Shown here one piece after another: positions 1-35,226 of a stretch of DNA of 35,226 nucleotides (position 1 is its first letter; each line of letters starts with the position of its first letter). The stretch comes from Archangiaceae bacterium. Lineage in GTDB: Bacteria; Myxococcota; Myxococcia; Myxococcales; Myxococcaceae. The stretch covers positions 1 through 35,226 of the forward strand of contig JAACJQ010000340.1 in the NCBI GenBank assembly GCA_016879935.1, written 5' to 3'. A program made the position numbers and the translations under genes. A model generated the notes under the pieces. It was not told the origin of the DNA, made no database searches, and saw only the letters and a list, made by a program, of their open reading frames with translations.

Positions 1-1380
1 GGCCGTTCCGCCACCGGCCGAGCCGCCACCCGTCGCCGTACCACCACCCGCTGAGCCACCACCGGCTCCACCGCTGCAGGAGCCCAGCTCGAAGTAGCCG
101 GGGGCCACCTCGCGCAACCGCGACGAGGCACCGACCAGCCCTAGATCGTCACCCGAACCAACAGCGCAATAGTTGGGAGTTCCGTTGCCACAGGCCGTGG
201 CCCGAAGCGCGCTGATGTGGCTGATGTTGGTGCCGAAGAACTCGCGGCAGACGAACCCACTCCCACCGTCACGAGGGGTTCCCGCGTCGACGGGCGCACC
301 GGCATCGAACGGAGCTCCTGCATCGAACGGCACACCCGCGTCGACCTGCACTCCAGCATCGAACGGAGCTCCCGCATCGACGGGCGAGCCCGCATCGACC
401 ACGACCACACCGCCGTCGGTCGTCGGAGCCAGACCGAAGAACTCGGCGGCATAGCGGCTCGAGCAGATGCCGACGTCGAGAATGAACGCGCCGGCGGTTC
501 CACACCCATGCGAAGGATCGACAGGTGTTCCATGGCTCATGTTGGGAATCGACCAGGACTCGACCCGGGTCTCTCCCCCACTCGTTCGGAACTCTCGCCG
601 CGTCGCCGAAGCGACCATCGTCGTGACGTCAGCCGTCTGATCGATCGCGTTCACGTTCGTCCACTGGTCCACGAGCTCGGTCTGGTTGCCAGGGCGAACG
701 GTGAAGTCGCTCGTGCCGTGCCAAATCGAGACTCGGGGCACGGGAAAGCCCGAGGTGCCAGAGACGCCACGCACGAGATCACCCCACTGCTGCGGCGTGC
801 GGTCAGGCGGAGAGTTCATGCAATTGAACGCATCCAACTGCGTCCCAGCGCACGCGAACGGCAACCCTGCCATCACTGCGCCAGCCTTGAACACGTCGGG
901 GTAGGTCGCGAGCATCACCGACGTCATCGCTCCGCCGGCCGACAGCCCGGTGACGTAGATGCGGTTCGGGTCGACGTTTCGCGTCGGCTTGAGGTTGTTC
1001 ACCATGTTCATGATGGACGTGACCTCGGCACCACTGCGCGACTGCTGGCTCGAGGTGAACCACGAGAAGCACGAGTTGTTCGCCGTCGTCTGCGGGTACA
1101 GCACGATGAAGCCGTACTGATTCGCGAGCTCGTTCCAGCCGGTGTTCGCGTAGGCGGCGGCGCTCTGCGTACAGCCATGCATCGCGACCACCAACGGCGG
1201 GTTCGCCGGCAGCGACGAAGGAACGTGAACGAACATCGACAGGCTGCCGGGGTTCGACCCGAAGCTGGTCACCTGCGTCAGCGCGGCCGAGGTCGAGCTC
1301 ACCGACTCCATCCACGGCTGCTGCGTTTCAGGGCCACACGACAAGAACGCCATCGACACGAGCACTGCTGCACGTTTCAC
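1..1380 (-). CDS. PHB depolymerase-family esterase lipoprotein (3' end beyond window)
   Basis: Predicted secreted carboxylesterase of the PHB depolymerase/feruloyl esterase (LpqC-like) alpha/beta-hydrolase family, which cleaves polyester or aryl-ester bonds outside the cytoplasm. The 460 visible codons start at GTG (1380) and stay open to the window edge. Residues 1-15 form a lipoprotein signal with FLSC at Cys15. The family pattern AMHGCTQSA lies at residues 66-74. The nucleophile is Ser147 in GLSAGG, the acid Asp225 in HGTSDFTV, and the base His283 in SHGTPVD. After about residue 320 comes a run of DAGxPxDAG repeats, then a cysteine-containing segment and a (S)AGGGTA linker that runs off the window. 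The GTG overlaps the stop of the upstream hydrolase by 4 nt (GTGA), so the two are probably translationally coupled. The substrate cannot be read from the sequence; the C-terminal part may hold a binding or anchoring module. Confidence 0.85.
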   Translation of the reverse strand, partial: MKRAAVLVSMAFLSCGPETQQPWMESVSSTSAALTQVTSFGSNPGSLSMFVHVPSSLPANPPLVVAMHGCTQSAAAYANTGWNELANQYGFIVLYPQTTANNSCFSWFTSSQQSRSGAEVTSIMNMVNNLKPTRNVDPNRIYVTGLSAGGAMTSVMLATYPDVFKAGAVMAGLPFACAGTQLDAFNCMNSPPDRTPQQWGDLVRGVSGTSGFPVPRVSIWHGTSDFTVRPGNQTELVDQWTNVNAIDQTADVTTMVASATRREFRTSGGETRVESWSIPNMSHGTPVDPSHGCGTAGAFILDVGICSSRYAAEFFGLAPTTDGGVVVVDAGSPVDAGAPFDAGVQVDAGVPFDAGAPFDAGAPVDAGTPRDGGSGFVCREFFGTNISHISALRATACGNGTPNYCAVGSGDDLGLVGASSRLREVAPGYFELGSCSGGAGGGSAGGGTATGGGSAGGGTA

Positions 1381-2414
1381 GGGGACTCCTTCACTGGCTC
1401 GGCGATGGCAGGGGTTGGCAGGGCCGCGAGAAACGCGAGCGCCGCGGAATTGTAGGGTTCAGAGCAGTCCATCTGAACCGTGTGGCCACAGCCCGGCAGA
1501 CCGATCAGCGTCGAGCCGGCGATCTTGCCTGCGCCGTACTCCATGATCTGGCGCGCGCGGCCACCGTGCAGGAACGGGTTGGGAATCAAGCGATCGTCCT
1601 CACCGAAGATGATCAGCGTCTTCGCCTTCACCTGTTCGAGCGAGTCGCGCACGAAGTCGTTGTGGGTCAAGCCGTCGACCGCTCGAACCTGCGCATAGGC
1701 ATACGCGTCGAACTCGTCGGTCTTCGCGAGCCGAATGCGCTCTTCGACGAGCCATTCGTACTCGGGCTTCCACTGCATGAAGTTGTTGTACCGAATACCG
1801 CCCCACACCCCGTACTCGGGCGTCGACTTCACGAACGTCGAGCTGAACACCTTCTCGAACCACTTCTTCTCTCTCGGAGAGAACTTCTCGAAGCCGGCGG
1901 GCGACGTGAGCACCAACGCCTCGACCTTCTCGGGGAAGCGGATGGCGACGGTGAGCGCGACCTCTCCGCCCATCGAGTGACCGATGACGACGGCGCGCGG
2001 AATCGCGAGCTTCTCGAGCACCTCGACGACGACGTCGGCCTGCGCATCCATCGAATAGGGGAACTGTGCAGGTTTGTCCGACTTGCCAAACCCGAGCTGG
2101 TCGATGGCGATGACCCGAAAGCCCTTCGCGGCGAACGTGTCCAACTGGTAGCGCCAGAACTTCAGGTTGCTGCCGAGGCCGTGCAGGAACAGCACCGTGC
2201 GCGCGCCTTCGGGGTTCAGCTCGACGTAGCGAAGGGTGTGGTGCCCGCCCAGCTTCCACGTCTTCTCGGCGCCCTCGAGCTTCAGCGCGCCTTCCTTCCA
2301 CGGGGAGCCTGCGATTGACGTGTACGCCATGTCGCTGAACTTGAGCGGCGGCGCGGCCTCGTACGAGTGAACACAACCCGACAACACCACGACCAACAGA
2401 AGCGTCGTTCTCAT
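1377..2414 (-). CDS. Alpha/beta-hydrolase lipoprotein
   Basis: Predicted 345-residue esterase-like alpha/beta hydrolase anchored as a lipoprotein. The ATG at 2414 gives a short signal peptide with LSGC at Cys14; a longer in-frame reading exists upstream but would bury this signal inside the neighbouring gene. The fold signature is clear: oxyanion-loop HGLGSN (79-84), nucleophile Ser147 in GHSMGG, acid Asp273 or Asp274 in FGEDDR, and His311 in GCGHTV. This resembles the meta-cleavage-product hydrolase, haloperoxidase and esterase group, but the substrate is unknown. It lies 8 bp after the outer-membrane protein gene and overlaps the downstream esterase by 4 nt. Two ester hydrolases therefore end the same operon, one possibly finishing what the other starts. 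Confidence 0.88.
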   Translation of the reverse strand: MRTTLLLVVVLSGCVHSYEAAPPLKFSDMAYTSIAGSPWKEGALKLEGAEKTWKLGGHHTLRYVELNPEGARTVLFLHGLGSNLKFWRYQLDTFAAKGFRVIAIDQLGFGKSDKPAQFPYSMDAQADVVVEVLEKLAIPRAVVIGHSMGGEVALTVAIRFPEKVEALVLTSPAGFEKFSPREKKWFEKVFSSTFVKSTPEYGVWGGIRYNNFMQWKPEYEWLVEERIRLAKTDEFDAYAYAQVRAVDGLTHNDFVRDSLEQVKAKTLIIFGEDDRLIPNPFLHGGRARQIMEYGAGKIAGSTLIGLPGCGHTVQMDCSEPYNSAALAFLAALPTPAIAEPVKESP

Positions 2415-2422
2415 GGGCGGCC

Positions 2423-4048
2423 TCAGAACGCGTACCAGGTGAAGGTGGAGAACAACGCCCACGGGTTCGCGGTCACGCGATCGCTCCCGTCGTAGAAGCT
2501 TCCGCGGAACATGTACGCGCCGTGCAACCCGACCGTCATCAGGTACCGAATCGTCCACTTCAGCTCGGCGTTCACCTCCACGCCCATGAACCGGCCAGGC
2601 TGCGTGCCGTTCGGCTGAACTGCCGGGTTGGCGTTCGCCGTCGCCGCAGCGGTACCGAGCTTCAGGTTCAGCGTATTGGGAATGAGGTCGTAGGCGCCCG
2701 TGAGGATTCCCGCCGTGACGCCGTAGCCCTGGTTCGAGATGTCGGTGACCGCTCCCGTGTAGTTGTTCACCGTGCTGGTGAAGGGGAACAGAATGAGCGA
2801 CCGGTGGTTGAACCACACCGCGCCGGGCAGGCCGTAGAAGTTGCTGGTGAAGACACCCGTGTACTTGTCATCGGCGGTGTTGCTGTCGCCCGACGAGAAG
2901 AGGCCCTCGGCCGTGATGAGATCGTTGTTGGTGCGGCCCCACTTGTAGAGCACCTCGGCGTTGGCCGCGAAGCCGAGCACCGAGACCTGCTTGTTGAACA
3001 ACGTGTTCTCTCGGGCGCTGGTGAACTGGCCCGCCGACATCATGAACCAGCCCGCGGCGGCGAAGTCGCCCGTGTGAAAGCCCGGGTTGTGTTGAAAGTT
3101 CACGCCGCCGTACGCGACGGTGCCCGTGGGAGACTCGATGGCGATGCGCGGCGCTCCCGTGAAGCCGTACAGCGCGGTCGACGCCGGGCCTGAGAAGACG
3201 AGACCTTCGAACGCGTACGCTGCGCCCTTGGAGTCATCTCGCAGCACCCACGCCGACGCGCCGATGGTGGTGCCAGGCTGAAGCTCGTACGTCGCGTCGG
3301 CGAGGCCCATCCACACGAACTTGAGCCGCGCGTCGTCGAACATCGCCTTGTCGGGCTGGCCCGCGCCGATGGGCAGAAACGCGAGGCGGGTCTTCAGCTT
3401 CTTGATGGGCGACCAGAAGACCGACACGCCCGTGCCATCGGTGCCGAGAAACGCGAGCTTGTAGCCGCCGCGCACGATGTCGAAGACGGGCGTTCGGGTC
3501 GGGTCGTTGACGTTGTCGTAGAACGACTGCGTGCCGAGCACGATCGACAGCTCGCTCGGCTTTCGCGTCGGGTACAGCGAGACGTTCAGGTTCTTCGTCT
3601 GCAGATTGACCATGTCGGCATTGAGACCGCCGCCCTGGTTCTGCAGCACCGTGTTCGCCGCGAGACCGTACATGAAGTCGATCTCGAACTGCGCACGGAA
3701 CGTCGCGAGCTCGTCGGCGAAGAACGGCGTGTATTCGATGACGGGAATCCACCGCTGCTCGATGAAGCCCGTCTCGGTGTTGGGGCCGACGCGCGTGGCG
3801 CTGCCGCCGTAGATGCCGATCGGCCCCAGCGCGACGCCACGAAGGCCAGAGGGGTCGCCCAGCTGGTTCGTCGCCGTGAGACGGGTGAAGAAGTAGTTGA
3901 TGAGCCGGAACTCACCGAGCGGCGCGTCTTTCTCGCGCTCCTTCGTGTTCTTCCAGTCGTCGAGCGGGTCGACAGGCGCGACCGGCCCCTGCGCCCACGC
4001 GCTCGTGGCACAGATCGCCAGCATCGCCAGAAAGGCGTGTCGTCGCAT
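2423..4048 (-). CDS. Outer-membrane beta-barrel protein (porin-like)
   Basis: A 541-residue protein with a cleavable signal peptide (MRRHAFLAMLAICATSAWAQ; predicted cut after AWA). The mature part alternates aromatic and small residues in many short strands and ends in FTWYAF, with the terminal Phe used by outer-membrane barrels for BAM recognition. I do not recognise a named family; an alginate-export-like or substrate-specific porin fold is possible. The ATG at 4048 is preferred over an upstream in-frame start because it begins exactly at the signal peptide. The gene sits between a small lipoprotein and a hydrolase lipoprotein in an operon with an inner-membrane MFS transporter, so a role in moving the operon's substrate across the outer membrane is a reasonable inference. 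Confidence 0.75.
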   Translation of the reverse strand: MRRHAFLAMLAICATSAWAQGPVAPVDPLDDWKNTKEREKDAPLGEFRLINYFFTRLTATNQLGDPSGLRGVALGPIGIYGGSATRVGPNTETGFIEQRWIPVIEYTPFFADELATFRAQFEIDFMYGLAANTVLQNQGGGLNADMVNLQTKNLNVSLYPTRKPSELSIVLGTQSFYDNVNDPTRTPVFDIVRGGYKLAFLGTDGTGVSVFWSPIKKLKTRLAFLPIGAGQPDKAMFDDARLKFVWMGLADATYELQPGTTIGASAWVLRDDSKGAAYAFEGLVFSGPASTALYGFTGAPRIAIESPTGTVAYGGVNFQHNPGFHTGDFAAAGWFMMSAGQFTSARENTLFNKQVSVLGFAANAEVLYKWGRTNNDLITAEGLFSSGDSNTADDKYTGVFTSNFYGLPGAVWFNHRSLILFPFTSTVNNYTGAVTDISNQGYGVTAGILTGAYDLIPNTLNLKLGTAAATANANPAVQPNGTQPGRFMGVEVNAELKWTIRYLMTVGLHGAYMFRGSFYDGSDRVTANPWALFSTFTWYAF

Positions 4049-4116
4049 GGGGAGGCTCCGGAGGCGTGAAGGCGCGGCTCCCACGAAGCGCGGGAGCCAC
4101 GGCCCTCAGGTGTCGA

Positions 4117-4752
4117 TTACTGGGTGACCGCGTACTTCTGAACCGAGTCGAACGTCAGCGCGAAGGTGTTCACCTTGACGCCCGTCGCGCCCGGGTTGCC
4201 ATCGGCGCAGCGGTGACCGGTCGCCTGGTTCTGGAAGTACAGCTCCATGTTCACCTTCGTGCGGTCGGCGTTGATCGACGCGCGGCCTTCCTGCTTGAAG
4301 CTGCCGTAGTCGACGTTCACGTCGAAGCACTCGGCGTCGCCCTTCACGTTCTCGACGACCACGTTCATCGACGTGAAGCTGAGCGGGTTGCCGAACGCCA
4401 TCGCCGTGTTGCACGAGCCGACCGTGCCGTTGGCCGGCACGCCGCCGTCGCCGCCGGTCCACGTGCCGATGTTGCTGGTCGTCACGAAGTTCTTGTTCAT
4501 CACCTTGATGACGGTCTTGTTGTAACACTGCGTGTTGGTACCGAAATAGACGTTGCGGTTGAAGCCATTGGGCGCGAGCGGAATGTCGGCGCCCTCCATC
4601 GTCAGCGTCTTGCCTTCGAGAAAGTTGAACACCTTGTCGGCGGTGTCGAACTTCGGCGGGCCGGCATCGACGACACCCGAGTCGGTGGTCGACGGCATGG
4701 TTCCACAGGCAAAGGCGAACGAAACGAGCGCAGCGATGGTGATGTTCTTCAT
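4117..4752 (-). CDS. Hypothetical lipoprotein with four conserved-looking cysteines
   Basis: A 211-residue lipoprotein of unknown function. The ATG at 4752 is preceded by a strong GGAGGAG Shine-Dalgarno sequence 8 nt upstream, which decides the start over a longer reading. The signal ends in FAFAC at Cys16. A short Thr/Ser/Asp spacer with VDAG follows, then a soluble domain with four further cysteines (in QCYN, SCNT, ECFD and HRCAD) that could form two disulfides. No family was recognised. It lies 34 bp downstream of the MFS gene and 68 bp upstream of the barrel gene, so it is part of the same operon and probably acts in the periplasm or on the outer membrane, perhaps in substrate binding. 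Confidence 0.75.
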   Translation of the reverse strand: MKNITIAALVSFAFACGTMPSTTDSGVVDAGPPKFDTADKVFNFLEGKTLTMEGADIPLAPNGFNRNVYFGTNTQCYNKTVIKVMNKNFVTTSNIGTWTGGDGGVPANGTVGSCNTAMAFGNPLSFTSMNVVVENVKGDAECFDVNVDYGSFKQEGRASINADRTKVNMELYFQNQATGHRCADGNPGATGVKVNTFALTFDSVQKYAVTQ

Positions 4753-4786
4753 GGGAAAGACTCCTCCAGGTGGTTTGACGACGACT

Positions 4787-6058
4787 TCAGTGAGCGAGAG
4801 CTGCATCTGCGGGGGTTGCGGGGTCCTGAGCGCCCGCGTCTTTCGGGGCGAAGAGGATCATGGCGGCCATGGCGAGCTGACAGACCGCACACACGATGCC
4901 CATGCCGACGGGGAGCGGAACACCTCCGGACTCGGCCAACGCGGCGATGCCCATGGGCACGAACGCCGCGGGCACGGCGCCAACGTGGTACACGATGCCG
5001 ACACAGCGGGCGCGGAAGCGCGCTGGAAACAGTGACGTCAGGAGCAAAGGCGTCACGCCGGAATAGCCCGCGCCAAAGACACCAGCGACGAAGGCTCCGA
5101 CTGCGAGGAATTGCGGGAAGGCCCCGACGTAGAGCGGCGTCACGATGGCCATGAGAATGGCGGGCACCGCGACCGCGAGCGTCACGCCCTTCTTCATCGC
5201 CGCGTAGCCGCACGCGACGGCGCCGGTGAGCATGCCAATGTTGAACAGCGCCACGTGCCACGAGACGCCCGGCATGTCTTGACCGAGGTTCTTGAGCAGC
5301 AGCACCGAGTAGTTGCCCGTCAGCGCGTAGTAGCCGCCAAAGCCGGCCGCCATCGCGATGGAGCCCCACACCAGCCGCTTGAGTACCCCCGGCGTCGAGA
5401 AGACCTCACGCCAGGTGACCTCGGGCTTCTTCGTCGCGCCTTCCTTCTTGCCCGCTTCCCACTCGGGGCTCTCGGGCACGAAGAACCGAATCGGGAACGC
5501 GAGCACCGCGGGAATCGCCGCGATGATGAAGAGCGCGCGCCAGCCGTAGACGGGCACCACGAGGCCTGCCGCGAGGCCCGCGAGCAGGTAGCCGACCGCC
5601 CAGCTGCCCTGAAGAATGCCCGAGGCGATTCCGCGACTGCGTGCGGGCCAGTTCTCCATGGCGAGCGTGGCGCCCGACGTCCACTCCGCGCCCATGCCAA
5701 ACCCAAACATCGTGCGGAGCACCAGCACCCAGGTGAACGACGGCGCAAAGGCAATCAAGCCATCGCACACGGCGAACCAGATGACCGAGATCATCAGCGG
5801 CAACTTGCGGCCCCAGCGGTCGGCCGCCCAGCCGGCGACGACGCCACCGACCAGCCGCATCAACAACGTGAGCGCGATGGAGCCTGCCGTCGACGTGTAC
5901 GAGGTGCCGAACTCCTCGGTGATCTGCTTCATCACCAGCAGGAAGACGGTGAAGTCGAACGCATCCATCACCCAGCCGATCCACGCGGCCGAGAAGCTCG
6001 CCCACTGGCCCTTCGTGGGTTCCTTCCACCACGGCATCGTCGCATCGGTCGTGCTCAT
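4787..6058 (-). CDS. MFS transporter, carboxylate-type (SHS/sialate-like)
   Basis: A 423-residue inner-membrane major facilitator with about 12 hydrophobic segments. Motif A is visible as AGWAADRWGRKLP between TM2 and TM3, and a PESPEW sequence follows TM6 as in sugar and organic-acid porters. The N-terminus (WWKEPTKGQW, then WVMDAFDF in TM1) resembles the sialate:H+/lactate (SHS) and aromatic-acid transporter groups, which import monocarboxylates with protons. The precise substrate is an inference. The ATG at 6058 overlaps the stop of the KAS III-like gene by 4 nt (ATGA), so an upstream in-frame Met in the previous gene was not used. With two ester hydrolases and an outer-membrane barrel downstream, uptake of a released hydroxy- or aromatic acid is a plausible role. 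Confidence 0.85.
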   Translation of the reverse strand: MSTTDATMPWWKEPTKGQWASFSAAWIGWVMDAFDFTVFLLVMKQITEEFGTSYTSTAGSIALTLLMRLVGGVVAGWAADRWGRKLPLMISVIWFAVCDGLIAFAPSFTWVLVLRTMFGFGMGAEWTSGATLAMENWPARSRGIASGILQGSWAVGYLLAGLAAGLVVPVYGWRALFIIAAIPAVLAFPIRFFVPESPEWEAGKKEGATKKPEVTWREVFSTPGVLKRLVWGSIAMAAGFGGYYALTGNYSVLLLKNLGQDMPGVSWHVALFNIGMLTGAVACGYAAMKKGVTLAVAVPAILMAIVTPLYVGAFPQFLAVGAFVAGVFGAGYSGVTPLLLTSLFPARFRARCVGIVYHVGAVPAAFVPMGIAALAESGGVPLPVGMGIVCAVCQLAMAAMILFAPKDAGAQDPATPADAALAH

Positions 6059-7047
6059 GAACGCCCCCCGGCGGTCCAACGGAAGAAGGACGCCGCCATC
6101 GAGACGCCGCCGCCCGACGCGCAGAACGCGACCACGTCGCCTTCGGCCAGCTTCCCGGCGTCGACCGCGTCATGCAGCGTCATGGGAATGCAGCCCGAGC
6201 CCGTGTAGCCCCACTTGTTCATGATCCAGTGGGCCTTCGACATCGGCTGCTCGAGCGCCGCCATCACGCCTTCGATGACGCGAAGGTTGAGCTGCGTGAA
6301 CACGAAGAGCTTCACGTCACCGAGCGGAATGCGCGTCTGATCGCTCACCGAGCGCAACAGGCGCGGCCAGTGTTCGATGTTGTACGAGGCGGGGAACTTG
6401 CGAACGAACTTCACGACGGGCGGTTCGTCACCGGGCCGTGAGGGGTGCGCGGTGCCGCCCCGGTAGATGCCCAGCGCGTCCCAATAGCTGCCGTCTGTAT
6501 AGAGTTGAGAGCCGAGCCAGCCGTGCTGCTCCCCTGCTTCGAGCACCACCGCGCCGGCGCCGTCGGCGAAGAGCGTGTAAGTGGTCTTGTCTTTCCAGTC
6601 GAGGAACCGGCTCATGCCGTACGCGCCGAGCACCAGCACCGTGCGCATGCGCGCGTCGGCCTGAATGAATTTCGTCGCGGTCTCGAGCGCCGTCACGAAG
6701 CCAGCGCAGGCGCAGTTCACGTCGAAGGCGATGGCCCTCTTCGCGCCAAGCTTGTGCTGAACGACGACCGCGGTCGCGGGAGACGGCTGGTCCGGTGTGT
6801 CGGTGGCCAGAATGATGAGGTCGACGTCGTCGGGCGACTTCTTCGCGCGTTCGAGGGCCTGCTTGGCGGCCTGGGTCGCGAGGTCACTCGTCACCTGACC
6901 GTCTTCCATGTGGAAGCGGTGCTCGATACCGGTGTTCTTCACCAGCCAGTCGCTGACGTTCTGACCGAGCAGCTGATCGAAGTACGCGTTGGGCAGCGAC
7001 TTCGTCGGCACGGCGCAGCCGGTGGCCGTGATGCGGGCGTTCCTCAC
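6055..7047 (-). CDS. KAS III (FabH)-like thiolase-fold protein with altered catalytic residues
   Basis: A 330-residue homologue of 3-oxoacyl-ACP synthase III. The nucleophile is retained: Cys114 in NCACAGF aligns with FabH Cys112. The other two residues of the Cys-His-Asn triad are not. The HQANLR motif of FabH is FTQLNLR (250-256), putting Thr251 at the His position, and HGNTSAAS is WGYTGSGC (279-286), putting Tyr281 at the Asn position. The fold motifs DGAGAVVLE (162-170) and the C-terminal ASGGG are intact. This argues against normal decarboxylative condensation and for an acyl-transfer or acyl-hydrolysis role, as in other divergent KAS III enzymes. The GTG start at 7047 overlaps the TetR stop by 4 nt and the stop overlaps the MFS start by 4 nt. 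It is the only cytoplasmic enzyme of the operon and may activate or sense the imported acyl group. Confidence 0.88.
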   Translation of the reverse strand: MRNARITATGCAVPTKSLPNAYFDQLLGQNVSDWLVKNTGIEHRFHMEDGQVTSDLATQAAKQALERAKKSPDDVDLIILATDTPDQPSPATAVVVQHKLGAKRAIAFDVNCACAGFVTALETATKFIQADARMRTVLVLGAYGMSRFLDWKDKTTYTLFADGAGAVVLEAGEQHGWLGSQLYTDGSYWDALGIYRGGTAHPSRPGDEPPVVKFVRKFPASYNIEHWPRLLRSVSDQTRIPLGDVKLFVFTQLNLRVIEGVMAALEQPMSKAHWIMNKWGYTGSGCIPMTLHDAVDAGKLAEGDVVAFCASGGGVSMAASFFRWTAGGRS

Positions 7048-7667
7048 TTCGCACCTCGGCGCGCAGGCGAGAGCAGGCCGTGGGCGACGAACTCGCAGAC
7101 CTCGTCGACGACCCGATCGAGCTCTTCGGGTTTGTCCCAGAGCACGAAGCGCATGCCGAGGAAGTCGGCCACGCCCATGAGCGCGTACGCGATGACTTCA
7201 GGGTCGAAGCGCCCGAGCTCACCCGACGACATCGAGTGCTCGAGCCCGCGCGCGTAGGCCTTCGCGAGCCGGCGGTAGTAATTCAAATACACCGGCTCAT
7301 CGACGAACTCGGCCTGGCGGACGATGCGGTAGAGGTTGCGGTGTTTGCCGGCGAACTCGAAGAAGGCGCGAAAGCCAGCGCGCTCCTTGTCGAGGCGGGT
7401 CGTCTTCTCTTTGACGGCCACCGACAACGTCTTGCGCAGGCGCTCACCGAGCTGCTCGACGAGCTCGACGAAGATGGCGTGCTTGTTCTCGAAGTAGACG
7501 TAGAAGGTGCCGAGCGCGACCTCGGCTCGCTGGGTGATCTCGGCGATGGAGCTCTGCTCGAACCCCTTCTCTCCGAAGACCAGCTCGGCCGCGTCGAGCA
7601 GCTGCTGACGGGTGCGCTTACCGCGACTGGTGAGCTGCTTGACGGGAGAAGTTGAAGCCTGATTCAT
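7044..7667 (-). CDS. TetR/AcrR-family transcriptional regulator
   Basis: A 207-residue TetR-type repressor and first gene of the operon. The N-terminal helix-turn-helix spans roughly residues 17-65 (RQQLLDAAELVFGEKGF, then IAEITQRAEVALGTFYVYFENK), a textbook match including the recognition helix and the FYxYFxxK motif. The C-terminal half is helical and variable, as expected for a ligand pocket, and resembles FadR/YcdC-type fatty-acyl responsive regulators only in a general way. The ATG at 7667 is directly preceded by a palindromic operator candidate, so autorepression together with the six downstream genes is likely. The inducer may be the acid or acyl-CoA derived from the operon's substrate; this is inference. 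Confidence 0.93.
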   Translation of the reverse strand: MNQASTSPVKQLTSRGKRTRQQLLDAAELVFGEKGFEQSSIAEITQRAEVALGTFYVYFENKHAIFVELVEQLGERLRKTLSVAVKEKTTRLDKERAGFRAFFEFAGKHRNLYRIVRQAEFVDEPVYLNYYRRLAKAYARGLEHSMSSGELGRFDPEVIAYALMGVADFLGMRFVLWDKPEELDRVVDEVCEFVAHGLLSPARRGAK

Positions 7668-7669
7668 GT

Positions 7670-7689
7670 TTCATACGAAGTCGCATGAA
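7670..7689. promoter_or_regulatory. Palindromic TetR operator candidate
   Basis: A 20-bp imperfect palindrome of form TTCATnCGAnnTCGnATGAA, matching its own reverse complement at 16 of 20 positions. It ends 2 nt upstream of the TetR start codon, so a bound repressor would cover the ribosome-binding region and likely the promoter edge. Size, symmetry and position fit a TetR dimer site. A TGACGTCA palindrome follows at 7698-7705. Confidence 0.6.
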
Positions 7690-7753
7690 CATGAATATGA
7701 CGTCAACTTCAGGTCGTGGTTTCGTATCGCACAGTGCGTCAAGCACTGTCGTT

Positions 7754-8581
7754 TCAAGAGGATGCGTCGACCTTTTCGTCCAGCCAACGCTCGATGCGAT
7801 CCCACGACTCAGCGTGGACCAGCACGTCGATGTGGCCCACGCCCTCGAGCCAGACCACGGAGCCGTTCTTCACGTTGGCCAGGATTCGCTTCGAGTGGGC
7901 AGGGTCGATGAAGGTGTCGCGGGTGCCGTGGAGGAGCAGAACGGGGGCGTTGATGTTGGCGGCGTCGCGCGCTGGAGAGATGTCGGCGACGTGAAAGCCA
8001 GACTCCGACTCGGCGAGCTTCGTGGCTTCGGCGAAGGTGGCGTCGTTGAAGAAGAACGGGCGGTGTTCGGCGGCGATGGTGGAGAGATCGCTGAACGAGG
8101 CTCCAGCGACGACGCCGACCACGCGAGGGTCACGCGCGGCGGTCTGGAGCGCGACCGCGGCTCCGAGTGATTCACCGATGAGCACGACGCGCGTGGCTCC
8201 GAGCAGATCGATGCCGCGCTTCAGATCGTCGACCTCGTGGAAGCCGAAGGTGGTGCGCGTGCCTTCCGAGGCTCCGTGCGCGCGCTGATCGAACGCGAGC
8301 ACCTGGTAGCCGCGCTTCGTGAAGCGTGCAGCCTCGCCCGAGAAGTGCTGCCGGTTGATGTCTTTGCCGTGCACGAGCACGACGAGGCCGCGAGGGGTGC
8401 CTTCGGGATCGAAGACCCAACCGCGCAGGGTGAGCTCGTCGGCCGTCTTCCACGACACCTCACGATGCGGGAGCGACGTGCTGCCGATGATGGGCACGCG
8501 CATCGGTTTGGTGAGGGCGTTGGCGCCGAGCGTGGCGCAGCCAGAGGAGAGCGCGAGGAGAACGAGCAGAGGACGGATCAT
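7754..8581 (-). CDS. Alpha/beta-hydrolase lipoprotein (BAAT/prolyl-peptidase-like fold)
   Basis: A 275-residue predicted serine hydrolase. The ATG at 8581 starts a lipoprotein-type signal with Cys15 in LSSGC; the -3 residue is Ser rather than Leu, so lipidation is likely but not certain. The fold motifs are HGKDINRQHF (71-80), the nucleophile Ser138 in GESLGA, Asp222 in HGTRDTF, and His250 in GVGHID. The set resembles bacterial YqkD/BEM46-type hydrolases of unknown substrate. It is co-oriented with, and 86 bp upstream of, the TetR gene. The intervening sequence holds the operator candidate, so this gene is probably its own unit, although readthrough into the operon is possible. Confidence 0.87.
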   Translation of the reverse strand: MIRPLLVLLALSSGCATLGANALTKPMRVPIIGSTSLPHREVSWKTADELTLRGWVFDPEGTPRGLVVLVHGKDINRQHFSGEAARFTKRGYQVLAFDQRAHGASEGTRTTFGFHEVDDLKRGIDLLGATRVVLIGESLGAAVALQTAARDPRVVGVVAGASFSDLSTIAAEHRPFFFNDATFAEATKLAESESGFHVADISPARDAANINAPVLLLHGTRDTFIDPAHSKRILANVKNGSVVWLEGVGHIDVLVHAESWDRIERWLDEKVDASS

Positions 8582-9027
8582 GGTGCCGGCGTGAAGCAAG
8601 CCGGTGGCCAGCGCCAGGCACGCGAGTGCGCTGCGCCCTCTGCGCACGAAGCTGCGCAACGCAGCTGGTGCGACGTGGTGCCTCGCGCCGCCTGCGCGGA
8701 GAGCGCCGCCCGCGACGCTCACCGATGCCGAAGTCGATGCAGACCAGAGTGAAACGGCTGGTGGGCGACGCGACAGCCTTCAGCGGAGCACCTGCGAGCA
8801 CTCCGGAGCCTCTTCCCCATCACGCTTCGTGGGGCGTCGGAGAATTCCTCGAATGAACGAGTTGGAATCTGGTCTCTGCGATCGTGCTCCGGTTCTTGTC
8901 GTTGAGCGGGCACTGGCACTGAAGCGGGAATCCCGAGAAGACCCTGAGCGCCGCTCAACCCTCGGCTGCTCCGCGGTCGATTCCGCCTTGCCTCCGTCGC
9001 GGGTTCGAGGTTCGAGCGACTCAACCC
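8582..9027. other. Intergenic region between divergent genes
   Basis: 446 bp between a minus-strand hydrolase and a plus-strand unknown gene. Open frames here have composition typical of shadows, and none looks like a protein. A small perfect hairpin (AGCTGCG, loop CAA, CGCAGCT) lies at 8650-8666. The region must hold the promoters of both neighbours, but I could not identify convincing -35/-10 or -24/-12 elements. Confidence 0.5.
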
Positions 9028-10422
9028 ATGCTCTCTGCCAAAGACCTCCACCGGAAGAAGCCCGCCGAGCAGCGCACGACCGTCGAGAAGTGGGTCGCCT
9101 GGCGTCGCGCTGGCGACCCTCAGGCAGCCGGGTTCTGGAGGGCGGCGACCGCAGTGCTGTCACTCGAGGTGCAGACTGGCGCCGACGTGAAGGCGCTCCT
9201 TCTCGACGAGCTCGTCGCCAGCGCGCGCTTCCTCGGAAGTGATGCGAAGCCGCTCGCCCGCGCGCTCGGCAGTTTCGTTCGTCGCGCACCACTTCAGACC
9301 CTGGGCGCGACGCTGAGGGCCGTGGAGGCGCTCTTTGGAACGTCGGCCCGTGTAACCTCCGTCGGCCTCCTGCGCACGCTCGCCGCCAGGCGCGACCTCG
9401 GGCCCGCCGAGCACGCGGCTGTCATCGACACCGTGGCGGCGATTCTGGGGCCGCCTCGAATCTCGGCTCCGCAGTCGCAGAGTATCAACCTGAGCGCGCT
9501 CCCGAAGCCACGCTTCAATCGTTCAGGAACGCTGCACCCGGACGACTACGCGCGGCTCGCCGCCGAACTCTCCCGGGTGATGGGGCCGCCGAAGCGAAAG
9601 GCTGCGCACGACAAAGACATCTACGAACTCGCGCACGTACTCGTCGAGGAGCGCGAGCACTCCTCGATCCAGGACGACGTCGTGCCGGAAACCGAAGGGC
9701 CGGTCTTCGAGAATCCGCTCGGGCACGACCTGACCGAGAGCGCCTCCGCCCGGCTCGAGCGGCTCGAGCACAAACCCGTGCTCGGGTTGATGAAGGTGGT
9801 CGAGACGCTGCGACGGAAGCGGGTCGACGTCTCGTCACTCGACGCGCGCCTGCCGCCATACGTCGCTCCACCGCCGCCCGAGTCGCTGGCGGCGCTGGCA
9901 AAGAAGGTCGGGGCGAAGGGAGAGGCGTTCGAGCTCGACCTCCCGTCCGGCCGCCTGTCGATGCACACCTCGGTCGACCCCGACATCGTGACGGAGCGAC
10001 GCTTCGCCCAGCCCGGCCGCCTGAACGGGCACCGGCTCGATGACGTCATACTGCTGACCCAGAAGCGCGCGGTGCGGTGGTCGACGCCGCAGTCAGCGAT
10101 CGCCACGGCGCTTTACGCGGGCGACGCAGAGTGGCTGCTCACGGTGTTCGCCGACTTCGGCAGCGAAATCGCACAGGCGCTCGTCGGTGAGCTCTTCGGC
10201 GACGGCGAGCTCATTTCGTCAGAGCGGCTCGGCAGCGCGACGCCCGGCCCCGACGTCCTCGTGGTGACCTCGTCACAGGACTACGCAGCGTGGTCGTACG
10301 GCTCCGATGCCCGCGGCCGCGTCGTCGCCGTGTTGATTCACGCACGCGGACTCTTCAAGGGGTGGAAGCACCGTCCGACTCGCCGAAAGGTGTACCCGGC
10401 CCGACGTCGAGTGCGCAGCTGA
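9028..10422 (+). CDS. Hypothetical protein, unrecognised, 464 aa
   Basis: A soluble protein of 464 residues with no signal peptide and no transmembrane segment. The N-terminal 150 residues are Ala/Leu/Arg-rich and predicted helical. A central segment is acidic (ERLEHKPVLGLMKVVETLRRK), followed by a PPYVAPPPP proline run near residue 277. The C-terminal third looks like a mixed alpha/beta domain (LMHTSVDPD through VLVVTSSQDYAAWSYG). No family was recognised. Coding statistics are good until about 10350, then the last 20 residues become Arg-rich (KHRPTRRKVYPARRR), which may mark a frameshift near the C-terminus. The ATG at 9028 has no obvious Shine-Dalgarno sequence. The neighbours give no functional clue. 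Confidence 0.65.
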   Translation: MLSAKDLHRKKPAEQRTTVEKWVAWRRAGDPQAAGFWRAATAVLSLEVQTGADVKALLLDELVASARFLGSDAKPLARALGSFVRRAPLQTLGATLRAVEALFGTSARVTSVGLLRTLAARRDLGPAEHAAVIDTVAAILGPPRISAPQSQSINLSALPKPRFNRSGTLHPDDYARLAAELSRVMGPPKRKAAHDKDIYELAHVLVEEREHSSIQDDVVPETEGPVFENPLGHDLTESASARLERLEHKPVLGLMKVVETLRRKRVDVSSLDARLPPYVAPPPPESLAALAKKVGAKGEAFELDLPSGRLSMHTSVDPDIVTERRFAQPGRLNGHRLDDVILLTQKRAVRWSTPQSAIATALYAGDAEWLLTVFADFGSEIAQALVGELFGDGELISSERLGSATPGPDVLVVTSSQDYAAWSYGSDARGRVVAVLIHARGLFKGWKHRPTRRKVYPARRRVRS

Positions 10423-10608
10423 CGTCGAGCCGGGCAGGCAACAGGAAGCAGCAGCCGCTTCGTCACGGACGTCGGTGACGAGCACTGCGTGGTGTGCGCG
10501 CCAGGTGAATCACGACGGGCACGTCGCGACCGGGTTCGACTTCGCGAGCGATGAAGGCTCTGGTCGAAGCCGCTGAGGCGCTCGACGCTGAAAAGCCAGT
10601 GAAGTGAC
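10423..10608 (+). other. Gap with possible eroded C-terminus of the upstream gene
   Basis: 186 bp between the unknown gene and the end of truB. Another plus-strand frame reads a short coding-like tail (MKALVEAAEALDAEKPVK, 10551-10607) ending at a TGA next to the truB stop. It could be the remains of the true C-terminus of the 9028 gene after frameshifts, or chance. No terminator hairpin with a T-run was found. Confidence 0.25.
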
Positions 10609-11487
10609 TCAGTCTGCCTGATTGGCCAACACGCGCTTGTAGACGAGCCTTCCACGCCGAATCTCGGCCAGGGCCAACACCTCACCCGTCGGCCCCGTCA
10701 CGCGCACCATCGCCTCGTCCGGTCGTGCGACCTCGACGACACCGCCGTGCTTGACGCGATCAGCCTCTGCCTCGTTCGTCTTCACCTCAGGCAGAAACGC
10801 CAACGACTCATCGAGCGACGCGAGCTTCCCCGCCACCGCCTCGGCGCCCTTGTCGACGATCTCCTGCAACGGAATCGCGCGAGCGATCGCGAACGGCCCG
10901 CTCTGCGTACGTCGGAGCGCCGTCAAATGGGCTCCACACCCGAGCGCCTCACCGATGTCGGCCGCCAGCGTGCGCACGAAGAAGCCCTTGCTGCACGCCA
11001 CCGACAGCTTCAGCTCATCTGAGGTGAAGTCATTCAACGTCAACGAGAACACCGTCACGGGCCGCGCCTCGCGCTCCACCTCTTCCCCCGCGCGCGCCAG
11101 CTCGTACAGCCGCTTCCCGTCCTTCTTGATGGCCGAGTACATCGGCGGCGTCTGATGCAGCTCTCCGCGAAAGGCGGCGAACACCTGCTCGAGCCGCTCC
11201 CGCGTCAGCGCCGGCACCGCGCGCGTCTGGAGCACGGCCCCTTCGGCGTCGAGCGTGTCGGTCGTCACTCCCAACTTCAGGGTCGCGTCGTAGGCCTTGT
11301 TCCCATCGGTGAGCACCTGGGCGATGCGCGTCGCGTCTCCGAGACAGACCGCCATCACGCCCGTCGCCATCGGGTCGAGCGTGCCGGTGTGCCCGGCCTT
11401 CTTCACCTTCAGCGCCCGGCGGACGATCTGGACCACGTCTGACGACGTCGGGCCCTTCGGCTTGTCCACCACGAGCACGCCGTTCAC
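10609..11487 (-). CDS. truB: tRNA pseudouridine(55) synthase TruB
   Basis: Isomerises U55 in the T-psi-C loop of tRNAs. The 292-residue protein has the family's opening (VLVVDKPKGPTSSDVV) and the catalytic motif HTGTLDPMATG with Asp38. The region MYSAIKKDGKRLYELAR matches the conserved Tyr/Lys segment of the active-site cleft, and the C-terminus has a PUA-like tail. The GTG start at 11487 follows the rbfA stop by 3 bp, so it is coupled to rbfA. It is the last gene of the rimP-to-truB operon; no convincing terminator is visible after the stop. Confidence 0.97.
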   Translation of the reverse strand: MNGVLVVDKPKGPTSSDVVQIVRRALKVKKAGHTGTLDPMATGVMAVCLGDATRIAQVLTDGNKAYDATLKLGVTTDTLDAEGAVLQTRAVPALTRERLEQVFAAFRGELHQTPPMYSAIKKDGKRLYELARAGEEVEREARPVTVFSLTLNDFTSDELKLSVACSKGFFVRTLAADIGEALGCGAHLTALRRTQSGPFAIARAIPLQEIVDKGAEAVAGKLASLDESLAFLPEVKTNEAEADRVKHGGVVEVARPDEAMVRVTGPTGEVLALAEIRRGRLVYKRVLANQAD

Positions 11488-11490
11488 GAA

Positions 11491-11850
11491 CTACCAGCCT
11501 TCCTTCGCCTTCACTTCCTTGATCAGCCGCTCGATCTTGTCGCCCTCTTCGAGCGAGCCATCGAACGTGAAGAACACCTCGGGCGAGACGCGCAGCTTCA
11601 CCTTGCTCGTCACCTCACGCCGCACGTAGCCCTTCGCTGCGTCGAGGCCGGCCTGCGTCTTGGCCTTCTCTTCTTCGGTGCCGATCATCGAGTAGTAGAT
11701 GCGCGCGACCCTCAGGTCGGGAGACACCTTCACGCCGGTGATCGTGATGTACCCAATGCGGGGATCGTGGAGATCGCCCCGAATCAACATGTCCGCGACG
11801 GCGGCCTGAATCTCCTGGCCGACCCGCTCGGGTCTGATCTTCGTCGCCAT
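11491..11850 (-). CDS. rbfA: Ribosome-binding factor A
   Basis: 30S maturation factor that binds near the 5' helix of 16S rRNA. It has 119 residues with the KH-type RbfA fold: [17 protein letters not shown] at the N-terminus, then [26 protein letters not shown] and the [18 protein letters not shown] segment typical of the family. The ATG at 11850 was chosen because a longer in-frame reading would run into the preceding gene. It lies 4 bp after the DUF503 stop and uses the GAGGAG at that gene's end as ribosome-binding site. Confidence 0.96.
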
Positions 11851-11854
11851 CTCG

Positions 11855-12421
11855 TCACTCCTCGTCTTCTTCGCGACCGCCGCGCGATGCTTCCCACTCT
11901 CGCCGGTTCCGCAGGCTGCGCGCCAGCGCACGGGCATCGTCGAGCGACAGGTTGTTCGGCGCCGAAGGTTTCGGGCCGTTCTTGCGCGGAGCAGACGGCG
12001 TCGGCACCGGCGGCTGACGCGCGTGCCGGTCTTCCCAGTCGCCCAGCCCTTCGGCTTCTGCGAGCGAACGCTCTCCGCGCGGAATGGTGAGGTTCGAGAA
12101 GTCGTCGTCTTCGGCTCGCGAGAACAGCTGATCGCCGAACGCGAGAATCTCGATCTCCCGGTGCGCGACCGGCGCGACGTACATGTCTTCGATGTACTGA
12201 AGAATCTTGTCCATCATCTCGTTCACGTGGCGGCGCTCGTTGCCCACCACCGCGAGCGCGATGACGCCGCGCGTGTACACGTCGTTGTCTTCGACCTCGG
12301 CGACGGCCACGTTGAACTTGGCCTTCACGCGATCGGTCACCCGACGCAGCACCTGCCGCTTGCCCTTGAGCGACCCCGCCGCGGGGATGTCGATCGTCAC
12401 TCGGGCGACGCAGACGAACAT
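11855..12421 (-). CDS. DUF503 (YlxP-like) protein with C-terminal extension
   Basis: DUF503 protein, found next to infB-rbfA in many bacteria and named YlxP in Bacillus; its molecular role is unclear. The conserved domain fills about residues 1-95 ([43 protein letters not shown]). Typical members stop there; this one is 188 residues and carries about 90 extra residues, with a Pro/Lys-rich stretch and an acidic tail ending in EEDEE. The ATG at 12421 is preferred over an in-frame TTG two codons upstream. The AAGGAC 7-12 nt upstream may serve as ribosome-binding site. Confidence 0.9.
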
Positions 12422-12461
12422 GACCAAAACCGTCCTTCTCTCGATTCGACGAAAGGCCAGA

Positions 12462-12502
12462 CCGGAGCGCCGTCTTCCCCTGAAGGAAGCCGAGCGCTCC
12501 GG
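12462..12502 (-). other. Intergenic hairpin infB/DUF503
   Basis: A perfect 9-bp stem (CCGGAGCGC / GCGCTCCGG) encloses a 23-nt loop that can itself form a 5-bp CTTCC/GGAAG stem. It lies in the 93-bp gap after infB. No T-run follows on the minus strand, so it is more likely an mRNA processing or stability element, or a partial attenuator, than a full terminator. Confidence 0.4.
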
Positions 12503-12514
12503 CCGCTCACCTCA

Positions 12515-15403
12515 TCAGCTGAGGCTCGGCCGCGTCTCCTCGATCTCGAAGGCCTCGATGACGTCGCCCGGCTGCAGCTCGTTGAAGCCGTCGATGCCGA
12601 TACCGCACTCGAAGCCCATGGCGACCTCCTTCACGTCGTCCTTGAAGCGACGCAGGCTGGCCACCTTGCCCTGGTAGATCTGCTTGTTCGCGCGGAACAG
12701 CCGCAGGAACGCGTTGCGCTTGATGACGCCGTCGAGCACCGACGAGCCCGCGATGGTGCCGAGCTTGGGCACGTTGAAGAGGTTGCGAACCTCGGCCTTG
12801 CCCAGCTTCTTCTCGGTGCGAATGGGCTCGAGCAGGTCTTCCATGTGCTTGATGGAGGCGTCGAGGAGCTCGTAGATGATGCTGTACGTCTCCCACTTCA
12901 CGCCCAGGTGCTTGGCCGCCGCTTCGGCGCCAGACTCGGGCCGCGAGTTGAAGCCCATCACCATGGCGCCGAAGGCCGCCGCGTTGTTGATGTCGGTCTC
13001 GGTCATCATGCCGACGCCCTTCTGCACGATGGTGACCTTCACCTTCTTGGTCGAGAGCTTGTTCACCGCGTCGGCGCAGGCCTCGAGCGACCCCGAGACG
13101 TCGGCCTTCAAGATGATCTTGAGCTCCTTCTGCTCGGCCACCTTCTGCTTGGCGAGCAGGTCTTCGAGCGTCTCGCGCGACGTCTTGCCGGCTGCGGCCT
13201 GGCGCGCCTTCAAGATGCGGTGATCGGCGATCTGCTTGGCGGCCTTCTCGTCGGCGACGATGTTGAAGATGTCGCCTGCGGTGGGCACGCCCGACATGCC
13301 GATGACCTCGGCCGAGTAGCCCGGCTTGACCTCGTCGATGGTCTGACCGCGGTCGTTGATCATCATGCGAATGCGGCCGAAGTGCGCGCCGCTGACGAGG
13401 GCGTCGCCCTTGCGGAGCGTGCCTTCCTGCACGAGCACCGTGGCGATGGGGCCACGACCCTTCTCGAGGCGGGCTTCGAGCACGACGCCCATGGCAGGGC
13501 GGCCGGCGTTGGCCTTGAGCTCGAGCACTTCGGACTGCAGCGCGAGGTTCTCGAGCAGCAGGTCGAGGCCCATGCGGGTCTTGGCCGAGACGGGCACCAT
13601 GATGACCTCGCCGCCCCAGTCTTCGGCGAGCAGGCCAGCATCGGCGAGATCCTTCTTCACGCGGTCGGCGTTGGCGCCCGGCAGGTCCATCTTGTTGATG
13701 GCGACGACGATGGGCACTTCGGCCTTCTGCGCGTGCTGAATGGCTTCCTTCGTCTGCGGCATGACGCCGTCGTCGCCGGCGACGACGAGCACCACGACGT
13801 CGGTCACGTTCGCGCCGCGGGCACGCATGGCCGAGAAGGCCTCGTGGCCAGGGGTGTCGAGGAAGGTGATTTCACCGGCCGACGACTTCACCGTGTAGGC
13901 GCCGACGTGCTGGGTGATGCCACCGGCTTCGCCACCGGCGACGTTCGCCTGGCGAATCGCGTCGAGCAGCGAGGTCTTGCCGTGGTCGACATGGCCCATG
14001 ACGGTCACCACGGGCGGACGCGAGGTGTAGTCCTCGGGCTTCTCTTCGACCTTCGGCAGGAAGTCCTCGACCTCGAAGCCGACCTTCTTCACCGTCCACC
14101 CGAAGTCGGCGGCGAGAATGCCGGCCGTGTCGGGGTCGACCATCTGGTTCGCGGTGGCCATCTTCCCGCCGGCCATCAGCTTCTTGATGATGTCCGAGGT
14201 CTTGACGCCCATGCGCTGCGAGAGATCGCTGACGGCGATGCCGTCTTGCACCTTGATGACCTTCTTCTCTTCGGCCATCTGGGTGATGAGGGTCTTCTGA
14301 CCCTTCTTGGTCGGCTTCTTCTTCTTGCCGCGCACGGGAATGGCGGTGCGGCCGAAGATGATCTCGCGAATGTCGGTGGTGCTGGTGGTCTCCTTGTCCT
14401 TCTCGCGCTTGCCGGTGCCGCGGCCGCGCTCCTTCTCGCGCGCAGTCGCTTCCTTCGAGCCCGGAGCGAACTGGTTGGGGACGACGCGGAAGACCTTCTC
14501 GTCACCCGCAGTGGCCTTGCGGCCGGGAGCCATCGGGTACCGGCTCGCCGAGGGCGCGGTCGGGGTGACGCGCTTGACGGCGATGAGCGGGCGGCTGACG
14601 AGCACGGCCTGCGTCGCCGTCGGCACGAGCGGCCGGGGCGGAGCGACGGGCGTGGTGGGGCCGGTCGCGGTCGCACCGACACCAACGGCCGGGCGAATCG
14701 TGACGCCCGGGCGGGGCGACGACGCGCGCGGCATCACCGCGACGCCAGTGCGCACGGTCGGAGGAACGGCAGCGCCCGCGTGACGAATCGACGGGGCCGA
14801 AGCGCGAGGCGCGGGCACCGACGTGGGCTGCGCCACGACCGCAGCAGGCGCGACGGGAGCCACCGGCGCAGCGGCGATGGGCGGCGCGACGGGCGCAGGC
14901 GTGGGGGCCGACGCGGGAGCCGCGGGCACCGGCGTGGGAACGGCAGTGGCGGCCACGGCGGGCGGGGTCTCGGGCGTCGGCTGGGGGGCTTGGGTCACAG
15001 GAGCGGGCGGCGGCTCGACGGGCGCAACGGCCGGGGTCGACTCGACCGCGACAGGCGCGGGCGGCGGCTCGACGGGCGCAGCGACAGGCGGAGGGGCCAC
15101 GGGAGGAGCGGCAGCCGGCTTGTGCGGCTCGGCATGCATGGTCGTCGTCTGCACCGCGTCACCGACACGGCGGCGAACGACGAAGCCCTTGGCGGCGACG
15201 GCCGGCGCAGGCGCCTTCGGCTTGAGCTTGTCGACGACCTTCTTCACGGCCTCGACGGCCTGGTCTTCTTCGAGCGACGACGAGTGCGACTTCACGTCGT
15301 ACCCGAGCCCGGCCAGCGTGCTGACCATGGCCTTGTTGTCCAGCTCGATGCCGTGGTTGTCCTTCAACTCTTTCGCGATTTCGTGAACGCGCTTCTTCGT
15401 CAT
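12515..15403 (-). CDS. infB: Translation initiation factor IF-2
   Basis: GTPase that places initiator fMet-tRNA on the 30S subunit. It has 962 residues starting [13 protein letters not shown], the IF2 N-terminal domain (about 1-55). A very long Pro/Ala/Val-rich low-complexity linker follows (about 100-320), as is usual in myxobacteria, then a basic segment and the G domain. G1 is GHVDHGKT (470-477), G2 is in [11 protein letters not shown]3 is DTPGHEAF and G4 is NKMD. Domains II, III and C2 follow to the end at [10 protein letters not shown] further 52 upstream in-frame residues were excluded because ATG 15403 starts exactly at the conserved N-terminus. It lies in the nusA-infB operon between ylxR and the DUF503 gene. 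Confidence 0.98.
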
Positions 15404-15453
15404 GTGCCGTGCCCCGTACTTCAGAACCCTGTGGGATGAAAGTGATGAACCAG

Positions 15454-15469
15454 CCCACGAAACCGTGGG
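15454..15469 (-). other. Hairpin in infB leader
   Basis: A perfect 6-bp stem with a tetraloop (CCCACG, AAAC, CGTGGG) lies 50 nt upstream of the infB start, within a 196-bp ylxR-infB gap that holds no gene. Such a long gap is unusual inside this operon, and some family members have a ribosomal L7Ae-like gene here. It could be a leader element or an internal promoter region. Confidence 0.3.
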
Positions 15470-15599
15470 TCCTGTGACCTGTTCGACACGCGCTCTTCGA
15501 GCCCGTGGCGCTCGCTGCAAACCTGTCGGTGCGCGCGACGTGCTGCTCCTCGCGGTCACCGTTTGGGACGATTGGAATGGTGCTGCACTTCGTCGCTCG

Positions 15600-15878
15600 T
15601 CAGGTCTGCAGGGCTTCCTCCAGGTGGTTCAGTTCCAGCTCAATCGACTGCTTGAAGGCCCGCTGAAATGCCTTCTTCTTCACGGCTGCTTTGAGGCAGC
15701 CCGGACCACAGAGATATGCCCCCCTGCCAGGGGCGGTCTGTGCCGTGTCTTTCACAGGCTGGTGTCGTTCGTTGAGCACCAGTCGATGGAGCAGCGCTTT
15801 GGGCTGCTTCTTCCCGCACCCGAGGCACGTGCGAACGGGCCCCGGCCTTTCATCAGTCGTCACGACGTTCGAATCCAC
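15600..15878 (-). CDS. ylxR: YlxR (DUF448) RNA-binding protein
   Basis: A 92-residue YlxR-family protein, encoded between nusA and infB in many bacteria. Some members are implicated in RNase P or nucleoid-linked regulation. The family signature is clear: RTCLGCGKKQPKALLHRLV near the N-terminus, then GRGAYLCGPGCLKAAVKKKAFQRAF. The cysteine pairs CxxC and CxxxC are present. The GTG at 15878 is the start in the only frame that keeps the domain, 62 bp after the nusA stop. Confidence 0.95.
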   Translation of the reverse strand: MDSNVVTTDERPGPVRTCLGCGKKQPKALLHRLVLNERHQPVKDTAQTAPGRGAYLCGPGCLKAAVKKKAFQRAFKQSIELELNHLEEALQT

Positions 15879-15940
15879 GAAGTTCCATCAGACGCCCCAT
15901 CGACCGGCAACCGACGGCTGCCGGCCGAATGGTTGGGCGT

Positions 15941-17656
<1,716 letters not shown>

Positions 17657-17673
17657 GTGTCTTCCTTGTCCGC

Positions 17674-17691
17674 GGCCATCGGGTGATGGCC
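17674..17691 (-). other. Hairpin just upstream of nusA
   Basis: A perfect 7-bp stem with a 4-nt loop (GGCCATC, GGGT, GATGGCC) lies 17 nt upstream of the nusA ATG in the 79-bp rimP-nusA gap, just before its Shine-Dalgarno sequence. It could modulate nusA translation; autoregulation of nusA operons is known in enterobacteria, and the link here is inference. Confidence 0.35.
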
Positions 17692-17735
17692 TGTATGTGC
17701 ACTGCGTGTGTTGCTGCGAAACGACTGCTTGAGAC

Positions 17736-18224
17736 TCAGGTGAACTCGAACTCGAGGTTGGCCTTCGCGATGTCCTTCAGGGGAATCGTGAAGACGCCGG
17801 CGCCTTCGACCTCGACGGCGACGGTCTCGGCAGACGCCTCTTTGAGCGCTCCGAGGAAGTTCTTTCGTGGCGGCTCGCCGAACGGGCCGTACGTCTTGAT
17901 GCGCACCTTCTGGCCGATGACGCGCTTGAAGTGCTCGGGCTTCTTGAGCGGGCGGTTGACGCCGGGGCTCGAGACCTCGAGGGAGTACGCCTGGGTGATG
18001 AAGTCTTCGACGTCGAGCGCGGTGTCGACCGCGTTGCTGGCCTTCTGGCACTCGTCGACGCCCACGCCGCCGTTCGGGTTGTCGATGAAGAGCCGCAGAA
18101 TCCACTCGTTGTGCTCGCGCACGAACTCGAGGTCGAGCAGCTCGAGGCCCTCGGCGGCAATGAGCGGGTCACACACCTTGCGTGCGCGCTCTTCAGTCGT
18201 CTGGTTGTTCTGCTTCTCGCCCAA
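17736..18224 (-). CDS. rimP: Ribosome maturation factor RimP
   Basis: 30S assembly factor. It has 162 residues if started at TTG 18224 (GEKQNNQTTEERARKVCDPL). The core is typical: LELLDLEFVREHNEWILRLFID, then DECQKASNAVDTALDVED and LEVSSPGVNRPLKKPEHF, followed by an SH3-like C-terminal domain. Upstream in-frame GTG codons at 18266 and 18257 lie inside a perfect hairpin and add residues not seen in the family. The TTG has a GGGGGT sequence about 10 nt upstream, so it is the preferred start, with moderate certainty. It is the first gene of the nusA-infB operon, divergent from the nitrilase gene. Confidence 0.92.
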   Translation of the reverse strand: MGEKQNNQTTEERARKVCDPLIAAEGLELLDLEFVREHNEWILRLFIDNPNGGVGVDECQKASNAVDTALDVEDFITQAYSLEVSSPGVNRPLKKPEHFKRVIGQKVRIKTYGPFGEPPRKNFLGALKEASAETVAVEVEGAGVFTIPLKDIAKANLEFEFT

Positions 18225-18245
18225 GGAAACGACCCCCAGAAATGC

Positions 18246-18269
18246 AAAGTGGGCCACCAGGCCCACTTT
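18246..18269 (-). promoter_or_regulatory. Perfect hairpin in rimP leader
   Basis: A 10-bp perfect inverted repeat with a 4-nt loop (AAAGTGGGCC, ACCA, GGCCCACTTT) ends 21 nt upstream of the proposed rimP TTG. On the minus strand the stem ends in CTTT and is followed by GCATTTCT, so it partly resembles an intrinsic terminator. As the first structure in the operon leader it may attenuate or protect the transcript. A weak -35-like TTTACA lies at 18320-18325 (minus strand), without a good -10. Confidence 0.5.
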
Positions 18270-18356
18270 CGAGAACTGCCGAAAAGTGACGGGGCCTCCT
18301 ACGTCATCAGGTGGGGCGATGTAAACCAGCCCTTCGAGAACTGGTAAGTGGCCGCC

Positions 18357-19157
18357 ATGACGCTGCTTGCTGCCGTTCAGATGACCAGCGGAGCCGACAA
18401 GGCGCAGAACCTCGCGACGGCCACGGCGCTCGTTCGCAAGGCCGCCCGCCGCGGCGCCCAGTTCGTCGGCCTGCCCGAGAACTTCGCGTGGATGGGCCCC
18501 GAGCCCGAGCGCGACCAGAACGCGGAGTCACTGGAAGGGCCGACGCTGAGCGCGCTCCAATCGCTCGCGAAGGAGCTGAGCGTCACGTTGCTCGCAGGCT
18601 CCATTCTGGAAGCTGGCGCACCAGGCGGCCGGCTCTTCAACACCTCGGTGCTGTTCGGGCCTGACGGGGCGCGGCTGGGCGCGTACCGCAAGATGCACCT
18701 GTTCGACGTCGAGGTCGGAGACGGCCAGACGTACCGCGAGTCGGCCGCCGTCGCGCCCGGCACCGAGGTCGTCGTGGCGAACGCGCCTTTTGGCAAGGTG
18801 GGGCTGTCGGTTTGTTACGACCTGCGTTTCCCCGAGCTCTATCGAAAACACTCCGAAGCCGGAGCCGTGCTGCTGACGGTGCCCGCCGCCTTCACGCTCG
18901 CGACGGGGAAGGACCATTGGGAGGTGCTGCTCCGCGCGCGCGCCATCGAGAACCAGGCGTACGTGATCGCGCCGGCGCAGCAGGGCAGACACCCGAAGGA
19001 TCGGATGACGTGGGGTCACGCGATGATCGTCGACCCGTGGGGGCTGGTGACGGCGCGCGCGAGTGAAGGTGAAGGCCTGGCGATGGCGGAGTTCGACGAG
19101 GCGTTGCTGGCGAAGGTGCGTCGCAACCTGCCTGCGTTGCAGCACCGCAAGCTTTGA
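18357..19157 (+). CDS. Nitrilase-superfamily amidase (Nit1/omega-amidase-like)
   Basis: A 266-residue carbon-nitrogen hydrolase. The Glu-Lys-Cys triad is visible as Glu41 (LPENF), Lys112 (YRKMHLFD) and Cys153 (VCYDLRFPE). The TWGHAMIVDPWG segment near residue 220 is characteristic of the Nit1/YbeM branch, which hydrolyses deaminated glutathione and related omega-amides. The exact substrate is an inference from the branch. The ATG at 18357 was chosen; an in-frame GTG three codons upstream is possible. It is transcribed divergently from rimP, and its stop is 1 bp from the stop of the convergent protease gene. Confidence 0.9.
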   Translation: MTLLAAVQMTSGADKAQNLATATALVRKAARRGAQFVGLPENFAWMGPEPERDQNAESLEGPTLSALQSLAKELSVTLLAGSILEAGAPGGRLFNTSVLFGPDGARLGAYRKMHLFDVEVGDGQTYRESAAVAPGTEVVVANAPFGKVGLSVCYDLRFPELYRKHSEAGAVLLTVPAAFTLATGKDHWEVLLRARAIENQAYVIAPAQQGRHPKDRMTWGHAMIVDPWGLVTARASEGEGLAMAEFDEALLAKVRRNLPALQHRKL

Positions 19158-19158
19158 G

Positions 19159-21258
19159 TCAGCGTCTTCGTCGGAGCAGCACTAGCAACGGAAGCATGAA
19201 CATCGGCGCGCTGGTGCAGCCACACGTTCCAGTCGCCTCGACCATCATCGACTGAGTACCGGCATCTGCCACTGCGGGCGCGCCAGCGTCGGGTCGAACG
19301 CCGGCGTCGACTCGAACACCGGCATCGACGAGTGGAACGCCTGCGTCGATCGCGGGCTGACCTGCATCGACGCCCGCATCGGGCTCGACCGGCAGCAACT
19401 CGAACGCCGCGCTCACCCGCCGCGCCCCACTCGCAGAAAACGAACACGTCGCGTTGGAGCCGCAGCCCGTCACGCCTGCGAAGCCGACGAAGGTGGAGCC
19501 GGGATCCGAAACGGCAGTGAGCACGACCGGGGTGTTCTGTGTGAACGTCATGCTGCAGAGCGCTCCACAGTCGATGCCGCTGGGCATGCTGGTCACCCGC
19601 CCCGAACCCGAGCCCGTCAGCACGACTTCGACCTGCGGCTCTCGCCCGAAGCCCTCGAGCGACAGCGTACGAACACCGATGTTGGTCGCGAGCGTGAGGG
19701 TGCCACTTCGTGCGCCAGTCGCCGTCGGGCTGAAGGCCACGTCGATGGTGCAACTCGCCATCGGCGCCAACGTCGACGCACACGACGACGTCGCGGTGAA
19801 GTCAGCCGGGTGAAAGCCCGCGACCGAGACCGCCGAGATGGTGAGCGGCAACGTTCCCGTGCTCAGCACCGTCACCTGCCGGGGAGGGCTCACGTCACCG
19901 AGCGAGAGCGAGCCGAAATCGACCGGCGTTCGTGGGGTGAAGCGCAGATCGGCCGAACCTTCCGAGACGGTGACGAGCCCGTTCGTCGTTCCACTCGGGG
20001 CCTGGGTGATCACCGGCCTCGCGCGCGCGATGATCGCAGCCTTCGTCTGCGCCGGCGTCGAGGTCGGGTTCTGCTGCAGGTAGAGCGCGGCCACGCCAGC
20101 GACGGCAGGCGCGGCCATCGAGGTGCCCGACAACCGGCAGGTGTTCTGCGTCGACGGCGTCATGCCGAACCACGCAGACACGATGTGCGCGGCAGGCGCG
20201 AACACGGACACGCAGCTCCCGGTGTTGCTGCCGCAATCGGGAGGACACCAGCCAGTGAAGTTCGGGTCACCGGCGCGGCGCTCCCACGGGGTGTCGAACT
20301 CGTCGGAGCCGCCGACGATCAACGCGCCCGGTACGTTCGTCGACCATGCGCACGCGTCGGCCGCCTGATTTCCCGCCGACTCGATGACCAGCACGCCAGC
20401 CGTGAGCGTTCCCTGAATCGCGACGCCGAGCGGCTGCATCGGGTCGGTGAACTCGGGCAGCGCGCTGTTGATGCTCATCGACGCCACGGCCGGGCCGGTG
20501 ATGGTGGACTGGTGCTGCTGCGCGATCCAATCGAAGGCGGTGACGAGGCTCGAGAGCGCGAGGTTGAGGGGACAGCTCGAGACACGCACCGGGTGAACCG
20601 TCGCGCCTTAGGCGACGCCGAAGCGGGTGCCCACGGCGATCGCCGCGACGTGCGTGCCGTGCGACCACGACGAGCAATCATCGGTTCCGCCGTTCGCTCC
20701 GGTGGCGTCGGTACCAACGCCCACGCGACCTGCGAACTCCTGGTGCTGTGCGTAGAGGCCGGTGTCGACGATGAAGACGTGCACGCCCTGCCCCGTTCTC
20801 GGCGGCGCATAGACGCCGTCGCGCATCACCGAGAGGCCATCGAGGCGATCGAGGCCCCAGTTGTCGGGGCACACGGCTGTCGCGTTCTGCGGGTCGGGGT
20901 CGTCGCAGGTGATGGTCTGCGGACTGCCCGTCGGCAACGGCGTCTGCGCCACGCCAACCGAACAATCTGGCAGCGGCGTCGACCACGCGCGCTCGAGCCG
21001 CACGTCTTGAAACACACCCGCCACGCCGGGCTGCTCACTGAGCCAACGCGCCTCGCGAGCAGACACGGTGATCAACGCGCCCTTCAGCGCCGACGACCAG
21101 CGCTGCACGACGCGGGCGCGCACCAACTCCATCTGCTCCGGGCGAGCGTCGTGACGAAACACGACCAACCACCGGTCGGCGATGGCCACGTCGGCCCTCG
21201 ACGCCGGGTGAAAGGTGCCGCTGAGCACGACAGCCGAGAAGAGCGCGACGAGCGACAC
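19159..21258 (-). pseudogene. Secreted S8 subtilase interrupted by one in-frame TAA
   Basis: Conceptual 699-residue proteinase K-like subtilase. It has a signal peptide, an inhibitor-I9-type propeptide (about 28-92), Asp165 (FIVDTG) and His200 (SHGTHVA). A TAA at 20610-20608 then interrupts FGVA-stop-GATVHPVRV, where relatives have GVAKG. The same frame continues with the oxyanion Asn (SAGNQ) and Ser at about residue 380 (SGTSMAAP). Next come a choice-of-anchor/ASPM-SPD-2-Hydin-like domain (VDFGSLSLGDVSPP...), an InlB-B-like repeat (LTGSGSGRVTSMPSGIDC), a DAG-rich linker and a short MYXO-CTERM-like tail (CGCTSAPMFMLPLLVLLRRRR is the end, Cys-containing then hydrophobic then four Arg). The GTG start at 21258 lies 9 bp after the methyltransferase stop. 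No other damage is seen, so the lesion is recent, a sequencing error, or readthrough. Confidence 0.85.
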
Positions 21259-21267
21259 CGCGTCACC

Positions 21268-22008
21268 CTACCCGCTCGAACGTCGCCACAGCCACCCGAA
21301 GCGCGGCTTGATGAACGGAGACAAGACCGACTCGATCTTGCCGAGCGACTGAGCGTCGAGGCCCGCTTCCCGAAACAGGCGGCCCTGCAGCTCGTGCTCC
21401 GCTTCGCCCTGATTCACGATGAAGACGACGCCACCGGGGACGACGCGAGAACACACGTGCGTGAGCAGCTCGAGCGGCGCGAGGAATCGACTCGGCAGGC
21501 CCCACGCTTCGAGCGGCGTCGCAGTGAGGAACGGCAGCCACCACGTCACGACACTCCACGGCCCTTCGAGCGAGCGCACGTCACCGGCGATGAAGCGACA
21601 GTCGGGGAACACGCGCGCCATCGCTTCGCCGTAGACGCGCCGGGTGCTGCCCCAGAGGTACCGCCGATGGGCATCGAGCTCGACCGCATCGCAGCCGCGC
21701 TTCACCGCCGTGACGAACCCGGGGAGCATGCTGCCGTTCTTCGCGCCGACCTCGAGCCCTCGTCCCTCGGGAAGTGACGGCGGCAGGAGCCGCGACAACA
21801 CATCGAGCGCATACAGACTCTCGCGCCAGTCCTGCACGTTGCAGCAGCGGCTCCAGGCGGAGAGGTCGTGCGACTCACGAAGACGCTCGACGCGTTCCCG
21901 AGCGGGGCCCGGGAGGTTCAACGCTTCGAACGGCACGGTGCGTTTGAAGGCCGGGAGCGAGAGGCGAAAGGTGCTCCGCAGCCGAAACGACAGCTCGTCG
22001 AGGCTCAC
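21268..22008 (-). CDS. Class I SAM-dependent methyltransferase-like protein
   Basis: A 246-residue protein with a Rossmann-type SAM-binding motif I (GLEVGAKNGSML) and a following acidic motif II position (CDAVELDAH). Later segments (CRFIAGDVRSL, and VVPGGVVFIVNQ) fit the remaining core strands of the class I fold. The substrate is unknown; a small molecule is as likely as a protein. The GTG at 22008 is preferred because the longer in-frame reading from 22104 overlaps the preceding gene by 67 nt. It is followed after 9 bp by the interrupted protease, so the two are probably cotranscribed. Confidence 0.7.
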   Translation of the reverse strand: MSLDELSFRLRSTFRLSLPAFKRTVPFEALNLPGPARERVERLRESHDLSAWSRCCNVQDWRESLYALDVLSRLLPPSLPEGRGLEVGAKNGSMLPGFVTAVKRGCDAVELDAHRRYLWGSTRRVYGEAMARVFPDCRFIAGDVRSLEGPWSVVTWWLPFLTATPLEAWGLPSRFLAPLELLTHVCSRVVPGGVVFIVNQGEAEHELQGRLFREAGLDAQSLGKIESVLSPFIKPRFGWLWRRSSG

Positions 22009-22037
22009 CCTGGCGCAGGACGCAGCGACGACGGCGA

Positions 22038-22571
22038 CTACGAGAACGGCGCCTCGGTCAGCTTGGACTCGAGCGGAGTCGCTTCGCTGCAGGCGGCCGT
22101 CCACAACGCAGAGAGGGCTTCTGGCGAAGGCAGCTGCTCGGCCGAGCGCTTCAGCTTCTTCGACTGATCAGGCAGCAACACGCGACGAACGCCCACGCCC
22201 GCGATCTCGACGTCGAACGGCGCGGTCGTCATCAGGCGACACACCCGCACCGAGAAGGCGAGCAGGCGCAGGGCGTCTTTGAGAATCGAGTCACGAAACT
22301 CGGGCGGAATGGTGCCGTCGTGGTTGACCGCGAGGCGGTGCTCGACGCCGTTCTCCTGCTGCGTCACGTGGTAGGTGACGATCCACGTGAGGAAGAGTTG
22401 ATGCCGAAGCTGGGTGCCCTGCTTCTGGTTCACGCCCACGGTCGAGAGCGCCTCGATGGAGCGCTCCTGCACGTCGAGACACACACGGGCCAGCTGCGTC
22501 AGCTGCTCGGGGAGCAGCGTCAGCTCTGGACGCTTCTTGGCTGAGAACGGCAACTTCGATCGCCAGTCCAT
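22038..22571 (-). CDS. Hypothetical protein, unrecognised, 177 aa
   Basis: A soluble, mostly helical protein of 177 residues. No signal peptide and no known domain were recognised. It has a basic N-terminus (WRSKLPFSAKKRPE), a Leu/Gln-rich helical middle (RHQLFLTWIVTYHVTQQENG) and a C-terminal segment rich in Lys, Ser and Glu. The ATG at 22571 is the first Met followed by ordinary coding composition; in-frame Met codons upstream (22592 and 22598) are possible. The methyltransferase gene follows after 29 bp, suggesting a common transcript. Confidence 0.6.
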   Translation of the reverse strand: MDWRSKLPFSAKKRPELTLLPEQLTQLARVCLDVQERSIEALSTVGVNQKQGTQLRHQLFLTWIVTYHVTQQENGVEHRLAVNHDGTIPPEFRDSILKDALRLLAFSVRVCRLMTTAPFDVEIAGVGVRRVLLPDQSKKLKRSAEQLPSPEALSALWTAACSEATPLESKLTEAPFS

Positions 22572-22748
22572 GAATCTCACGCCCCCCATCGGCATGTGCG
22601 CCACCATGCGCCTTTCTCTTGAGCACTGACAAGAGCGTGGAACTTTCCACTCGCGGCACACCTGCCTGAGTGACCCTTCGTCACGTTGTGGAGGGAGCCC
22701 TCAATCCGTTTCCAACAACGAGCGGTTTCAGGCGTATACGTCGAGGCG

Positions 22749-23564
22749 ATGAAGCCGCTTTGGCTCGCGTGCCTCTTGGCGTTGCCGTCTCTGGGTTGTG
22801 CGACCGCGCATCTCATTGGGCCGCGTCCTCCCATGGACCCCATCGAAGCGGGGCCTCCGAGGGTGGTGGTCATCGAGCCGTTGTTCGAGCGCGCCGAGTG
22901 GAAGACGTCGACCCGCACCGAGTTCGTCGACGCCGCCGCGATGGGCTCCAGCATGGTGGCGTCACCCCTCGGGCAATCGAGCTCGCCGCTCGGAGCCTCG
23001 GGGGCCAGCCAGCCGGTGGTCGTGACGCAGACGACGACCGAGAAGCCACTCTTCGGCAGGCCCAGCGTGCTGGCTGCGATTCACGAGCGGTTGCTCCCGG
23101 CAGTGGCTGCGCTGCGCCCGCATTGGACGATCGTGGCGCCCGGGGCGGCGCCCACCATCACCCGGAACGCGGTGGTGATTCGCACCGTGCTCGACGGCAA
23201 TGAGGTGGTCGAGAGCGATCGGCCGCTCAAGAACGCCGCCTTCGCGTTCGGCCTCGTCATTCTTCCGCTGCAGATCTTCACCGCGTTCCCGGTCGAAGAG
23301 ACGCAGCGCATCTCGGGGCAACTCGAGAAGGTCGCCCTGGAGCCGAAGGCGCTCCAGCAGCGGCTCGTGAAGTACGCCACGCAGCCCGACTTCGCGGTGA
23401 ACCTCTCGGGCCTCAAGTCGAAGCGCCAGCCCTTCGCGCTCGACGTGCAGTACGAAGAGGGGCTGTTCGCCGACGAGTCACCGAGGCCAGCCGTGCTCGT
23501 CGAGGGCTTCGTCGAGCGGCTCGCCTACGCCATCGTCACGCTGGTCGAAGAGGAGTCATTGTGA
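22749..23564 (+). CDS. Hypothetical lipoprotein
   Basis: A 271-residue predicted lipoprotein. Its signal (MKPLWLACLLALPSLGC) has Cys17 after LG; the -3 residue is Ser, so lipidation is likely rather than certain. The mature part has a Pro-rich linker, a VVVIEPLFERAEWKTS strand-like start, a Ser/Gly-rich loop (about 80-100) and a second domain with TRNAVVIRTVLDGN and EVVESDRPLKN. No family was recognised. The start at 22749 was chosen over an upstream in-frame reading because it begins the signal peptide. It overlaps the DUF971 gene by 4 nt (GTGA), implying translational coupling. Confidence 0.75.
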   Translation: MKPLWLACLLALPSLGCATAHLIGPRPPMDPIEAGPPRVVVIEPLFERAEWKTSTRTEFVDAAAMGSSMVASPLGQSSSPLGASGASQPVVVTQTTTEKPLFGRPSVLAAIHERLLPAVAALRPHWTIVAPGAAPTITRNAVVIRTVLDGNEVVESDRPLKNAAFAFGLVILPLQIFTAFPVEETQRISGQLEKVALEPKALQQRLVKYATQPDFAVNLSGLKSKRQPFALDVQYEEGLFADESPRPAVLVEGFVERLAYAIVTLVEEESL

Positions 23565-23929
23565 GCTTCTGGGACAGCATCAAGCCGGCGAAGCCGAAGG
23601 CGGCGACCGCCACGAGCCTCGAGCTGTCGGCCGATCAGAAGACGGTCTCGATCGTGTGGAGCGACCAGGCGACCCACATGGTGCCCGCGCGGCTGTTGCG
23701 TCAGTACTGCCCCTGCGCCGAGTGCGTCGAAGAGTGGAGCGGCAAGCGCACGTACGACGTCGAGCAGATCTCCGTCGACATGAAGGTGATCGAGATCGCG
23801 CCGGTCGGGAACTACGCCATCACCTTCACCTTCGGCGACATGCACCGCACGGGCATCTTCAACTGGGAGCTCTTGCGAGAGCTCGCTGACAAGACGGTCA
23901 CGCCGCCTTCGCCGTCGACCCCAGCTTGA
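23561..23929 (+). CDS. DUF971 (GBBH-like N-terminal) protein
   Basis: A 122-residue DUF971 protein, the domain also found at the N-terminus of gamma-butyrobetaine hydroxylase and fused to or next to Mrp/ApbC-type iron-sulfur carriers. The core is LELSADQKTVSIVWSDQATH, then the cysteine-rich LRQYCPCAECVEEWSGKR and GNYAITFTFGDMHRTGIFNW. The cysteines may bind metal; this is inference from the family. The GTG at 23561 overlaps the lipoprotein stop. Its last 32 nt overlap the end of a convergent gene. Confidence 0.9.
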   Translation: MSFWDSIKPAKPKAATATSLELSADQKTVSIVWSDQATHMVPARLLRQYCPCAECVEEWSGKRTYDVEQISVDMKVIEIAPVGNYAITFTFGDMHRTGIFNWELLRELADKTVTPPSPSTPA

Positions 23930-24386
23930 AGACGGCCAGCATCTCGTCGACCTTCGCCTTCTTCACGTCGTCGTCCTGATTGGGCAGCGCCGACAGCCAC
24001 GCGTGCGCCTCCCGAACGTCGGAGAAGGTCTTCTGCGGGAACGGGTTCTTCGCGAGCAGGTTGAAGCCGGTCATGAAGGTGCGAAGAATCGTCGCGCCGA
24101 TGCCGGTGCCGAGAATCGCCGTCGCCGAGCCGAGCTGGTGTTTGCCGATGGCCCGGGTGATCTCGACCGACTTCTGCTTCACCTCGTCAGACACCTTCGT
24201 CGTCTCGCCAGTGATGGGCACCAGTGAGAGCGTCGTGAGGTGGCCGTGGCGTTTGACGACGTCGAGCTGCACTTTGAGCATCTGATCGAGGTCGGCGATG
24301 GTGGTGGCGCCGAACCGAACGACGACGAAGGAGCCAGACGTGGCGATGGTGATGGAGGGGCGATCGAGCGCGACTTGAAAGGGCAT
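23898..24386 (-). CDS. Small STAS/SEC14-like protein of unknown function
   Basis: A 162-residue protein beginning MPFQVALDRPSITIATSGSF and continuing with VVVRFGATTIADLDQMLKVQLDVVK. This alternation of strands and amphipathic helices resembles the STAS/SEC14-like proteins found in myxobacteria, where such domains often sit in signalling proteins. The assignment is tentative. There is no signal peptide. The ATG at 24386 is preferred because the longer reading has Arg/Pro-rich shadow composition. It ends inside the DUF971 gene, giving a 32-nt tail-to-tail overlap. Confidence 0.6.
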   Translation of the reverse strand: MPFQVALDRPSITIATSGSFVVVRFGATTIADLDQMLKVQLDVVKRHGHLTTLSLVPITGETTKVSDEVKQKSVEITRAIGKHQLGSATAILGTGIGATILRTFMTGFNLLAKNPFPQKTFSDVREAHAWLSALPNQDDDVKKAKVDEMLAVFKLGSTAKAA

Positions 24387-24490
24387 GGCGCCGATCACTC
24401 CACGCCGCGTACCAGCGCCAACTGGTCGCCATCGTTTGCGCAGGGTGAGTCGTCGCGCGGGCAGCTGTCGATTTCGACCCGGTTTGAGGC

Positions 24491-25057
24491 ATGGTCGGGG
24501 CGGTGAGCGACGAGCCGGAGTTCTCGAAGGGCCCAGCGCTGCGCGCCGACGGCACGCTCGAAGGGCGAGTGGCGCCCGAGGCCTCGGCACCGCCGCCTGT
24601 CGACTCGAGCCCCGAGCAGCCGCTCGAGCTCGTGACCAGGCCGCCTCCCCGCCCGTACGTCGCGCCGACCGCGTATCGCCTCGAGGCCCCGCGGCGCCGG
24701 TGGCTCCCGGTGGTGTTGGTGGGCTTCGTGGTGACGGGCTTCGCCATCGCCGCTGCCGCCATGCTGTTCACGCCCGCGACAGCTCCGCGCCTGCCCCAGG
24801 TCGCGCTGCCTCCTGCCGTTCGTGACGCGCTGCCGGAGCTGGCAGGTCCTCCAGTCGTCATCATGAGCGAGCCGTCGGGGGCCACCATTCGTGCGTCGAC
24901 CGGCGTCGTCGGGGTCACGCCGTGGGCTGGCAACAACACCTTTCTCACCGACACCGAGTTGACGCTGACGCTGCCCGGCTATCAGCCGAAGAAGCTGGTG
25001 CTGCCCGGCGCGAAGGAGGCCCATCTGTCCGTGAAGCTCGAGAGGTCGCGACGATGA
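24491..25057 (+). CDS. Single-pass membrane PEGA-domain protein
   Basis: A 188-residue protein. The N-terminal cytoplasmic part (about 75 residues) is Pro/Glu/Ala-rich, a single transmembrane segment (VVLVGFVVTGFAIAAAAMLF) follows near residue 75-94, and the C-terminus is a PEGA domain (EPSGATIRAS, VGVTPWAG, LTLPGYQPKKLVL). PEGA domains are extracytoplasmic modules common in myxobacterial surface and kinase proteins, perhaps wall- or protein-binding. Its stop overlaps the start of the kinase gene by 4 nt (ATGA), so the two are coupled. The PEGA and membrane arrangement resembles that of the downstream kinase, suggesting they act on the same surface. Confidence 0.8.
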   Translation: MVGAVSDEPEFSKGPALRADGTLEGRVAPEASAPPPVDSSPEQPLELVTRPPPRPYVAPTAYRLEAPRRRWLPVVLVGFVVTGFAIAAAAMLFTPATAPRLPQVALPPAVRDALPELAGPPVVIMSEPSGATIRASTGVVGVTPWAGNNTFLTDTELTLTLPGYQPKKLVLPGAKEAHLSVKLERSRR

Positions 25058-26616
25058 CGACGGTGCTGGGGAGGTACGAGCTGCAGCGAAGGCTGGGCGC
25101 GGGTGGCATGGCCGAGGTGTGGCTTGCCCGCGCGTCGGGCCCGAGCGGCTTCGAGAAGCAGGTGGTGGTAAAGCGAATTCTGCCGCAGCTCGCTGGCGAC
25201 TCGACGGTGGAGGAGCTGTTCAAGACCGAGGCGCGACTCGCGGCGCGGCTCGATCACCCGAACCTGCTCCAGGTGTTCGACTTCGGGCGTGAGGGCGACG
25301 GCGCGCTGGTGCTGGTGATGGAGCTGATCGACGGCACGAGCCTGAGACAGCTCGTCAGGGCGGTGAGGAGCGGCAAGCAGCTCGAGGCGCGCCTGGCAGC
25401 CAAGTTGATGGCGCTGGTCTGCGAGGGCCTGCACTCGGCGCACGAGCTGAAGAACGAACACGGGCAGCCGCTGAACCTCGTGCACCGCGACATCAGCCCC
25501 GAGAACATTCTGCTGGCGCGCTCGGGCGCGGTGAAGGTGGCCGACTTCGGCATCGCCCGCATCGAGCGCGAGGTGCAGCTCACGGCGGCCGACACGTTTC
25601 GCGGCAAGATTGGCTACGCGGCTCCCGAGCAGCTGTTGGGCGAGCCCGTCACGCGCCACGCCGACATCTGGGCGGTGGGCGTGACGTTGTTCGAGCTGAT
25701 GACGGGCGAGCAACCCTTCGTGACCGAGACGAGCGCCGAGCTCGCCGCAGCGACCGTTCACCGTGAGCCCCGCAGGCTCGACGCCGTGAGGCCGGGCGCG
25801 CCGCTGGGCCTCGTCGAGATCATCAGCCGCTGCCTCGCGCGTGAACCAGGCAAACGTTTCGCCACGGCGCACGCCCTCAGCGAGCAGCTCGAAGACTTCG
25901 TGGCCTGGTCGGGCACGCCGGTGCGCTCGTCCGATCTCGGCGCGCTGATCTCGGGCCTGGGCATCGAGCCGCACACGGTGAGCTCGTCTGGCACGCCGTC
26001 TGGCACCGTCGTGCCGCCGCTTCACTCCATCGTCGACCCGCTGACGAACGAGCCGAGCACCTTTCAGCCCATGGCCGAGCTGTCGGCTGACGGCAAGCTG
26101 CACGCGATCGACGTCGCCGCGCCCGCCCCCGCGCCCCTCGACCGAGGGAAGGAGTTCACGTTCTCGGGCGAACCCGTTTCCACCCCGGGTGAGAGCCAGC
26201 AGGCGCGCGAGCACCGCTTCGGCGCCCTCGAGCTGGAGCCGATCGCCGTGGTGGTCGAAAGGCCCGGCGACGTACCGCCCGCGCCCCAACCGCGCCCGTT
26301 CCCCTTCCCGACGTTGGCCATGGCGCTCGCGGGAGTCGCGCTGCTCGCGCTCGTGGGCTTTGGCGTGACGAGGCTGAAGCTGCCCGACAAGTCGGCGCCC
26401 GCGGGCGCGCTCTTCATCGACTCCACGCCGAGCGGCGCCGCGGTGCTGGTCGGCGGAGAACAGGTCGGCGAGACACCCTGGGCGGGAGACAACGCGCCGG
26501 GCGGCGTCACCACCATCGTGCTCAAGCGCCCCGGGTTCGTCGACACCACCCTTCGCATCGACGGCGGCCTCGATTGGAGCGGAACCGTGAAGCTGACCAG
26601 GGGCGCCACGCGCTGA
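25054..26616 (+). CDS. Transmembrane Ser/Thr protein kinase with PEGA domain
   Basis: A 520-residue eukaryotic-like kinase. The N-terminal catalytic domain (about 8-285) has the Gly loop GAGGMAEVW, the VVKR lysine, HRDISPEN with catalytic Asp146, DFGIAR, and APEQ, so it is predicted to be active. A Pro/Ser/Thr-rich juxtamembrane region follows, then one transmembrane segment (FPTLAMALAGVALLALVG, about 418-436) and a C-terminal PEGA domain (IDSTPSGAAVLVGGEQVGETPWAG). The ATG at 25054 lies in the stop overlap of the PEGA gene, and an upstream in-frame ATG at 24922 lies inside that gene. It ends overlapping the next start by 1 nt (TGATG). Confidence 0.96.
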   Translation: MTTVLGRYELQRRLGAGGMAEVWLARASGPSGFEKQVVVKRILPQLAGDSTVEELFKTEARLAARLDHPNLLQVFDFGREGDGALVLVMELIDGTSLRQLVRAVRSGKQLEARLAAKLMALVCEGLHSAHELKNEHGQPLNLVHRDISPENILLARSGAVKVADFGIARIEREVQLTAADTFRGKIGYAAPEQLLGEPVTRHADIWAVGVTLFELMTGEQPFVTETSAELAAATVHREPRRLDAVRPGAPLGLVEIISRCLAREPGKRFATAHALSEQLEDFVAWSGTPVRSSDLGALISGLGIEPHTVSSSGTPSGTVVPPLHSIVDPLTNEPSTFQPMAELSADGKLHAIDVAAPAPAPLDRGKEFTFSGEPVSTPGESQQAREHRFGALELEPIAVVVERPGDVPPAPQPRPFPFPTLAMALAGVALLALVGFGVTRLKLPDKSAPAGALFIDSTPSGAAVLVGGEQVGETPWAGDNAPGGVTTIVLKRPGFVDTTLRIDGGLDWSGTVKLTRGATR

Positions 26617-27635
26617 TGCCTTCGCTCGCGTTGGCCGAGCTGCACGGTCGGGTCGTCGTCGAAGAAGCCGTCGCGGCCGGTGCGGTGCTCGCGAAGCAGC
26701 TGATGACCACCGGCGTGCACCTCGGGCACGCCGACCCGACCTTGCTGCGGCTGGGAAGTGATGGGCTGCGGGTGCTCGACGCGCAACGCAAGGCGCTGGG
26801 CCGCCGCGGTCATCTTCCCCAGGTCAGCGCGGCCTCCTGGTTGTCGCCCGAGCTCGTTCAAGGTCTCACGCCCGACGTGCGGACGAGCGTCTTCAGCGTT
26901 GGCGCCATGGTGGTGGGGCTGCTGGTCGGCCGCTCGCCGTGGGAGCGCGAGAACGTGTTCGAGACGCTGCGCGCGGTGATGCAGAACGAGTGGAGCACGC
27001 CGCTGGGCCAGTTGCGCAGCGGGCTGCCAGTGCAGCTGATCGTCTTGCTGCTGAGCGCGACCGCGCGAGCGCCGGAGCAGCGACCGAGCGATCTGCAGCA
27101 CCTCGGCACCCGGCTGGCGGCCTTCGCGCCCGAGGGCGTCGAGCGCACCTGGGAGAAGCTGGTGACGCGGCTGCTGATGCCCGAGCCCTCGGCGGTCGAG
27201 CCAGACTCCGACGAAGTGAGGCTGGTGCGCGCCGACGAGCTGGAGGAGCAGGGCCACGACCTCGAAGCGCGTTGGGTTCGGCTCGAATGTCACGTCGCGC
27301 GTTCGTTCGGACCCGACCGCGCCCCGCTGCAGCAGACGCTCGGGGTGTTGAGCGCAGAGCTGGGCCCCGAGCGGGTCGCCGACCTCTCTCGCGCGCCCAT
27401 CGACGCCTGCCCCATGGTCGTCGGCGGCCGCTGCCCGGGACGGTGGAATGCGCTGGAGCCGCTCACCGGCGTGCGGCGCACCTGCCACGAATGCGGGACG
27501 AGCGTCGTCCACGTGCTCGATGTGCAGCGCGCCCAGGAGGTCGTCTCCGACGGAGGCACCGTGGCCATCGACGTCTCGGCGGAGCGAGCTGCCGACGATC
27601 TCGCGATTCCCGACGAAGTGATGATGAGAACCTGA
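26616..27635 (+). CDS. Kinase C-lobe-like pseudokinase with TIGR02996-like and cysteine-rich segments
   Basis: A 339-residue protein starting in the overlap with the active kinase stop. The first ~135 residues align with a kinase C-lobe without an N-lobe. The region around GHADPTLLRL (37-46) matches the catalytic loop, LDAQ (54-57) replaces DFG, SPEL (77-80) matches APE, and DVRTSVFSVGAMVVGLL (84-100) matches the DxWxxGxxLxxL helix. The catalytic Asp, Asn and DFG Phe/Gly are missing, so it should be inactive. Then RLVRADELEEQGHDLEARWVRL resembles TIGR02996 (RLVYADWLEERGD-type), followed by a Cys pattern CPMVVGGRCPGRW and CHECG that may bind zinc. It likely partners the adjacent kinase. Confidence 0.65.
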   Translation: MPSLALAELHGRVVVEEAVAAGAVLAKQLMTTGVHLGHADPTLLRLGSDGLRVLDAQRKALGRRGHLPQVSAASWLSPELVQGLTPDVRTSVFSVGAMVVGLLVGRSPWERENVFETLRAVMQNEWSTPLGQLRSGLPVQLIVLLLSATARAPEQRPSDLQHLGTRLAAFAPEGVERTWEKLVTRLLMPEPSAVEPDSDEVRLVRADELEEQGHDLEARWVRLECHVARSFGPDRAPLQQTLGVLSAELGPERVADLSRAPIDACPMVVGGRCPGRWNALEPLTGVRRTCHECGTSVVHVLDVQRAQEVVSDGGTVAIDVSAERAADDLAIPDEVMMRT

Positions 27636-27641
27636 AGCGGC

Positions 27642-29177
27642 TCAGGGGTTGGTGACGATGCCGTTCCCATCGAGCAGCAGCAGGTTGAAGCTGGGCCCGA
27701 AGTTCCACGTCGTCGACTGCGTCGCGAGGCCGTACGCGAACGTCATGGTGCCCGGGTCGAGCGGACGACGAACGATGCGAGCGCCGCTCACCGTGCTGTA
27801 GCCGTAGAAGAGCGTGCCCGACGAGTCGATGCGCCCGTTGCAGAACGCGGGCACCGTGCCGATGGACGACATCGTCGTGTAGTCGCCGACCTTGGTGACC
27901 GTGCCGCTGGTGGTGATCTGGTAGAGCGAACACGTCGGCGTCGTCTGCACGGTGAGGAAGCCCTGCGCGTTGGCGCGCGTCATCTTCGTCGTCGGGGTGA
28001 AGGGCGCAGTGACGGGTGTGACGGTGCCGGTCGAGCTGACGAGCTGAAGACCGCCGGTGATCGCCACCAGCGCGGTGCCATCGTTCGCGAATGCGATCAC
28101 GTTCAGGTTCGCGAGCGCGGGAATCGCCGACGCGCCCTCGACCCACATGCCGTTCGAACACTGCGCGACGACCGAACCATTCGGCCGCATCACGAAGCGC
28201 GTCGGGTTTCCCGTGCAGGCTGGCGTGAGATCGAGATCGTTGTCGATCGACGCGGGGTAGGTCCACCCGCTCGAGGTCGAGCCCATCGGGTCGGGCAGCG
28301 CGTGCAGAATCCGATTCGTCGTGGGGTGCCGGTAGACGAAGCCGCCATCGGGGCGCATGAAGGCGATGGTGGGGTCGAGGTTGCAGGGCACGCCGACGAA
28401 GGGGCGTTGACCGGCATCGAGCGGGGCGAACGCGCCTTCACAGAGGCGATCGGTGAGCGTGCCGTAGACCGCGAGCGCCGTCGGGTCGATCACGGGAGCG
28501 CGCACGTTGATGGGTGTGCCGCCTCCCGTCGCGGTGCCACCACCTGCCGAGCCACCAGCTGTCGAGCCACCACCTGCCGTGCCACCAGCTGCCGTTCCAC
28601 CACCTGCCGTTCCACCACCTGCCGTTCCACCACCTGCCGTTCCACCAGCTGCCGTTCCACCGCCTGCTGTTCCACCACCTGCCGTTCCACCACCTGCCGT
28701 TCCACCACCTGCCGTTCCACCACCTGCCGTTCCACCACCTGCCGTTCCACCACCTGCTGTTCCACCACCAGCCGTCCCGCCACCTGCTGTTCCACCGGCC
28801 GCGACACCCGAGCCAACCTGCAAGCGGACCTCCTGGGTGAGGGTCGTCGTCGAGTTGACCTCCCAGTCGGCGGTGATGACGACCCGGCCCACGCACTTCG
28901 GCTCGCTGGCCGTCACACACGTGAATGGAGCTGACGCCTTCCCAGCCGAGTCGAGCATCACCGACACCGCAGGCGCGAACGAGCCGACCGTCGATGACAG
29001 CCGCACCGTGCCCTTCGCGGGAACATCGGCGCGCTTCAACGCGATGACCTCGATGATGGAGCTCGCGCCGAGGCCATCGATGGCCCGTGGTGAGGCCGTG
29101 AGCTCGAGCGAGGGATCATCGGGCTGCTGACACGACCACACCGCCATCGTGATCAGCACCCAGCGCAGTTGGAGCAT
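27642..29177 (-). CDS. Lipoprotein with (GGGTA)n linker
   Basis: A 511-residue myxobacterial surface lipoprotein. Its signal ends AVWSC at Cys16. An N-terminal domain (about 17-120) resembles an Ig-like invasin/BACON-type fold (PRAIDGLGASSIIEVIAL, VSVMLDSAGKASAPFTC). A long Gly/Ala/Thr linker of about 18 GGGTA-type units follows. The C-terminal domain (about 220-511) has repeated short segments (AFANDGTALVAITGG, GFLTVQTTPTC) that suggest a beta-propeller. The linker presumably spaces the domain from the membrane. The ATG at 29177 starts the signal. Its 3' end lies 6 bp from the convergent pseudokinase stop. Confidence 0.8.
   Translation of the reverse strand: MLQLRWVLITMAVWSCQQPDDPSLELTASPRAIDGLGASSIIEVIALKRADVPAKGTVRLSSTVGSFAPAVSVMLDSAGKASAPFTCVTASEPKCVGRVVITADWEVNSTTTLTQEVRLQVGSGVAAGGTAGGGTAGGGTAGGGTAGGGTAGGGTAGGGTAGGGTAGGGTAGGGTAAGGTAGGGTAGGGTAGGGTAAGGTAGGGSTAGGSAGGGTATGGGTPINVRAPVIDPTALAVYGTLTDRLCEGAFAPLDAGQRPFVGVPCNLDPTIAFMRPDGGFVYRHPTTNRILHALPDPMGSTSSGWTYPASIDNDLDLTPACTGNPTRFVMRPNGSVVAQCSNGMWVEGASAIPALANLNVIAFANDGTALVAITGGLQLVSSTGTVTPVTAPFTPTTKMTRANAQGFLTVQTTPTCSLYQITTSGTVTKVGDYTTMSSIGTVPAFCNGRIDSSGTLFYGYSTVSGARIVRRPLDPGTMTFAYGLATQSTTWNFGPSFNLLLLDGNGIVTNP
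28531..28800. repeat. 15-bp tandem repeat coding for the GGGTA linker
   Basis: About 18 tandem 15-bp units of GCCGTTCCACCACCT type on the plus strand, in frame on the minus strand as GGGTA. Units differ mainly at one or two positions and are nearly identical in the middle, as expected from slippage. Copy number probably varies between strains. It is not a CRISPR because there are no spacers. Confidence 0.9.
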
Positions 29178-29304
29178 GCCGCGAGAATACACCGCCCGGC
29201 CGCAAGCCTTGCGCGACGGTGGGATGGGCCCCATTGATTTGCACCAACGTTCGCGCGGGCAGCAGCGAAGTCAGGGCGGCACGGGCGATGCTCATCTGGC
29301 CCGC

Positions 29305-29748
29305 ATGGTCCAACACCTGCTCATCGCGGTCGACGGGTCTTCCTCCTCTCACCACGCAGCGAACCAGGGCTTCGGGCTCGCGCGGCAGACGGGCGCGAAG
29401 GTGACGCTGGCGTACGTGCTCGAGTCTCCTCCCGTCATTCCGGTCGGCCCGCTGTCTGGCTACGTGATGACGTCTCCACCGCGAACCGACGCCGATCTCG
29501 AGCGTGCGCGCGCCGAGTTGAAGTCGCTCGCGAACGAAGCGCAGGGCGTGACGGTCGAGACGCGCGTCGAGCTGGGCATTCCGGCCGACGTCATCTGCGA
29601 GCTGGCCGAGCGGCTGAGCGTCGATGTGATCGTCGTGGGCGCGCGTGGCCTCACGCCGGGCACGCGGTGGTTGATGGGCTCGGTCAGCGATCGCGTCGTG
29701 CACCACGCGCCCTGCCCGGTGCTGGTCGTGCGCGAGCGCAAGAAGTGA
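29305..29748 (+). CDS. Universal stress protein (UspA family)
   Basis: A 147-residue single UspA domain. The start MVQHLLIAVDGSSSSHHA is typical of the first strand and Asp-containing loop. The ATP-binding motif G-2X-G-9X-GS is present as GARGLTPGTRWLMGSVSDRV, so this should be an ATP-binding type. HHAPCPVLVVR completes the domain. The ATG at 29305 is the first at the domain start; the longer upstream reading has shadow composition. Its stop abuts the stop of the convergent SDR gene with no gap. Confidence 0.95.
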   Translation: MVQHLLIAVDGSSSSHHAANQGFGLARQTGAKVTLAYVLESPPVIPVGPLSGYVMTSPPRTDADLERARAELKSLANEAQGVTVETRVELGIPADVICELAERLSVDVIVVGARGLTPGTRWLMGSVSDRVVHHAPCPVLVVRERKK

Positions 29749-30492
29749 TCAGAACTTCACGCGCCGCATGACGAAGCGGGGCATCGCTTTGATGGCAGTC
29801 ATCACCGCCCGCCAGATGGGCGGCGCGTAGACGACGGGCGTTCCATCATCGATGCCGGCGATCACCACGTCAGCGACCGCTTCGGGCTCACCCGCGAAGG
29901 GCGGCGCCTTGAGGCCCTCGGTCATGCCGGTGCGCACGAAGCCCGGCTTCACGCAGACGGTGACGAGGCCTTCCTTGCGGTACTTGTGATCGAGCCCTTC
30001 GAGGTACGCCGAGAGGCCAGCCTTGGCGGCGCCGTACATGATGATCGGCGAGCGGCCACGATCGCCGGCGACCGACGAGAACGCGCAGAGCGTTCCACCG
30101 CCGCGCATCAGCAGCTTCTTTCGCGCCTCTTCGCAGAAGAGCACGGTGTTCGCGAAGTCGAGCGTGAGCACCTTGGCGGCGAGCGACGGGTCACGCTCGA
30201 GCTGCTCCTGCGTCGCGAACGCGCCGGCAGTGACGACGACGGTGTCGAGGCCGTCGAGGCGCTGCTCCACCTCTTCGAGGGCGGGCTTGAACGACTCGGG
30301 CTTCTCGAGATCGCAGGCGACGCCGATGACGCGCGTGCCGGGAACACCGCGCGCCTCGAGATCGGCCACGCTGCGCTTCACCTCGTCTTCACCACGGCCC
30401 AGCACGGCGACGAAGTCACCCCGCTCGACGAAGCGCCGGGCCAGCGAGCGGCCCATGCCGCGGGTGGCTCCGAGAATCGCGACGCGCTTCAT
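29749..30492 (-). CDS. dprE2: SDR oxidoreductase, DprE2-like
   Basis: A 247-residue short-chain dehydrogenase with the NAD(P)-binding motif GATRGMGRSLA and the active-site set Ser (FSSVAG), Tyr and Lys (YGAAKAG). In actinobacteria DprE2 reduces decaprenylphosphoryl-2-keto-ribose to decaprenylphosphoryl-arabinose as the partner of DprE1. The DprE2 assignment rests on its ATGA coupling to a DprE1-like gene and on general SDR similarity, so the actual substrate is an inference. The ATG at 30492 overlaps the stop of the DprE1-like gene by 4 nt. Confidence 0.75.
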   Translation of the reverse strand: MKRVAILGATRGMGRSLARRFVERGDFVAVLGRGEDEVKRSVADLEARGVPGTRVIGVACDLEKPESFKPALEEVEQRLDGLDTVVVTAGAFATQEQLERDPSLAAKVLTLDFANTVLFCEEARKKLLMRGGGTLCAFSSVAGDRGRSPIIMYGAAKAGLSAYLEGLDHKYRKEGLVTVCVKPGFVRTGMTEGLKAPPFAGEPEAVADVVIAGIDDGTPVVYAPPIWRAVMTAIKAMPRFVMRRVKF

Positions 30493-31808
30493 GGGGCATC
30501 TCCGAACAGGCGAACGGACTGGGCGCTGCGGAAGCGGTGCTGCGGGTCCCACTTCTCGCGCGCGGCGAGGAACTTCGGCAGCCGCTTCTCCTCCATCGCG
30601 CGGAAGTGCTCGGGCCGCGTGAACGTGTCTTTCGCGAGGTAGATGCGGCCGCCCTCTTTCAAGACGTGCTCGTTCAGGTCGTCGATGAGCGACTGGGTGT
30701 CGTTGCGAATCGCGATGTCGAGGGCGACCGAGATGCCGGGTTTGGGGAACGAGAGGAACGCGGGGCTCTCGGCGCCGCAGTCCTTGATGACGCAGAGGAA
30801 GCTGGCGCCACCGCGCTTCGTGAGCACCTCGAGGAACCGCCGCGCCGCGCCCGGCCCCGCTTCGTTCGGCAGCACGCACTGGTACTGCGTGAAGCCGCGC
30901 CGCCCGTACATGCGGTTCCAGTCCTTCACGAAGTCGAGCGGCCAGAAGTACGAGAACGGGTCGACGATGCCCTCACGCTTCTTCTGCAGGTGCTTCCAGT
31001 AGAAGCCGAAGTTGAAGGCCTTGATGCTGAGCGGGTTGAGCAGCCACTCGGGCGCTTCGATGGGGAAGCGCAGGTTCGGCGGCTCGCTGGGGAACTTCGA
31101 AGGCGCCTCGTGGGAGTGAGCCCAGCGGCCCTTCATGAGAATGCCGCGGCCCATGTGTTTGCCGGGCGTGAGGCAGTCGATCCACCCCACCGTCATGGGG
31201 AACTTCGCCGACGACTCCTTGAGCTTCTCGATGTACTCGTCGATGTCGCCGACGCGCTCCGACTCCTGCCAGATCCACGGCGTGGGGATGCGCACCATCG
31301 GGAACTCGACCTCTAGGATCTGCCCGGTGAGGCCCATGCCGCCGACGGTGGCGAGGAAGAGCTCGCGCTCGAGATCGGGGCCGCACTCGACGACGCGGCC
31401 ATCGGCCACGCGCATCTTCAGGCGGCGAACGTGGGAGCCGAAGCAGCCGTCGACGTGGTGATTCTTGCCGTGCACGTCGGCCGCGACGGCGCCGCCGAGG
31501 GTGACGAACTGCGTGCCGGGCGTGACGGGCACGAACCAGCCGCGCGGCAACAGCGTGCGGTGCAGATCGAGCAGCGACAGGCCCGCTTCGGCGCGCAGCG
31601 TGCCCGTGGCCGAGTCGAACGCGAGCATGCGGTTGGCGCGCGTGGTGTTGACGACGACGGGGTTGGCAGACGGCGGCAGTGAGGAGTCGCCATAGCTGCG
31701 ACCGAGGCCGCGGAAGAGCACGGGCGGCGACTGCTCGAGGTTGTCGAAAGACAGCTCCTGCCCGACCACCGAGGTACGACCCCAACCTTCGATTCGCGAG
31801 TCAGTCAT
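30489..31808 (-). CDS. dprE1: FAD-dependent oxidase, DprE1-like
   Basis: A 439-residue FAD-linked oxidase of the vanillyl-alcohol oxidase/ALO fold. DprE1 oxidises decaprenylphosphoryl-ribose at C2, the first half of its epimerisation to arabinose. Conserved stretches include RGLGRSYGDSS near the start, GGAVAADVHGKNHH (105-118; the His of DprE1's HGKNHH motif is present) and a C-terminal YLAKDTFT with Lys392. At the position of the benzothiazinone-target Cys387 of M. tuberculosis DprE1 the residue is Ala361 (from memory of the actinobacterial sequence). The ATG at 31808 was chosen over an upstream in-frame reading. It is 55 bp after the LMF1-like gene. Confidence 0.82.
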   Translation of the reverse strand: MTDSRIEGWGRTSVVGQELSFDNLEQSPPVLFRGLGRSYGDSSLPPSANPVVVNTTRANRMLAFDSATGTLRAEAGLSLLDLHRTLLPRGWFVPVTPGTQFVTLGGAVAADVHGKNHHVDGCFGSHVRRLKMRVADGRVVECGPDLERELFLATVGGMGLTGQILEVEFPMVRIPTPWIWQESERVGDIDEYIEKLKESSAKFPMTVGWIDCLTPGKHMGRGILMKGRWAHSHEAPSKFPSEPPNLRFPIEAPEWLLNPLSIKAFNFGFYWKHLQKKREGIVDPFSYFWPLDFVKDWNRMYGRRGFTQYQCVLPNEAGPGAARRFLEVLTKRGGASFLCVIKDCGAESPAFLSFPKPGISVALDIAIRNDTQSLIDDLNEHVLKEGGRIYLAKDTFTRPEHFRAMEEKRLPKFLAAREKWDPQHRFRSAQSVRLFGDAP

Positions 31809-31863
31809 CACGGTGAGGCAGGTAGCCGGACGGTGCGATCGGCGCAAGCGCACGAACTGCGGC

Positions 31864-33279
31864 TCACAGCTCGTCTGCTCGCCTCAACAAGCCGTTCGAA
31901 CCGAGCGCGAGCGGCGGGCAGTACGGCCCGGTCTCGGTACGGGTCCACCAGACGCCAGGTTGTGAGAGCGGCGCGAACCGGTACTCGTACGTCGTCGAGC
32001 GCAGGTACTTCGGCGGCGTCGAAAACGGGTTCGTCTCGACGAGCGCAGCGACGCTCTTGGTGCCCTTGAGCAGGTGCCACTGAAACGAGATGAACCACGG
32101 GTTCTGCTGGCGGGTGCCCAGTGACGCGAACCAGAGCTGCCAGTCGAGGCGCGGGTGCCAGGGCGCCACGAAGTCGGGGCGGCGATCGAGGCGGCCGGGC
32201 TTCCACGGAAACTCGTACGCCTTCCACGTCACGCCATCGTCACTGCCTTCGACGACGATCTCCGGGCGCGTCTTCGTCATCACGGCAAAGGCGCCGTACG
32301 CGTTCACGACGTGGAGCGGGTCGAGCCGATCCATCACGCTGCGCAGCGGAGGATCGACCACAAAGCGCCGCGAGAACGCCGTCACCGAGAGCACCGCGAA
32401 GGCGAGCGCGAGCCCCCAGCTCCACAGCGGCGATCTCGTCGGCACCCACGTCGTGCCCACGCGGAGCGCCTCGTCGTCGAGCAACGGCAGCGCGAGCACG
32501 AAAGTGAGCACGTTGTAGTAGGCGTAGTTGCCAGCGACGATGAGCCCGAGCTGCATGGCCATCAACCCGGCGGCAGCGATGAGCCGCGCGCGTCGTGGGC
32601 CGAGCGCGAGCAACGGAATCGGCACCTCGAGTACGAACATCACCGCGCACAGCAGCTTCTGAATTCCCATCGGCCACTGATGCGCGAGCACGCTCGTCCA
32701 CGTCGGGAGTGGCTGGGTCCACCAGTGGTACGTGAGCGCGGTGAGGTCTCTCCAGCTCTCGTCGCCGCTCGCGAGCTTCACGATGCCGGAGCCGAGCGTC
32801 ACCTTGCAGGCGAGCACGGCGGCCGCGAACCGCACTGCCCTGCCCGGCTCTTTCCAGGTGTTGGCCAGGAACGGCCTCACTCCATTCGGAGCGAGGAACG
32901 CGAAGACCACCGCCGTCTCGAGCAGCAGAATGTCCCACTGGAAGTTGAGGAACGGCGCGCCCACCTGCACGAGCGAGAGCCAGCACACGGAGAGCGTCAC
33001 CGAGGCCCAGCGGGGCGCGATGCCGGCGGTGATGCAGAGCGACGCCAGCACGCAGACGGCAAGCACGAGATGAAGTGCCGCGTCTGACCAGCCGAGCCAC
33101 AGGAGCGTGGGCACGTCGAAGAACGACGCGTGGCCGCGCGAGAGGTTCTGCATCGTCTCGGCGATGGGGGTGATGCCGTCTTGCCCGTACAAGCCGGGCA
33201 GCTGCGCCCAGAGGGCAGCCGTGGCGAACAGGGCGACGAGCCCGAACGCCACCAGCGTCAATCGAACGGTCAGTCGCAC
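31864..33279 (-). CDS. Lipase maturation factor (LMF1) family membrane protein
   Basis: A 471-residue polytopic membrane protein. About eight hydrophobic segments fill roughly residues 1-320, followed by a soluble C-terminal region. The segment YGAFAVMTKTRPEIVVEGSD and FPWKPGRLDRRPDFVAPWHPRLDWQLWFASL is the hallmark of the LMF1 family. In animals LMF1 is an ER protein needed for lipoprotein-lipase folding; the role of bacterial members is unknown. The GTG start at 33279 is supported by a charged N-terminus and following TM. It lies 55 bp upstream of dprE1 on the same strand and is divergent from the 33373 lipoprotein. Confidence 0.88.
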   Translation of the reverse strand: MRLTVRLTLVAFGLVALFATAALWAQLPGLYGQDGITPIAETMQNLSRGHASFFDVPTLLWLGWSDAALHLVLAVCVLASLCITAGIAPRWASVTLSVCWLSLVQVGAPFLNFQWDILLLETAVVFAFLAPNGVRPFLANTWKEPGRAVRFAAAVLACKVTLGSGIVKLASGDESWRDLTALTYHWWTQPLPTWTSVLAHQWPMGIQKLLCAVMFVLEVPIPLLALGPRRARLIAAAGLMAMQLGLIVAGNYAYYNVLTFVLALPLLDDEALRVGTTWVPTRSPLWSWGLALAFAVLSVTAFSRRFVVDPPLRSVMDRLDPLHVVNAYGAFAVMTKTRPEIVVEGSDDGVTWKAYEFPWKPGRLDRRPDFVAPWHPRLDWQLWFASLGTRQQNPWFISFQWHLLKGTKSVAALVETNPFSTPPKYLRSTTYEYRFAPLSQPGVWWTRTETGPYCPPLALGSNGLLRRADEL

Positions 33280-33372
33280 GACGGGCGAACCGTAGCGCTG
33301 GTCGAAATTCGCTCCGCAACTATTCCCCGCGACCCGGGTTGATGGGGCGTTCTCAATTTCCGAGGGGGTTTC

Positions 33373-34497
33373 GTGCGCATGTCGCTGGTGGTGGCCGTGT
33401 TGTGCGTCGCAGGTTGCGGCGCGGTGCTTCCCGAAGAGCAGCTCGTCTCACGCACCTGGCAGGCCCTGTCGCTGCTGGAGCTCGAGCAGCGCATCGGCGA
33501 CCCGCTCCTCGACTACAAAGACCCCGAGTACCGCATCACGCCCGATGGAGGTCTCGTCACCTTCCTCGACCGGGACAACACCATCTGGCTCGGAGGCGTC
33601 GACTCGAACGGCCATCTGGTGCCCGCCGATGGGCGCGGCACGCCGCTCGGCACCAACGGCCCCTATTTTCGCTCGGCGAACGGCCCCGAGTTCGGCGTGA
33701 GCGCGCGCGGAGAGGCCGTCGTGTGGACCGGCGTCGACACCACGGGCGTGCGGCAATTCTTCATGTACCGCAACGGCGTCACCACGCAGCTGACTCACGG
33801 CACCGTCGACGTCTCGGCAAACCTGCCCTGCAAGGATCCGCAGGCGGTCGAGCAGAAGATTCTCGGCTTCACGCTCGTCGGCGGAGTGCAGAGCTGGTTC
33901 TGGATTACCGAGAGCGACCCCGAGGTGAAGCACCAGGTGCCGTTGGCGAAGTTCGGCTCGGCCGGCCCGTGGTGGTACCTCGACACGAGCCGCATTCTCA
34001 CCAACACGAACGATGCCAACGGCGTGGCGCAGGTGACGCTCGTCGAGCCGGACGGAGCCACGCGCGTGCTGACCTCTGGCGGGCAGTCGAAGGTCGACAT
34101 GCTGGCCTTCCGCGCGCCAGAGCGCGGCGGAGCGCCCGTGCTGCTCACGATTCTCGAAGAGCGTCGACAGAACCGGAAGCTCGCCTTCTTCGACGTGAAC
34201 GAGACGACGCCGGTCGTGACGCCACTGCGGGTGGTTCCCTTCGCGACCGATCTTCGCAGCCCCGAGCCGTTCGTCTTCCAGAGCAGCAGCGGCGCGAGCG
34301 TGGTGGTGAGCGGCCAGGGCAGCAACGACATCGTGCTCGTGAGCCTCGACGGCACGGTCACTCCAGTGAGTGGCTCGAGCCCGCTCGCCCGCACCGACCC
34401 CGAGACCTTCGTGATCGGCAGCTCGCTCTTCGTCAGCTACTACGCGACCAGCCGCACCGACCCGATCGCCCTGTTCCACACCCGCCTCGGCCCGTGA
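33373..34497 (+). CDS. Hypothetical lipoprotein, possible beta-propeller
   Basis: A 374-residue lipoprotein with the signal MRMSLVVAVLCVAGC (Cys15). The mature protein has repeated strand-rich blocks with GGLVTFLDRDNTIWLGG, GEAVVWTGVDTTG and DILVSLDGT-like patterns that could form a TolB-like propeller; this is inference. The GTG at 33373 follows GAGGGGG by about 4 nt, while the ATG at 33379 is two codons in, with better spacing; either preserves the signal. The 93-bp divergent gap to the LMF1-like gene holds no obvious element. The SRAP gene follows 22 bp downstream. Confidence 0.78.
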   Translation: MRMSLVVAVLCVAGCGAVLPEEQLVSRTWQALSLLELEQRIGDPLLDYKDPEYRITPDGGLVTFLDRDNTIWLGGVDSNGHLVPADGRGTPLGTNGPYFRSANGPEFGVSARGEAVVWTGVDTTGVRQFFMYRNGVTTQLTHGTVDVSANLPCKDPQAVEQKILGFTLVGGVQSWFWITESDPEVKHQVPLAKFGSAGPWWYLDTSRILTNTNDANGVAQVTLVEPDGATRVLTSGGQSKVDMLAFRAPERGGAPVLLTILEERRQNRKLAFFDVNETTPVVTPLRVVPFATDLRSPEPFVFQSSSGASVVVSGQGSNDIVLVSLDGTVTPVSGSSPLARTDPETFVIGSSLFVSYYATSRTDPIALFHTRLGP

Positions 34498-34519
34498 GCG
34501 GCAGTAGAGTCGCTGCACG

Positions 34520-35200
34520 ATGTGCGGCCGCTACACGCTCAAGTCGAAGGGCATCGATCTTCAGCGAGAGCTGAACCTCGACCGTGAGCCCGTCGTCGAG
34601 GAGCGCTTCAACATCGCTCCGACGCAGGCGGCGCCGGTGGTGCTCGACACGAACCCGCGCGAGCTGGTGCTGGCCCGCTGGGGCTTCACCCCGCGCTGGG
34701 CGAAGGACGTTCACGAAGGCGCCAAGCACATCAACGCGCGCGCCGAGTCGCTGGCCGAGAAGCGCATGTTCACCGACGCCCTCGCGCACGCCCGCTGCCT
34801 CGTGCCCTGCGACGGGTTCTACGAGTGGAAGCACCACGGCAAGCAGTCACAGCCGCTCTACGTGCACGCGCCCTCGCACCCGATTCAGACGATGGCCGGC
34901 ATGTGGACGACGTGGCGCTCCGCCGATGGCATCGAGGTCGCGACGTTCTCCATCATCACCACCGCGGCCGACGCGTTCATGTCGCGCATTCACTCGCGCA
35001 TGCCGGTGTGCGTCGCTCCAGACGATCGCGCGCGCTGGCTCTCGACCGAGACCTCTTCACGTGAGGTACAGCAGTTGCTGCAGAAACGCGTCGACACGCC
35101 GCTCGCCGCGTTCGAGGTCTCGCAGGCCGTGAACCACGTCGGCATCGACGACGCGCGCTGCCTCGAGCCGGCCGCGACCGTTCAGCTCGAGCTGCTCTGA
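34520..35200 (+). CDS. SRAP-domain protein (YedK/HMCES)
   Basis: A 226-residue SOS response-associated peptidase/HMCES-type protein that shields abasic sites in single-stranded DNA by forming a thiazolidine DNA-protein crosslink through its N-terminal cysteine. All key residues are present: Cys2 (MCGRYT), Asn72 (NARAE), Glu102 (FYEWK) and His158 (HSRMP). The domain fills the whole protein, as is usual. The ATG at 34520 puts Cys at position 2, which is required for function. It is 22 bp downstream of a lipoprotein gene with which it may share a transcript. Confidence 0.97.
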   Translation: MCGRYTLKSKGIDLQRELNLDREPVVEERFNIAPTQAAPVVLDTNPRELVLARWGFTPRWAKDVHEGAKHINARAESLAEKRMFTDALAHARCLVPCDGFYEWKHHGKQSQPLYVHAPSHPIQTMAGMWTTWRSADGIEVATFSIITTAADAFMSRIHSRMPVCVAPDDRARWLSTETSSREVQQLLQKRVDTPLAAFEVSQAVNHVGIDDARCLEPAATVQLELL

Positions 35201-35226
35201 ACGATGGCGTCGACCTCGCGCAACAC

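Follow-up and report, generated by a model that had tools for sequence, protein, structure and literature searches.

A conserved KAS III-fold subfamily of Myxococcota and Chloroflexota in which Thr and Tyr replace the catalytic His and Asn of FabH

The condensing enzyme FabH carries a Cys-His-Asn catalytic set, and related folds use other residues for thioester chemistry. HMG-CoA synthase uses Cys-His-Glu (PMC13412983), and the structural study of PpATase singles out a Cys and a Glu as central to this Claisen-type condensation, both of which are lost in PhlA, a protein of related fold with no direct role in acyl transfer (PMC6392133). CerJ and ChlB3 are KAS III folds turned acyltransferase, with a Cys-His-Asp set (PMC9573744). 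In the thiolase fold, a Tyr takes over acid-base roles in Sal and Ltp2, which catalyze C-C cleavage of CoA thioesters (PMC12329534). A search of open-licence PMC full texts returned nothing direct on KAS III enzymes without His/Asn, KAS III-like retro-Claisen enzymes or VceA, and no direct description of the residue set reported here was found in open-licence PMC papers; one may exist elsewhere.

We analyzed a stretch of 35,226 nucleotides (hereafter the window) from an Archangiaceae bacterium (contig JAACJQ010000340.1), in which an ORF with a GTG start at 6055-7047 on the reverse strand encodes a KAS III-like protein of 330 aa. The protein matched PF08545 and PF08541 (Pfam) and exceeded the cut-off of NF006829 (PRK09352, beta-ketoacyl-ACP synthase 3; 263.8 bits, cut-off 249), while scoring below those of TIGR00747 fabH (213.5 bits, cut-off 292.1) and NF005308 (PRK06840; 134.7 bits, cut-off 315). 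It carries Cys-Thr-Tyr in place of the Cys-His-Asn of FabH. A separate canonical FabH (435 bits), with His and Asn, is encoded elsewhere in the genome, and on the strength of that copy we rejected the window protein as the housekeeping FabH.

An earlier note on this DNA had proposed that the protein retains the FabH nucleophile as Cys114 but has Thr251 for the catalytic His (FTQLNLR) and Tyr281 for the catalytic Asn (WGYTG). All three assignments were borne out, and the residue numbers are correct: aligned with solved FabHs, FTQLNLR falls on PHQANVR and KWGYTG on KYGNTS, with E. coli K-12 FabH Cys112, His244, Asn274, Gln245 and Phe304 corresponding to Cys114, Thr251, Tyr281, Gln252 and Ser311, respectively, and Arg36 and Arg151 to Asn38 and Lys154. 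E. coli Trp32, Gln245, Asn247 and Arg249 are retained, and the CoA site is partly kept through Trp34, Asn254 and Arg256, which we take to be the counterparts of FabH CoA-site residues. VIA-align 2 superposed an AlphaFold model built from 28 sequences (pLDDT 90.8, pTM 0.91) on E. coli FabH 6x7r with an rmsd of 1.5 A and Z 47.4, covering 317 of 318 residues with 28% identity over 317 residues. This model supersedes one from six sequences that was weak at the Tyr281 loop (pLDDT 74.8), with which Foldseek likewise ranked FabHs at the top. As to the note's question whether another His or Asn fills the site, the alignments placed no other His or Asn of the window protein in the two catalytic columns. 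The window protein has the KAS III fold and belongs to this sequence family. An alignment artefact behind Thr/Tyr was rejected by the superposition and three separate alignments.

We then pooled and de-duplicated the sequences carrying Thr251 and Tyr281, which gave 72 distinct sequences from Myxococcota and Chloroflexota. The subfamily, for which we coin the name CTY, was defined by D83, C114, Y143, N223, W227, T251 and Y281 together, a signature complete in the window protein and the 71 other distinct sequences. Asp83, Cys114, Tyr143, Asn223, Trp227, Thr251, Gln252, Tyr281, Gly283 and Ser284 were invariant (72/72), His273 and Cys286 nearly so (71/72 and 70/72), and the equivalent of E. coli Phe304 was Ser or Thr. 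All canonical KAS IIIs compared had the Cys/His/Asn set (26/26) and none had Asp at position 83 (0/26), where Ser or Thr mostly occurs. Besides Thr251 and Tyr281, the subfamily-specific polar residues are Asp83, Asn223, His273 and Cys286. The main motif variation was WGYLGS for WGYTGS (Thr282 to Leu) in some Chloroflexota members (L101, L102, L105). Key positions in the window are as follows.

6799-6801, reverse strand: Asp83, at the position of the presumed catalytic Glu of HMG-CoA synthase; present in 72/72 CTY sequences and 0/26 canonical enzymes
6706-6708, reverse strand: Cys114, at the nucleophile position (E. coli FabH Cys112), by alignment
6295-6297, reverse strand: Thr251, replacing the catalytic His (E. 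coli His244), by alignment
6229-6231, reverse strand: His273, subfamily-specific (E. coli Val266; 71/72)
6205-6207, reverse strand: Tyr281, replacing the catalytic Asn (E. coli Asn274), by alignment
6190-6192, reverse strand: Cys286, subfamily-specific, five residues past Tyr281 (E. coli Ser279; 70/72)

In the IQ-TREE phylogeny (67 rows), a 99/98 branch separated the canonical KAS IIIs from the CTY rows and three PRK06840-type proteins. A single origin of CTY is favoured, albeit weakly because the branch setting the CTY rows alone apart was 75/74; long branches lead to several canonical paralogues and to the PRK06840 rows. The CTY proteins are a real and conserved KAS III-fold subfamily, distinct from the canonical enzymes, and not a product of decay. 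A pseudogene or sequencing error was rejected given the 72 concordant sequences and dN/dS values of 0.10-0.15 (NG86; 0.105 and 0.154 against two congeners).

The note had also suggested looking for the Thr/Tyr signature in other myxobacterial operons, where we found it, as well as in Chloroflexota, in a survey that essentially covered these two phyla. Of 195 genomes scanned from the window's phylum, 74 gave a match at E <= 1e-70, 70 of them from the window's own family (96 genomes in the scan). Relatives also occurred in Minicystis and in an Anaerolineae bacterium, and the class of the latter had matches in 44/249 genomes (E <= 1e-65), one of which (G366) has the motifs of a canonical KAS III. 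A plasmid search recovered a relative on a Chloroflexota plasmid (L062, CP069395.1); among the matches listed, those below it were 34-37% identical. This distant CTY gene lies in a catabolic operon of the 180-kb plasmid, which came from a cold seep. Viral contigs were also scanned for FabH, with no hit.

Gene calls from a codon model, with domains from Pfam/NCBIfam, placed the KAS III gene in a same-strand operon whose members overlap or are separated by short gaps.

7044-7667, reverse strand: TetR-type regulator (PF00440), first gene of the operon, with a 4-base overlap with the KAS III gene
6055-7047, reverse strand: KAS III-like CTY protein (PF08545/PF08541, NF006829)
4787-6058, reverse strand: MFS transporter of the sialate/aromatic acid:H+ symport type (PF07690; TIGR00891/TIGR00895 below cut-offs), sharing 4 bases with the KAS III gene
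4117-4806, reverse strand: putative lipoprotein (lipobox-like FACG, read from the sequence), with a start that is probably internal, near 4752; no Pfam or NCBIfam match
2423-4024, reverse strand: 533-aa protein whose start resembles a signal peptide and which may be an outer-membrane protein; no Pfam match
1377-2414, reverse strand: alpha/beta hydrolase (PF00561), probable lipoprotein (lipobox-like LSGC)
1-1365, reverse strand: PHB-depolymerase-type esterase (PF10503, 2.1e-24), cut by the window end, 11 bp from the 1377-2414 gene

The gene therefore sits among ester and transport genes as the note had described, the operon holding ester hydrolases and transporters. The PHB-depolymerase-type esterase gene probably belongs to the operon too, apparently as its end; it is retained in two other loci of the window's genus and, with the hydrolases, hints at polyester or hydroxyalkanoate substrates. 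The products of 2423-4024 and 4117-4806 represent two envelope-type families without a Pfam/NCBIfam match that are kept beside the gene in 15/22 Myxococcota loci. Further along the window, a 464-aa ORF (9028-10422, forward strand) had no Pfam or NCBIfam match.

Of the 22 Myxococcota loci, all had the TetR gene, 15 the 530-aa protein, 15 the lipoprotein, 15 the hydrolase, 14 an acyl-CoA ligase and 10 a FabG-like SDR. The ligase gene lay directly downstream of the CTY gene in 12/22 Myxococcota and 13/21 Chloroflexota loci (two of these 13 pairs with a gap of >200 bp). Between the phyla, the CTY-adjacent ligases, which we regard as orthologues, were 52-55% identical, compared with 42-43% for the remaining ligases encoded in these loci, and the CTY gene and the ligase consequently look anciently linked. 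The window operon has no acyl-CoA ligase, the MFS transporter gene following the KAS III gene instead; the ligase is absent from the operon in the window's genus, and no close copy was found in the window's genome (best match 43%). Chloroflexota operons add Liv-type ABC import genes, a MaoC hydratase, an enoyl-CoA hydratase and a CoA-transferase, together with an SCP-2-type thiolase and a DUF35-like protein (weak BbsA match). Some CTY operons also encode a second, PRK06840-type KAS III-like protein (L056:756-1793, L101:14664-15716, L113:7263-8321 and L102:19582-19998, the last cut by the locus end so that its C-terminal features alone are visible).

We also located the likely Myxococcus xanthus copy. 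Of four Myxococcus-like genomes that we searched closely, three have the CTY gene at about 258-285 kb and the following KAS III homologue at about 1.01-1.06 Mb, presumably the expected places of MXAN_0215 and MXAN_0853; the fourth genome is laid out in the opposite direction. Judged from gene numbering, the M. xanthus CTY copy is very probably MXAN_0215. So far, discussion of this copy has been in terms of a second FabH, and automatic annotation labels CTY proteins as fatty-acid-synthesis enzymes. MXAN_0215 and the ligase gene MXAN_0216 are up-regulated during predation, and work cited in the same paper, which proposes a complementary starter-unit role, is reported there to have found lipid composition unchanged on MXAN_0215 disruption (PMC9548883). 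Both the induction and the unchanged lipids fit a non-FabH function; the missing dyad predicts no FabH job for the protein, which would explain why its loss left lipids unchanged.

The explanation we lean towards, at a little under an even chance, is that CTY proteins form a distinct KAS III subfamily of Cys-dependent, non-decarboxylating CoA-thioester enzymes acting in an uptake-and-catabolism pathway. Cys114 would form an acyl-thioester from a CoA-activated acid, loss of the His-Asn dyad would remove the driver of malonyl decarboxylation, and Asp83, Tyr281 and Thr251, perhaps joined by His273 and Cys286, may do the acid-base work. The reaction, in whichever direction it runs, would move an acyl group to CoA or another acceptor and make or break a C-C bond (Claisen, retro-Claisen or thiolysis). 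The pathway may import and activate an extracellular carboxylic acid or ester product by means of the envelope proteins, the lipoprotein hydrolase, the MFS importer, the acyl-CoA ligase and the FabG-like reductase; the gene context suggests catabolism and names no substrate. The missing acyl-CoA ligase in the operons of the window's genus counts against this explanation. A bolder version, which we consider doubtful, is that of an unrecognized KAS III-fold class, in predatory myxobacteria and Chloroflexota, whose dyad is replaced by an HMG-CoA synthase-like acid and Tyr/Thr for CoA-dependent C-C cleavage or formation in catabolism. If the Asp/Tyr reading holds, the KAS III scaffold would have a further, new way of handling thioester chemistry, and an acid-uptake pathway induced in predation would become directly testable.

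The note had offered a new acyltransferase, a hydrolase or an acyl sensor as possible functions. Each of these keeps some probability, but Asp83 and the neighbouring acyl-CoA ligase favour a non-decarboxylating CoA-thioester enzyme. CerJ and ChlB3 show that a KAS III fold with a remodelled triad can become a pure acyltransferase (PMC9573744). An enzyme of this sort, which would take an acyl group off CoA or ACP and hand it to an O, N or S acceptor while doing no C-C chemistry, would accord with the retained Cys114 and CoA-site residues and with the ester hydrolases in the operon. We nevertheless regard it as unlikely, given that in the register assumed for CerJ/ChlB3 the CTY proteins have no His in either dyad column and have Tyr281 and Cys286, rather than His or Asp, at the Asn position and five residues beyond it, that no candidate acceptor or biosynthetic cluster was seen, and that the Chloroflexota neighbours are catabolic.

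Quite improbable is a turnover-free acyl-CoA sensor or a protein that, like PhlA in PpATase, plays a structural or channelling part in an assembly of thiolase and DUF35. The thiolase and the DUF35-like protein are near the gene in 6/21 Chloroflexota loci, and PhlA provides a precedent for a related fold without a direct acyl-transfer role (PMC6392133). However, in none of the 22 myxobacterial loci did a thiolase/DUF35 cluster occur within eight genes, and, unlike PhlA, CTY proteins retain the Cys and have an acid, both invariant (72/72). The pure sensor among the note's suggestions finds little support because Cys114 and several pocket-region residues are invariant. A thioesterase or hydrolase releasing the acyl-Cys114 to water is a slim prospect, slimmer again than the structural role: ChlB3 hydrolyses SNAC thioesters in vitro (PMC9573744) and the small polar Thr251 and Ser311 stand in place of His and Phe, but such an activity would undo the work of the conserved partner ligase, which makes CoA thioesters, and alpha/beta hydrolases are already present in the operon. 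Least probable of all, and very improbable in itself, is a decarboxylative KAS III whose unusual residues give an extra starter-unit specificity for fatty acid synthesis, as suggested for MXAN_0215 (PMC9548883) and in keeping with the score above the PRK09352 cut-off, since the His and Asn of the canonical enzymes are absent in 72/72 CTY sequences, the disruption was reported in work cited there to leave lipids unaffected, and the identified conserved neighbours are of uptake and CoA-activation types, with the FabG-like SDR the sole one of fatty-acid-synthesis type. The note's expectation of no normal decarboxylative condensation is therefore supported: ordinary FabH activity is unlikely because the dyad is missing in every relative and the gene shares its operon with ester hydrolases and transporters, and the genome has its separate canonical FabH.

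Compared with known systems, the CTY proteins share with FabH/KAS III the fold, length, Cys position, the Gln past the His position and part of the CoA site, and differ in the replacement of His/Asn by Thr/Tyr, of Phe304 by Ser/Thr and of Ser/Thr by Asp83. Aligned with the genome's own HMG-CoA synthase (L176; 373.6 bits, above the cut-off of 360), Asp83 falls on a Glu that we take to be the catalytic Glu of that family, Cys114 on its Cys and Thr251 on its His. The acidic residue and Cys at corresponding positions suggest an analogy with non-decarboxylating Claisen chemistry, whereas the His that is Thr in CTY is a real difference and counts against it, and the window protein is shorter and reaches 37 bits against TIGR01835 (cut-off 360). 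CerJ/ChlB3 share the KAS III fold, the retained Cys and a remodelled dyad, but have Cys-His-Asp rather than Cys-Thr-Tyr in the register assumed from published descriptions. The steroid aldolases Sal and Ltp2 offer a precedent for Tyr replacing thiolase catalytic residues, although, compared through published text, they belong to the SCP-2 thiolase branch with other motifs, YD(H/C) among them, and show no sequence evidence of a direct relationship to CTY; like CerJ/ChlB3, they serve as precedents rather than tests. The PRK06840 proteins (NF005308, '3-oxoacyl-ACP synthase') fall in the same 99/98 group and share the Cys, an acid at position 83, Tyr143 and Trp227 with CTY, but at the Asn position they have His, with an Asp five residues further along, a pattern reminiscent of the Cys-His-Asp of ChlB3.
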